In this document: piece by piece, positions 1 through 64,000 of the stretch | Position numbering within the stretch: position 1 is the stretch's first letter | Layout: each line of letters opens with the position of its first letter | Assembly (NCBI GenBank): GCA_000310025.1 | Contig: FN648151.1 | Location: 62,001 to 126,000 of the forward strand | Length of the DNA stretch: 64,000 bases | Direction: 5' to 3' | From: Ectocarpus siliculosus | Lineage: Eukaryota; Sar; Phaeophyceae; Ectocarpales; Ectocarpaceae | Notes under the pieces: generated by a model | The model's database searches: none | Told to the model about the DNA's origin: nothing | What the model saw: the letters and a program-made list of their open reading frames with translations, nothing else | Position numbers and translations under genes: made by a program

Positions 1-1
1 G

Positions 2-3000
2 CATACACAGAAATACCTCAGGCAGGATGCAGGCCGTTCGCGGGGACATGAATCCCGCGGACGCACGGATGCTCATCCGGGTGCCGGCGGGGGTAGCCAC
101 CGGAATGACGGGGGAGGTAGCCACCGGAATGCCGGGGGGGGGGACGCTTCTGACCGTGGCGGGCACACTCATCTCTCCTACTATGGTCCGACTAATAGCA
201 GGCAAGTACAGTATGGTATCGCAGGACAAAATGTGCCGTTTTTCCAGCAGCCGTGGGCCGTAGATGCGCTTGGAAACCCGTACCCGTTGAAGCCGCCGTT
301 CATGGGTCCTGGGGGTCAACAGTGGCCGGTGACAATGCAGGACCCGATTACTGTCGCTTCTGCCCAAATGTCTGCGGCCGCCATGCCCCCGGTCAGTTCT
401 TTGCCGCCTCACATCGCTGAAACGTCGGTCAAAGCGACCCAACCCATCGTTGACCACCCCGAGCCTGAGCTAGAACGTGCACGACAGCTATTGCATCACA
501 TGTCTTTGTCGAGTTTTCCCCAGCAGCGGCAACCGTCGGCGACGGCGTCGCCGTCGGTAGCGACTTTTGACGTTCCGTCGTCGAGACTGCCGTCGCCGAT
601 GTCGCCGATGTCGGTGCCGTCGCGGCCGGTACCGCCGTTGCGGATGCCGCCGCAGCCGGTGCTGCAGCCGTCGGTGCCGATGCCGCAGGTACCGCAGCCG
701 CCGGTGCCGCCGCCGCCGCAGCCGCAATCGTCGGTGCCGCCGCCACCGGTGCCGAGGCCGCCGGTGCCGCAGCCGCCGCAGCAGCAGCAGCTGCCGCCGC
801 CGCCGCCGTCGGTGCTGCAGCCGCCGGTACCGCTGGTGCCGCCGGTGCCGCCGGTGCCGCCGGTGCCGTAGCCGCCGGTGATGCCACAACAGCCAGTGCC
901 GTTAATAAAGTCAGAGTCACCGTCAGTAGCCTCCGCTTTGCCATCGCATACACCATCTGCCGCTGTGAAAACAGAGATACCGCCCCCCGCCTCCGTTGTG
1001 AAAACGGAGACGACACAGGTTTCTGGGGTGGTACCGACGCTCTCCCAACGTGTTTTGCCACAGGAACCACCGGTCTCGGCTATCGCGGTGTCGGTAGCGA
1101 GGCCACCGCTTCCGGCTGTGCACGCGGCCGCAAGCGATTCCGCTGATGACCGGGCACTGCCCCTGTCGTCTGCCGGTGCACGCACCGCGCAGGCACAGCT
1201 TGATGCAAACGCCGTTGCCGCCGCAGAGGCGTACGCCCTCAGCGTGCGCAAAGGATACGGCAAGCTTAAAGTGAACGAATTTTATGCGGTAGTGCCGCTC
1301 CCCCCGGCAGACTTTTCTGCCTTCGTTCGTTCGACCGAAAGTGTGTTGGCTGAAACCCTGTCGGCCGCCGATCCCTCCGGCAAGCAGACCATCAAGTCGC
1401 CCTCATGGGTGGCTGGATGGTATGCCCCCTTTCACAAGCGTGTCCTCATGGCCATTTCGAACCCTCAAGGCGCCAATGCCGCAACCCGCGAATTGGTGGA
1501 TTCTTCGTTTTCTCAGGTGAAACATTTCTTGGAGACGAAGGACAAGTCGGGGCCTTGGGCATACCGTCGGCTGCTCAAACTGCTCGCGGATGAGTGGGAA
1601 CCGAAAGATTTCAACCGGGGCATCGACAAGCTGCAGGATTTTGGTGTGCCCAACGGCACGCCGTACAGCAAATTCGTTTCGAAGTTTAAGGCGTTAGCAA
1701 TGTCGGAGTTGGCCTCGCATAGGGCTTTCGCGCCGGATCTGCGCATGGTACAGCGTGCGCTTCGGGACGCTTTGTTGGAGCAGTACCCGAATGTTCTCTC
1801 GTCTTTGCCGTTGAAAGAGAAGATTCTCCACAACGTGGTGTTTAGTGATCTGGATGAGCTTTGGGATGCTTTGTCGTCGGAGGAAGCACTAAAACACTCG
1901 CCCGCCTGCAACGGCGACCGTTATTTTACCACTGTCACCTCTGGGTTTTCATCGGCGCCTACACGAGCCATGACTGCGACCGTGGGGCAGCAGCGGCCGC
2001 CACCGCCGCCGCCGCTGCAGCCGTCCGCGTGGTCGCCGGGAACACAATTTCTCGCCGGGGTGATGGCTATCGACCCTGTGCCGTCCGATAACACATGTCC
2101 ATTCGAGCAGGACTACGACTGCTGGCCGTTGCGTGGTCACTACGGCTTTGTGTACAGCGTTGTGGCAAGTATGGCTAAGACGGACCCCCCTTTGTTTACA
2201 CCGCTGTTGACCCCTGCCGACCGAGCGCAAGCTCTGCGGCGATTTTCTGGCCAATGTCTCAACTGCGGGCAGGCGGGCCACAGCCTCAAAACTTGCCCGT
2301 ATGCTTTCACCAATTACACCGGCCTCTTAAACCCGGCCATTGCTTCGCACTCTGATAGCGTTCAGGTTTTTCAACGTTGGCAAAGCCGCATGAAGTCGCA
2401 CCGCCCGCGTGTACACAATAAAAATGGCCCGGGTAAGAGCAGCGGCCATACACAGGGCGACGGCAGCCGCTCTGGGAAACGTAACTCAACTACACACGCA
2501 CCACCTCCGGCGCCGGCCGTAGGCGCCGCCGCGACCCCGGCGCCCGCCGCCGTAGCTGGAACTCCGTACACTCGAAGTTCCGGAACCCCGCACTCGCGGG
2601 GTAACTCACACGCCGGTGACGGCCTTTTGCACACATCGCCGTCAACAGCACCGGGTGTGCGCTGTACGACTAGTTCCCAAGATGTTCGTATCACACAGAC
2701 GCCTTCGGGTTCGCCTACGTTAGTTTCCCATCCTTTTATTTCTCAGATGTCGCCTCACGCCTCATCACAGCCTGTTTTGGATGACCGACGTGACTCGTCG
2801 GCGCCGAATACAGCAGTCTTGTGGTGTGGGCGAAAGGCCGACCAGACTTCGGGTGTCTCACGGACGCTCGCCCCGATGTCTACGCCCCCCGGAGGCATGG
2901 CTCCGGCTTCTCCCACCGTTTCGGCGGCTCCGGGTGGTCTCGTCAACCACGCTGGAGCACAGGAACCTTCGGGACAACCGCAGGCCCGCCGCGGTGGCTC

Positions 3001-3622
3001 GAGTACGCTTGTACCCACCGCGCCCCCTCCGGACCCCTCGCGACGTTCCTCTACGGAGCACCAACGTCGCACGGTGCTGACTGCACCGCCGTTCCCGAGC
3101 GCAAGTAACGGTTTCCCCAAATCGGAAGGTTCATGTTCTTTGTCACGAAATAGCGGTCGCGAGCCTCCCGCGGCGGCTGACCATGTTGGTCGAGCGCCCG
3201 TGATGAAGGCCGCTTTTAATGAACGGGCCTACGCCGACGTTTTGCGCGAAAACGCCCGCTTAGACCGCTTGGTTTCGCACGCTTCTGCGGCTGGTTCACC
3301 GCTCTTGCCTGCCTCTCCTCGTAACCCACAATCCGGCCCGCCTTCGGGCGGCACCCAGATTGTCCTGCCGGTTGCCGGTGCCATTTCTCTTGACGATATT
3401 TCTTCAGGGAAGGTAAGCGCACCCGCGCGGCAGGCCCCTGTTTTTGACGGTTGTCAGGAATATTATAACGATGAGGTTTTCCTCTTTTGGAAACCGCCGT
3501 CCTTTCTGTCTAACTGGACGCCCTGTGAGTTCTCGGTTCATGGCATTCGCTACGTGTGCGGCGAACAGTTCATGATGGCGGAGAAAGCCCGCATTTTCGG
3601 CGATGATGCCGCTATGCCAAAA
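2..3622 (+). pseudogene. Gag-like protein, Pro-rich, CCHC zinc knuckle, N-terminal half of NADAR
   Basis: Frame 2 is open from the window edge to a TAG at 869-871 and continues in the same frame to 3799; real homology leaves this frame near 3619-3622. The first ~80 codons are Gly/Arg/His-rich with two G-G-G-S-H-R-N copies. About 580-870 encodes a low-complexity Pro/Val/Gln tract made of CCG-GTG-type triplets, with no cysteines. A capsid-like helical region follows (about 1230-1900), then a CCHC knuckle C-x2-C-x4-H-x4-C at 2255-2296, expected to bind RNA, then a long Ser/Pro/Thr-rich linker. The last ~50 codons (from 3470) are the start of a NADAR domain. The true start is outside the window. 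The TAG could be a mutation or a readthrough site, and nothing around it settles which. Confidence 0.8.
580..870 (+). repeat. Proline-coding low-complexity tract in gag
   Basis: Irregular triplet repeat dominated by CCG, GTG, CAG and GCC units encoding P-x-P-V-P type runs. The composition leaves several frames open on both strands, including an antisense Ala-rich frame (429-1070) and Arg/His-rich frames; these are by-products. It ends at the TAG 869-871. Confidence 0.85.
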
Positions 3623-3940
3623 TCATGGCTACCTCCGACCCGAGAGAACACAAGTCACTTGGTCGCAAGGTACGCGGTTTTGACCATGCTCTATGGGAAC
3701 TCCGGCGCGAGGATGTTGCCTTTTCGCTTTTGTATGCAACATTCGCCCAAAATGCTGACGCGCGTGAACGTTTGTTGGCTACGGGTGATAGACAGATAGC
3801 GGAGGCCAGTCCTTATGACGGATTGTGGGGCATTGGTGTTGATGCCTTCGATCCGCGTGCGGCGTCGCCCTCCAAGTGGACTGGTAAAAACCTTTTGGGC
3901 AAAGCGCTTGTTGCGACGCGCACGCTTCTGCGTGTGCGCC
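3470..3940 (+). other. NADAR (YbiA/DUF1768-like) domain, split by a -1 frame change
   Basis: Translated in frame 2 up to about 3620 and in frame 1 from 3622, this ~155-codon stretch matches the NADAR family from end to end. Visible landmarks are a start with F-L-S-N-W-x-P, a glutamate in GEQFMMAEKA, then DPREHKSLGRKV, the segment LLATGD, the EASPYDGLWG signature and a closing GKNLLGKAL. The length equals the usual single-domain size of about 150 residues, so the domain is complete apart from the frame change at the A4 run 3619-3622. Known family members act on ADP-ribose derivatives, including removal of ADP-ribose from guanine bases. The same family signals continue across the frame change, so it was one domain in the ancestor. 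A role for it in the element's life cycle is inference. Confidence 0.88.
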
Positions 3941-4853
3941 CGGTCGAACCCAATAAGCCTTTACGCCCTGAACACTCGGGGCAACCTGCCCCCGTGTGTC
4001 CCACTATCCACGAAATTGCGCCCCCGGGTGAGGACTCTTCGGCCAATGATTCCTCGCCCGAGGACACGCGTGGCCCGCTGGACGTGCCAGCCAACACGCC
4101 CGCGGACCACTCGAAACAGGTGCTGCATATTGCCTCGACTGCTTTTCGCGAAGCCGCCGCTTCCCCACCGCCGTTATTGGCGAAACACGGCCCAGATTTG
4201 GTGAGCGGTGATGTTTTAGTTGATTGCGATACCTCTACGACGCGAGTCCGCGTGCATAGTGGTACCGGAGCCGTGTGTACAGCGCCTGGTGTAGCCCTTT
4301 TGGACTCGGGCTCACCTTCATCTTTCATTAGTGATGCTTTCCTTGAAGCCATGGAGGCGTCAGGAGCTGCATCCGTCCACAGTCGTCGTTCGGTGCCCGT
4401 TCGGCAGTGGGGTGGTTTTGGCTCTGGCAATGCCCTTGAAACCACCTCATCCGTCGGCTGTCCGTTCAAATTTTTTATGGTGATAGTGCCACCGCTTCGT
4501 TAGCGGTCTGGGTGTATGTTGTCCCAGCTGCCGCCATGGGTCACGCCCTCCTTCTTGGACGTGATAGTTGGATGCGTTTAATTCTCGTTTGTCCACTACT
4601 TTGCCCACGCGGTCGGCAAGTGGACGCATTATGGAGAAACTTTCTCTGTCATCGGATTTTGCGGCAGGAGCTTCCGCGTATGTCGCTGGACCCTCCGCAT
4701 CGGGGCATCTTACTTCCTGTGGTACGCCGGCAGGAAGGGTGTCTCCCTTTCCGATAAACCCACTTTGACGAGGGTGAACCTCGTTCGCAACTCTGGCACC
4801 CCCGCTCTCACCGGCAACTATCTTGTCACATACCGAAACACGGCGCCCTCTCG
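3622..4853 (+). pseudogene. Pol N-terminal region: NADAR C-half, linker, aspartic protease, PR-RT spacer
   Basis: Frame 1 (3622-4503) holds the second half of NADAR, a linker of about 110 codons rich in Ser/Pro/Glu, and a retropepsin core with the active-site triad D-S-G at 4303-4311 in the context VALLDSGSPSSF. The C-terminal protease hallmark ALLLGRDSW is in frame 3 (about 4540-4570), after a -1 change at the T6 run 4471-4476. A further -1 change at a T run (4577-4579) moves the reading to frame 2, one between 4640 and 4745 to frame 1, and one near 4830-4845 to frame 3. An in-frame segment NLVRNSGTPALTG fits the region commonly found between protease and RT. The protease would process the polyprotein; this copy is non-functional as read. 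Confidence 0.8.
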
Positions 4854-6819
4854 GTGTCGGATGCGTTTGTTTCGGACGGGCCTCAACACATCCCATTGAC
4901 AGGGTGCGCCGAGCTGGAGCCAGGTGAGGTGCTTGGAGTGGCGACTGCCCCACTTGTGCAGATTCCGCTTGCGTCGATTGATCCTACACCGCAGACGGCC
5001 GAGGGTGTTGGGTTGAGTGACCCTCCGCCGCCAGCCCGTTCCGCGGATGGGCCGCCGTTTCGCGTGAATTCTTTGCATTCAAACATCCCGGTTGCGGATC
5101 CGGAGATTTCGGATTCTCCCGCGGTCTCACTGCCGCCGAAACCGCCGCCACCGGATCTGTTGGAACGCCTCTCAGAAGCGCAGCGAATGAGTTTTCGCGA
5201 GTTGTGGCAACGTTTGCCTGCACATTTGCACGATGTGACTTTTGATTTACATGACTCGGGTTGGACCCCGGAAGCCATCGACAGCCTGACGGATGTGCTG
5301 TGTGACTTTTCGGATGTGTTTTCGCGGTCACCGTCCGATTTCGGTTGCTGTTCCGTGAAACCGTTTCGTTTGGAAGTGCCCCCGGGCACGAAACCGTTGG
5401 TCTCGCGTCCCTATAGGCTCAACCCTCTGGTGGAGAAAAAGGTCGATGCAATTCTCGATCAATACCTTGCTGCGGGTCTTATTCAGCACTCGCAATCGCC
5501 GTGGGCGAGCCCTCTGGTTGTCATGCCTAAAAAGGACGGCAATCTGCGTTTGACCGTGAACTACAAAAAGCTTAACAAATTGTGCAGCCTTGGTCAACAA
5601 CCGCAGCCGCGAGTTGACCACATCATCGATTCCCTGTACAAGGGCAAGGTATTTTCCATTTTCGATCTTAACTCCGCTTTCCACCAAATCACCGTCGAAG
5701 AGGACACGGTTCAGCTTACGGCGTTTTGTACGCCCACGCAACTTTTCGAGTGGCTCCGCATGCCTCAGGGAAGCTCCGAGGCACCGTCGTGGTTCACCAT
5801 GGTCATCAACGAAGTGGTTAAAGGTCTGGACCATGTGCTACCTGGACGATGTGATTGTGTTTGACGCCGACCCCATCCACCATGTCGCCAACATACGGCT
5901 ATTTTTGGAGCGTTTGCGCAAGTTCAACCTCAAGCTTTCTCCTTTCAAGAGTCGCGTCGGCGCTAAGGAGGCTGTTTATTTAGGTCACACAATCTCCCCT
6001 GCGGGTGTTAGTCCTCGTGCCGATAAGGTCGAAGCCCTCACAAAAATGCCGCTGCCTAACAACGTCAAAAAGCTGCGTTCCTTGCTGGGTGGGCTTTCGT
6101 ATTACCGCAAAATCATCAAGGGTTTGGTCATGCGAGTGAAACCACTCACAGACCTTTTGCGTAAGGACGCGAAGTTTTGTTTTACGCCGGCTATGGCGGA
6201 TACCGTCAAAGAACTCTTGGCGAAACTGTCAGAACCTCCGGTTTTGGCTTTCCCGGATTGGGACGCTGTCGCAGATGGCAGCCGCCCTCTCCGGCTTTGC
6301 TGTGATGCCTGTATTGGTGCGGCCCTTGAACAGGAACAGGCCGATGGTTCCATCCGTCCCATTCTGTTCGTTAGCCGCGCTACGCTCGAATCCGAGCGCA
6401 ACTGGACAGTGCTCGACTTGGAAGCTGGAAGTATCGTGTGGGCAATTAAACGCTTACGCGGTTATTTTTGGTCCACGCACTTTCTGATTTATTCGGATCA
6501 CAAGGCTTTGGAGAGCATCGTCAAGGTGGGTGAACACAACGCCCGCGTCCAACGTTGGCTCGAGTTCCTTTCCTCGTTCAATTACACTCTTGTCTACCGC
6601 AAAGGCACTGCCAACGCCAATGCGGATTTTCTTTCGCGGTTGCCCTTGCCGGCAACCGACGCGGATAGACATGGTGACACCAGTATCGCAGTCGATGACG
6701 CCCGACTCTCGACTCTCGATATTTTGTCCGGATGGGGCCTCCCTCTTTCCTGTCTCCCTGCTTTGGATGTTATTGTTTTAAGCTCAGGGTTCGATCGCCT
6801 CCCGGATTGTCCATTGTGA
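4842..6819 (+). pseudogene. Reverse transcriptase - RNase H (Ty3/gypsy-type pol)
   Basis: Frame 3 (4842-5864) carries the RT N-terminal landmarks: DFSDVFS, SRPYRLNP, a GLIQHSQSPWASPLVV-type motif, PKKDG, FSIFDLNSAFHQI and the MPQG loop. A +1 change (or loss of two bases) near 5835-5860 passes to frame 1, where the catalytic YLDD lies at 5839-5850, followed by LGHTIS and the connection domain. RNase H follows from about 6290 with its acidic residues in CCDACIGAAL, LDLEAGSIVWA and YSDHKALE, and ends with the typical NADFLSRLP at about 6620-6645. The frame continues 60 codons to a stop at 6819 without integrase motifs. RT plus RH converts the RNA into DNA. Apart from the frame change, RT and RH look complete. 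Confidence 0.9.
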
Positions 6820-7062
6820 TCTGCTAGCTCGTCTGCTCGAGGATATTCTGGGTTCGTGTGTTCTACCTATCTGATGTGGGTGAAGATACAACGTGACCTT
6901 GAGAATCACATCACCACAGCGGCTATCGAGCACCAGTGCCTCATTTCACACTGGACTACGTGGTAATGTGTTTTACTATAGGTGCCAGAGGAGTTGTTTT
7001 GAATTCCCCACCATCAATAAACGATTGCGACCGCAAACGATCGGTGGAGGGTCAAACCACAG

Positions 7063-7509
7063 ATGCTCGAACTCGCTGATGGAACTTTTTACAAGGTCGC
7101 TAACATATACGATTGTGCAGAACAGCACGGAATCACCGCGAGGTACGGGGGTACGGGGATACTTTTTCCATCCGGCCTCTTGCCTGGCAAACACGAAATA
7201 TTTCAGCCGGGGTATTTGAAGGTGTTCGTTTGCAAGATCAGCATCCCCCCCCAACGCCCGTCAACGATGGCAAACAGTTGGTCAACATACTCGGCAGACT
7301 ACGGTAGTTCCCCCAACTTCATACAGTCTATGTTCCCATCATATTATCATTGGGGCATAGAAGCCGTCCTGCGCGCCATAGAGAGAGCTGGCATGCACGC
7401 TCTATGCTTTTCCTTCTTCAGGCGAGTGGAGGCGTTGACCAAACACTTTGGTGACGCTTTTGCTTTTGCTTTTCGACTTCTCGGTATCCGACTCGTTGTT
7501 CGTTGGTAG
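7063..7509 (+). CDS. Hypothetical protein, 148 aa, conserved in both duplicated units
   Basis: ATG-started frame that I do not recognise. It is intact in both copies of the duplicated unit (second copy 35912-36352) with about six residue changes and a two-residue deletion in a phenylalanine/alanine-rich stretch, which keeps the frame. It has no clear signal peptide or membrane segment; the middle is rich in Tyr, Gly and Phe. As the copies are nearly identical at DNA level, conservation of the frame is weak evidence for coding. It could be an accessory frame of the retroelement 3' region or chance. Confidence 0.3.
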   Translation: MLELADGTFYKVANIYDCAEQHGITARYGGTGILFPSGLLPGKHEIFQPGYLKVFVCKISIPPQRPSTMANSWSTYSADYGSSPNFIQSMFPSYYHWGIEAVLRAIERAGMHALCFSFFRRVEALTKHFGDAFAFAFRLLGIRLVVRW

Positions 7510-7584
7510 GCCCACGGGGGATACGTGCACCAGAGAAGCAAGGGTCAAGGAACTACTACGTCCTTCGTGTATCTGTTTCTCATC

Positions 7585-8088
7585 ATGAGTCGTCGCACAA
7601 AACACACAGGGCACGATCGCCCCGTGAGCACTGTTGTCAAAATCACCGTCGGAGGGGCCATTACAGGGTGGCTTTGGTATGTATGCCATCGTCTGGAGCT
7701 TTGCCGCGAAACCTACCTGGGAATTGATCCAAGGGATGAAAAAGACCCTCCCCCAGCTGGCGTTCTTGTGCGGGTGACAGCTTTCTTTTTTTGTGGAGTT
7801 TCATCGTGCGGCGAACCCCAAACACGTAGCGACCCCAAAAATAGCAGCGTAGTGATTCATCGGGTTACCGATAATATGTCCAACATTCTGCCCTTCCTGT
7901 GGCACGGTAGTTCCGAGCGGTATCACCCGTTACTCGCTTCTTATCGAAATAACCCCCGCGGTTTCTGGCACGGGGAGTCCGTGCACAGCATTCTTCAACA
8001 TGAAGTCATCTGGGGGGTCTCAATGGCGGATTGTCCTGTTGCTGTCCCAGTGTGTTCGATAAACCTCAACCGCCAGCGAAAGAAATAA
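7585..8088 (+). CDS. Hypothetical protein, 167 aa, conserved in both duplicated units
   Basis: The frame is open from 7525 but the first ATG is at 7585. It is intact in the second copy (36428-36934), with scattered substitutions. It starts 76 bases after the preceding frame, in the same strand and the same reading frame. The product would be basic with a Trp-rich centre (ITGWLWYV and FWHGES patches). I recognise no domain. Coding status is uncertain for the same reason as its neighbour: the two unit copies are too similar to show selection. Confidence 0.28.
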   Translation: MSRRTKHTGHDRPVSTVVKITVGGAITGWLWYVCHRLELCRETYLGIDPRDEKDPPPAGVLVRVTAFFFCGVSSCGEPQTRSDPKNSSVVIHRVTDNMSNILPFLWHGSSERYHPLLASYRNNPRGFWHGESVHSILQHEVIWGVSMADCPVAVPVCSINLNRQRKK

Positions 8089-9228
8089 TTTAATATTAGA
8101 TAGAAATGCATTACATCCTTCGTATCTAATTCTCGGAGCTCCGAGGTCCGGCAGTCGGGATCCATGTCTGAAGTAAGCTCGCCAAATCAACTTTGTATGG
8201 ATTCACCTAACAATTTGGAGCAAGCATTCAATAGTTCTAAACAAGTCACTCGCTTCAATCGCCTTACCAATCCCGGCTAACGCACGTATCCTCGTACCAA
8301 CTCGACCTCTGGTCCTGCAACGGTGGTACCCCAGCACGTCATGATCTCCTACAGGCGTCGTACTTGAGATCTCCGATAAGTGATGTGCCCGTCCGCATTC
8401 CTCATGCGCTCCCCAAAAAAACATCGGAGGAACCGTGTGCTTGGTATCCAGCGAGGAGCATCCAGTAGAACTACGCGACTCATCGCGGAGAGAATCTTCA
8501 CGACATTAACCAACAATAGCCGGGGACAATCTTCCCGGTGGAACTCCTCCCCGCGCTGCAAGCGCCGAGATGGACATACTATTCTTCCGTTACCCCTCTC
8601 GATATGCAATCTCCGCGCATGTGATTTGTCTGTGAGAACATTTCCATAAATGTCACCCAATCTCCCGAATTTTGCACTCCTACTCGGTTCGTGACCAACA
8701 CGTGTCTCTCCACCCTCCCCGCACTACCCTTACGTGCTCAAATAATTCACAGTTTCCTTACGTAGCCCCATCCGCCACCCGCCACCCTCATTTCGATTAG
8801 TCGAAGAAACAAAAAAACGACGATCTTGTACGCATTGTGCGCGTGTGGACGTTGCTTGGCTACCTGCTGAGCGCATCGCCTGAACGATCAACCGAACGGG
8901 AACGATCACCATGGTAACAACGCTCACTGGGCAAAGAGAACCGCGACAGGGGTCGGACGCTTGCGCATGACCATACAACCCACTAGGAATTACGAGCGGC
9001 ACCCAGGGGTCGGAAATGTATAGCAATTACCAATCGCAACTTCCACTCTCTGCAATGCCTTTGGCTATCGAAACGACAGCGCACGCAAGCTACTCCAGAA
9101 GCTGCGACCTCGGCCTCTCGGCCAGATCAATAAACCATTCCTCGCTGTCAAGTGCCCTTTGCAGAAGGCACGCCCTTGTCGCTGTCACCTTTGCTATATG
9201 ATGGGTGCTTGGTGAACCCTGGATGGCC
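8089..9228. other. Non-assigned part of duplicated unit
   Basis: Shared with 36935-38070. Minus-strand frames at 8349-8660 (104 codons, no ATG at its upstream end) and 8203-8424 stay open in both copies but overlap each other in different frames, so at most one is real. A degenerate thirteenth EsV-1-7 repeat occupies about 9110-9228: its first Cys codon is the TGA at 9229-9231 and its second Cys is replaced. Confidence 0.5.
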
Positions 9229-10744
9229 TCACCTCTTGCTGCGAACGTCAACCATACCGTTCTTCGCGTGCTGAGAACAGAACTCCGCCTTCTTGCTGCC
9301 GGCTGCACCATATGACGGGTACTTCGTGCACGACTGGTGGCCGCACCTCTTGCTGCGAACGTCAACCATACCGTTCCTCGCGTGCTGAGAACAGAAATCC
9401 GCCTTCTTGCCGCCGGCTGTACCATATGACGGTTGTCTCATGCACGACTGGTGGCCGCACCTCTGGTGGCGAACGTCAACCATACCGTTCTTCGCGTGCT
9501 GAGAACAGAACTCCGCCTTCTTGCTGCCGGCTGCACCATATGACGGGTACTTCATGCACGACTGGTGGCCGCACCTCATCCTGCGAACGTCAACCATACC
9601 GTTCCTCGCGTGCTGAGAACAGAACTCCGCCTTCTTGCTGCCGGCTGCACCAAATGACGGTCGTCTCATGCACGGCTGGTGGCCGCACCTCTGGTTGCGA
9701 ACGTCAACCATACCGTTCCTCGCGTGCTGAGAACAGAACTCCGCCTTCTTGCTGCCGGCTGCACCATATGACGGGTACTTCATGCACGACTGGTGGCTGC
9801 ACCTCTTGCTGCGAACGTCAACCATGCCCTGCCTCGCGTGCTGAGAACAGAACTCCGCCTTCTTGCTGCCGGCTGCACCAAATGACGGGCACTTCATGCA
9901 CGACTGGTGGCCGCACCTTTGGTTGCGTGCGTCAACCATACCGTTCCTCGCGTGCTGAGAACAGAACTCCGCCTTCTTGCTGCCGGCTGCACCAAATGAC
10001 GGGTACTTCATGCACGACTGTTGGCCGCACCTCATCCTGCGAACGTCAACCATACCGTTCCTCGCGTGCTGAGAACAGAACTCCGCCTTCTTGCTGCCGG
10101 CTGCACCAAATGACGGTCGTCTCATGCACGGCTGGTGGCCGCACCTTTGGTTGCGAACGTCAACCATACCGTTCCTCGCGTGCTGAGAACAGAACTCCGC
10201 CTTCTTGCTGCCGGCTGCACCAAATGACGGGTACTTCATGCACGACTGTTGGCCGCACCTCTTGCTGCGAACGTAAACCATACCGTTCCTCGCGTGCTGA
10301 GAACAGAACTCCGCCTTCTTGCTGCCGGCTGCACCAAATGACGGGCACTTCATGCACGACTGGTGGCCGCACCTTTGGTTGCGAACGTCAACCATACCGT
10401 TCCTCGCGTGCTGAGAACAGAACTCCGCCTTCTTGCTGCCGGCTGCACCATATGACGGTTGTGTCATGCACGACTGGTGGCCGCACTTCTTGTTGCGAAC
10501 GTTAACCATACCCTGCTTTGCATGCTGAGCACAGAACTCCACCTGCTTGCTGCCGGCAGTACCAAGAGACGCTCGTGTCATGCACCCGGGGTGGCTGCAG
10601 CGGCCGATGGGCGCCATACCCTGTTTGGCGCGCTTCGAGCACAAATCTGGCTTCGTGGCCGTGCAATGGCCGTGCCGTGCAGCCGTGCCCCTGGCAACAC
10701 CGGTGTCGTGTCTGCCCTTTGTGTCTGACGAATAGTCGCGCAGA
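9229..10744 (-). CDS. EsV-1-7 repeat protein, 12 tandem Cys/His repeats
   Basis: Minus-strand exon encoding twelve consecutive copies of a 38-residue unit C-x4-C-x16-C-x2-H-x12, the EsV-1-7 motif; typical cores read CGHQSCMKYPSFGAAG and EFCSQHARNGMVDV. Before the first full repeat is a divergent HC...C region. Upstream, a pyrimidine-rich tract ending in ctgcag (acceptor at 10745) suggests this is an internal or last exon beginning at 10744 in phase 2; the start exon was not found, and no in-frame ATG precedes the repeats. The frame ends in TGA 9229-9231. In brown algae the family includes the developmental regulator IMM, and the motif is thought to bind zinc; molecular function is unproven. 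The 114-bp units are nearly identical, which points to recent expansion. The 397-codon frame on the opposite strand is a shadow. Confidence 0.85.
9232..10600 (-). repeat. 114-bp tandem repeat array with four-unit higher-order pattern
   Basis: Twelve 114-bp units. Residues 6-10 of each unit (KCPSF, KYPSF/Y, RRPSF, KYPSF/Y) cycle in sets of four: units 3-6 and 7-10 have the same order, and the RRPSF...RRMR units 5 and 9 agree at nearly every residue. This gives a higher-order unit of about 456 bp, as expected from unequal exchange of four-unit blocks. Confidence 0.85.
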
Positions 10745-10794
10745 CTGCAGAAAAAAACGATGCAACAAAAGAACACGAGCAGCAACCAATGGCA

Positions 10795-11050
10795 AGGATA
10801 TGATTGCACGAAAAATTAAACCTGAAATGGTAGGACACAAATTAGGAGAATTTGTAGCAACACGAAAACCATTCATACCAAAAAAAAAAATACAACAAAA
10901 AAAAAAAAATGGCACAAAAAGCTCACCCTATTATTTTACGAACCACTGATAACCCATACCAAGGGCCAACTCATTGGAACGAAGCAAAATCTGATTACAT
11001 AATATCCACCATACATAAGCAATTCCAGTATTATTTTCCCACTTCGTACT
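10795..11050. other. A-rich segment present only in copy 1
   Basis: About 255 bases absent from the second unit copy. It contains two A-rich runs around 10879-10908 and no recognisable gene. It could be a small insertion or a deletion in copy 2; no clear target-site duplication was seen. Confidence 0.5.
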
Positions 11051-11130
11051 GTTAAGACTCTTTGGTAGACGTCTAGACTTCTCAATGACGAGAAGGCCAG
11101 GCTGTCGGTCCCAGACTCTCCAATTCTAAT

Positions 11131-11689
11131 ACAGTCGTGGTTCTGTTATAAGAGGGGTGCGTGACAAAGACCCTCAGCCCTCTTATTTCGTAACCCCCTC
11201 TTATATCGGGCACTCTATTGTAGGGTACCCTCTTACAAAGGGGAGATCGGGAATAACGAGAGACACAACGCATTTTGACTACACCACAGCATACCATATG
11301 CCGTGCATAATTTTTGAAGGATGTGTGGTGGGCTGATTGCCCGAGTCGTCACGCCCAAAGCAGGCCAGGTGATACTAATCGTGTCGGCAATACTTTCTGT
11401 TTCGTGTTTAGTGGGGACATCTGCAGAGAATAATTGCCACCCAGCCAAGTTGATGCAGCCATTGATACTAAGAGGCAGAGTACTTTACGAAGTACATGTT
11501 ATGCATTTGAAGAAACGCATACAGAGTCGAACAACGTGTCCCAAAGCCCCGACCACTTCTCCGATCATGAGAAGTTCCATGCACTGTTGTATTGGACGGT
11601 CTACCTCCGCCTGCCGCACACCATTCTTAGACTACATCGTTTACTGCTGTTGTGCCGTAGGGTCTTAAAAGCACACCCATTACCAAGCG
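11131..11689. other. No assigned gene
   Basis: Contains one ATG-started plus frame (11321-11668, 115 codons) with a hydrophobic stretch near its start (QVILIVSAILSVSCLVG) that could be a signal or membrane segment. No homology was recognised and no splice context was established. Otherwise nothing is visible. Confidence 0.3.
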
Positions 11690-13380
11690 TTATGCCAACA
11701 TCAAAAAGGATGGGTTTGGAAACATCTCGTCGAGGACTTTCTGTAGCAGTATCGGGCTCCTTCCATGCCCCATAGGTAATGAAGCAATCGGGCTTTGGAA
11801 TCAGTCTACCGAGAGGTGCCATCTGTCTGCCTCTAATGAGCATTATACGAATACCGTACGTGACACAAGATTCCACACCCCCTGGGTCGAGGTTCATAGG
11901 TCGAATACTCCAAAGTAGAAAGAAGCGGCGCCGACAATTGTGGCGTTCCAACATTCTCGTCGACATCTTCCGAAAACGTATAACTTGATGTTGGCATACT
12001 CTTCGAGGTTGAGTAATCGAGCGTTGAGAATCGGTCCAGGGGGGTGCGGTATCTTGCACAGTATGTCATGTCGAATACCTTCATCTGCCAAGCTCGCCGG
12101 GGGTCCGTTCAGTGTTGTGTCCGCTTCCCACGCGAGAACAGTATTGACGAAAACCTGACTGTGTCTTCGCTCCGGGCGCTTGTTGGTGACATCGCTCGAG
12201 TAGCGAGATGATTTTTTCGACAGGGTTACTGTCATACAGTACGTCAGCTGTGTCGATACAACATACACCGATCACGCTTGCAACTCTCGTGAGTGTACGC
12301 CAGTTTTGTTGGCATTGGTTACGGTTGCTCACACATCTAGTCTTGAATGTTTGGGGATTTGAGGGTGCTTGAGGAAGTGGCGAGGGGATACGTGCCGACG
12401 CGGTGAAGCTTTCATTTGAATTCTCATGACCGAGAGACAACTGAAATAAATTTTCACTCGAGACGACAGACTGCTGGGTGCCTAGCAGCACCAAGTTACA
12501 GGGTCACACTTTCAGCCTTCAAGAAACTCGGATCTTAAATACCGTGAACGCTCCCGATCAACTAACACCAAGACGTGCTTGGAGATATCAGATTGGCCCG
12601 TCTAAGGTTGACGATGACCGCTCGCTCCAGCTCATGTACAATTCATATGCATGACACCGAACTCGTCGCGCACAGCCACGCAGCTTCCAGTATTGGTGCA
12701 CACGCGAACAATGTTTGCATCGAGTGGGATTGAAGAAGGGAGGCAAGGTTTCCCACAACTCGATTGAGCCCGTGTTCCACGTGATTTTGAACAACGCATG
12801 ACGTGCGGTGGATAGGTTTGGTCAGAAACACACATTTCTGTAGCTATTGGCGGAATGCGTGCTTGAAGACCCGACTGTGTTACAGACCCCACCTAAAGAC
12901 GGTGGTAGCCAGACGTGCTTCACAAAGCCTAGCACAGCATGCACAGACGAAACACACTATCAACTTTTGGATTGGAAAGGCTGAGAACAAAGCGTCAACC
13001 AAACTCGCCGTCTTCGGTACTGCGCCGCCTCACAGCCCCCGCCCTCTTCCCCTGTTCCTGACTCTGAGGAACTTTGGCGCTTGGAGGACATGTGATAGCA
13101 ACTCGACGAGTATCATCGCGTTGCCTGTCTGAAGCTTTCCAGTTTTTTAGCGGTTAATGAAGTCGAGGGCGCACACGGCGACACGCTCGCCCACCCAGCA
13201 ACACAAAGAGTTCTGTACACAGAGTAGATGACATAAGATGCCATACACCCTGAACGTTTGTTTTTAATTTTCAACGGTCGATTACTCCACAGCAGAAAGC
13301 TTGGCGTGGCCGGGTGGCGTTGGCACCGATAGCTTTCCGAAACAAACCTATCGTTTGACATCCTCGTCGTCGTGGACTAA
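11690..13380 (-). repeat. Family A dispersed repeat, copy 1
   Basis: Degenerate copy of a repeat also found at 17070-18060, 20515-24180 (interrupted) and 39570-41430, all in the same orientation. Matching blocks include the cgtcgaggac/ctttctg block at about 11725, the ccgaaaacgtata block at about 11970, the gctggagc...tcgtcgcgcac block at about 12600-12690, and the cgtcttcggtactgc block at about 13010. On the minus strand, copies 1 and 4 agree in a peptide containing KEPDTA, SPRRDVS and ILF-x-VG, which resembles a PD-(D/E)XK nuclease core. Many stops and frame changes show it is a relic. Its class is unknown. Confidence 0.6.
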
Positions 13381-14941
13381 TATTATTAGCTGTGGATATC
13401 GATGATGCGATATATTATGTCACCTGCTGCCGGGACATGCCATGCATAAGAACAAGGAGCACCCTCTATACTCCAGTAAGTTTGTTTTTTTTCTTAATAT
13501 GACACAACGAATCCATCTCTATCATAGAAAAGAGTCTGAGACAGATTAGCAATGAATTCATAGCGAGCCTCAGAAAGTACCTGTATGTCTACGATTTCCC
13601 AGACAGCATATAGGGGCATCTTCCCTGTGGGTAACAGGCTCAACAAAACAGTTTGGTAGCTTTCATATATGTTATGTTGGGAAGGTGCAGAAGAAATGTG
13701 TTAGGTACTGTTGGATAGTCTGGCGTTTTGTGCGTGGCACCCTTTTAGTCGTAGGGCATGCGATCTTCCTCAATTTTCGAACTGTGGTACGCGTATGTAC
13801 CGGGTATACATGCATGTGCGCGGACACATTTCCGAGTATGTGCGGACACACGGGAGGAGTGGTCTCACCATTTTCTTACCGTTTTGTGTATTTTTTTGTT
13901 TTATTTAGTAGTTGAATTGAAACCTCTCATTATAACCCATCCATGAAGAAGTCGTTTTATACGCTAATACTTCATAAGTGCTGCAAAAACTATCCATGGA
14001 CGAAACCAGCAGTTCCGTTGTTGTTGTCTTCACCATCAATTACAATCCCGTTCGTTCTGCTCTCTCTACCCTATACCTTCTTCGTCTGTCCGTACTAATA
14101 TCAAGTATGGTATAGTCTGACACTTGACGCGGTCGACCCCCGCCGTGGTCACAGGCTAACTTACCTAAAAAAGTTACACGAAAATAAAAATTGACCGTAA
14201 CAAGGGTCCGCGAGTCAACGACAGATTAGTCTAGGAACCCCCGCTCACTTCAATACGCTACGCGAGGTAGTAGCTATAGACTAGACAATAAAGAAGAAAA
14301 AAATAGAGGCGACCTCGCGCGCCCCCGAAAAAAACGTCAGTCTTCGACCGGCACTTCTCACTACGCCCATCCATGCGCATGCACTTTTTGGTGCCGAGGG
14401 ACTCCATGCTTTCAAGAATGCCGCCAATCATCTCGTTGATATGTTTCTGTCGTTTACATACATACATGTAGTGCGTACGTCACACCCGAATAAAAAGGAG
14501 AACACACCAGAACGCGCTCTCCGCACGCTGGGAAAGAATCCGGGACTATTGAATGCGGACCCCAGAAGATGCGCTTTTCACAGTAGGTTTCCTCTCCGAA
14601 ACGAAAGAGACGGACGGGAGAGAGGGAAAAAAGAAGAAAGAAAAAGAGGCGTAGACTAGTACGCGTTCCCCGTTATGGACATTTAATAAGAGTCGTATTG
14701 TGGTAGTGGCAGGAACCTCTCTCTGCGATCAAGTCAGAAGGCCACCAGTCCCGGGGGCTCTTCTGTTGCACCCACCCTGGACGGACGTAGCTAGCAGTAG
14801 CGCATGTCCTGTATGTAGTAGACAACTAACGACTGCTGAAAATATTGGAGACCACGGATCAAACCGACAGGTGGGTCGTGGGTGGACGGGGGACCCTAAG
14901 GAACAGCCAGAATCAGCCTGTTTACATGTTTACATCCTAGT
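13381..14941. other. No recognisable gene
   Basis: AT-richer stretch with short frames only (for example 13685-13915 plus and 14258-14467 minus), none with recognisable motifs. It contains A/T runs and a purine-rich segment at about 14590-14650. Nothing else is seen. Confidence 0.6.
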
Positions 14942-15254
14942 GCCGGGCGCCCCGGTGGTCTAGTTGGTAGCCTCGTGACCTTCTAGAGGTCAGGTCAGGG
15001 GTTCGAATCCCGGCGTAGACGAGCTTTTCTTGCAAAGTGAGTTTTTCTCTCGCTTCCGCTCCTGGCCTAGTGGATAGCGCTAGTTCGTGTGTTCACAGAG
15101 GAAAGAGAGTGCTGAACTCATCTCGCAATAAAATTTGAAGGCGAAGTACCGCAGGAGAGGAGGGTAGAGAGGGGCTCTTCTGTATGACCACGGGCTGGAA
15201 TAAACGGCACTAGTGCTGTGAGCGCTGATTTGAAGTGAAGAACAAAAAACAAAA
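14942..15254 (+). mobile_element. tRNA-derived SINE, copy 1
   Basis: The head resembles a tRNA: box A-like tggtctagttgg at about 14955 and a near-perfect box B ggttcgaatcc at 15000-15010, the internal RNA polymerase III promoter layout. A unique body of about 230 bp follows and contains a second box A-like stretch tggcctagtggatagcgc at 15063-15080. The 3' end is A-rich (aacaaaaaacaaaat). The same head and body occur at 18418-18745 and 41446-41771. Short atcct sequences flank both ends and may be a target-site duplication. The head does not fold as a clean tRNA without mismatches, so this is not a tRNA gene. Confidence 0.85.
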
Positions 15255-15339
15255 TCCTCACAGTTTCTTGCAAGCAAGAACGAAGGGCGATAACAAAAGA
15301 AAGACCGCCAGCGACAGGAAACAAAGAAGTAGAGGAGAG

Positions 15340-17045
15340 CAGAGCTAAGAAACAAGTGAAGAAACAAGGCCCCCTTGCCGCTCTGACCCACCGGAAGCTT
15401 TCCATGTACCGCAGTAAACAGCAGGGGCAGCACCCACTACCTCACAACATGCAGTACCCGGGTACACGGACTGGTACGTATTGTAGTAGAAGTTTAGTCT
15501 CTCTCTCCGGTAAGAACAATAACGCCCGGGCGAACTTGAACTTGTAGCCACAAGAAATAGCGTCATGATGACGTACTTCATTCTGCTTGCCGTGGGAGAT
15601 GCGCATCGTTACGCGAGGAAGGCGTTGACTCCTCGCACAGAATATTATGCTGCCGTAGACCCTATCCCTCAAGCTCAACCACAGCTGTACCCGAATATGG
15701 TAGCATCATATCCAGCTGTAGAAGGATCGAAAAAACTGTCTTCTTGGTGGCGAAGCGGACCCTCTATATTGTGACTCTCCAACTGCTTGCTGTTCGTGGA
15801 TGGCCACATGCGACACAGACAGACAAAATCTAGGGTTTGACGTCGGTCTTATCGGCCGCAGGAGGTTGAAGCTATACTCAAAGTCGGGGAGGGGTCGTGA
15901 TTTGCAATTCCCTACGGAACCGTACTTGAGGCGCCATGAAATTTGCACTGCAGTAGCCGAGGTTGTTAGTCGACAGGGAAACACAAAAAAACAAAATTCA
16001 TGGGTAGGTTGGTGAATGGGGGGACCTCAAAACAATGAAACAGTCGAGGTTCGCGTTGTTCTGGGGCCCTACCGGCGAAAAAAAACATCGTCGCCGCTCT
16101 GAACCGCTGGAAGCTGTCACACAGCACTGCATGTGCGGTGAACCTTAGGGGCCATGCGCATTGTTTGACGGAAAGAGGCGGCGCCCATCGCCTCACATGC
16201 AGCAACCGGGTACACGGGTAGCCTCCTACTCAGCAAGATGCAAAACGATTGCCGTTGACGTTTGATGTTATTGGGACCCCAACGACAAAAATGCAACAGA
16301 GAGAGAGAGAGAGAGAGGTAGACTAAAGGAAGGGAGACTCGAGAAGACAAGGCATGAACTCTAGAGAAGACACCCACTCTTATCCCTCTGGCCCACCGCA
16401 GGCTTGAACACGTGTAACGAACGGCGACATCCGATGTGCGCTCAGCAACAATAAACACGACAAAAGAAAAATAGTCTAGTCGTCGTTTCCGAACTGCTGT
16501 GGAGATACTGTAAGTTGGTGGCGACTTTCTTTCTTTTCTGGTATGAAGTGGCAACAAAGAAGAACACCACTATCTATCTGTGTAGACTAGAAGCACGACG
16601 GACGAACTATTATCTCAATGCGCTTGCCGTCGCGATAGATGCGCACCACTAACGCTATACGAACGAGCAGACGGTTGTCAAACCTGACTACGACAACCGT
16701 ACGACCATTGCAGCACATTCCGACCATAAAAGCAGCAACCGCAGCAGCAGCCGCATGTATGTGCACAGAGGTCACTCAAGAACAAACGCAAAAAATAATA
16801 AAAAAAGATGTGGCGCGCAGCACGCAGGACCCTCTTTCGCTGTTCAACCGGCCATTCCCATGGCAAAACAGGGCAAGGAACAGTCAAGGTCAACTCTTGC
16901 CGGCCACAGGAGGCGGAAGCTGCTCAAACTCGGGGACGGCTCATGATTTGCGATTCCACACCGAACCATACTCGAGGCGCCACGAGATTTACACTGCAGC
17001 TCGAGATCGGCATTTGAGACCGGGTCGCACAAGGGGTGGGCTATG
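15340..17045. repeat. Diverged tandem duplication
   Basis: Two similar halves, about 15340-16015 and 16070-17045, share blocks in the same order: ccggaagctttcc...cccgggtacacgg at 15393-15475 matches about 16100-16220, and the caggaggttgaagct...gaggcgccatga block at 15850-15960 matches 16890-17010. A (GA)n run lies at about 16299-16317. No coding potential is recognised. Confidence 0.6.
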
Positions 17046-17069
17046 CGAATAAAGTTCCACGTATATTGA

Positions 17070-18060
17070 AAGATGAGACTGAAGCTACAGAATAATCGAA
17101 TAGGGATACATTTGACGTAGGCGAGGGTAAACAAACAGCGATGAGTTAGAAACGACAGGCGATTGTACAAATACAATCGAGCTACAACACCCCCGGTTCG
17201 TAGGTTGTGCCGAGCATTTTGATGGACGGATCTAATCGTTGCCGAGAATCCAGAAGCCCATGTGGTTGGTCTTATACATGATGAATGGGAAAACAACGTG
17301 GTATACGATGGAAGGGAACAAGATCGCGCCGGGTTTCGAGACCTCGTTTTTCATTGCAATCTTCGACCGCGCAACGCGTACCGTCTGATCAAGGACTAGA
17401 CGTCGGTCACAGCACTCCAAAAATCACCAGTAGTCATAGGAACCTCCGGGTGCCCATGCGTGTGAATACGACACACAGGCAATAACGGAGCTCGGGCACC
17501 AGCAATCGCACCCGAAACCATTGCGGTATGCAAAGCAGTATGGCTTTGCACGGCTTCGGCAGGTTCGAATCGTGTGTCAATGCATTATTCCGAATCAGAA
17601 CGCGTCCCCAACGAGAACAACGGCGTTGGATCGCACCACCCGTTTCGGAGGATGTTCAATATAATCACTTTGGGGCGTATGTTGCAGCTACAGTAGTAGA
17701 ATAGACCCAACACACGAGCGACGCGACCGCTCATGTGTGTCACAGCTGTTGCAGCTCTACGTGAGGGGGCAGGTACATGAGTGCCATCTACCCAACCTGC
17801 CCATCCTGTCCAATCGTATCAAGTATGATTGTCATGGCACCTTGAGAAGGCCCCCACTCCTCCACAGCAGCAGCGTGCTCTGACAAGCTCACCCGAGCCG
17901 GTCTCGAATATTTTCGCTGCAATGTGGATAGGTCTCGGATACCTACAGAGTAGAATGCTACCCCCTTCTGGGTTGAATTCCAGCACCTTCTTCGGGTGTC
18001 GGAGGACGGGGTTACGCGGCTGGGGATACTTCGACAACGGCTTCGGGAAGCAACTGAGAT
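17070..18060 (-). repeat. Family A dispersed repeat, copy 2
   Basis: Matches the right half of the family A element (compare 23190-24180 and 40860-41430). Shared blocks include ggttgtgccgagc, gggaaaacaacgtgg, cgcaacgcgtaccgtctgatcaagga and aacgcgtccccaacgagaac. On the plus strand a discontinuous peptide with NASPT and a QQSHP segment recurs in all three copies. Confidence 0.6.
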
Positions 18061-18417
18061 GATCCGCGCCCACTGTCGCGAACACCGGTCAAAGATGAAC
18101 GAACGTCGCCACCTTCAAAGTGATGGTGGACATGATCGATGAGGAGTTCGGTCAGTGGACATCCACATGGTTTACCAGGGCTCTGGCGTCCAAGAAGCAG
18201 CACCCGACACCGCCGCACATCGAGTCCATGCCCCCAGCTATTGGGCCTCAGTGGAGCATTACCGGGGATTTTATCGTTTCCGGCGGATTGCGCAATGTCA
18301 TCATCCATGGCCACCACCCTATCATGTCTCCCACCGAGCGTCTCGCCCGGAGAATTCCGGCGACCGCCAGTGCTTCACGGAGGGTAAACACGGGGATTGC
18401 ACCCACCGGAACTGCCC
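18061..18417 (+). other. Open frame cut off by a SINE
   Basis: A plus frame from 18120 (ATG) runs through to the poly-T of the SINE at 18418 and is then closed inside the SINE. The ~100 codons before the SINE have ordinary amino-acid composition and no recognised domain. It may be an exon or repeat ORF disrupted by the insertion, or chance. Confidence 0.25.
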
Positions 18418-18745
18418 TTTTTTTTTTTTTTTTTTTTTGCCTTCGCTTCAAATCAGCGCTCACAGCACAAGTGCCGTTTACTCCAACCCGTGGTCTCACA
18501 GAAGACCCCTCTCTACTCTCTACCCTCCCCTCCTGCGGTACTTTGCCTTCGATTTTTAATGCGAGAAGAATCCAGCACTCTCTTCCCTCTGTGTACACAC
18601 GAACTAGCGCTATCCACTAGGCCAGGAGCGGAAGCGAGAGAAAAACTCACTTTGCAAGAAAAGCTCGCTTACGCCGGGATTCGAACCCCTGACCTGGCCT
18701 CTAAAAGGTTTCGAGGTTACCAACTAGATCACCGGGGCGACCGGC
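18418..18745 (-). mobile_element. tRNA-derived SINE, copy 2
   Basis: Full-length minus-strand copy: tRNA-like head at 18660-18745 with box B (ggattcgaacc on the plus strand), the same body including the second box A-like stretch, and a pure 21-base poly-A tail (T run 18418-18438 on the plus strand). A pure tail suggests a relatively young insertion mobilised by a LINE. A T run of 13 follows the head immediately (18746-18758), so it probably inserted in an A/T run. Confidence 0.88.
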
Positions 18746-19617
18746 TTTTTTTTTTTTTCTTTGTTTTGGACCATGTTAAACAACCCATCCGCCGCACGAG
18801 TGCTGGGAGCGGACGCAATGGCGGCGGGAGCGCGCGGAATACTGATACGTGACGCGGAGAACTGGGTGGGGCTGCAACAGATAGTGGCGGAGGACGCCGA
18901 GGCAACGGCAGAAATGGCACCGGCAGAGTCAACCGCAGTGGAGGGGGTCCCGCGAGTCCACAAGGGCACGGGCTGTGCCTCAAGGCGTTGCCAACGATAT
19001 GTTTGCTCATTACGCGGACAAAGTTGTTTAACAATGAAAGCTCAATTCCAGCGTGGGAAACGGGGAAGACGTCCGTGGTTGCGTGTAACCCTCAGCTAGC
19101 TTGTTTGTTTGTGTTGCTCATCGGAGAAGTAAAGGCTTGTACGGGAGAAGGCTAGCAACATGCAATCGGGGTACAGAGCACACGGCGGAGCCATTGGTTA
19201 TGATGGTGGCGATGTCTGGTCATGCGACGCTGCCCGATTACGTCCCACTATCCTCGTTCCGTAGCGGCCGTGAAGTCAGAGTGTTGAGGCAAAAGTCAGG
19301 ATCTGCGAGCCTGTGGAGAGATTGTCAAGACGTTGTGGCGGAAACAAAGGACGTTGCCTTGCACTCGCTTCAGGGCGGAAGGGCCTATGCCCTTGTGGTT
19401 GAGAGGTTTGCAACGAGGTTTAGAAGACAGGGAGGTGGAAGTCAGATGCGTATGAACCAGTTACATAGTAGCGGGGAGGGTTCACGACCTGTGCATTGTG
19501 TATTAGGCGATAAGAAAAGGAGTGGTGAGACAGCAGGGGGAAAACATGGTGTGGGGTAGTGGAATGAAGATACTCTGTTCTACTGTGGCGAGGATCTCAT
19601 GACGACTTCGGATCGGA
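18746..19617. other. No assigned gene
   Basis: Plus frames at 18761-19099 (113 codons, Ala/Glu-rich, acidic middle) and 19101-19559 follow each other, but no motif, splice pattern or paralogue was recognised. Treated as unassigned. Confidence 0.35.
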
Positions 19618-20510
19618 TAAAGTGAATGGTAGAGTACCATTTGGGGACTTGGTCGTCCGAGGTGTTACGTACAGTAGGAAGAGTTCCCCACACCGGTGAA
19701 TAGAGAGAAACCCCGGCTGCTATTCTTCGGGGAGAGGGAGAGACAGCAGTAGTACTGATGGACAGAGACACGGTAGGATAGGCGCAGAGAGCTTCTGCGG
19801 GGAACATGTTCTGTCTGCGGGGTTTCTCAAATCCCCTCCCGTTAAGGGAAAAAACAAATGCAAAATGGCAATTTGAACGAAAAACATTACTCCGTAAAAA
19901 GTTTGTGTAGGCATAGCCGATACCGACTGCTGTATATTGAAACCGTCGAATTGACACCGTCGATTTGCCAGATGCGTTTTGTTCCCGTATTTTCGGGGTA
20001 ACAGCGTTCGAAGAGGAGCCTTTGGAGTAATCGCTCTCTCGGAGAACTCACGTGCAAGGAGAAGGTACACTGGGCAGCGTAGAACAGGAGAGCTACACAG
20101 CAGTACGTGAACTGACAGAGAGGGATACTAAGGATTGGCCAGGTTTGGAGGCCAAGAATATGTGTTGTTTCCGTCCCACCCACCCTTTTCTTTCGAAGCT
20201 GAGAGAACGGAAGGGATACAATGGGTAAAGTGAACGGCAGGGTATCATTTGGGGACTTGGTCGTCTGAGGTGTTACGTACAGTAGGAACAGCTGCCCACA
20301 CCAGTTAAAAGAGATAAACCCCGGCCGCTATTGTTAGGGTAGGGGGAGAGCCAGTACAAGTACTGATGGACAGAGACACGGTAGGATAGGCGCAGAGAGC
20401 GCCTGCGGGGAACGTGTTCTGTCAGTGTGGTTTCTCCCTCTTCCCCTCACGTTACGAGAAACATTAACGGAAAATGACAATTCGAAACCATAACAATAAC
20501 CGTATAGTTT
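19618..20510. repeat. Direct repeat pair (about 290 bp each)
   Basis: 19618-19905 and 20225-20510 are direct repeats, about 80-85% alike by eye. They share tttggggacttggtcgtc, gaggtgttacgtacagtagga, actgatggacagagacacgg and taggataggcgcagagagc. The 320 bases between them hold no gene. They could be remnants of LTRs or a local tandem duplication; no TG...CA ends or primer-binding site were identified. Confidence 0.75.
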
Positions 20511-20514
20511 GATA

Positions 20515-21780
20515 TGGCATACTCTTCGTCGTTGAGTATTCGAGCGTTCAAAACGGGTCAGGGGGTGCGGTATCTTGTGTCACCTACGGTACTGCATTCT
20601 GCGTCAAGTCTATGATTTCCGTCTGTCACGCTCGCCGGTGGTCCGTTCAATGCTGTATCTTCTTCCCACGCGAGAACAGCATTGACGAAAAGCTGACTTG
20701 CTGCTGTCGTCTTTAGATGCGTGGGGTCTGCAACACAGTCGGCTCTTCAAGGACGACTTCCGCCAAAAGCTACAGAAGCGTGTTTTCTGACCAAACCTAT
20801 CCACCGCCCGTCATGCGATGTTCAAAACACGGGGAAAACGGGATCCATCGAGTTGTGGGAAACCTTGCCTCTCTTCTCCAATTCCACTCGATGCATATAT
20901 TTTTCATGACTGGAAGCAGCGTGGCTGTGCGCGACGAGTTCGTTGTTATGCACATGGATCGCCCATGAGCTGGAGCCAGCGATCATCGTCAACGTTAGAC
21001 GGGCCAATCTGATATCTGCAACCACGTCTTGGCATGGGTTGATCGGGCACGTTCACGGTTTTGGAATAACCAAGTTTCTTGAAGACTGAAAAGGTAACCC
21101 CGCAACCACCGCACCCGAAAATCGGACGCGATTCTCCACAAGATTTTAATGCTGTTAAGCATCCAGCAGTCTGTAGGCGCAAGAGAATGCGTGTTTGAGT
21201 GGTCTCCGTCATGAGAGATCAAGTGAAAGCTTCACCGTGTCGGTACTTGTCCCTTCGCGACTTCCCCAAGCACCCTCACATCCCCAAACATTCAAGACTA
21301 GATGTGTGGGCAAGCATAACCAATTCCAACGAAACTGGGGTACACTCACGAGAGTTGCAAGCGTGGTCGGTACATGTTGTGTCGATACAGCGGGCGTGAT
21401 GCATGGCACCAACCCTGTCGACAAGAGCATCCCGCTACCCCAACGATGTCACCAATAAGCGTCTTGAGAGAGGACAGTGGGAGTGGCGTGTTTCACAAAG
21501 CCTAGCACAGCATGCACGATACACGGACTATCATCATGTTTTTAATTCGAAGGCTGAAAAACAAAACTTCAAACTCACCGTCTTCGGTACTGCGCCGCCT
21601 CACCGCGCCTGCATTCTTCCCCTGTTCCTGACTCGGAGGCCTTCCGTTGGCGCTTCGTCGGCTCTCTTGTAGGACTGGCAATCGAAAAGGTACGAATTGG
21701 ACATAGATGAGCGCCGACAAAACAGCGGTGGGATCGAAGCGACAGGCAATTGTATCCTTACTTCATATAGAACGTTTGCT
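20515..21780 (-). repeat. Family A dispersed repeat, copy 3 (left part)
   Basis: Starts directly after the direct repeat pair and matches 11993-13130 and 39863-40860. Shared blocks include gagtattcgagcg, tcgtcgcgcac...agc, gggttgatcggg and cttcggtactgcgccgcctc. It continues at 23100 after an inserted stretch. Confidence 0.65.
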
Positions 21781-22050
21781 CTCTAACCAGCGGAAAATTC
21801 TCTCGGGCTCTCAGAGCGCTCCATTTCGGCTCTCTCTCGGCTGCTCACAGAGCGGCATTTGCGTCCTTCCGGGATCTCCGGGATCTTTCGAGCGCTTCTT
21901 TATCTTTCCGCTTCCGTGGGATATAGATAGATAGGTGGTATGCATGCATGTTTTTCTCGCTCTGTGTTTGCCCCGTTCGCGTCTGGCTCGCTCGCTCGCG
22001 GAACCGTTCGCCACTTTCCTCTGCTCCCCATCCACGACGCATGTCATTCT

Positions 22051-22133
<83 letters not shown>

Positions 22134-23100
22134 CTCTCCTCTCTTCTCATACACCCGTCTGTCTTTCCGTTCTCCCATGTCGGGCTCTCATACGGGTTAT
22201 CGGTACGTTGTACATTCATGTGAACATTACGTTCGCTTTGTCGTCATTTTGCGTTTCTCCGCTCTCCCTTTATTTATGTCTTCTCACGCTGCGTCGCTCG
22301 CTCGTGGAACCTTTTCTCTGGTCCCCATCCATCCATACACCACGTATTGTGCCAGCCTCTCTGCCCTCTCATACACCGGCATGTTCTCGGCTCTCACGTT
22401 ATTGCATGTCAGGCTCTCACAGGTCGTATTCTGCATTAAAGTTTATCTCTCATCCGGGATCTTCTGATGTTTTCCGTCCATCGTTCCGCCTTTGTTCTCA
22501 CATGCCAATACGTCACTGTTTGCGTCTCGCATGCTTGCGGAAACCGGATGAATCGGTTAGCGGACCCTCAATCAATCTGGCGGGGCTCATGGGTCAGACC
22601 GTCACTCGGCGGGCCCGTTAATCATCTACAGCACATTTGTTTCATATTTTGTTCACCGACGCGGCGCTTCTTCTCTGATTCTCCGTCGCTCCGCGGTCTC
22701 CCTTTCCCGTTAAGCGGAAACTATGCATAGCAGCTGATGACACCAGCATAGCAGTAGCTCGAACGATCTGGTCAGTTCGTTGCCCAGTCCTTTTCTCTCG
22801 CCGGGGTCGTTCATTCCAGTTGCGAGGCTCAAGTACGTTTGGCACTCCAGTCCACACGTATGTTGTGGCCGAGCAATCGTACTTAAACTTCGCACTCCAC
22901 AGTGGGAACTTCGCGGTCCGCATGTACGTATATTTGAACTGTGTGCCGCGCTATCCGATACAGCTTGCTGCCGCAATGTACGGATATCTACTCAGTTGAT
23001 ACACGATGAACGATGCGAGCAGCCGCCTGGCGAACATCTGGCGGTGAGATCGAGGTCTATTGAGCGGGGCGACGAAAGCCGCCAGCACTTCCACGCCCCG
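21781..23100. other. Sequence interrupting family A copy 3
   Basis: About 1.3 kb not present in the other family A copies. It contains the (CT)n microsatellite and two diverged blocks related to each other (about 21935-22040 and 22240-22350, both with the gctcgctcg...cggaacc motif). Long plus frames here (for example 21935-22621) are opened by the CT repeat and are not credible genes. It may be an inserted element. Confidence 0.5.
22057..22132. repeat. (CT)n microsatellite
   Basis: About 38 CT units with one interruption near 22121, followed by imperfect CTCC units. Confidence 0.95.
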
Positions 23101-24180
23101 TTCATCTATTTCATTTTGATGTTTTGTCAGATACATGTACTGCTATGACACGAATCGAGCACGCCCTCTTTCTGCACCGATCCATATTTAAAATCATTTT
23201 CAATACATTTGTACCACCGCTGCCACGAATGTTGAGTACCACCGATGGCGTATCTTGGAATCGATCTATTGGGCGGGGCGGCGAAAGCTGCCAGACCCCT
23301 ACAACACCAACCGTTCGTCGATTGTGCCGAGCGTTTTGATGGGCGCGTCTAGTCGATGCCAAGAAAGCACAGGCCCCGGGGTGGCCCATGTGGCTTGTCT
23401 TTGAACGGGAAAACAACGTGGGTTACGGTGGAAAGGGTCAAGATCGCGCGGAGTTTCGAGCCCTCGCTTTTCATTCTAAATTCTCGACCGAGCAACGCGT
23501 ACCGTCTGACCAAGGACTAGACGTCGGTTAAACAATCCAAAAAACGCTAGTACAAAGAGGAATTGCGGGTGCCCCTGCGTACACGTGTGTGAATGCGACA
23601 CACAATAAACAACCGAGCACAGGCACCAGCAAACGCACCCGAACCTACTGCGGGCTGCAAACACTTATGGCTTTGCACAGCTTCGGCAGGCTCCAAGCGT
23701 GTGCCATTGCGTGTTTCATACGTGGGTTCCCCAATCTGAACGCATCCCCGACGACAACAAGGGCGTTGGGTCTCGCCACTCGTTTTGAAGGATTCGAAAC
23801 CATCCTTTTGGGTCGGTCGTATATTGCAGCAACTTATAGTAGAACAAACCCAACAAGCGAGCGACACCCGCACCTTGCACGTACATGCGACCGCGCATGT
23901 GTGTCACAGCTGCTGCTGTTCTATGTGAGGGGACAGGTACATGAGTCCCATCTATCCAGCCTGCCTGATCCTGTCAAACTGCTTTATCAAGTACCAGTAT
24001 ATGATTGTCATGTCATGTTGAAAAGGCCACCACTCCTCTACGTCAGCAGCGTGGCCCAACAAGCTCACCCAACCTGGTTTCGAATATTTGCTCTGAGATG
24101 TGGATAGTTCGCGGATATACCTACAGAGCAGAATGCTACCCTTCTGGGTTGAATTCCAGTGCCATGCTGTGGGATGGGGG
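23101..24180 (-). repeat. Family A dispersed repeat, copy 3 (right part)
   Basis: Continuation of the copy interrupted at 21781-23100. It matches 17170-18060 over most of its length and 40880-41430 over the first half, including gggcggcgaaagctgcc, cgcaacgcgtaccgtctgac, atggctttgcacagcttcgg and gaacgcatccccgacgac. Confidence 0.65.
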
Positions 24181-24970
24181 TGCAGTCTTGCACCAGTTAT
24201 CAGGCCACGACTTGTTCGTAGTCGTATTGAAGACGGTTGAGATCATGGTACTTCAGCTTGAGACGATGGACAAAAGGAACCAGGCATTCCGAAGACCTCA
24301 GAATCGCAAGCAGATGATCCCCGCATTCGGCCCTGTCACTAACGCAGGACGTCTCATCATGTCGAACTACCTTCGCTCACCTTTCGGCGTAGTTTGGTTG
24401 CGATCTACCGGCTGCCCGAACGCTCTGCCGACGGGGGGCCTTGCCAGTGTCCCCGAGCTTGCGCTTACCTCGCCACGGTGCCTGCAGCGAAGCATGGCAC
24501 AACGACAAACAGTGGATCTCATTAATGCTATTGCACCTAGACGGCTCCGGTGCTATACAGACCAAACTACACGGGCAACATAACCTTCGCGTAGAGTCCG
24601 GTCAACCGCAGTATCTCAACGCGAACGCGGGGCTTGTGAATCGCCTTGTTGATGTGGAGGTGGATATTTGCCAAACAGCTCCCAGATGTGTTTCACAAAG
24701 CAGAGGCTACTGGTGGAGTCACGATCGTGAGTTGTGGTTGTGGTATCTTGAACGGGAATTTTCTACGCAGGTCCATCAGAGGACCAATCTTGAAGGAAAA
24801 GGAGTCCCTACCTTCGCCATCGGCCGCACCAGCGATGCTGCCTAAAGCTCGTGAAATATCACCTGCTGGACGCAATAATCACGATTTCCAGCGATAGGAT
24901 CTCGATTCATCAGGCATCAAACGCCGCTACCGCATACTCAGGGCGAACACGCGGTCAACACCGTTGGCCC
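24181..24970. other. No assigned gene
   Basis: A plus frame 24005-24583 and a minus frame 24693-24875 are open, but no motif or paralogue was recognised. Likely further repeat debris. Confidence 0.4.
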
Positions 24971-25170
24971 ACCTCCTCCTCCTCCTCCTCCTCCTCCTCC
25001 TCCTCCTCCTCCTCCTCCTCCTCCTCCTGCTCCTGCTCCCGCTCCCGCTCTTCGTCCCTCTCCTCCTCTCCCTCCACCTCCACCCCCCCCTCCCCCTCCC
25101 CCTCCTCCTCCTGCCCCTCCTGCTCTTTCTCTTCTTCCTCTTCCTCTTCTCGATCTCCCCCGTGGGTGTG
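24971..25170. repeat. (TCC)n and related CT-rich low-complexity tract
   Basis: About 19 TCC units followed by imperfect C/T-rich triplets. Poly-Leu, poly-Ser, poly-Glu and poly-Gly frames across it are artefacts of the repeat. Confidence 0.95.
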
Positions 25171-25689
25171 CTGTGGATGACACCCAACAGTGCATCGGCA
25201 CAGCACCATGCAGTATCACACGGGCGAGAAACGAATACCCCGTATACATGTAACATTCGCCCGCAGCGAGAGCTAGAACCAGTGCTACTCCATGACATAG
25301 CTCGGACATCGAATATCACCGAGAATTACTACGTCGCTTCCGTCTATTGGTTGGTTAAACTCGGTCTTGCCAGTTCCGAAATCTGCGGCCGCGATGATGC
25401 TTCTCTGCCGCCACGCCTTGGTGGGCGGGAGAGTGCAAGAGAAGTTCCATGCCCAGCACAACGTTGCCACCAAACGGCCACAAACTGGATGTAAGGCAAT
25501 GCCTCGACCATTAGGCGGTCATCAAGGGGCCCATATACGTTTTGATCATGGCCTGATCAGCTTTCAAATTGGACCACGCGCTGCTATGGCAACTTCAGTC
25601 AAGGGCATCGTTGGCCGAGACACCCTCCTACTGCTGCAAGCACGCAAAACAATACACCGTACGAGTCTACAACGCCCACAGGTACCTAC
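25171..25689. other. No assigned gene
   Basis: Between the TCC tract and a candidate minus-strand exon. A plus frame 25367-25708 shows no recognised motif. Confidence 0.4.
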
Positions 25690-26032
25690 CTCGGACCGCC
25701 TCTGCTGATGGGTAGTTCCAACCTCTGGCGTCGCTTTAACGGTGGGTGAGGTGCTGTGCTCCTCTTCATCTTCAGACAGTTCTGACTCGTCGGCCTGCGA
25801 CACGGAGGCGGGACAGTCGTCAACGGGCAGCCGCACAGCTAATGAGTGTAGAAGGACGGTGGAGATTTTTCATTCCGATTGTCCTGAATCCGTACGAAAC
25901 GGGAAGGGATGTAGTATCGTGTTTTCGGTGCTTCATGCGGCCGATAAGCGCACCTCGCGCAAGACTAGAATAACTCACCTTGATCGCCACATTAACATCG
26001 TAATGCTCGACTTGAGAACCAGAAGAGGACAT
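25690..26032 (-). CDS. Candidate small acidic protein, two exons
   Basis: Splice model by eye. Exon 1 is 26032-25979 (ATG, 18 codons), ending in AAG before a consensus donor gtgagt. The intron is 25978-25795. Exon 2 is 25794-25690 (35 codons) after the acceptor gtcgcag, ending in GAG before gtaggt. Both junctions are phase 0 and stay in frame, which is the main support. Exon 2 is acidic (SELSEDEEE). A next acceptor (gcttgcag) would give one Gln and a stop. No family was recognised, so it may be chance. Confidence 0.3.
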
Positions 26033-26572
26033 CGCGCCTGCGCGTAAAATTTGATACAACACACGAAAATCGACACGACGTCGTTTCGAACGTTGCAACG
26101 ATGTCACGAAGGGACCATGTAGGTGGTATGGCAGAACACGCTATTGGCACGCAGTTCAGGCTCATGATCATACACCATCAAGCATCAAGTATCAAGTGTC
26201 ACGCCAATCAGGCCATTCTTTGTTGTCGTCCAAGCTCTTGACCCACTTTGTGCCTCACTGCCGCTCTTGCCGCCGCTCGGCAATCTCCTGAATGAGGTGA
26301 TAGGAACAACGGGACAAACGTGGTGGAACAAGGGGCGACATTAGTGATACGTTGTCATAACCACAGCAGTTCGCGGTCAGCTCTACAGCACCGTGGCGGG
26401 GTGTGGGGCATTTCGACACGGCCAGTGCGAAATGTTTCTCCATGTGAGCATTCAAGATCGAACGATCTGAACAGACGATACTCGAGACGTCGGTTTGACA
26501 AAAAAAGGAAGCCCCGCCAAAGCGAACACGCAAGTAGCTATCCCACGACGTCAAATAAGGGCATACACGTAC
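26033..26572. other. Possible intron/exon material of the minus-strand genes on either side
   Basis: On the minus strand it holds an acceptor-like ctgttcag near 26470 followed by about 38 open codons in the phase left by the upstream exon (phase 2), but no supporting motif. Nothing else is seen. Confidence 0.3.
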
Positions 26573-26946
26573 GCCATGCCCGCCGGTGGCTCAATGTCCG
26601 CTTCCAAGGCTGCCGCCACAGCTTGTGCCGCCTCTGATGATTCGACTGCCGCCTTCACCGCTGTCAATTTTTCCGCAGCCGCCGCTCTTGCCGCTTGAGC
26701 TACGGATACCACCTCAGCCGCTCTGGCGGCCGCCGCCTCTGCTGCGTCTGCCGCCTTCACGACCTTGACTGCTTCCGCCTTCGCCATGCTGGCTGCTTGA
26801 GACACACTTGAAGCTGCTTGTGACAGAGAGAGGGAACCAAGACCAGACGTGCGAGCTCCGACTTCTTCCTCGACCGCTGAAAGGTTTGAAAACGCCAACC
26901 TAAGCTTCTCCGAAGTGCCCGCCAACTGTTCTCTTGCCGTCGCCAT
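26573..26946 (-). CDS. Ala-rich coiled-coil protein, first exon
   Basis: ATG at 26946 in a reasonable context, then about 124 codons rich in Ala, Glu, Val and Ser with heptad-like spacing (AAEVVSVAQAARAAAAEKL), predicted helical or coiled coil. The segment stays open until a donor-like gtacgt at 26572, after the codons for PPAGM; unspliced, the frame ends seven codons later. The family is not recognised. Ala-rich helical composition is common in algal structural and chloroplast-associated proteins, but no targeting signal is evident. The next exon is not certain. Confidence 0.45.
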
Positions 26947-29883
26947 ATCTCCTCAGCCTGCCTGTGGTACAGACGATGGCGGCGACGGAAGGGGTAGCGC
27001 TAAGGTGCCGATGTCAAGAGGGCGGGTATTGCTGGTGGTTGTCACTCAGAAGTCTTGCACCTTGGTCATATGAAAAAAAAAAGAACGATCAAATATATCA
27101 TGGAGGGTAGTGTCTATTAATCAATATCTCGTTAATGTAAGATTTGGGAGGACCTGATGATGGCGCTGTTCGCGCTTTGTTGCCACGAATTGACACAGCG
27201 AGGTGCGGCATAGTCTAGCCAACATTTGAAAACGCCGGCACGACCAAGGAAGGGACGTGCTTACTGGTGTTTGTTTTGGTGACCTCGGGTACGCGAGGAG
27301 AGAGAACACCAACCTACGTTGTCTGGTCATCAACAACAAACATCAAAGTCGCAGATTGGACGATGCTTCCAAAACGCGTTCTTAACGCTCTGCCACCTCC
27401 CACCACGACACCACGCAACCATGAAAAGGGCAGCAGCGCAGCCCTCGGGATGCGTATCTGAGGGGCACGGGAGGCAAAAGCAAGTGTAGCGCGTACAGCA
27501 CAACAAAGCCTCTCCTCGTGCGATATGCACTGCGTGTAGACAGGCAGTGTATTCGTAGTCCTGGTGCGGATTTCTTCCGTAGGACGCATCCTCGGCTCTT
27601 GGCGGGAGGTTGTAGAATGGAGAAATGGCTCTGACTGTTCATAATGTAAGTCGTCTACCCACGGTTCTATTCCGCTTTTCGACGCCGCAAAATGGTTGCT
27701 ACAGTTTGCTTGCTGTTGAAGTCGTTCTGTGTACGGGGTTTGGGGAAAGTTGGTGCTCAATCAAGCCACTTCTTCTTGCAACGGTTTCACTTTTCAAGTT
27801 CCAACAACGAGGGAGGAACGCTCCAGAGTGACAATGGATTGGAGCTCCTTTACGTCAGAAGTACATGCTGTGTGTGTGAGCGCGTCTTGAAAGGCGCAAT
27901 TGGGTACGCAGTTTTCCTCTTAATAATCCAGGAAACGTGGGCAAAACTTAGTTTTCCAAAGTCAAACTCCAGTACGAAACTACCAGCTTTGTAGCTGCTG
28001 TGCGGCCCGACCTTGAAACGCTTCAAGCACACAGTGACGACGAATCACCGCCCATATGAGTGTGTGGGACCGCGAACTTCAGCGCAGCTCTTCCCTCACA
28101 CGCCATACTCGATGTGAATACCTGCCGTCATGTGCGTGTAGGTATACAAGGCTACCTCCGGAGTGGGGTAAAGAGAGCACCGCGGCAAGGGGTGATGCGA
28201 GAACATGCAAAACGCAATCAGAGGAAACAGACCAATAAAAGGGTTCGCGCCATTTCTGGGAGGTTGGCGCCAGGTTTTTTCCTTGATAAAGGATGCAGGA
28301 ATTCTGCTGCAAACAAGTGTTCGTGTTCTGGATTTTGTTGGTTGAAAGTCCGCATGCGAACATACGTGCGTGCCGACCTCCCGAACTCGGGCTCAGCGGC
28401 CTGCGCGGAGATAGATGGTGTGCATTGCTCGGGATGTCTGCTGACACCGCCACCACATGCTTCAATGGCTCGACTTCTGCTGGAAACTACAGTGCATGGG
28501 CCTGCTGTACTATTGTATGCATAGTTCAGCAGTCGGAAAATCATGGCCAGCAGACGACTTGAGCGGCGTCATCAGCGGGGTTTTTCTACAAGGAAACGCA
28601 CACACTCGAAAGGGCAGCGAAGAACAAACGACGGATGTATATACGAGTGCGTTTCCAGCGTGCGAACAGTATAAGGTAGTGCCCGTAGCATCGTGACGTC
28701 TCAAAAATCCGGTGGGGACGAGGCGAGATGAGACAGCAGTCCACAACGTCTCCGCCGTATGACAGAACTGAACAGAAAACAAATATGTGGCTTGAATTGC
28801 ATCCTGTCGACAGCGGTCTTCCTCTGACCGCGTATGTTCTTTTCCCCTGTCGATGCCCGCCCGCACGTACACGCTCGCTCCACAGCCGCTCGGACAGCTG
28901 CCGCGGCAACGCTCTGCTGTTGTTGACATGTGCTGACAAATGGCTCAACATCAGATCAGAATCAGCTGTTCACCGCGAACATTTTTGCTTGAAGCTGACG
29001 TCTTCTGCCGGGCTGTTCGACAAGACAGACCACAACTTCAGCGACAGGTGGCCCGACGGCTGGAGAGAATCAGTGCAAAGTCTCTTACAGCCCAAACAAA
29101 ATTCCTGAGACTCTGGTGAAAGAATTTGCAAATATGAAAATAGTTTTACAGGCCAACAGCAAAGGCGCTTGAAGCGTTTCAAAATCGGACCCCACCGCAC
29201 CTACAAAAATCCTGCTTGTCTGTAGCCCACCGATCCCGATGCGTTTGGAAAATTACCGGCCTGTAAGGTATCACAAGGGCTACAATCTTCGATCCTAACA
29301 TTGTACACGACTGGGGAGTAGCGGACGGATATTTTCCGATGCACACCCCGAACTCGATGATAAAAGGGTAGTTTGGAAAATCGTCGACCGCTTCTATGGA
29401 TCGCAATGAGCCGCGGAGCGCGAAGCGCGACCGTTCTTTTCTCTCCGCCCCAGGACGGAAAAAGCAGGCTCTATCTACCAGGGGCCGAGTTTCAATAAAC
29501 GACCGTCTAAATTTGCCCTCCTTATCGACCAGAACGAGGTCCTAGAGCACCGATTGACGATCTGCTGGGTTGTGAGGAAGAAGGAAAATAGGGCAATCTT
29601 CACCGCACCGGTTTGGTCGCGCTCCGACAGCAGATGGCCGTACTTCACCGGCATTTGTACCCAAAAACCATAGGAGTAGCTCACCCCCATCCCCGGGGAG
29701 TTGAGAGGTAATGGGGGAACAAAACGTCGGATATCTTCCACACACACACACACAGTCACGCAAGTCGCTTGGTTTAAACCAGGAGGAACAGAGGAAGCAC
29801 TCAGCTAAACAAGCAACACCGCTGGGAGGGGCAAGACAGCACCGGCGGGGGAAAAGAGCCATGCACAGAGCTCGTGGCGGATG
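26947..29883. other. Intergenic or repeat-derived DNA, no gene recognised
   Basis: Many short frames on both strands (for example 28060-28524 plus, 27314-27760 minus, 28510-28929 minus), overlapping each other and without motifs, paralogues or paired splice sites. An AC dinucleotide run lies at about 29741-29752. Confidence 0.55.
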
Positions 29884-30300
29884 CCTGTCATTGTTGCTGA
29901 TTCGGTGTGTGGGGAGGAATCATCGGTAAACCAGTGCCTCGGGCAGAAAAGCTACAACCTGAGCCGAGCAGACGCGGCGGGTTTCTTTCAGGCAGTGCCA
30001 GACTCGTGCGCTCGCAATTTCTGAGCGTCCTACAGCCTCCTGGTCTGTATCAATCACCACACAACACGGATCTTGGACACAGTTCGTGGCAGATACCTTT
30101 GTTATTGCTGCTGCTTCGGTGTGTGTGGAGGGGTCACCCTTGGAAACAGAGCTGTGTGCCACGGGAAAAATGGCCTCTTTTCGTGGTGGCGGGTGTTTTT
30201 GCTCGCATGCATGCATTTTGCCGACTCTCGCCACCTCAGCTTCCGTGGGTCCTATGGCTCCGTGCCTTCTATCAACCGCCACACAAGACGTTTCATACGC
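29884..30300. repeat. Diverged tandem duplication (about 200 bp unit)
   Basis: 29884-30072 and 30103-30296 share, in order, a cattgttgctg...cggtgtgtg block, a cc-gtgcc block and a tatcaa-c-ccacaca block. Diverged, with no coding role recognised. Confidence 0.5.
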
Positions 30301-30429
30301 ACATCTCGCGGGGAATGGCTTTACAGTTGCTGCAGCGCAGCGCTACGCTGTGCAGAGAAACCACCTAAAAAAAACAAATCGGTGGGGGAACGTATGCATG
30401 CCGTCTTCTACCACAAGTGACAGAGGATA

Positions 30430-30640
30430 CATCACCCCGTGTATCGATTATGAAAGCTCGAGTACTTCACGTCGAAGAGGATCCGAAACCCAGCGAAACG
30501 TTGTCGGAAAGCTCTCGACGAGACGGTTCCCACACCACCATTAGCGGCACGGGCATTTGTGATGTGGAGCAACCGAGCTTTGAAATTGGTACAGGGGGTG
30601 TGGTGTCTGGTGTTTCCTACGGTACTGCTGTACAGTTCGC
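30430..30640 (+). repeat. Family A fragment, inverted
   Basis: The reverse complement of 39720-39880 matches here. The encoded peptide keeps EED, SRRDG and the PSFEI motif seen on the minus strand of copy 4, now read on the plus strand (frame 30417-30791). It is the only family A fragment found in this orientation. Confidence 0.5.
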
Positions 30641-31171
30641 GAATCCCAACGGCCGTTCGTTCAAGGAACATTTTATTTTGTGTTGTGAATCGGATTCAAC
30701 AAATGTTCGACAGCCACCCGCCACCGCACCAAAGCACCGTAGATACACAGACTTCTGCAAGGTATTGAGCGACTACCCCGCGGCTCATTAACCCTGTGCT
30801 ATCTACAGTAGTAGTGGCCACAACCTCAGCTACTAAAATTGTACTGACAGTATACACGAGGGGGGGGGGGGGACGGGCGGCTAACCTTACGATGGAAGTG
30901 TCGTACAGTACTGGAGTTGAGTTCGGAAAACTAAAAGTTTCTCAGATTTTTGAAGAGGAAACCTGCGCCCGTAAGATGAACAAAACAAAAGGCGGCAAGG
31001 TGCGCCGACGCCGACTACGTGCTGCAGTTTGGCATGGTTTATCGAGGTGGTGCCCGGTGGCTGAAACGTCGTGTCACAGCCCCGCGGTGTCGAAATGGCC
31101 AGAGCTTGGGGGGCCGACACACAGGGTATCATGCATCTGTTGCCCTCGATTGCCGGAAACAGCAACAGCAT
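30641..31171. other. No assigned gene
   Basis: Contains a run of about 12 G at 30860-30871 and short frames only. Confidence 0.5.
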
Positions 31172-31655
31172 GCAACGACAACCAACAAGCGAACATCGCG
31201 GAACCGCCCTCTCTAACCAGGCATGGCTTGAGAATGCCACACGTTCCAAAGTAACCGATGTACAGTCGTGCAGGACACTAGTTTCCCAAGATAAGGGGAG
31301 AGGAAGGCACCACAGTGTGGGGGGGGTGCTGATTCTCGATCTGTCAGAGATTACCTCGCCACATCGCCTGTTTCGTCGCCAGAGGTCAGGGCTGCTTACA
31401 GAATCGCGGGTTTACGAAGACGGCGTTTGGAAGCACGAATACCTCACCAATCGGACGATGTGACAAGAATGTGCTGTTTGGCGGCGGCTCTCCGTCTCCG
31501 GGCGGCGGGCTTTTATAGCGCGTCTCTCTCTCCAAGCTCCCAAGCGCGTACGCTGGAGGCCTATCGATGGAGCGCACGAACACACGAACACGCCTTTTCA
31601 TATTTGTTTTCGCGAGAGGGCGGGAACGTCCACCTCCGCCAATCAGCGCAGTCCA
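31172..31655. repeat. Family S repeat, copy 1
   Basis: Matches 41775-42255 in the same orientation: gcttgagaatgccac, aagataaggggagagga, acgaatacctcaccaatcgg and tccacctccgccaatcagcg. The last block holds a CCAAT motif kept in both copies. A TATA-like tgtgtatatatcc follows at about 31665 in this copy only. Confidence 0.65.
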
Positions 31656-32506
31656 AATAGTCTACTGTGTATATATCCTTCCTCTACATACAACAAACAC
31701 ACGAATATTGTGTACTACTGTCAGAATTCTGTTGCAGCTCATCGTGGGCGCCCAAAGGAGCAGTGCTGATGAGTTGGCCACCCCGGCGGATTCATCCTTC
31801 ACGTGGTTTCGATCTGTTTTTTGTGTGCATGCCGTCCGACCCTATGTACAGCAGCATGACAAGATCCACACCCGTACTTTATTCCCTCGCCGTCTCATCA
31901 TGCCCATCTTCGACTTTCTCGACCAGACGCCGACTGTACACAGTCGTAGGAGTGTGGAATTAGCTGTGTGTGACGGCATCTTCCACGCACCCACTCCTCC
32001 TACCCGTCCGTGCTGGTGTGTCGATGGGAGTCTTGTACGTCGGGATACAGCAGTGAAATTCTCGGGTTCTTTATGGAAGCAAAGTTGGACTACAACAGCG
32101 AGAGCAAAAATTTGCATCCATGCAAATATGTAGATAGCTCGATTACTGTTTGTTTATTCTTCACAGCAGTGTGGACCAGACGCCGGACGACGTCCGCCTA
32201 GTATGCGGTAGGCGACGACCATGACTGGATGGGATACCCCCTGCGACGGCGAGCCATACTAACTACTACTATTACATGCGATGCAAACATCCGTTTGCGT
32301 GTCGTGCGCCTCTGCCACATGTTCACCAACAGGTACACGCAGAGCTCCCGCTCTCTCTTTAGTTGTTACCGCGCAAAGGCTCTCCTCGGGGACCTTCCAC
32401 ATCGTTTATACTACTGCGGTACTACTGTACAAAGAAGTCGTGATGGGAGTGTCGAGGTACTTGTGTTGTCACGGCAGCTTCCTGCCGTTGCGATTGCCAT
32501 GGTCGC
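31656..32506. other. No assigned gene
   Basis: A plus frame 31567-32133 (189 codons) crosses from family S into this stretch without recognisable motifs. The frame at 32229-32510 overlaps another at 32281-32559. Not supported as genes. Confidence 0.4.
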
Positions 32507-32689
32507 TTAAGCGCTTGTGTCTTCAAACCTTCTTAGCCGGCCTTCACACTTCTTGTTGATAAGTCTCTGTGTTAACTTCTCCGCGAATGAGTCATATGCA
32601 GATATGACCTGCGCTTTGACTTTCACGATGGGTATTTTACCTCCCCGTCTTGCATTGGTGAGTACCTGCGTTATAAGAAAGGATTGCAT
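32507..32689 (-). CDS. VIT-like exon, copy 1
   Basis: The minus-strand frame follows an acceptor-like pyrimidine tract ending in aacgcag at about 32669. The ~55 codons include NARRGGKIPIVKVKAQV, AYDSFAEK and RLINKKCE. The pattern (hydrophobic beta strand, then AE-x-L-x-QR-x-INKK) resembles the beginning of vault/inter-alpha-trypsin (VIT) domains, which pair with vWA domains in secreted and cytosolic proteins. The FPL continuation typical of VIT is missing here, so it would be a fragment or one exon. It is duplicated at 32914-33099 with the reading frame kept. Confidence 0.35.
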   Translation of the reverse strand: MQSFLITQVLTNARRGGKIPIVKVKAQVISAYDSFAEKLTQRLINKKCEGRLRRFEDTSA

Positions 32690-32913
32690 TAAAGTACGAA
32701 TTTTTTCCCCTTGCGTTTCCTTCCCCTATCCTTCTTTGCGTACCACATGTGTGTCATTAATCGTCGTCGGCCTCCTCGATACTTGTGGATTACCTATTGG
32801 AAATTGTAGGAATCCCTTCATTCCGAGAAAGCCATAGGTCGGCATCCGGCCTCTTCTTTTTAGTATGCACTTTTCTTCTTGTGAAGGTTTGACGTTCCGC
32901 TTGCCATCGTCGC

Positions 32914-33099
32914 CTAAGTGTTTGTGTCTTCAAACCTTCTCGGCCGGCCTTCACACTTCTTGTTGATAAGTCTCCATGGTAACTTCTCCGCGCATGAGTC
33001 ATATGCAGTTATGACCTGCGCTTTGACTTTCACGATGGGTATTTTATCTCCCCGTCTTGCATTGGTGATTACCTGCGTTATACGGAAGGATCGCTCCAC
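32914..33099 (-). CDS. VIT-like exon, copy 2
   Basis: Second copy of the exon at 32507-32689, in the same orientation and with the same acceptor context (cgtataacgcag). The peptide keeps NARRGDKIPIVKVKAQV, AYDSCAEK and RLINKKCEG. About 48 of 60 residues agree between the copies, and the length is the same. Upstream on the minus strand, a frame at 33130-33345 (VLSVGIEKPKNRGKICVH core) could belong to the same gene but no phase-matched donor was found. Confidence 0.35.
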   Translation of the reverse strand: MERSFRITQVITNARRGDKIPIVKVKAQVITAYDSCAEKLPWRLINKKCEGRPRRFEDTNT

Positions 33100-34661
33100 G
33101 ACGCAAACGTCGACGTCTCCGGTTTTTTTTTAGTTCCCTTCGTACTCCTTCCTTGCGGCGGTTTTCACACCAACTTCGAACTTGAGGTGCAATTTCCTCT
33201 CTCCGTACCTCCCTCGTTGGCCTTCTCCATCGATATGTACACAAATTTTACCTCGATTTTTCGGCTTTTCGATCCCGACAGACAAGACTACGGAATGACA
33301 TGTCCCTTTCACCCCCGACGGGACCGCACGCTCGTCGAGTACCAAAATTCATGACCACTTCCTTGCCTCTCCCAACAACGTCCCTTCTTCCTGCCCCTAC
33401 AAATCCTCTTCCCTCTTCTTCTTTCCTTCCTCCCGGACACTCACCACCATTCGTCCTGGATGTTCGCCCCCAACCCCATTGGGGGGCGGGGGGCCAATCC
33501 TTAACCCTAGTAGCGGTTATGCGTAGCCTATCCCTAGGAAAGAAGATCCCCAGGCTCGGCCAACGCTGTGGGTTGCATAGTGCAGGCACTAAACTTTATG
33601 TAGCTTGTTGTGCCGATAATCACCGTCAATCCATGGCTCGTACCCATCTGGCGGAAGAGCTCTGATGGGTTCACGCGGAGGATGCATTCATTGTGACAAG
33701 AGGTGTAGCAGCTCTTCCTTCAAGCATACTCAGCATTCCTGATCGCTGCAAGACAATGTACGAGTTCACCTGGTTTTCACCTGGACCCTCTGGTTCAAAT
33801 TGTGGCCATGTTTTGACACTCGTGAGTACTTGATTTTCCATTGAGCCTCAATCTTGCCTGGATTATGAATTCCTAGGTACATCCATTTTGTACGGTACCA
33901 GCTGGCCGAACCCTTGGCTCAGGTGGTCGAGAGCTTTACCAACTGACTGGCTGATTCTTCTGCCGCCTCTCTACCCACATCCCATTCCTCCAGGACCCCC
34001 GTGAGGTAGTGAATCTCCGTGGATGGTTTTCCGTCCCAAGTGTGTCGTGTGTCGAGTATGCGGGTGTAACTTACGCGTGAGCATTCGTTTAGATCTCGAG
34101 AGAGAAAACCTTCAGTATGCGGAGAATACAACTAGACTCGCCTACACAGAACGGCCCCGTTGTTACTGTACGAAGTGGTCCATTTCGTTCAAACGTAAAG
34201 GCTCCAGCTGCCAAAAAATAAGAAAATACACGTCAATATTGACCACAACATAGGAACATCTCGACAAGAAACGGGATCATTAGATACCCCCAAGACATCA
34301 CAAGAGGGGCTGCCGTGGGGGGGCGAGCGTGTCCAATGAGAAACGTCCCACGTCTCCATCCGTACGATTCACCACCTACCACTACTTAGCTGTGGACGGT
34401 TGTCCTCGCACGGGGTTGACAAAGTGCAGGTCGCGAAAGGCAAACGGGGGTGGGATAACCAGCGGTGGGATACCACTGCGGTATACTTGCAAGGACCGAA
34501 GAGGTATGCAAGCTGGACGGAGTGTTAGCACTGCCTGCAAAGAATTTCCTACTGCCGTGCCTGAGGCCACAAGTGCAGCTGGATTGGCATTGAGGGTATG
34601 TGCTACCTCTACCTGAAAAAACAACTAGCGTCATGCTGCCGCCCAGGGTGTGTGTTGCTGA
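33100..34661. other. No firm gene
   Basis: Holds an ATG-started plus frame 33300-33665 (121 codons, Pro/Ser-rich start) and the overlapping minus frames 33130-33345 and 33248-33589. None has a recognised domain. The remainder is empty of features. Confidence 0.4.
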
Positions 34662-35239
34662 GTGGAGGTGATACTTCTGGCACCGCTGACCACAATGAAG
34701 TTCCTGCCAAGGGTAAACGTGGGGTGCCAAAAGCGTGGAAACTGTCCGGTACGGCGGCGACAGTTTGCTGGGGCATTGGCGATACAACCCAACGGGCAAC
34801 TCGCAGCCCGAGTGATGTTCGGTGACGTCGTGGGGTGGCCGGAACAGCATTGGGCAACATTCTTGAAGGATGACTTCAAAGCGTTCGGTATCACAGCCGA
34901 ATCGACGGACGACGACAAGAGAACGTTCGAGGTACGCTACCTCCTCGTACATGTGGACTGCCGTAGCGCACTGAAATGCTGCAAGGGGCGGAGAGGTTCA
35001 TGGTCAAATTCCACAAAGAGGAAGACGAGGCCGATAGCATGCGCAAGGACAAATGGGACAGCAACAATACAGTCCGACCGAAGATCGAGACGACCAACGA
35101 GCATGGGAGCGGGAAGAAGTGTCGAAATATCCGGTTAGAGGACACAACTGCACCTGAGGAGAGCAGGACAGAGACGGCGGAACGTGTGGGGAGATACATG
35201 TGCCGGGCTGAATATTGGTGGACTTGGCGGGAATACTAA
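34662..35239 (+). pseudogene. LINE (non-LTR retrotransposon) C-terminal relic
   Basis: A plus frame from 34662 contains RRRQFAGALAIQPNG, LAARVMFGDVVG and W-x-x-F-L-K-D-D-F-K-A-F-G-I followed by a DDDKRTFE segment. This layout (GH-like segment, R-L-x-x-x-x-x-G, W-x-x-D-hydrophobic-x-x-hydrophobic, DR-x-x-W) is that of the C-terminal tail of many LINE reverse transcriptases. A frame change near 34980 leads to a second frame (34976-35239) with ERFMVKFHKEEDEADSMR, a charged helical tail also typical of such ORFs. RT catalytic motifs are absent, so only the 3' end survives. LINEs of this sort could supply the machinery for the SINEs. Confidence 0.5.
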
Positions 35240-35565
35240 TCATGTTTGCCCGTGTAATGTCAACGCCCCACCTCTCATTGATGAGATAGTACTACACAGT
35301 CGGTTGTTGTGTGACTACACCTATACTCCGTATTTTGTATGGTCGAGTGGAGTGGCCTTAGAACCACCCTCACGTGTGTCTCGAGAAGAAGGGCCTTGCC
35401 TGTGTAACCTCGGCGTCGAATACATCCCAGTCATGCAGGGGCACAAGGATAGATTCAGGCGACTCACATTTACGTGTTTCCCTTGATTGTCATATTTTTC
35501 TTTTACTCTGAATTCTGCCATAGTTTTGGGTTACTTGGGATCGCGTGCCGAGCAGGAGCGATCAA
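35240..35565. other. No assigned gene
   Basis: A short interval between the LINE relic and the second duplicated unit; a plus frame at 35184-35486 has no motif. Confidence 0.5.
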
Positions 35566-35911
35566 CTCTCGATATTTGGTCCGGATGGGGCCTCCCTCTT
35601 TCCTGTCTCCCTGCTTTTGATGTTATTGTTTTTAGCTCAGGGTTCGATCGCCTCCCGGATTGTTGTGATCTGCTAGCTCGTTTGTTCGAGGATTTTCTGG
35701 GTTCGTTTGTTCTACCTATCTGATGTGGGTGAAGATACAACGTGACCTTGAGAATCACATCACCACAGCGTCTATCGAGCACGAGTACCTCATTTCATAC
35801 TGGACTACGTGGTAATGTGTTTTACTATAGGTGCCAGAGGAGTTGTTTTGAATTCCCCACCATCAATAAACGATTGCGACCGCAAACGATCGGTGGAGGG
35901 TCAAACCACAG

Positions 35912-36352
35912 ATGCTCGAACTCGCTGATGGAACTTTTTACAAGGTCGCTAACATATACGATTGTGCAGAACAGCACGGAATCACCGCGAGGTACGGGGG
36001 TACGGGGATACTTTTTCCATCCGACCTCTTGCCTGGCAAACACGAAATATTTCAGGCGGGGTATTTGAAGGTGTTCGTTGGCAAGATCAGCATCCCCCCC
36101 CAACGCCCGTCAACGATGGCAAACAGTTGGCCAACATACTCGGCAGACTACGGTAGTTCCGCCGACTTCATACAGTCTATGTTCCCATCATATTATCATT
36201 GGGGCATAGAAGCCGTCCAGCGCGCCATAGAGAGAGCTGGCATGCACGCTCTGTGTTTTTCCTTCTTCAGGCGAGTGGAGGCGTTGACCAAACACTTTGG
36301 TGACGCTTTTGCGTTTCGACTTCTCGGTATCCGACTCGTTGTTCGTTGGTAG
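35912..36352 (+). CDS. Hypothetical protein, 146 aa (copy of 7063-7509)
   Basis: ATG-started counterpart of the frame at 7063-7509, with about six substitutions and a two-residue shortening of the AFAF stretch. No domain was recognised. The frame is preserved, but the short divergence makes selection impossible to judge. Confidence 0.28.
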   Translation: MLELADGTFYKVANIYDCAEQHGITARYGGTGILFPSDLLPGKHEIFQAGYLKVFVGKISIPPQRPSTMANSWPTYSADYGSSADFIQSMFPSYYHWGIEAVQRAIERAGMHALCFSFFRRVEALTKHFGDAFAFRLLGIRLVVRW

Positions 36353-36427
36353 GCCCACGGGGGATACGTGCGCCAGACAAGCAAGGGTCAAGGAACTACT
36401 ACGTCCTTCGTGTATCTGTTCCTCATC

Positions 36428-36934
36428 ATGACGTGTCGCACAAAACACACAGGGCACGATCGCCCCGTGAGCACTGTTGTCAAAATCACCGTCGGAGGGG
36501 CCGTTACAGGGTGGCTTTGGTATGTATGCCATCGTCTGGAGCTTTGCCGCGAAACCTACCTGGGAATTGATCCAAGGGATGAAAAAGATCCTCTCCCAGC
36601 TGGCGTTCTTGTGCGGGTGACAGTTTCTTTTTTTTGTCGAGTTTCATCGTCCGGCGAACCCCAAACACATAGCGACCCCAAAAATAGCAGCGTAGTGTTT
36701 CATCGGGTTACCGATAATGTGTCCAACATTCTGCCCTTCCTGTGGCACGGTAGTTCCGAGCGGCATCACCCGTTACTCGCTTCTTATCGGAATAACCCCC
36801 GCGGTTTCTGGCACGGGGAGTCCGTGCACAGCATTCTTCAACATGAAGTCATCTGGGGGGTCTCAATGGCTGATTGTCCTGTTGCTGTCCCAGTGTGTTC
36901 GATAAACCTCAACCGCCAGCGAAAGAAATACTAA
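36428..36934 (+). CDS. Hypothetical protein, 168 aa (copy of 7585-8088)
   Basis: ATG-started counterpart of the frame at 7585-8088, one residue longer at the end. No domain was recognised. Confidence 0.27.
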   Translation: MTCRTKHTGHDRPVSTVVKITVGGAVTGWLWYVCHRLELCRETYLGIDPRDEKDPLPAGVLVRVTVSFFCRVSSSGEPQTHSDPKNSSVVFHRVTDNVSNILPFLWHGSSERHHPLLASYRNNPRGFWHGESVHSILQHEVIWGVSMADCPVAVPVCSINLNRQRKKY

Positions 36935-37949
36935 AATAATAGATAGAAATGCATTACATCCTTCGTATCTAATTCTCGGAGCTCCGAGGTCCGGCAGGCG
37001 GGACACATGTCTGAAGTAAGCTCGCCAAATCAACTTTGTATGGATTCACCTAACAATTTGGAGCAAGCATTCAATAGTTCTAAACAAGTCACTTGCTTCA
37101 ATCGCCTTACCAATCCCGGCTAACGCACGTATCCTCGTACCAACTCGACCTCTGGTCCTGCACCGGTGGTAACCCACCACGTCATGATCTCCTACACGCG
37201 TCGTACTTGAGATCTCCGATAAGTGATGTGCCCTTCCGCACTCCTCATGCGCTCCAAAAAATAACATCGGAGGAACCGTGTGCTTGGTATCCAGCGAGGA
37301 GCATCCAGTAGAACTACGCGACTCATCGCGGAGAGAATCTTCACGACATCAACCAAAAATAGTCGGGGACAATCTTCCCGGTGGAACTCCTCCCCGCGCT
37401 GCAAGCGCCACGATGGACATACTATTCTTCCGTTACCCCTCTCGATATGCAATCTCCGCGCATGTGATTTGTCTGTGAGAACGTTTCCATAAATGTCACC
37501 CAATCTCCCGAATTTTGCACTCCTACTCGGTTCGTGACCAACAAGTGTCTCTCCACCCTCCCCGCACTACCCTTACGTGCTCAAACAACTCACAATTTCC
37601 TTACGTAGCCCCATCCGCCACCCGCCACCCTCATTTCGACTAGTCGAAGAAACAAAAAAAAGACGATCTTGTACACATTGTGCGCGTGTGGATGTTGCTT
37701 GGCTACCTGCTGAGCGCATCGCCTGAACGATCAACCAAACGGGAACGATCACCATGGTCACAACGCTTACTGGGCAAAGAGAACCACGACAGGGGTCGGA
37801 CGCTTGCGCATGACCATAAAACCCACTGGGGTATACGAGCCGCACCCAGGGGTCGGAAATGTATAGCAAGTACCAATCGCAAATTCCACTCTCTGCAATG
37901 CCATTGGCTATCGAAACGACAGCGCACGCAAGCTACTCCAGAAGCTACG

Positions 37950-38554
37950 ACCTCGGCGTCTCGGCCAGATCAATAAAACCATTCCTCGCTGTGAAGTGCC
38001 CTTTGCAGAATGCACGCTTATTGCTGCCACCTTTGCTATACGATGGGTGCTTGGTGACCCCTGCGTGGCCTCACCCCTTGCGGCCAACGGCAGCCATCCC
38101 TCCCTCGCGTGCTGAGAACATAACTCGTTCTTCTTGCTGCCGGCTGCACCATATGACGGGTGCTTCATGCACCCTGGGTGGCCGCACCTCTTGTGGAGGT
38201 TGACCATACCCTCCAGTGCGTGCGGAGGGCAGAACTCGCGCTTCTTACCGCCGTCTTTGCCAAATGACGCAGTTTTAATGCATCCAGGGTGGTCGCACCT
38301 CTTGTGAGCAAGGTCGACCATGCCCTGCCTCGCATGAACAAAACTTCGCCTCGCCGCCGGCTTTACCAAATGACGGTTGTCTCATGTACCCGGGGTCGCC
38401 GCACCTCCTGCGGCCGAAGTGGACCATACCCCGCTTAGCGAGCTTCGAGCAGAAATCTGGCTTCGCGGCCGTACAATGGCCGTGTTGTGCAGCCGTGCCC
38501 CTGGCAACACCGGCGTTGTGTCTGTCCATTGTGTCTGACGAAAAATCGCGTTGA
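37950..38554 (-). pseudogene. EsV-1-7 repeat gene, damaged copy
   Basis: Minus-strand counterpart of the gene at 9229-10744, with the same acceptor context (tttttgtgcag, exon from 38554). It has about three repeat units: the first has Cys2 replaced by Tyr and is broken by a frame change near 38330-38350; the second (CDHPGCIKTASF) and third (CGHPGCMKHPSY) are well formed. A further frame change near 38100 is followed by TGA (38071-38073) at the Cys1 codon of a last degenerate repeat that still has C-x2-H (AFCKGH). The repeats differ more from each other than in copy 1, suggesting this is closer to the pre-expansion state. Confidence 0.75.
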
Positions 38555-38705
38555 CTGCACAAAAAGACAATACAACAAAATGCAAACGAGCAGCACCCAA
38601 GTTCCAGTAGTTCAACCATCTTCGTACTAAAATCTTCGCCGGTAGACGTCTACACTACTCGCCGGCGAGAAGGCTGGACTGTCAATCCCGGGCTCTCCGT
38701 TTCTT

Positions 38706-39476
38706 ATTGTTTTTCGATTCACTTTATATCCGCGGAACAAAAAAGGAAGAGAGATAGAGAGAGAAACAGACAGGTGCGCAGAACACGAGACACGTCTACT
38801 TCGGTAGATGCGACGGCCATCTGGGTCTAGAAGACACTGGGGTGGCCAGGGGCAGCTAGGTTGCCAACATACGATATTAGGCTGACGGGTTCTCGTGGTG
38901 CGGAACGGTTCTCATGGTGCGGCACCTAGAGCGGGTTTGGCCCGCAAGCCTCAAACGGCCACCTCTTCAACCCGCTTGAACTCCTCCCGTCGAAGGATAA
39001 CTCCAATGATGAGTTTGACGTCATCAGTTAGAGGGATTGAAAGCCCAGACCTAGACAATGCAATTCTGTGCTTGTCTTGCCCCCGCCAATGTGAGCCCCG
39101 CCGGCTGAAGCTCCCGCTTTTTCCATACGCGCACCAGCACACAGCTATGGATTTGCCTGCACCAGGCATGGTGGGATACAATGGTGGCAACCCCTCGGCT
39201 TGCTACTACCACCTAATGCAATATGACCAATCAACGATCTTTCATAGGTCCTTGAAGACTCAAAAGGATTTTCCTAACCAAGTGTGCAAGCGACATCGGG
39301 CAGCAGCAAGAGAATCTCAATTTTATCATGGGACAACGCTACACGTTTCCGTGCCTCCAGGCTACATTGTTCAGACTTCCCCTTCAACACTCCGCTTTTC
39401 CGCGGCATTGAACTAACCCTCGATGTTCCACCACGAATGCCTTATTCCGTAAGAGGCGGAGAGATAGCGCCGCCCT
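38706..39476. other. No assigned gene
   Basis: A purine-rich patch lies at about 38745-38770. A plus frame 38895-39416 and a minus frame 38951-39190 are open; the latter contains a P-loop-like GAGKS string without other ATPase motifs. Confidence 0.4.
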
Positions 39477-39562
39477 AGACCGATTTTAAAAAGGTCGATT
39501 GCTCCACAACTAGGCCTAGACCGATTTTAAAAAGATCGATTGCTCCACAACCTAGCGTTGTG
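39477..39562. repeat. 42-bp tandem duplication
   Basis: Two adjacent units sharing cctagaccgattttaaaaa, a g/a variant, then gtcgattgctccacaac. It lies at the left edge of family A copy 4. Confidence 0.85.
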
Positions 39563-39569
39563 CCAACAC

Positions 39570-41430
39570 CAAAAAGGATGTGTTCGGAAACATCTCGTCG
39601 AGGGCTTTCTGCAGCAGTATCGGGCTCCTTCCGCGCCCCATTGGTCATGTGGTCATGTAGCAATTGAGCTTTGAAGTCGGTCTAGGGAGGGCGCAATCTC
39701 TCCGCCTCATACGGTATATAGCGTAGATGACACAAGATACCACACACCCTGGACTGAATTTCAAAGCTCGGATACTCCACAGTCGAAAGAGTGGCGGCGC
39801 CGAAAATTGTGGCGTTGCAACCGCCTCGTCGAGATCTTCCGAAAACGTATATGTTGCTGTTGGCATCCTCTTCATCGTGGATTAGTGGAGCGTCTAAAAA
39901 CGGGCAGTATCTTGTGTCACCTAAGGCTGCAATCTGCGTGAAGTCTATGATTGCATCTGTCGCGCTCGCCGAGGGTCGGTTCAATGTTGTTTCTGACTCG
40001 CACGCGAGAATGGCATACTGGCTACCGTTGTCTTCAGATATGTGGGGTCTGCAGCAAAGCCGGCCGGCTCTTCAAGCACGCCTTCCGCCAAAAGCTACAG
40101 AAATAAATGTACTTTCTGACCAAACCTATCGACCGCACGTCATGCGTTGTTCAAAACACAATGAACACGGACTCCATCGAGTTGTGGGAAATCCTGCCTC
40201 CCTTCTCCGATTCCACTCTATGCATACATTGGTCGCGTGTGCACCGATAGTGGAAACAGCGTGGACGTGCGCGACGAGTTCGTTAGTATTCATACGAGTC
40301 GCCCGTCAGCTGGAGCGAGTGATCATCGTCAACGTCAGCCGGGCCAACCTGATATAATATGTTCAAGCACGTCTTCGTGTGGTTTGATGAGGCACGTTCA
40401 CCGTACAGGAACCAAGCTTGTTGGCGAATGAAACGGTAATCCTGCACATTTATGCTGCTGACATCCAGAACAGAAGTGTTGTATAGATAGAGCTAGCGTG
40501 CTCTCTGGCAGCAACCCCGTCGAGAATACCATCCCGATACCCCAACCATGTCGCCAATCAGCGCCATGAGAGAAGACAAAGTGGGAGTGAGCTTCATAAA
40601 GCCTAGCACAGCATGCACAGACGCGCCGCACTATCATCAGGAATTGAATTGGGAAGGCTGAGGAACAAAGTTTCAACCAAAGTCACCGTCTTCGGTACTG
40701 CACCTATGCATCACCCCCGCCTTCCTCCCCTGTTCCTGACTCGGAGGCCTTCCGTTGGCGTTTAGACGGCTCTCTTGTAGGACTGACAATGGAATATGAA
40801 GAAATTGACGTAGAGGCGAGGACCAAAAACACGGCGGGCGGAGTAAATCGACAGGCGAATGTACAAATGAAATCAAGCTACATACAACACCATCGGTTGA
40901 CAGATTGTGCCGAGAGCTTCGATGGACATGTCTCATCGATGTCGAGAAAGCAGAAGCCCAGGGGTAGCCCATGGTTCATCTCGTAAATGGGAATACCCCA
41001 TGGTACACGATGGAAGGGAAGAAGATCGCCATCGCCGGGTTTCGAACCTCGTTTTTCATTGAAAACCATCGAACGCGCAACGCGTACCGGCTGATCAAGG
41101 ACTACATGTACGCGTCAGTAATAGCACGGCAACAAACGCCAGCAACAGTGGAGCCTGCAGATGCCCCTGAGTACATGTGTGTGCGATGCGACACACAGGT
41201 AGTGACGGCCAGAGACGAGCACGGGCAACAGCAATCGCACCCGACACCCACTGGGGTATGCAAAGACGAAATGTATATAGCTTTGCACAGCTACGGCAGG
41301 TGCCGATCGTGTGCCAATGTGTGCTTCGTGCGTGTGTCCCCGAATCTTAACGCATCCCCGACGAAAATAAGGGCGTTTTGGGGTTGTTCTCGCCCTTTGG
41401 TTTGGAGGATAATTTCCCTGATTTCTTGTC
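39570..41430 (-). repeat. Family A dispersed repeat, copy 4 (most complete)
   Basis: About 1.9 kb that collects, in order, the blocks seen separately in copies 1-3. The minus strand has a 100-codon stretch (39682-39984) with YVFGRSRRGG, NATIFGAATL and YPSFEI and, further on, KEPDTAAESPRRDVS and ILFGVGTTLG. The plus strand has a 200-codon frame (40971-41576) with YMCVRCDTQVVTARDEHG, also recognisable in copies 2 and 3. Which strand is coding is not settled. The SINE at 41446-41771 is inserted at its right end. Confidence 0.65.
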
Positions 41431-41445
41431 ACAGCAGCATCACCA

Positions 41446-41771
41446 TTTTTTTTTTCTTTGTCTTCACTTCAAATCAGCGCTTACAGCACTATAGTACCGT
41501 TTACTCCAACCCGTGGTCACACAGAAGCGCCCCTCTCTACCCTCCCCTCCTGCGGTACTTTGCCTTCAATTTTTAATGCGAGAAAAGTTCAGCACTAACT
41601 TTCTCCCCTCTGTGTACACACGAACTAGCGCTATCCACTAGGCCAGAAGCGGAAGCGAGAGAAAAATTCACTTTGCAAGAAAAGCTCGCTTACCCCGGGA
41701 TTGGAACCCCAGACCTGACCTCTGGAAGGTTTCGAGGATACCAACTAGACTAGACCACCGGGGCGACCGGC
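41446..41771 (-). mobile_element. tRNA-derived SINE, copy 3
   Basis: Minus-strand copy with tail T run 41446-41455 interrupted by C/G, the same body, and a tRNA-like head at 41685-41771 with a mutated box B (ggattggaacc on the plus strand). It is flanked by the 7-bp direct repeat tcaccat (41440-41446 and 41772-41778), a target-site duplication that fixes the ends. It looks older than copy 2. Confidence 0.88.
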
Positions 41772-41774
41772 TCA

Positions 41775-42255
41775 CCATGCACCGACATCCAACAATCAAA
41801 CACGCGGAATCGCCTCTATACTGCTGTACCCATGCATCGCTTGAGAATGCCACCCGTTCCAAGGTCACCGTTCCACAGTCGTACAGGACATCATCTCATC
41901 AAGATAAGGGGAGAGGAACACACCACAGTGCGGGGAGCTCGTTCTCGATCTGGCAGAGAGTGGTGTACCTCGCCACAGCGTCTGTGTGGTCGCCAGAGGC
42001 CAGGGTTGTTTACAGGACATGCGGGTTTGCGGAGACGGATGTTCATGACCGTTTGAAAGCACGAATACCTCACCAATCGGACAATGTGACAGGAATGTTC
42101 TGTTTTGCGGCGGCTCTCCTCTCCTGGTGGTGATCTGCTTCGGGTGCGCCTCGCTCTTTCTCCGAATCCTGAGCGCGTAGATTGGGCACGCCTTCCTTTT
42201 CCCAAATTATGTTTCGTCAGGCCGCGGGAGCGTCCACCTCCGCCAATCAGCGCCC
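41775..42255. repeat. Family S repeat, copy 2
   Basis: Matches 31172-31655 in the same orientation, including the ccgccaatcagcg block at its right end. It directly abuts the SINE's target-site duplication, so in this copy the boundary may have been set by the insertion. Confidence 0.65.
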
Positions 42256-44329
42256 TCCATACTCGCTCCTCGCTCGCCGTTCGCCGTTGGATACCCCGCA
42301 TGAGATTTGCTTGCCTTCGTTTCTAGTTTCCATTTTTTGGTGTTGACACCGTTGACACCGTTCACCCAAAGCCCCGAACCAACTTAACGATGCCCAGCAG
42401 GCATTGAAGCAACCCTCTTTGGTGGTGGCGGGTGACGGAATGGGTCTGACACTCTCTGTTTCACTTGAGAAACAGAGTACAGTACCTTATATGGTTCCTT
42501 GCTGCTGTACATAGCATGTACTAAGTGAACAGGTGGCATTTGTTTTTCGCTGAAGGACTGACTCTCTCTGGAGCTCTCGAGATACATGGGGAGCCGAACG
42601 CCCTGCGCACAAGCGTGGGGGGTTCACACTCATTCCACAGCTGTCACGGAGGGTGTGCAAAGAGGAAGAAAACTTGCTTGTTGTGTGGAACCCGGATGTG
42701 ACTTACTGAAAAAGGTGAAGACCGAAGGGATGGAGATGAGCCTAGGAAGGTGCGGCCAATGAAAGCAACAGGAACATTGATACTAAGGCTGCCGAGTCAG
42801 TTAGTTGGCGCATACCAACAGAGCCGTTTACACCCTGGGCTGAGGGTTCGAGCTACCGGTACATGTGTCCCAGAACAGAAAACTATGGTGAGGACACCAT
42901 GCACCCGCGCCCGGGCGAAACCACGAAGCGGCTCAGAAAATTGGATTCCTCGGTGCTACAAGTGCAGCATAGTCTATGTACAGATAAATCGAGAAATCGA
43001 AACAGTCTCGGCTACAGAACGGTGAGAACTTGGTGATTTTTCGACCTCGCTACGGTAATATGTAATATGTTCACAACAGAGTGAGTGGTAGAAGACAGAA
43101 AATATTCGTGAGAATGCTTGAACGAGATACAGCTAGCTGACCATTCTGTTCTCGCAACATTTCTAATGGACACATGCTCCTCCCCCCAGAGTTCTTCTGC
43201 CTCACAGGCAAGGGCGTACTTTCGCAAGATAATATCGCCCTTCTACTCCGTAACACCCCCCTCCCCCCTAGCCGAGTGGGCGACATTTCTTCGTCCCGAT
43301 CACAAGACTACAGAATCCGGCGACCGCATGACAGAGGTTCGAAGATCTACAGTAAATCTCTCGGCGACAGTGTTCCGACACGGCTTACACCTGACGTACA
43401 TTACGCACCTGCAATAGAATCAAGTTCCGCTGTCGAAAACAAAGCAAAAAATCCCCACAGGGGCCACGGGGAGGACAAAACATTCTCAAACACAGGCGGC
43501 TTTACGACTTGCCTTCTCTTGTCACCAACGAATCCAATCCACCACATGAACAGAAGAGGCTGCATGTCTTGTTCATACCTCCGGTCGCTGTGATGAGCGC
43601 TTTCCTCTACCACCCAAAGCCTACACAACACGACTGCACCCAGTGCCTCTGTCCCAAATATAGAGCCAGTTACCCCCCTCCACACCCCCGACCGCAGCTG
43701 CAAGAGGAGGTTGGTCCATTCGTAGATGTTTGACTACATCTCGATGCACGGTGGGCCACTGCCAAACGCCACCCGATGCTCCTCCGCGGAAGCGGAGGCG
43801 GAGGGCGGAGAGCGGAGAAACAATCACAGCAGCGTATGTGCACTACAAACCACCTCAAGAAAACTTGTTTCGTCCCGACACGTCCAGGAAAATAGTTCCT
43901 TTCCTCGAAATGACTGATTCCCTCCAAAAACACACACGCCTTTCTAGAGGTTCAAATTATCTCGAGGTCGAGATACCCACCACAAGTATCTGCGATATAT
44001 ATGCGGCTAGCCGGCGCAACCTCACGAACGACTCCGACTCTAGCACGCTCGGTCACCGCAGCATGTACCTTTTACAGGTTAATCTGCACGACAGGCAACG
44101 CCATGGAAGCTTTCCTGCTGCTGAACCTGGAACTGGAACCGAAACTGAAAAGGTGACAACCCCGTGACAAGACGGCTTTTCTGTGGAATCCTACGCCACC
44201 CTCACGAGGGCAGAGGGCGGCAGTGCAAACGCATGCAGCACCATTGCGGGAGCGTCTGGGCTTATCTACCGCACGTCGTCTCCTGCCAAATCCAACCATT
44301 TGGGTTCGAGAGGCGACAGCTTTGGATGT
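42256..44329. other. No recognised gene
   Basis: Short overlapping frames on both strands (for example 43174-43593 plus, 43401-43703 minus, 43730-44167 plus) with no motifs. It could hold the 3' UTR of the minus-strand gene ending at 44330. Confidence 0.5.
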
Positions 44330-45106
44330 CTATCGCATCTTCCTCGAGTCCGAGGCAGACGACGAACGCGCCGACGGTCTTGACGATCTCGGCGGTGTGT
44401 CCTTGATGGTGCGGTCCGGCTTCTCTCGCACGTCCTTGTCGTTCCACGCGTACAGTCCCGCCGCCGCAAGCAGTAAGGCCATGACCCGGGCCAGGTAACG
44501 CACAACCGTCCCGTTCTCCCAGACATCGTCGCTATCCACGGCCTTGAGTTTTGGCAAGAACAGGCAGCGTGGCGCGCGCGGGTGAGGGGGGCGGCACGGC
44601 CCGTGCACCAGCATGAGTAGTGATAGTAGCAGCCGGGAAACCGAATGACAAAAGAAACCGGCATTGAAACGACGAAATATATGTAAAACTATTTGTTTCA
44701 CGCTGAGTGAAAACAGCTGCGTGTCTAGCGCCCAATCGTCCCGTTCTCCGCACTATCCTCACGACGTTAGTGTGACATGGTTTGAATTTGCGAGCAGGGA
44801 GCGTCCAAGGGTTTGCGTTTCGAACAAAGTATTGGGTCAATGGCAGGGCTACTCTACACACAATCTACGTATCCTCTTGATCGACCATTGCATAAACAAT
44901 GGTGTTGCCCTCACCTTAGGCCTCTTGGCTGGGGCGGGTTTGTATGCGTCCGGAAACGACTCCCTCAACAGCTTGTCGGTGATCTCCTCTACCCGCTTCA
45001 GCATGGCAAGCTCGTCGGCGTCTTCCTGCGAGCAAGAGAACAACGCCGACAAAACCAGTTTGTGTGTCGTCACCGAGAGTCGACGCTTGCAACCACCACG
45101 CACCAT
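44330..45106 (-). CDS. Predicted single-pass membrane protein, two exons, about 134 aa
   Basis: Splice model by eye. Exon 1 is 45106-44915, with ATG at 45106 and 64 codons, the last being AAG before donor gtgagg. Exon 2 is 44542-44330, after acceptor actcaag: 70 codons and TAG. Both junctions are phase 0 and the intron is 372 bases. Exon 1 has an acidic helical segment (EDADELAMLKRVEEITDKLL), exon 2 a membrane helix (YLARVMALLLAAAGLYAW) followed by a basic, Ser-rich tail (RSSSASDSRKMR). An alternative is that exon 1 starts at 45025 after an acceptor tcttgctcgcag, with another exon upstream. No family was recognised. Topology suggests a tail-anchored or type II-like protein, which is inference. 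Confidence 0.5.
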
Positions 45107-47620
45107 GAACAAATCACAAACTGTAACAAGAAATCAATAAATCACAAGAGTCTTGCCCACGTTGCTTGATCATCTTCGCAGGCGTTGGCTTGTATGTAGA
45201 GTCGCATAGACTTAACTAACATCATGTCGGGAGCCTGAGACGCAAGAGTTCAACCATTCTTGCACCCTAAAAGCAAGACATTTTTTCGGTGCATCAGTTC
45301 GCGGTCGCCTTGAGACTTTTTTTTCGCCGGCGGTTGCCCGCTGCAGCGGGCCAGTCTCTGGATCACAGCGCCCCTGTCGCGAGCTCGAAACTCCAAAGGC
45401 GAGTAGAGTTCAGCACGGTGAATGCACGCAACCACTATTTCAGTCATTGAGCTAGACTTTGCGTTGTGGTAAATCGGTTTTAATTGTTTTGATACGGGGT
45501 TTAAACTTTTTTTTCGGCCGTCTTCAACGACGTGGGCGTGCCACTCTCACGATCACAGCGCCCCTGTCGCGGGCTCGAGACTCCAAGGGCGAGCCGAGTT
45601 ACAGCACCGTGAAGTACGACCAAATCTCCTGCATCCGGGCGCGTCAACGGTAGGGACTTTCACCTCAAAGAATCACGAAGCTCATTGGACGAGATTTTGG
45701 AGAACGTCAACTCATAAACCATGACCGACCACCACGTTGTTACATGTAGCTCCGACGGCGGATTTTATTGTAATTGTGCCGCGTGGTGTCAACTAGATAT
45801 CGACAGATTGCTGTCGTCACCTTCCCTAGCGTAAGCAACGCCAACTGCAGAAATTACTTCGAAGTCCTCACGTGCATCGTGCATCTCCACGTACGTGCAC
45901 ACGGCAACGAATATATGCCTGAAATACACACACACTCCAAGTGGCAAGTACAGGTCTACTGCTGCTGTAGGAAGGAATTGAACACGGTTTGTTAATTTTT
46001 TTTGTTGTGGTACGCCAAAGCTGGCTTGTGCTTTGAGTTTTCGAACAGGCATGTATGCACACCTCACGGAAAACTGCAAGCAAGGAAGTAAGTTTGTTTG
46101 TCTTCTGTAATGCTGTCAACGACGCTGTACAGTAGTATTGAAGATGATGCCGTAGCCTATACACTCTACCGTATACAGGTGAACGGTAGAGAGTTTACGT
46201 ACTTCGTTTGTTGTGCGGTGTGCCACTACAAGTACGTACAAGTACATTATATCCCTGCCTGTCTTTCTCTCACAGGTGAACGGTAGATATAGTAAATAGA
46301 TCAAGTTTTAGTCGTATGGTACGCACATTTCGTGGATACCACAAGCATTTAGTGGAATATTTCCTGCAAGTTAGTCAGAAGTTAGTCGGTATAAAGCGTG
46401 AAAGCGTGACCTTTTCGTGGAATTCTTAGTTGGTCTGCATAGATTTTTTTCTTCTTAGTTGGTCTGCATAAAATATAGTCTGAGGCAAAAGGTTGCAATC
46501 CTACAGGTAGGTCTGTTGCTGCATGCATAGGAAGGAATTTGGACAGGGTTTGTCTCTTTATTGCTATTTAGTCTGTTGTTGTTGTTGTACGCCACAGCTC
46601 TTTTTTTATGTAAAGTAATTTCGCGTGTGCCTTGAGTTTTCGAACATCACATGCATTGCATGCACATCGTGAACTGCAAGTTTGTTTTCGTCTTCCTCTC
46701 TCTGCAATACTGTCAACGACACGCTGTAGTATTTTGAAGGTGCTGTTGTAGCCTCTACACTACAGTACCATATACAGGTGAGCATCTTTTCCAGCTTCGT
46801 GCCCTTGGTATGCTGTGCACAGTCTTAGTCTTCACCGACCACCCTTTTTTCCTTTCAGCGTAATACTAAGCTAAGGCGAGGGCGCCTGGCGCCCGAGCCT
46901 GAAGACCTTATATGCATAACACCATGGACGGCTTACATACTGGACTGCAAAAAGGAGATGTCGCTGTGTGGTGTTCGGGAAATCGTAGACACACAGATAG
47001 CCCTGCGCTGACGCTATGGATTCATTGCTAATCTATCTTAGACTTTCTTCTGTAGATAGAGATGGATTAATTGTGTCATAGTAAGAAGAAAAAATAAATA
47101 AATAAAATAACAGGACATGGGATTCAACCTTGTGAGTGCTGGTTGTGGCGGTTTCATTCTCTACCGACCAAAACCGAACTCCTCACAACGCGGCGGGGGA
47201 ATAGAAGTCGACGAGAGAGAAAAGAACAAACCGATATGGGTGCGGTGCGCCAATGAGTTTTCGTTGCTCATAGGTGGGGGAAACGAGACGTACCTTATGG
47301 TGGCTGCACGTATTAGTAGGTGTTTGGTACGCCAGGTTTCTGAGCATTTGCCCAACTACATACGTTGGTACGAATCTCCAGCCGAAGCTAGCACGTCCTT
47401 TTATGCTGTACCTCTCGGCACCAAAATCGCACGCTCCCCCAAGATACAGCAGCCAACATGTCAACAGGCAGAGTCACACTCCGCAGTTCCACAAAAACCA
47501 TCGCGGATTCACGGAATACCTCGCCCAAATCTATCAAAAGCCACTTGGAGAGCGGAGGACAATAAAAGGGGTGAAATCAGAGCGTGCGCGCGTGTCACGC
47601 GCACAAGACACCAGCAAGAC
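45107..47620. other. No firm gene; local duplication inside
   Basis: Apart from the duplicated block listed separately, the region has short frames only. A minus-strand candidate exon near 47300-47430 (SFGWRFVPTYVVGQML core, donor gtacgt at about 47298) is not tied to neighbours by phase. A/T-rich runs are common. Confidence 0.4.
45950..46795 (+). repeat. Tandem duplication with repeated splice-like motif
   Basis: 45950-46185 and 46500-46795 are diverged direct copies sharing aggaaggaatt, gagttttcgaaca, actgcaag, ctgtcaacgac and a terminal atacaggtga. In both the end looks like a 5' splice site (ATACAG/gtgaac and ATACAG/gtgagc). A third similar string, ctcacaggtgaacgg, lies at 46269-46283. 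No stable reading frame is shared. Confidence 0.55.
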
Positions 47621-47777
47621 TCACGCCACCAAGCTCCCTACCGCAGTACGCACCCCCATCTCCTGGACAGCAGCCTTGTAGGCCCGCATCTTAGCGAGCT
47701 CCTTGTCTCGGGTGCTCACGGTTGCGGCCATGGGCTCCTGGTCACCCTGCCTGGCCATCGTCCTCTTCCTCCCGAAC
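47621..47777 (-). CDS. Terminal exon of an unidentified gene, 52 codons
   Basis: A strong pyrimidine tract (tttcctcctctctgcag) precedes 47777. In phase 2 the exon reads 51 residues to a TGA at 47621-47623, with a charged helical middle (STRDKELAKMRAYKAAVQEMG). An internal ATG (codon 7) could also be a start. A donor-like gtgcgt after the EMG codons would extend the gene further. Upstream exons were not found. No family was recognised. Confidence 0.4.
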
Positions 47778-49517
47778 CTGCAGAGAGGAGGAAACAGCGA
47801 GTTTATTCAGTCTGTGCAAGCGAAACCAGTGGCAGTTGACTGGACTTTCGCTCCAGAAGAAACAAAACAACCATCGCGGGGGGGAAGGGACGGTGAACGC
47901 AACCAACCGAGAACGATCGTGATCCCGTTGGCAGGTAAAGTCGCACGTCGGGAACAGCAGCGCAAGAGCTCGGTGCCCCTACCGCTGTACAAAGACGAGC
48001 AGAGGGCGACAGAAGGGGTGGCTTGGTTTTCGGTGAATTCCCTTTGCTCACTCTTCCCTCGCGCTGGCTGCCGTGATACATCTGGAGAAGGAGCCACTTT
48101 CCCGCCTCCCGACAGAAGGGGGAGGGGGGGGGGTTCATCCATCAGGATCAACCGCACCACCGGCTGGCCAAGGGGTCAGTTTCAAAGCGAGGGGAACGAA
48201 AAAAATCGAGAAGGTGCATTATTTTCGTCCGCGGGGCCCCTCGACAGGAGGGCCGAGAAGAAGAGTGGACGGCGACGCCCAGTTTCCGGATTGATTCAGA
48301 GTTCTTGGAACAGGTAACCCGATCGCGCCAACCGGCTCGCGAACGGAAAGACGCTCAAAAGTAAAACGCTTGCAATCGGCTACCCGGACAGGGGGGGGTC
48401 GTGCGTGTGCGAATGACCTGTACATATGAGTTCTGGCGTGCGAGTGTTCGCATACTCCCCCCCCCCCGCCCCCGTCCTGTGTTGATTCAATACCCCCATT
48501 TGTCTGCTACCCTTGAAAACACTTGACTACCGTTGTGTAGTATCTGGTAGTGGACAAGCAGTCAGACATGCGCGCCGGTAACGCTCAACGAAATGATACA
48601 GGTTTAGAGAAGTCGCATTCATACAAAACATGGGTCGTGTTTTTCTCGTTGCACAGGCAACGTCGTGAGTTCGGCTGAAAGTGTGCTCGGATTTCCCACC
48701 CATTGACGGACACGTGTACTGCTGTAGAAGAAGAGAGAGAACGATGGGAAAGACACATGATGTATGTGGTAGGACTTCGCAGCGCTCCCAGTGTGTGCAT
48801 GTGTGTGCATGCACGTGAGCGTTCGTTCTCGTCCCCCATCTACTCTGGCGCCGGTCCGCATCTTTCGGTATACGTTTGACGCGCCAACCTGGGTCATACG
48901 AGTACAACCAAAAATCATCGGTGACAAACCTCGGTTCACCAACGTATGTATGCATACATGAATCCCTCGAAAACTGAACATTCCTGGTTTCTTCGCCAAG
49001 GTCGTTGTATTGTAGCCCTTGCCAAGGACTCAAATTCTGTGTCGGTAAATTGGTTTGTTTGTAACCCACGCGGTGAAACAGCTGCTCTGCTTTTGAGACA
49101 CGGGGAGGTTCCTGTAAATGCAACTGGTTTTAGTAAGAGTTGGGGGTGCGTCTGTACAGCAGTACATGTGACCTGAATTTAATAGCTACAACTGCCTCGA
49201 CTACTTTGCTGTGTGGTTTGCTTGAAGCCCTTGATGCGACACGTTTGCACTGGATCTGTGACTTCGGACGTATTGCTCTATACTTGTCGATTTTCAACAG
49301 ACGCATGTTGATGGTCGCCGGCTACATGTACGCTCCTACGCGGAGTGTGTGGGTGTGTGCGTCAAGCGTCAAGCGTGAAAACAACGGGAACGAAATCGGA
49401 AGCATTTCCAGTTCCGCCGCATCGGTGGGGCGAATTTTCGAAATTATCAGCTTTGCTTCTGTATCGCATTCGGTTCGGACGACATTAGGCCCAGGAGTCA
49501 AGGCCGTCCCGAGATCT
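47778..49517. other. No recognised gene
   Basis: Frames 47703-48317 plus and 47807-48160 minus overlap in opposite directions without motifs. Runs of G and C occur at 48120-48131 and 48457-48469. It may be the upstream part of the minus gene whose last exon is at 47621. Confidence 0.45.
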
Positions 49518-50197
49518 CTAGCGTTCAGCGGGTAGTTTCTGCATGACACTATTGTACATGAATTCGACCGGGCAGGGGGGACATTTGTTCCAATAAGGAC
49601 CGTCCGTCCTCGGTCGAGCTCGCTGGCAAGGCAATGGCAAATATGGTGTGGCAAACACATACAACAGGGGTGATGCTCCCTGTATTTCACCGTTGGCCTG
49701 TGCACACCCAAACTCACAGGCGATGAGGCGGTAGGGAGGTACTGGCGTGATCGTACGGCAGTGTCGTGGCCCACAGGTACGGCGGGGGCGAATACATGCA
49801 TTTCATATCTGGGTGTCGCGGTTACATAGCTCCTCTCTCACGATAGGCTTCAGTGAGAGAGGACGGCGCTTTCGGGTTCTTTCGTCTCCCTCTGCCTCAC
49901 ACGCTACCCACCGGCTTCAGAGAGAGAGAGACGGCTGTAAGACATCACGGGGTGTGTCGTAACCATGCAGTCTTCCCCTTGAAGGGGGCAGCAGGGCGTG
50001 GAGATTATGCGTGGGAACGTTATACAGAACCAGACGAAATTGAACCACGGCAGGCAGGTGATTTGCCGCGTGAACCGTTCACCGTGATGCAAATTCCATC
50101 CGTCTTCCGTCGAAAGCGCCACTTACCCCTTAGCACATGATGGACACACAAGGGCAATAGCGATGAGGGCAGCCAGAAGCAGCGTGTAGGACTTCAT
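49518..50197 (-). CDS. Predicted secreted protein, 88 aa, three exons
   Basis: Splice model by eye. Exon 1 is 50197-50127 (ATG, 23 codons plus two bases) before donor gtaagt. Exon 2 is 49808-49718 after acceptor gacacccag, ending in a phase-0 donor gtgagt. Exon 3 is 49622-49518 after acceptor ccttgccag, ending in TAG. The introns are 318 and 95 bases, and phases 2 and 0 agree at both joins. The first 22 residues are a textbook signal peptide (KSYTLLLAALIAIALV, then small residues before a Cys). The mature part is short, with a C-P-P-C pair near the end (WNKCPPCPVEF) and a C-P-S-C at the cleavage region, so a disulphide or metal site is possible. No family was recognised. It could be a cell-wall, adhesive or defence-type peptide, but that is inference. 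Confidence 0.5.
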
Positions 50198-51596
50198 GAT
50201 GGCTTCCTCCAATAGTCAAGCAGGTGTAGTTGTGGGTAACAATGATGTAGCCAGCGGAGTCGGCGCGTTCCGGGGGCTCCGCAAGCTGGAAACGGGCAGT
50301 AGGTAAACGTAGCGTCGATGCTGTCGATGCTTCGCTTGCTCGTCAGGCCGACACTCACGGCAGACCATGGCCTCGCTGAACCCTCCCATCGCTGATGATC
50401 TGTCACAGCTGGCGCTCCCGAGACATGCAGTCATCGTGGGCTTCTCCGCAGGGTCCGGTGGCCGCGAAGTGCTCTTAGCTCGACGAGATGGAATGCACCT
50501 AGATGTGAGCTAGATGTGAGCTGATTGTTCAGTTTACATCGCCTTGGCGAAACCTCTCGCCGTCTTGTACTCATCGCGACCGCGAGTTCTTCTTCTCAGG
50601 CACCAAACGCAAGGTGCTGCCCTAGGAAAGCGAATACTACAGTCAATCGAGGTTATTTTGACCCTTGCTTTGGGATGGCACCTGGGACCCTGAGCGTGCG
50701 CAGAAGTTGAAGTTGATGTCTTTTGAAAATGTGAAATGTGAACCAAGTTCCCCCGCAGGCCCACTACTCTCCGCGTGTTGATCTCCGGGCTTGATTATGG
50801 CTTCGCAAGAGTTTGTACACTTGCTCCACCACCACTCTGTATGTAGCATGCTAGGGTGGCTGACCCGCTGTTCGGTTCGTGGTGTACCGCGGTATTATTC
50901 CAGCCAGGCCAACGCCTCCATCATTGATATTGATAATTCAGCAAGCTGTGGACGGAACCACCGAGAGAGCAGTGGCAGGCAGTGGTCCTACACTGCTTTA
51001 GTGGGGACACTGCGTTGCCAACAGCCCCCATCTTGTCGGTGTCGAAAATCCCCTCTGCTGAGCACTGACACCAAATTTGATCGTCAAGAAAGTCTGCTTT
51101 CTTTCTTCACAAGAAGTCCCTCATCGCTCTGTTTCATGTCTCGGGCGTTGCTCGGATGCTTGCCTGCTCGCTTTGCTGCGTCGTGCAACAATGCGAAAGC
51201 TGACCGTCCCAACCGTGGGGCGCTTCCGGACAACCGGAGATGCCTTCCTCACAACCGACAGGGTCGTGTTCTGCGCCCGCAAACCGCACGGATCTCAGAA
51301 TGGTGGGAGACGGGGTGCTTCCTGCTCTTCTCTGTTTTGATGGCCAGCCATCTCCGTCAAGGGCGGCGGCAGTACTGCTGGTGTTGTTTGGTGTTTTCTC
51401 TCAGTAGCCTTCGCAGGGCTTAAACATTTTGGATATACTGTAGCATACAAGTAAAATCGGGGGAGTTCGGTAAGGGTTAGGGATAGGAATAGGGTCTACG
51501 TACTCCCTCCCTGTTCTATTCCTCGTAAACTAGTTTTTGGCTAAGGCGGTCCTGTTTTCTTGGCCGCCTTGTGTGAGACTAACGGCTATTGATAGC
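50198..51596. other. Intergenic between divergently oriented genes
   Basis: Lies between the start of the minus-strand secreted-protein gene and the start of the plus-strand GRAM gene, so it probably holds both promoters. A plus frame 50791-51423 has no recognised domain. An 8-bp direct duplication (tagatgtgagc, twice) lies at about 50501-50521. Confidence 0.45.
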
Positions 51597-51892
51597 ATGG
51601 CATCCAGTCCAGGAAAGCACACGGACGAAACCGTGCTGCTCAAGGTGTGGGCCAAATATTGTCGATCATCATGGCCGGACGGCGCGGCAGCTGCGCCCGC
51701 CGCGCTCGCGTTAGCACCCAACGTCTTCGTGTTTCGCACCCGAAAGCAGGCAAAGGTGCCGCGACGCGGTCGAGTTCTACTCGTCACGACAGGCCTACCC
51801 GTGACCCTCGAACGGTATGTTTATCTCTGGAGGTACAATATCGGTACTAGACAGAGGTCGGCACCGTTTTCGAATACCAACACGCCACAACA

Positions 51893-51940
<48 letters not shown>

Positions 51941-54328
51941 CTGGCCGTTGCTCGAGCAGGCATGCTCTTCAAGGGCTTCGACATCCCTCTCCAGGTGCTC
52001 AGCGGCGAGAAGTTCGAGCAACCCATCCTCTTCGGCGCGAATAACCTCTCCGGAGTCGTCGAGACGAACGTCGCCTACGCAGGTATCAAACGCCTGTGCA
52101 GTGAGTGCAGTTCCTTGCATTCCACCAAAACACGCTATATTTTTGCGTAGGGGGGGGCGTAAGGACTACCCCCCCGACACTACCCCAAGCAGGCGCGTCG
52201 GTTTGACATGCACAACGTCCTATCGCACAAATTTCGAGCGGCAAGTAGCCGGGTGGCACGGGCACCAATCGCGGCTACGGTGAGAAGTCTGCTTATCCCA
52301 CCCGCGACAAGAGAGTTCCGAAGGTGTCCCCGAGATCCCTCCGAGTCCTGAATCACACAACCCTACCCTCCTGAAGCCCTTTTATCCACACCCCGTGCCC
52401 CCACCCCTAGCCCAAGCCTTGGGAACATCAAAACAAGTATTCTAGACATTGTGGTGTAGGGTAGGTTGGGTTTGGATTAGGATTCCAGACCTCTCGCTCA
52501 GCCTATGGCGTACTCTGATTCCGTTAAGAGTATGTTGGAGCAGTGCTCTCTGTTCACCATCGCGGGCTTTTCTTGGCAACCAAACCCCGCGACGACGTCG
52601 TATCTACCTTCCTTCCGCCGTATTAGCTCGGCGAAGGACCCATCCCGTGTGTAAATCGCGGGGCCTCTCAGGGGTGTTCTTGCAACTCGATTTCACTTCT
52701 ACGCAGTTGTCCGCGTCCAATGCCGTCGACACCGGATACCCCGAGGCCATTCCCTTCTCTAGTTCCCATCTGGGGCCACGCCGAACCCCTTGGGAGAAAG
52801 CTTTTTTCTCGTCCCTCTCCCCCAGCCCACCGATCAGGGCTTCTTCTCCCGCAACGCCTACATAAACGCAACCTGTCCGCTGGCAATGATAACAACGCTG
52901 GTGTTCGTGGCTTTGTGTGTGGCGGGGTGCTGTTCCCTTCCCTGCAGGTAGCACGACGGGGGCGACGGCACCTGGCTTTCACGCCACGGCAACGCCCGTC
53001 ATCAACTCTAGCTGGCGGTTATCTTTCAGGTGTGTTGCGGTGCGTGTGTAGAACGCGCTCTCTCGCTCTCAGGAGCCCGGGGCGTAGATGCAACCGCTTG
53101 TTTGGGAGGCTTGTTTGGTTCCTCCACCGCAAGATGATGGGTGAGGAAGCAGTGCCGGCAACGATTAAAAGAAGAGCGAAACGCCTACGGGAAAGACGTT
53201 TCCGGGCAGTGACGTGTCGAACACGCCTCCTTGTGCAAGGGAGATAGTTGTGGTAATTGTCATCCGCTGTTTTCTTCAGCACTTTTTCCGCAGCGTAGAA
53301 CAAAAACCCGCCGAAATGCCTCCCTCTCGGGATGTTGGTCTTCATGAGACCATATGCTGCGCCGTGGAAGGCGCCAAAGACATGGATGTCACATGACCGG
53401 AGGCTGACCGATACAAACAAAAGTCTTCACGGTGGAGGTCACCAGCTGGCCAACAGATTTGACTAGATCTCTTCTCCCTGTGCTGCCGGCCGCTTCCGCT
53501 GGTTCCTGTGCTTGTGTTTTTCTCCCTTGGATCGCGCTTAGGAATGGTGGTTTCGGCACCTTCCTGCATGCTTTCTACTCGGCCCTCCAGCGACGGCGCT
53601 CGGTCGACCCGTCGGTTACAGCGGTGACCTTCGCCGGGTCTGAGGACGAGTGGGCTTCCCTCCAGGTGTGGAATTGCATCGCATCGTAAAGAGAGGAGAC
53701 GCTTTCAGTTGTTTGTTCTGAAAGTGAGCACCTGATAGACGTTTTTCGTACTAGTGGTCGACACTGGTGCCGCTTTAATCTGATTGGCCTAGAATCCTCT
53801 TGTGTACCACATGCGGCATGCAGCTCCTACTCGCTTACTTAGTTCCACCGGAGGGCATGCTGCTGCCAGCTTTACGTCAGATACCAACTCTCTATCACTG
53901 TCCGTTTCATGGCTCTATTTCAGTCGCAACGGTAGGGATCTCTCAAACCTTTCGGTGTCCTGTGTGTGTACGCGTTTATTGTTGCCCGCGCGACGCGCTC
54001 ATTGGGAAAATTATGGAGGAGCTGTGCTGGCCGATGCGATTCAGGCCTAACTAGTCTAGAGGTTGACTAACGAACAAATGAATCAAACAGTTTTTCAGGT
54101 TACTATTTTTTTGCTATCGATTGTTTTTTTGGATGACCCATCTGCCCAACTGGTAAGTCATCTTGAACACCCGTATTTGTTTTTGCTCTGTACGACTACT
54201 GCTGTGCCAACAACCAGGCGACGGAAGTGGCCCAAGCGGTAGCTTTGGATCCCACGGATGGTACGGTGTTGCTGACGGCGGCTCCCGTGGCGGCATCCGC
54301 TCCGCCTAGACCGTACGGCGACTTGTGA
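51597..54328 (+). CDS. WBP2-like / GRAM-domain protein, multi-exon
   Basis: Four exons join in frame: 51960-52082, 52948-53029, 53542-53665 and 54218-54328, with AG/GT at every boundary and matching phases (1, 2, 0). Key motifs in order are FDIPLQVLSGEKF, QPILFGANNLSG, SSWRLSFRNGGFGTFLHAF and, at the end, PPRPYGDL before TGA. The series 'F-x-x-P-L...E-x-F-x-QP-x-FGAN-x-x-x-G...W-x-L-x-F-x-x-GG' is that of the WBP2/postacrosomal GRAM-PH fold, and a Pro-Pro-x-Tyr-like tail is also known in that family, where it binds WW domains. The 5' part is less sure: an ATG exon 51597-51644 (DETVLL) and an exon 51750-51814 (RGRVLLVTT, GRAM-like strands) fit the family, but the join to 51960 is one base out of phase in this reading. 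Introns of 500-865 bases suit a brown alga. Confidence 0.78.
51894..51938 (+). repeat. (CTG)15 next to a splice acceptor
   Basis: Fifteen perfect CTG units in the intron of the GRAM gene, ending 21 bases before the exon at 51960. It replaces or forms part of the pyrimidine tract. Confidence 0.95.
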
Positions 54329-54567
54329 GGTTTCCGCACACCGCCTCTGTTGAACTCGCTGCTGTTGCTGCTGCACTTTGGTCGACGTCTTGCTGACGCC
54401 ACCGCTTCCTCCGCTGTCAACCTTACGGCGACTCCTGAGGTTTTCGTACGAACGCTCTGCTGAGGTTGGTGCTGGTGCTGGTGCTGGTGCTGCCACCCCA
54501 CTCTGGGCGACGCCTCGCTAGCAGGCTTCGCAGCATTGGGCAATGCAAGTAGTGCTGATGCTGATGC

Positions 54568-54598
<31 letters not shown>

Positions 54599-57500
54599 AC
54601 TGCTACTACTGCCCAACTTGACCAGGGCGAACCTAGTAGATGAGAGTATGGTAGGTAGAACGCAACTCAAGTGCTGTCCCATGTCCGTGACCCTTTTCCT
54701 AGGCTCCAGTTTGGTGTTTCTGGCATGGTGCCTTTCCCGCCTTCCTTGTCTTGACGAGAGTGCCTTGAACAGCACCACCAGAACATGGGGCAAGAGGACC
54801 CCCCCTACCAGTAAATATGACCAGCCTTGCGGCGTCACTGAGGGACTTCGTCGCACGGCCTTGTGTGCTCTTCGAAGGTCAAGGCGATTGGTTCTCCAGT
54901 ATCATTGAAGCGTTTGTGTTATTGGAAGCCTTGACTTCAGAATTGCGATCAAGGCCGATATCTGTCTACCAGAAGACAGATGTGCTGGCAGGGTTTGACC
55001 ACCTCCAAGGCTATGGGATGTAGCATATGGATGTATGAATGTAGCGTTGACGAAGCGCGTTGCATACGCAACGCTGCTGTGCTGTTTACACAGGCGACGG
55101 TGCTGCCGCGTGGTAGTAGTCACTTTGACACCGGGCCGAAGCGCGTGTTCCTTGCCTTCGCATAAAAACAGCACGTATGGTGCGGAGTCTGGCTGCAACT
55201 TTCTGTCGAACTGTTTGGTCTAGTGTCCTTGCCGCGAAACTCCATTCACGACACGGTTGCGTGCCTGTTTGCGTGTAATATTTCCGGGAGTGAGTGAGTG
55301 TGCTGCTGCCCGCGATCCTGCCTGCACAGATGTAGTTATTGGCGGTCGCATCGACGGGTGTTGGCTACGGCAACGCCTCAGTGTGCGCACTTTGGTGTGG
55401 TGTTTTGTGATAGCAACTCTCGACGAAGTATCATCGTCATCGTTGGCTGTCTGAAGCTTAAGCCTCTTAACAGTTTTTCAGCGGGAAACGTTGATAGTGC
55501 AGACAGCCACTCGCTCGGATCACCCTGAGCAGGGCATCGCTGTCCCGCAAGGTGGTGAGGTACGGTACCTGTTTGGGAGGATTGTTATTAAAAGGAGACC
55601 GTGAGCTACGGTTTTTTATCATCTTCACGCAACCGACCTCAGCAACGACGGTCTCAACGCTGCTCGATCGCAGCGAGATACTCTTCGGTTTTGGGGGCTT
55701 GTTCGGCCGAAAATCCGACCGGGGGGGAGATCGTGAATGTCTTGTCACCCATGGCCCTCAAGCCCTTTCTTGAGAATGACTCCGGGTAGTCGACGGGTCT
55801 GGCCTGCTACGTATGTGCTGCTGCTGCTGCTGCTGCTGTTGAAGCTCCGATCTACGAAACGCATGAGGTTCTCCAAAGAGGCACACGCATCGTTGTGATG
55901 GCCGTCTTCGCTCCCCCTACAGAGGGAGAGTGTCGCCATGGGGGGCGAACCTCAAATAAACCATACCATCATTTTATCACTATTTGTTCCATTCCGTACC
56001 GTGTTTTCCCGGAATCTCCGAAAAAAACCGCGGACGAACGTCTTCATTCCCTCTGTGTGAAGCGCAGACAACAGCCAGTGCGTTCACGTCAACGCCGTGT
56101 CCATGCGTTACTTCGCCCTTGGCAACTCTTGACCAAAAATCAAACACCGTAAAGGTCAACCACCAAGGAGCGACCGGCGTGAGTGCCACAACAACGACCG
56201 CAAACAAGCCTCGTAATACAAGAAAAAAAAAACGGCACATCCTTCATGCAACACAACCAAATGACAGGCCACGTCATCGTATCGAACGCAGAGCAGTCCT
56301 CTGATACTTATATAGGTGAGATTACGCAATGTTTACCGTCAATGTGATGGGGATACACGTACCACACAGGTTAACCCCGCCCCCTTAATCTAACGGGAGG
56401 AGGCCAGAGCTGGAGGTGAGAGCTCGTCTCACCTGACACATCCACTTGCGTACGTACGCGCAACACGTGCAAGACGCACCTTCGTTGAGCACTACAAAAA
56501 ATAACTCATGTCGAGCACCATCAGCATCGGATACCACCCTCCTGCCGGAAGACATGAGTGGGGTGAAACCAATCTTTTCGAGGACACGCCGCCAAATCCA
56601 ACCACTAACTCCCCCGCTCTTCCTGCGGGTCCCGGCTGTAGCAGTACCAGATGTACCCACGAACCGCCGACATCCCTTCCGTCCCTCCCGCCGGAAAACA
56701 CCACATCTTGGACCCGTCCCACATTTTGATGGCACACCCCACTGGACAACATACTTCATCAAACACCACCACATAGGCCCCAACTAACACCACACCCCTC
56801 CGGCAAACGTGCAAATTCGTTGCCCCACGTTGCATGCATACAAAAAACACGAAAAGACCAAACGAGTGCGCGCGCGGGCGTTGCGCTCGCCGCTCTTGTC
56901 TTCCCCCGACATTTCTCTTGCGTGTTGCATGAGACTTGAAAAAAACGACACACAAGACTTACGAAATCAAATACTTGAACAAAAACACTGCTGTCTTATG
57001 CATACCCTTACACAACTTACATGACAGGAATCCCGGACAATTAATACGTTTGCGTACCCGTAGCAGCTATTTGGATTGGGCGGGCTGTCGACTGCCGACA
57101 GCGGGAAAGGCCGCGGTGGAAACAATGGAGCTCCACGTGTAGTAAGGGTCGCTTCGCTCACTCTCTGGAGCAAAGCAGGCCCTCACGATGAGGCCCCTCA
57201 CCGAGCACCCTAACCTACAGTACATCCAAGACACACTCACTATTCCTACAGCAAGACGGCCTCGCTTCCCTACCCACTCTCCCGGCAATGAATCGCGCGG
57301 GGGGCGGGGCGGGGGGCGTACTCTTATGTTTTGCACGCCATAGCGGTTAGACCATTGACCACGCGTCCTCGAGAGGACGGAGCATTGTTCCCACAGGACC
57401 GATCACCGATGGCCAATCGTTCCTTCCTACTTTGGCGGGGGGTGGGGGCTTCTACTTCTGAATCAAGCATACGGTAACGAAAGACTCGGCCTTGCGTCGC

Positions 57501-57777
57501 TGCAACGACGGGACGGAGCGACATGCAGGGTTTTGGCCGGCCCAGGCCCAAGCCTTGCTAGATATACAGGCGTTCTGGCCGACCGCCACCCCTATGTCCA
57601 AACCTGACACCCATCATCGATCTTTTCACACTGCAGCCTCCGACACGAGGCGGGCTACCAGTTCGAGTAACAACAACTCACCACACAAACAACCACGAGA
57701 GCATTTTCATCAAACTTTTCACCGACTCCCAACCGTAACGAATCATCTATAGCGACCCCCCCCCCCCCCCCCCCCCC
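54329..57777. other. No firm gene; CTG repeats and repeat fragments
   Basis: A CTG/CTA-rich tract lies at about 54553-54610 and (CTG)8 at about 55811-55837. 55395-55530 resembles 13080-13210 (gatagcaactc...cgacgagtatcatcg, ctgtctgaagctt), a further small dispersed repeat. A minus frame 56385-56783 ends before a good donor (gtgaga after KWMCQ) and includes LEKIGFTPLMSS and HELFFVVLNEGA; it may be an exon of an unrecognised gene. A plus frame 54817-55023 and others lack support. Confidence 0.4.
57324..57560 (-). repeat. Short repeat with tRNA-like motif, copy 1
   Basis: Minus-strand blocks gcctgggccggccaaaaccc, gcatgtcgctccgtccc and atggtctaaccgctatggcgtgca recur at 59640-59735 in the same order and orientation, with about 130 extra bases here between the second and third. 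The third block resembles the box A region of a tRNA, but no box B was seen. Confidence 0.5.
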
Positions 57778-57900
57778 NNNNNNNNNNNNNNNNNNNNNNN
57801 NNNNNNNNNNNNNNNNNNNNNNNNNNNNNNNNNNNNNNNNNNNNNNNNNNNNNNNNNNNNNNNNNNNNNNNNNNNNNCCCCCCCCCCCCCCCCCCCCCCC
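57757..57900. other. Assembly gap inside a poly-C run
   Basis: 100 N (57778-57877) flanked by 21 C on the left and 23 C on the right. The round size shows a gap of unknown length. The poly-C/poly-G homopolymer probably stopped sequencing or assembly. Confidence 0.98.
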
Positions 57901-58063
57901 GCGTACCCCCTCGAGCGTCCGGCACCGAGAGATTCGATATTCCGCCCGCTCTCGGTGGTCAGCTTCATCAAATCTCTACAATATACCACCGAATATATCA
58001 ATGCTTGGTACACGTAAACAAAAGGGAGTCCGTTCTCCATTTCATTATAACACAATCGGACTG

Positions 58064-58507
58064 CTATCGAATGACCCCCTCCTTCGTTCTGCCTGGCCGC
58101 GTGCCTCTTTGCCAAGCCGTCAAGTCCGTTGCCGGCGTCTCCGGCTTCGGCATCACGGCGCACGTGAGTCCGCCACAAACATGACCACAATTTTCAATCG
58201 CGCCTATCGAGAAAGAAAGGTCAAGAGAGCAACATACGACGGGAGCAAAAACCTGGTTCATATCGATGTAATTGCGTTGACCCCTGGTGTGCGCGGGAAG
58301 AGGGACAAGTCCACGTCGGGCAGCAAGGGCTGGGGAAACGGTTTCCATGAGCGTGGAGGAATTTTTCCAGAGCCACGCACTCGTTCCGAAACTGGGCGGC
58401 ATCGATCCTACCGCTACTGGAGGCGCCGCCACAGCGCTCTCTAAGTTGTAACCGTTGTACTGCTGCAGCACCTCCGACGTCCGACGATTCGTGGGAGAGT
58501 TCGGCAT
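58064..58507 (-). CDS. Hypothetical open frame, 147 aa
   Basis: ATG at 58507, open to TGA at 58064. The first 90 codons (MPNSPTNRRTSEVLQQYNG start, FGTSAWLWKNSS, LMETVSPALAAR) have ordinary composition; the rest is less protein-like. A second frame across the same stretch (QFRNECVALEKFLHAHG) is equally plausible, so coding is uncertain. No domain was recognised. Confidence 0.25.
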   Translation of the reverse strand: MPNSPTNRRTSEVLQQYNGYNLESAVAAPPVAVGSMPPSFGTSAWLWKNSSTLMETVSPALAARRGLVPLPAHTRGQRNYIDMNQVFAPVVCCSLDLSFSIGAIENCGHVCGGLTCAVMPKPETPATDLTAWQRGTRPGRTKEGVIR

Positions 58508-58956
58508 CAAGACATAGGTCGCTCAATCGCTCCCCTGTGGGTGCCCATTGTGCCTTGTGTTGCGGACTGCTGCTTGAGTTCTCTTGCTGCCGCGCGAGAC
58601 AAAGATCGCTTGTTCAATTGCCGTGGCAGAAGCAGAAGCTACAAGAAACGCCCATCCGACGGAAAGAAAAAAACACAATCACCAATCATCGTGTACAGCA
58701 CGGGTCCCCAGTCAAGAAAAGCCGAACTCGGGTCGAGGTTTAATTTCTTTCTATGCATACATATAGGTTAATATACAGACGTCCAGAGTAGCATCCACCG
58801 CTGAGCAAATACTCTACAAAAGCTGTACAGGTATTCCTTAACCCTATTCCCTCACGTTTCGTCATCACTCGAGCCTCTAGTACATGACGGACGTTACAAT
58901 TTCTTCGCTGCGGGCCCGACCCGCATTAACACCACGCGCACCTGCAGCAGGCCCGC
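58508..58956. other. Intergenic, downstream of a four-TM gene
   Basis: Short plus frames overlap here (58537-58771). Nothing is recognised; it would contain the 3' UTR of the minus-strand gene. Confidence 0.5.
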
Positions 58957-60628
58957 TCAGACCGTGACCAAGATGCTCGCCAGCAATCGCCGGTCCTGCA
59001 CCAAGGTGTAGGCCGTGTAAGCGCTCGCGATCGCCGCCATCGAATTCGGAAACAACGTTACCCATTTCCTCGGCAATTCGTCATCCTCCCGTGGTGTTAA
59101 GCTTTCGCGGCGGCGATACGAGACAGGAGACGCGCATCACGGAAAGGACGGACGAATCAGGAGGGGGGCAGCGGAGAGGCGTTGCGGCCAGCAAAAAATC
59201 AAAAGACGTCAGTCTAACTGCGGCAAAAAACGGAAAACGATTCTATAATAAGAGGCCTTGATCTGGGGATAGGCTATTCCCAGAATCCTGTGTGTTTATG
59301 GTGAAGCATCGACAGCGCTGACAGGCTGACCGATCTAAAGACGTCCGTCTTTGTGCCCCAAGAAGCGGAAAACACTTGAATTTTAAGGTCAAGCGTATGT
59401 TCACAGGTGTGCTTGTGCCATGAGAGCCGACCCCGTCATACCTCCGGCTAGAGACTTTCATCCCACACCCAGGTGACTACACAGGATACACTATAGTTGT
59501 ATGGCGTTAGAAGCACCTCATCTCTGCAAGAAATGTCCGAAAACAGTTCGACAAAACGTTTGGAGTTTCCTCGCGCTCTTCATGACAAGACCGAACGAGC
59601 AATGAAAAGCGATCGGTTCAGGTGATGTAAATGCATGCCGTAGTCGTTAGACCATAAACTTCGCATCCCTAAACTCCGGGACGGAGCGACATGCCTTTCG
59701 GGTTTTCGCCGGCCCAGGCTACGTCTCACAAGGATGAAGCTCAAGCTGGTCATCACCGTGCGTTTGCTGTGCCAAGTCAGATATGCCATGGGTTGATTTG
59801 GATGGGTCGGCTCTGGGGGGAGGGGGGGGGGTAACTCTACTCTAGACAGTAAAATAAAATAGGAGGCGTTTTTCTCACCTCCACGTGACGATCCACACGT
59901 CAGCCGCCGCCAGTAGAAAGCAAATAATGATCGCCAGGATTCCGAGCGGGAGGTTTACGTCCTCAACCTTGGTCATGAATAGCCTCGCGGACATCGCAAC
60001 CCCGGCCAAATAGACAACCCATTGGAAGCCTGGCAAGGGGCAACACAAGGAGCTACAGCAGGTTAGCGTCGTCAAATGCTTCACAGAAGGCAAGAGTGAA
60101 GAAGGGCTACGGTCGCGACTATTTATATCAAAGAGGATGGTTTCAAGCTCGGCTGCGCCAGAGCACGCTTCCAATCAACGTTTGTTTCGATGCGCTGCTG
60201 CTCAACGGGGCCAGAACATGCTTCCAATCACCGGCTGTTTCCATGTATTCCACTTCGACTGGGTCAGAGCATGCTCCGAATCAACTAGTATTTCCATGTA
60301 TTCCAGCTCAACCGGTCAAAATATGCTCCTAACCGAGGAAAATTCACGTAGACCGTACCGTACCTGGATAAAATGTAGATCCGAAGAAAAAGGCCACCCC
60401 GTGCGTGACCAGCAACAGCAAGCCCGTGAACTGCGGGTATGCATGAAGAGGTGGAAGGCGTCAGGGTTTGGGGGTCGGACAGCAGTAACAAAAAACACGC
60501 AAGTCGGTGGCTCCAACTCCAACATGCCTCTCGCTCAAAACGGAACGAAGAGTCACGCGCGCGGGCACAGACGAACGAACAGATACCTCAGCAGGACTGC
60601 CACGTGGTCGTGTGGAGTCCTCTTCCAT
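58957..60628 (-). CDS. Small four-TM protein, paralogue 2, 134 aa, four exons
   Basis: Splice model by eye. Exon 1 is 60628-60587 (ATG, MEEDSTRPRGSPAE), donor gtatct. Exon 2 is 60430-60364 (67 bases), acceptor acccgcag, donor gtacgg. Exon 3 is 60029-59879 (151 bases), acceptor ccttgccag, donor gtgaga. Exon 4 is 59101-58957, acceptor gcgaaag, stop TGA. Phases 0, 1 and 2 agree at all three joins. Hydrophobic segments are GLLLLVTHGVAFFFG, WVVYLAGVAMSARLFM, GILAIIICFLLAAADVWIV and a weaker one around MAAIASAYTAYTLV. Exons 2-4 have length- and phase-matched counterparts in the gene just upstream. The family is unknown to me. Invariant features of the pair are L-L-L-x-x-T-H, S-A-R-x-F, and L-A-A-x-D followed by W-x-x-x-W. 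Likely an integral membrane protein. Confidence 0.6.
59640..59735 (-). repeat. Short repeat with tRNA-like motif, copy 2
   Basis: Compact version of the repeat at 57324-57560: gcctgggccggc, gcatgtcgctccgtccc and atggtctaacgactacggcatgca on the minus strand. It lies in the last intron of the four-TM gene. Confidence 0.5.
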
Positions 60629-60904
60629 TGCAAGTATTCTTACTCCTGAGACTGGACCCTGTCGTCCAAGGACTAGCACGCGTTTTCGCTTTTCATATTC
60701 CGCTGAAAGACTGACACCGTTTCATTTGCCAGTCAGTCACACTTAGCACGGTCTCGATGCCAACCAAAGAAACACACGAAACAGTGCCGTGAAAATCAAA
60801 CCAACCGATTTCGTCTTCAAACTTCACAGGATACCATTCAGAGGAATGCGGAGCAAGGGGGGAAACAGCCAAGCACAGCCAAGACGTAGCGCCAAATACC
60901 GAGC

Positions 60905-62523
60905 CTAGCAATGACCCACCCGTCTTCTGTCCTCCAAGATGTTGCTGGGGATGTGGATCTTTGCCGCGTAGATGCTCACAACACCCGCCGCCAGCTGTGG
61001 CAACGCCCGCACCCAATCAGCCTCGAGGTTCAACCTGCTCTCGTACGGGCGGGAGAGAGGAGCGCGAGGTAGCGGTGCCGTCTTCATACTTGCTGATACT
61101 CTTTACTCTTCCCATCCATCTACTCTGTTTCCAATCTATATGTACACGTTTCGGTGTATGCTTGACCTTTAATCAGCCGGGGTCAGTCGCACAGGAGGAC
61201 GGTAACTCTACTGCTGCAGCCTTTTTTTGCCCTTCCGTATCGCATTAGTAGGTTGGTGTTGTTGTTTTTTCGAGTTTATTTCATCCTTGCTTACAAGAGC
61301 ATCCGTGTAATGTACGAAGAGGGCTACGTCCCAACTACACGAAGCATGCTGCTGAGTTGCCGGGCTCTGGGTCGAGAGCATCAAGTGTTATAATCTCTGC
61401 ATCGTGACGCCTCGCACATGCAAAGCACTAAAATAGCCGCAGCATTTCACAAGCAGCAGCAGCAGCAACAGCAGCAACAGAAGCATCCGCGTCTCACTCA
61501 CCACACCCACGCCCAAAACAGGTCCACCGCCGCCAGAAAGAAGCAGCAGACCATCACCATCTCCTGGTACACCGAGTTGTCCATGTCGCGGACGAAGAAC
61601 ATCCTCGCCGAGACGAGGATGATGATGCCGCGAGCTACCCAAGACGGGATGGCACCTAGTCATTGTTTCGCGTCCATTCGTGAAATCGTTCGTCGATTCG
61701 TCGGTTAGACAGTTTGATCGGCGGTTGGAATCAGCATCGAATACACGCAAAACGTTAGAACGTCTCCCCGAGCACACGTGGGCTGTCCCACAGTCATGTC
61801 CTCCTGGCCTTTGATGCTCTGCAAGTAGTTTCCTCCGTTAGCAGAAAAGACCCGCCGGGTCGGGCGGCGCGCGCCCGACCGGTTTTCGTCGCGAAAAAAC
61901 TCTTTTATTCTTTCCCGTTACAGCTGCGCATGTGAAACCGTCACGGACTCTTCGCCTCTTTACTTTCCCCTCCCATTGAAGAACCTTCGCTCTTCTTTCC
62001 ATTCGCCTCTCTCTCATTTCTGTTACCGCGAAACTCCTTCACATTTCTTTCTTTTTATGCCGCTCCCTTTTCCCGCCGTCGCTGCCCGCCTCATTGGAGG
62101 AGACACATGGTACAGTGCAGTCACGTAAATTTCCGGTGATGGCCCCTCGTGTCACGCGTACGTCTAACGGCCCTACTGCCTCGCCTCTCGAAATGAAGAG
62201 CTACATTCAAAAACCCGAAACAAACGCATCCCCCCCCCCCAGGACTGCTAAAAAATACCTCGCGCGTGGATAGCCCTGGTCATGAATAGTGGTTGAAGCG
62301 AACTACTAGTGTACTTGATCGCGTACATGCTTCACCCTCGAATATCGTTTCCTTTAATGTTGATGGAGAAACTACTGTACTGATGTGCTTTAGTACCATG
62401 CATGATACCGCTGCAACCCTCACCGAGAACCAGCGAGTAGGCGAAGGTCATGGCGGCGATGTGCGTTATAATCAGCAGCAACGCCAAAACCTGCGAAGCG
62501 ACAAAACAATCCAAAGCGGGCAT
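60905..62523 (-). CDS. Small four-TM protein, paralogue 1, about 120 aa, three exons
   Basis: Splice model by eye. Exon 1 ends at 62424 before gtgagg; it starts either at ATG 62523 (11 codons upstream) or, if spliced, at 62490 after ttcgcag. Exon 2 is 61634-61502 (133 bases), acceptor ttgggtag, donor gtgagt. Exon 3 is 61034-60905, acceptor gagagcag, stop after RRRVGHC. Phases 1 and 2 agree. Hydrophobic segments are VLALLLIITHIAAMTFAY, GIIILVSARMFFV, VMVCCFFLAAVDLFWAWVW and LPQLAAGVVSIYAAKI. It matches paralogue 2 exon for exon: the 67-base core exon has exactly the same length, and exon 2 is 18 bases shorter. Only 276 bases separate the genes, which suits a tandem duplication. An alternative reading splices exon 3 (donor gtgggt at 60919) into paralogue 2's exon 2 in phase 0, giving one eight-TM protein. 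Confidence 0.58.
61455..61485. repeat. CAG/CAA repeat in intron
   Basis: An imperfect (CAG)n/(CAA) tract just downstream (minus-strand sense) of the donor of paralogue 1's exon 2. Opens a poly-Leu frame that is not real. Confidence 0.85.
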
Positions 62524-62807
62524 GTCAACATCAGAGGCAAGACGGCACGGCGATAAGATAGGTGTATGCATACCAGATATGCAGATGTAGTTGGAAACTG
62601 CGATCAACGGATACAACGTAGGATTGACAGCAAAAACAAACAAACAGACAGATTTGATGAAGCGGCACAAGAATGATATTTCTCACGACCATTAAGTTTT
62701 CCACCCGAATCGCCCAGGGTCATACGTAGATTGGGCCAGAATCAGATGCGCTGATGCATGTATGTTACGGTAATGTCGAGGAGGCGATCGGTGGCGGTGG
62801 CGGCGAC

Positions 62808-63111
62808 GGTTGCGCAGTTTGGTGGCCTTCTAGTTTGCCTCGGCAGCTTTCTCTGCTGCCGCTTTTGAAGCACCAATTCCCGCGCATGCTGCGCGGCAGC
62901 GGCCTCTTCCGCTTGTAGCGGCGTTGGCAGCAGCGGGGGGGCTTCGCCGCTCATCAATGAACAGTGGCGTGCCGTCGACAGCGCCCCCGCTGTCAACAAG
63001 TTAAAAGCGGAAGAGGCCGCTGCCGCGCAGCATGCGCGGGAATTGGTGCTTCAAGAGCGGCAGCAGAGAAAGCTGCCGAGGCAAACGAGAAGGCCACCAA
63101 ACTGCGCAACC
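62808..63111. repeat. Near-perfect inverted repeat, 105-bp arms
   Basis: Arm 1 is 62808-62912, arm 2 is 63007-63111, with a 94-base spacer. The arms differ at only about two positions (for example tctag against ctcgt, and a/g in the cttca-agcgg segment). Each arm keeps an open frame outward (AEEAAAAQHARELVLQ on both). It could fold as a long hairpin, or be a foldback element, a recent inverted duplication, or a chimeric read artefact. Confidence 0.9.
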
Positions 63112-64000
63112 AGCGCCGCCACCAACCACGTCCGCACAGCAACCGCTAATTACTCGACGCTTGCTGGCTCCAACACGCCAACTGCGGCACTGCCCGCTTG
63201 TTGGATGCTGTGGCTCGGCGTGCCGGTGCTGCTCCTGCGGAGGTGCTTGGCGGCGGCGCTGCGGCTCTGTGTAACCACTTTTCTCTTCCTTATTCCCACC
63301 GGCGTGTTTGAGGTTCCCTTGCTAGCCTTTGTAGGGCTTTCAACGCCAACCGCAACCGCGGATGACTCCACAACGGCGGTATTGCACGCCCTCCGTCCCG
63401 GTGCCGCCGACAGCACCACAGGGAGAACTCCGCGCGTCAGCCTTTGGCACGCGTGTACTTCGCCCAGCGCACGACAGCTCCACTTCTGCTACCTCAATAA
63501 CCCCACCGATGCCGACAACCGATGCTTCCATCGGCTCTCCCCATTCTCGCACTGCTAGCCACGCCCCGCCTAGTACTGCCACCCCAACACAAGGAGAACT
63601 GCAACACGTCTGCCACGGACACACAAGTACTTCGCGCAGCACACGACAAAAACGCCTGTGCCTCCGTCAACACCCCCAAGCGTCGACGACAACCGGTGTT
63701 TCTACGTTTTCTACCGGCTCTCGCAACAGCGGCACTTCGAGGTCACCTCCACCTTGCAGCACTACGTAGATATGACTACAGTCGATCCTGCCGTTTTGCT
63801 AGCCGAGAGCGTAGCTCTCTTGAATCCTTCGTGGAGATGTGGGAGAGGTCGGTGAGGCTCCGTATTCTCGAATCTAGAGTTGGTCCCTCAAATGGATTGC
63901 TATTTTCTCCCCTCTTTCGGGTTTTAGCCTCTTCGTGTATGTCCCCTCAGGGTTGGGCTAGTGTAACGGTATTTGGACCCTTGAACCAAGATATCATTCG
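63112..64000 (+). other. Unassigned, possible repeat ORF at window edge
   Basis: A plus frame 63043-63558 and a following frame 63362-63769 are Ser/Thr/Pro-r rich, without a known domain. Two diverged tandem blocks of about 170 bases (about 63395-63555 and 63560-63735) share gagaact, tacttcgc and a caaccg-tg/tt end. The last frame (63658-63855) has a helical segment (TSTLQHYVDMTTVDPAVLLAESVALL). It might be the gag of another retroelement extending beyond the window, but there is no zinc knuckle or RT to prove it. Confidence 0.3.

Follow-up and report, generated by a model that had tools for sequence, protein, structure and literature searches.

Retroelements that carry a captured NADAR domain have already been described. 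A paper in Genome Biology (September 2025; PMC12477816) reports a NADAR-bearing Gypsy lineage, Gypsy-12_Ec32 and others, in Ectocarpus sp. 7. The same paper describes Tx1 LINEs of Crassostrea gigas, which likewise are retroelements with a captured NADAR; these are non-LTR elements with a NADAR-like domain in ORF1, whereas in the elements studied here the domain lies in Pol. Polyproteins of RNA viruses (PMC9503650) also combine an ADP-ribose-processing domain with a polymerase, but they belong to positive-strand RNA viruses and the polymerase is an RNA polymerase rather than a reverse transcriptase (RT). The YbiA-type NADAR of Phytophthora nicotianae (PDB 8bau; PMC11543638) has the same eight ligand residues as the domain described below, but is a free-standing protein. 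Finally, Tj1 of Schizosaccharomyces japonicus and the type C retroviruses resemble the present elements in having a stop codon between Gag and Pol; the passages of PMC4600332 on them mention no NADAR.

The present locus lies in a stretch of 64,000 nucleotides of the Ectocarpus siliculosus contig FN648151.1, hereafter the window. The first-pass annotation of this DNA knew of no described Ty3-type element with such an architecture, a statement that PMC12477816 overturns. The passages of that paper on the Ectocarpus NADAR Gypsy elements contain no active-site or selection analysis, and a term search of its main text returned no mention of a stop codon, readthrough or frameshift. Our searches for NADAR or YbiA together with retrotransposons, gypsy or brown algae yielded no other relevant title among those listed. 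As far as these searches go, the additions made here are a readthrough stop, a count of active-site residues and a test of selection.

A broken element copy in the window

Judged from its sequence, the element in the window is a dead, 3'-truncated copy from a multi-family lineage of Ty3/gypsy elements (Table 1). The Pfam NADAR model (PF08719, YbiA-type) matched two adjoining frames, profile positions 2-59 in the frame of Gag and 63-163 in the next (E 3.2e-29 for the latter). The curated cut-off of the model is 35.1 bits, so the N-terminal piece alone falls under it. Over 510 nt, the window NADAR is 98.2% identical in DNA to that of a sibling copy, L023, with a single gap. A profile search of the genome contigs also recovered the window copy (G000:C45:65601-65933, 110.2 bits). 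Thus, the first-pass annotation correctly placed a NADAR inside a Ty3/gypsy-type Gag-Pol region, between the CCHC knuckle and a retropepsin on the same strand, with family signals on both sides of a frame change, although the retropepsin is weakly recognized. It had called the domain complete. Indeed, the domain has its full length, but it is not in one frame: the frame change falls inside NADAR.

Table 1. Features of the window, with the evidence for each
Feature	Position in window	Strand	Evidence and remarks
Ty3/gypsy copy body	1..6702	+	extends 5' beyond the window; stops at 6702, integrase not reached
Gag region	878..2605	+	frame 2; ORF list and stop positions
Gag CCHC zinc knuckle CLNCGQAGHSLKTC	2255..2296	+	motif search
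Gag/Pol junction	2606..2608	+	serine codon in the window copy; UGA-C in siblings
NADAR, N-terminal part	3485..3622	+	frame 2; PF08719 28.2 bits; tblastn against L023 NADAR 95.7% over 46 aa
NADAR, C-terminal part	3613..3933	+	frame 1; PF08719 102.7 bits; tblastn against L023 NADAR 97.2% over 107 aa
Retropepsin-like stretch with DSG motif	4231..4350	+	RVP_2 E 0.0065, 16.7 bits, under the 20.3 cut-off
Reverse transcriptase, first part	5526..5834	+	frame 3; RVT_1 7.4e-18
Reverse transcriptase, last part	5821..5994	+	frame 1; RVT_1 1.8e-6
RNase H	6283..6579	+	RT_RNaseH 2.8e-26
526-residue ORF	9229..10809	-	12 EsV-1-7 cysteine-rich motifs, 114-nt tandem array
Repeat of ~320 nt	14941..15254, 18424..18748, 41446..41771
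Fragment of another NADAR-element family	63357..63758	+	78-80% to L028/L014; UGA-C at the Gag/Pol junction

The 5' part of Gag is interrupted by an in-frame stop at 869-871. Downstream, a sense codon replaces the stop of the siblings, so that in this copy a single open frame runs from Gag into the start of NADAR. Six siblings (L021-L024, L027 and L033) match long parts of the window at 94-97% DNA identity, except for a 1.65 kb piece of L033 at 89%. Their matches to the window stop at 6702 (L021, L023, L024 and L033), 6689 (L027) or 6336 (L022), whereas the mutual match of L023 and L024 continues to 9989. Therefore, the integrase end is missing from the window copy, and its 5' end lies outside the window.

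Other features of the window were recorded alongside the element. The minus-strand ORF contains motifs that are typical of brown algae, and the EsV-1-7 motif is abundant in the genome (150 scored of 880 first-look candidates). The ~320 nt repeat occurs three times in the window and again in L021 beside an element copy, at 89-93% identity. The fragment near the window's end belongs to a different family of NADAR elements.

Linkage of NADAR and RT across the genome

The genome, of which the window is part, was searched over 189,456,909 bases in 492 contigs. The NADAR profile returned at least 150 matches, all of those listed scoring above the PF08719 cut-off (best 150 of 230 candidates). Using one 158-residue RT piece as query, we likewise obtained at least 150 matches (best 150 of 419 candidates). 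A NADAR lay upstream of the RT, on the same strand and within 6 kb, in 124 of the 150 best RT matches, and in 117 of these 124 the distance was 1400-1800 nt. Four more RT matches gained a NADAR from a second NADAR list (C63, C11:745234, C486 and C24:670721), and a fifth, C54, from a search with the oomycete NADAR, the domain lying 1.8 kb before RT. No NADAR was found among the matches listed for 21 of the 150 RT matches; one (C396) lies too near the start of its contig to tell. Conversely, 27 of the 150 NADAR matches had no RT among the matches listed, including the window copy with its broken RT.

The first-pass annotation had named element copies without the domain as the sign of a one-off nested insertion. 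Taken alone, the window copy is indeed broken, as such an insertion or a chance juxtaposition might leave it. The abundance of NADAR in the genome, the genome-wide linkage to RT and the fixed spacing between the two rule this out, and we give that explanation practically no weight.

Two near-intact copies, L020 and L026, were scanned in pieces and gave NADAR, RT, RNase H, H2C2 and rve in that order. The layout of both is Gag, an in-frame stop and then NADAR-RT-RNase H-integrase, with the Ty3/gypsy order of RT, RNase H and integrase in Pol. The Ty3/gypsy assignment here is based on this domain order, and the placement of the lineage is that given for Ectocarpus in PMC12477816. All protease matches fell under the cut-off: RVP_2 in the window and Asp_protease_2 in L026 (E 0.092); the Pfam scan of L020 gave no protease match. 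A weak chromodomain match follows the integrase core in L026 (L026:90-1490, minus strand; E 0.012, under the cut-off); a chromodomain is reported for the Ectocarpus sp. 7 lineage (PMC12477816).

In the same two copies, some 440-470 residues separate RNase H from the integrase zinc domain (L026:1980-3329, minus strand; L020:6651-8111, plus strand). This stretch, which had no Pfam match, far exceeds its counterpart in typical Ty3 elements and is possibly an extra domain. Elsewhere, two NADAR matches (G000:C3:3913787 and C489:435177) lie within open frames whose lengths, 10,887 and 6,365 residues, greatly exceed that of one element.

A conserved UGA-C between Gag and NADAR-Pol

The junction between Gag and Pol was located with probes taken from UGA copies, repeats of one place being counted once. 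On this basis, UGA-C stood at the junction in 26 of the 27 places where the site was found, across five families, the exception being the window copy. The 26 comprise all 25 distinct genome copies outside the window and the fragment at the window's end (63357). Of 20 loci, 14 had the stop in frame with NADAR, 876 to 1332 nt upstream of the domain and downstream of the knuckle (in L033, no knuckle was matched); in five (L014, L016, L019, L022 and L029), the reading frame was disrupted between the stop and the domain. The probe search did not find the site in L008, L021, L034, L036 or L037; for L034 and L036, the sequence searched extends upstream by just 1 kb. Gag and Pol thus occupy one frame with a single conserved stop between them.

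UGA-C is a leaky stop context. Since it is conserved between Gag and NADAR-Pol, the NADAR enzyme should be made by readthrough of the stop codon. A precedent for the importance of such a stop comes from Tj1, which has one at the end of Gag and, without it, shows virtually no transposition in S. pombe (PMC4600332).

The RNA that follows the stop was also evaluated for structure. It could form a G+C-rich stem of 5 pairs, with 96% of cells paired and one double change. The structure paired better than versions slid along the alignment (92.6% versus 24-72%), but in 204 of 500 shuffles dealt-out letters did at least as well. Folding energies after the UGA were no better than those of shuffled sequences (z -1.03 to 1.34).

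Active site and selection

The eight residues of the Phytophthora NADAR that contact ADP-ribose, directly or via water, are E43, K50, R79, W89, R93, E125, D130 and W133 (PMC11543638). To read their equivalents, we used 50 copies, mostly high-scoring among the 150 listed NADAR matches; three contained a stop, leaving 47. All eight residues were kept in 43 of these 47. The exceptions were L034 and L035, which are out of frame mid-domain, the partial L036, and L037, a weak match with one change, D to G. The equivalent of E125 was the catalytic Glu of YbiA-type domains, not Asp or His, in 47 of 47. In the window copy, all eight were present by eye across the two frames, E43 and K50 in the N-terminal part and the other six in the C-terminal part. 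Conservation is not confined to the active-site columns, as 39 of 150 columns had one residue in at least 98% of copies; the mean frequency of the commonest residue over the 150 columns was 0.73. From these residues, the retroelement NADAR looks enzymatically alive.

Two of the exceptions have an unusual arrangement. The open frames of L034 (C89:161521) and L035 (C46:327197), 2346 and 1055 residues long, respectively, each contain a NADAR that is in frame at both ends and out of frame in the middle.

A search of the PDB with one domain matched the Phytophthora NADAR 8bau (E 4.3e-18) and E. coli YbiA (E 2.5e-10). Among NCBIfam models, TIGR02464, a riboflavin-intermediate N-glycosidase, was best and above its cut-off for five of five domains tested, one per family.

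Selection was evaluated in 20 loci, which provided 19 NADAR rows (one with a stop dropped), 19 full-length RT rows and 16 rows of the linker before NADAR (rows with stops dropped). Within families, uncorrected pN/pS was 0.406 for NADAR (36 pairs), 0.306 for RT (35 pairs) and 0.959 for the linker (20 pairs). The uncorrected values between families were 0.358 (135 pairs), 0.354 (136 pairs) and 0.789 (100 pairs), respectively; these ratios are rough, because synonymous sites are saturated between families (in 686 of 903 pairs of a second comparison) and the linker aligns poorly. Binned by divergence, dN/dS in the second comparison was 0.124 for 79 pairs with dS of 0.05-0.2 and 0.389 for 126 pairs with dS below 0.05, with the other 12 pairs outside the bins. 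NADAR is therefore under purifying selection, about as constrained as RT and unlike the adjoining linker. In addition, NADAR and RT identities group the families alike (L025 with L023; L020 with L028 and L026), which fits joint inheritance. The linkage to RT, the active site and the constraint together bear out the capture by a Ty3/gypsy-type element that the first-pass annotation had suggested, and indicate that the domain is fixed in the lineage.

Origin, age and element ends

A tree was built from 10 retroelement NADARs, 36 from viral contigs and 9 from bacterial contigs, together with 8bau and YbiA. The viral rows were chosen from 80 loci kept of 185, and the bacterial rows were 9 of 11 loci, L142 being left out and L149 dropped for stops. 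The retroelement NADARs formed one clade with support of 100/99, present in 100% of 200 bootstrap trees. Both 8bau and YbiA were on long branches, the Phytophthora NADAR outside the retroelement clade. A single clade amid bacterial and viral-contig relatives makes it likely that a YbiA-type NADAR was captured once by the lineage. Identity to the genome NADARs was 48-53% for bacterial matches and 31-42% for the oomycete (Phytophthora) NADAR, and two domains tested matched phrog_1017, a family of phage proteins that has no named function. These bacterial relatives agree with PMC12477816, in which bacterial proteins are also the nearest relatives and blastp outside Ectocarpus gave almost only bacterial hits.

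A host-gene origin was evaluated using the oomycete NADAR as query and was rejected. The best 150 of 183 candidates added only three places: C54, and L150 and L151, two decayed members of the family to which the window copy belongs. These best 150 of 183 included no cellular NADAR gene apart from the elements, in a search that an intron-split gene could escape.

Within families, pS was 0.029 for NADAR and 0.054 for RT. With so few synonymous differences, the lineage spread recently.

The element ends were sought as direct repeats. The copy on C14 lies between 315 nt direct repeats with 2 mismatches, has an outer span of 10.9 kb and is flanked by CTCT, as read by eye. In oriented coordinates, the repeat is at L009:7311-7625, L010:7874-8188 and L021:1638-1946. 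In five family-mates (L015 and L017-L020), it was absent from the stretches examined, which take in 3.5 kb upstream of NADAR, and a 95% copy adjoins L021, a member of another family. Thus, the repeat may be something other than the LTR of the element. No direct-repeat pair was found between L012 and L013.

Discussion

The order of the element, read from its sequence, is Gag with the CCHC knuckle, an in-frame UGA-C, a linker, NADAR, a weak protease-like stretch, RT, RNase H and integrase. Based on this order, most ribosomes would stop at the UGA and release Gag, and a minority would read through to give Gag-NADAR-Pol. NADAR would so be packaged into the virus-like particle together with the RNA, in an amount as low as that of RT. 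There, it would hydrolyse ADP-ribose off the guanines of element RNA or single-stranded cDNA and remove adducts that would block reverse transcription. Guanine is suggested as the target by the published activities of NADARs, which hydrolyse guanine-linked ADP-ribose in DNA, the YbiA-type oomycete enzyme included (PMC11543638), and in RNA. The explanation that we tentatively favour, at a little below even probability, is the whole of this scheme: one captured YbiA-type NADAR, which the lineage would have kept as a working enzyme of Pol through readthrough, clears guanine-ADP-ribose from element RNA or cDNA. The first-pass annotation had raised two possible roles, erasure of ADP-ribosylation on the nucleic acid of the element and the countering of an NAD-based defence of the host.

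Several observations count against this explanation. DarT (PF14487), the partner in DarT-NADAR toxin-antitoxin pairs, had no match in a six-frame search of the genome that disregarded introns, and PARP had only four matches, all short and weak. Nor are the active-site columns uniquely conserved, and RNA folding after the stop did not exceed shuffles. The window copy is without the UGA, and the NADARs of L034 and L035 are out of frame mid-domain. We know of no ADP-ribosylated element RNA or cDNA. Finally, NADARs may act on free ADP-ribose derivatives (PMC9503650), and the best NCBIfam model is an N-glycosidase of riboflavin intermediates.

The last point leads to another role, in which NADAR destroys free ADP-ribose-type signals or toxic by-products, such as NAD-based alarm molecules of the host and products of RNA repair, rather than marks on nucleic acid. 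According to the argument of PMC9503650, the NADARs of phages act mainly on soluble derivatives of ADP-ribose, and the relatives of the present domain occur on bacterial and viral contigs, with phrog_1017 among the matches. Nevertheless, a domain encoded within Gag-Pol, downstream of a readthrough stop, is better understood as an enzyme of the particle than as a scavenger in the cytosol, and PMC9503650 itself prefers macromolecular substrates for the polyprotein NADARs of eukaryotic RNA viruses. Overall, this role appears unlikely, though it carries appreciable weight. We consider it improbable that the substrate of NADAR is ADP-ribosylated protein, either that of the element itself or that of host chromatin where the element integrates. 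The weak chromodomain-like match that ends one copy and the chromodomains reported for Ectocarpus lineages would put Pol on chromatin, where PARPs act, and the four weak PARP matches point the same way; however, the published accounts cited here report guanine-adduct hydrolysis and action on riboflavin intermediates (PMC9503650), and none of them shows de-ADP-ribosylation of a protein.

Very improbable, in our estimate, is a non-enzymatic NADAR that keeps its fold as an RNA-binding or spacer module of Pol. Nothing speaks for it directly; the active-site columns are among the nearly invariant ones or close to them, so structure could explain part of their conservation. Against this stands the joint retention of all eight ligand residues in 43 of 47 copies, set beside a mean commonest-residue frequency well short of invariance.

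An extension of the favoured explanation, a particle-borne eraser of guanine-ADP-ribose, concerns the host. Brown-algal cells might ADP-ribosylate the guanines of retroelement RNA or cDNA as an antiviral defence, which the lineage would answer with an eraser made only by UGA readthrough together with RT. We regard this as speculative and rather unlikely; our literature search found no such ADP-ribose counter-defence in a retrotransposon.

What NADARs and the ADP-ribosylation of nucleic acids do in eukaryotes is treated in the literature as an open question. For these elements, the question could be addressed using a small purified domain and a reporter, with no need for a live element. An eraser under RT-like selection, with its catalytic residues in place and behind a probable readthrough stop, suggests that ADP-ribose marks may hit the replication of the element.
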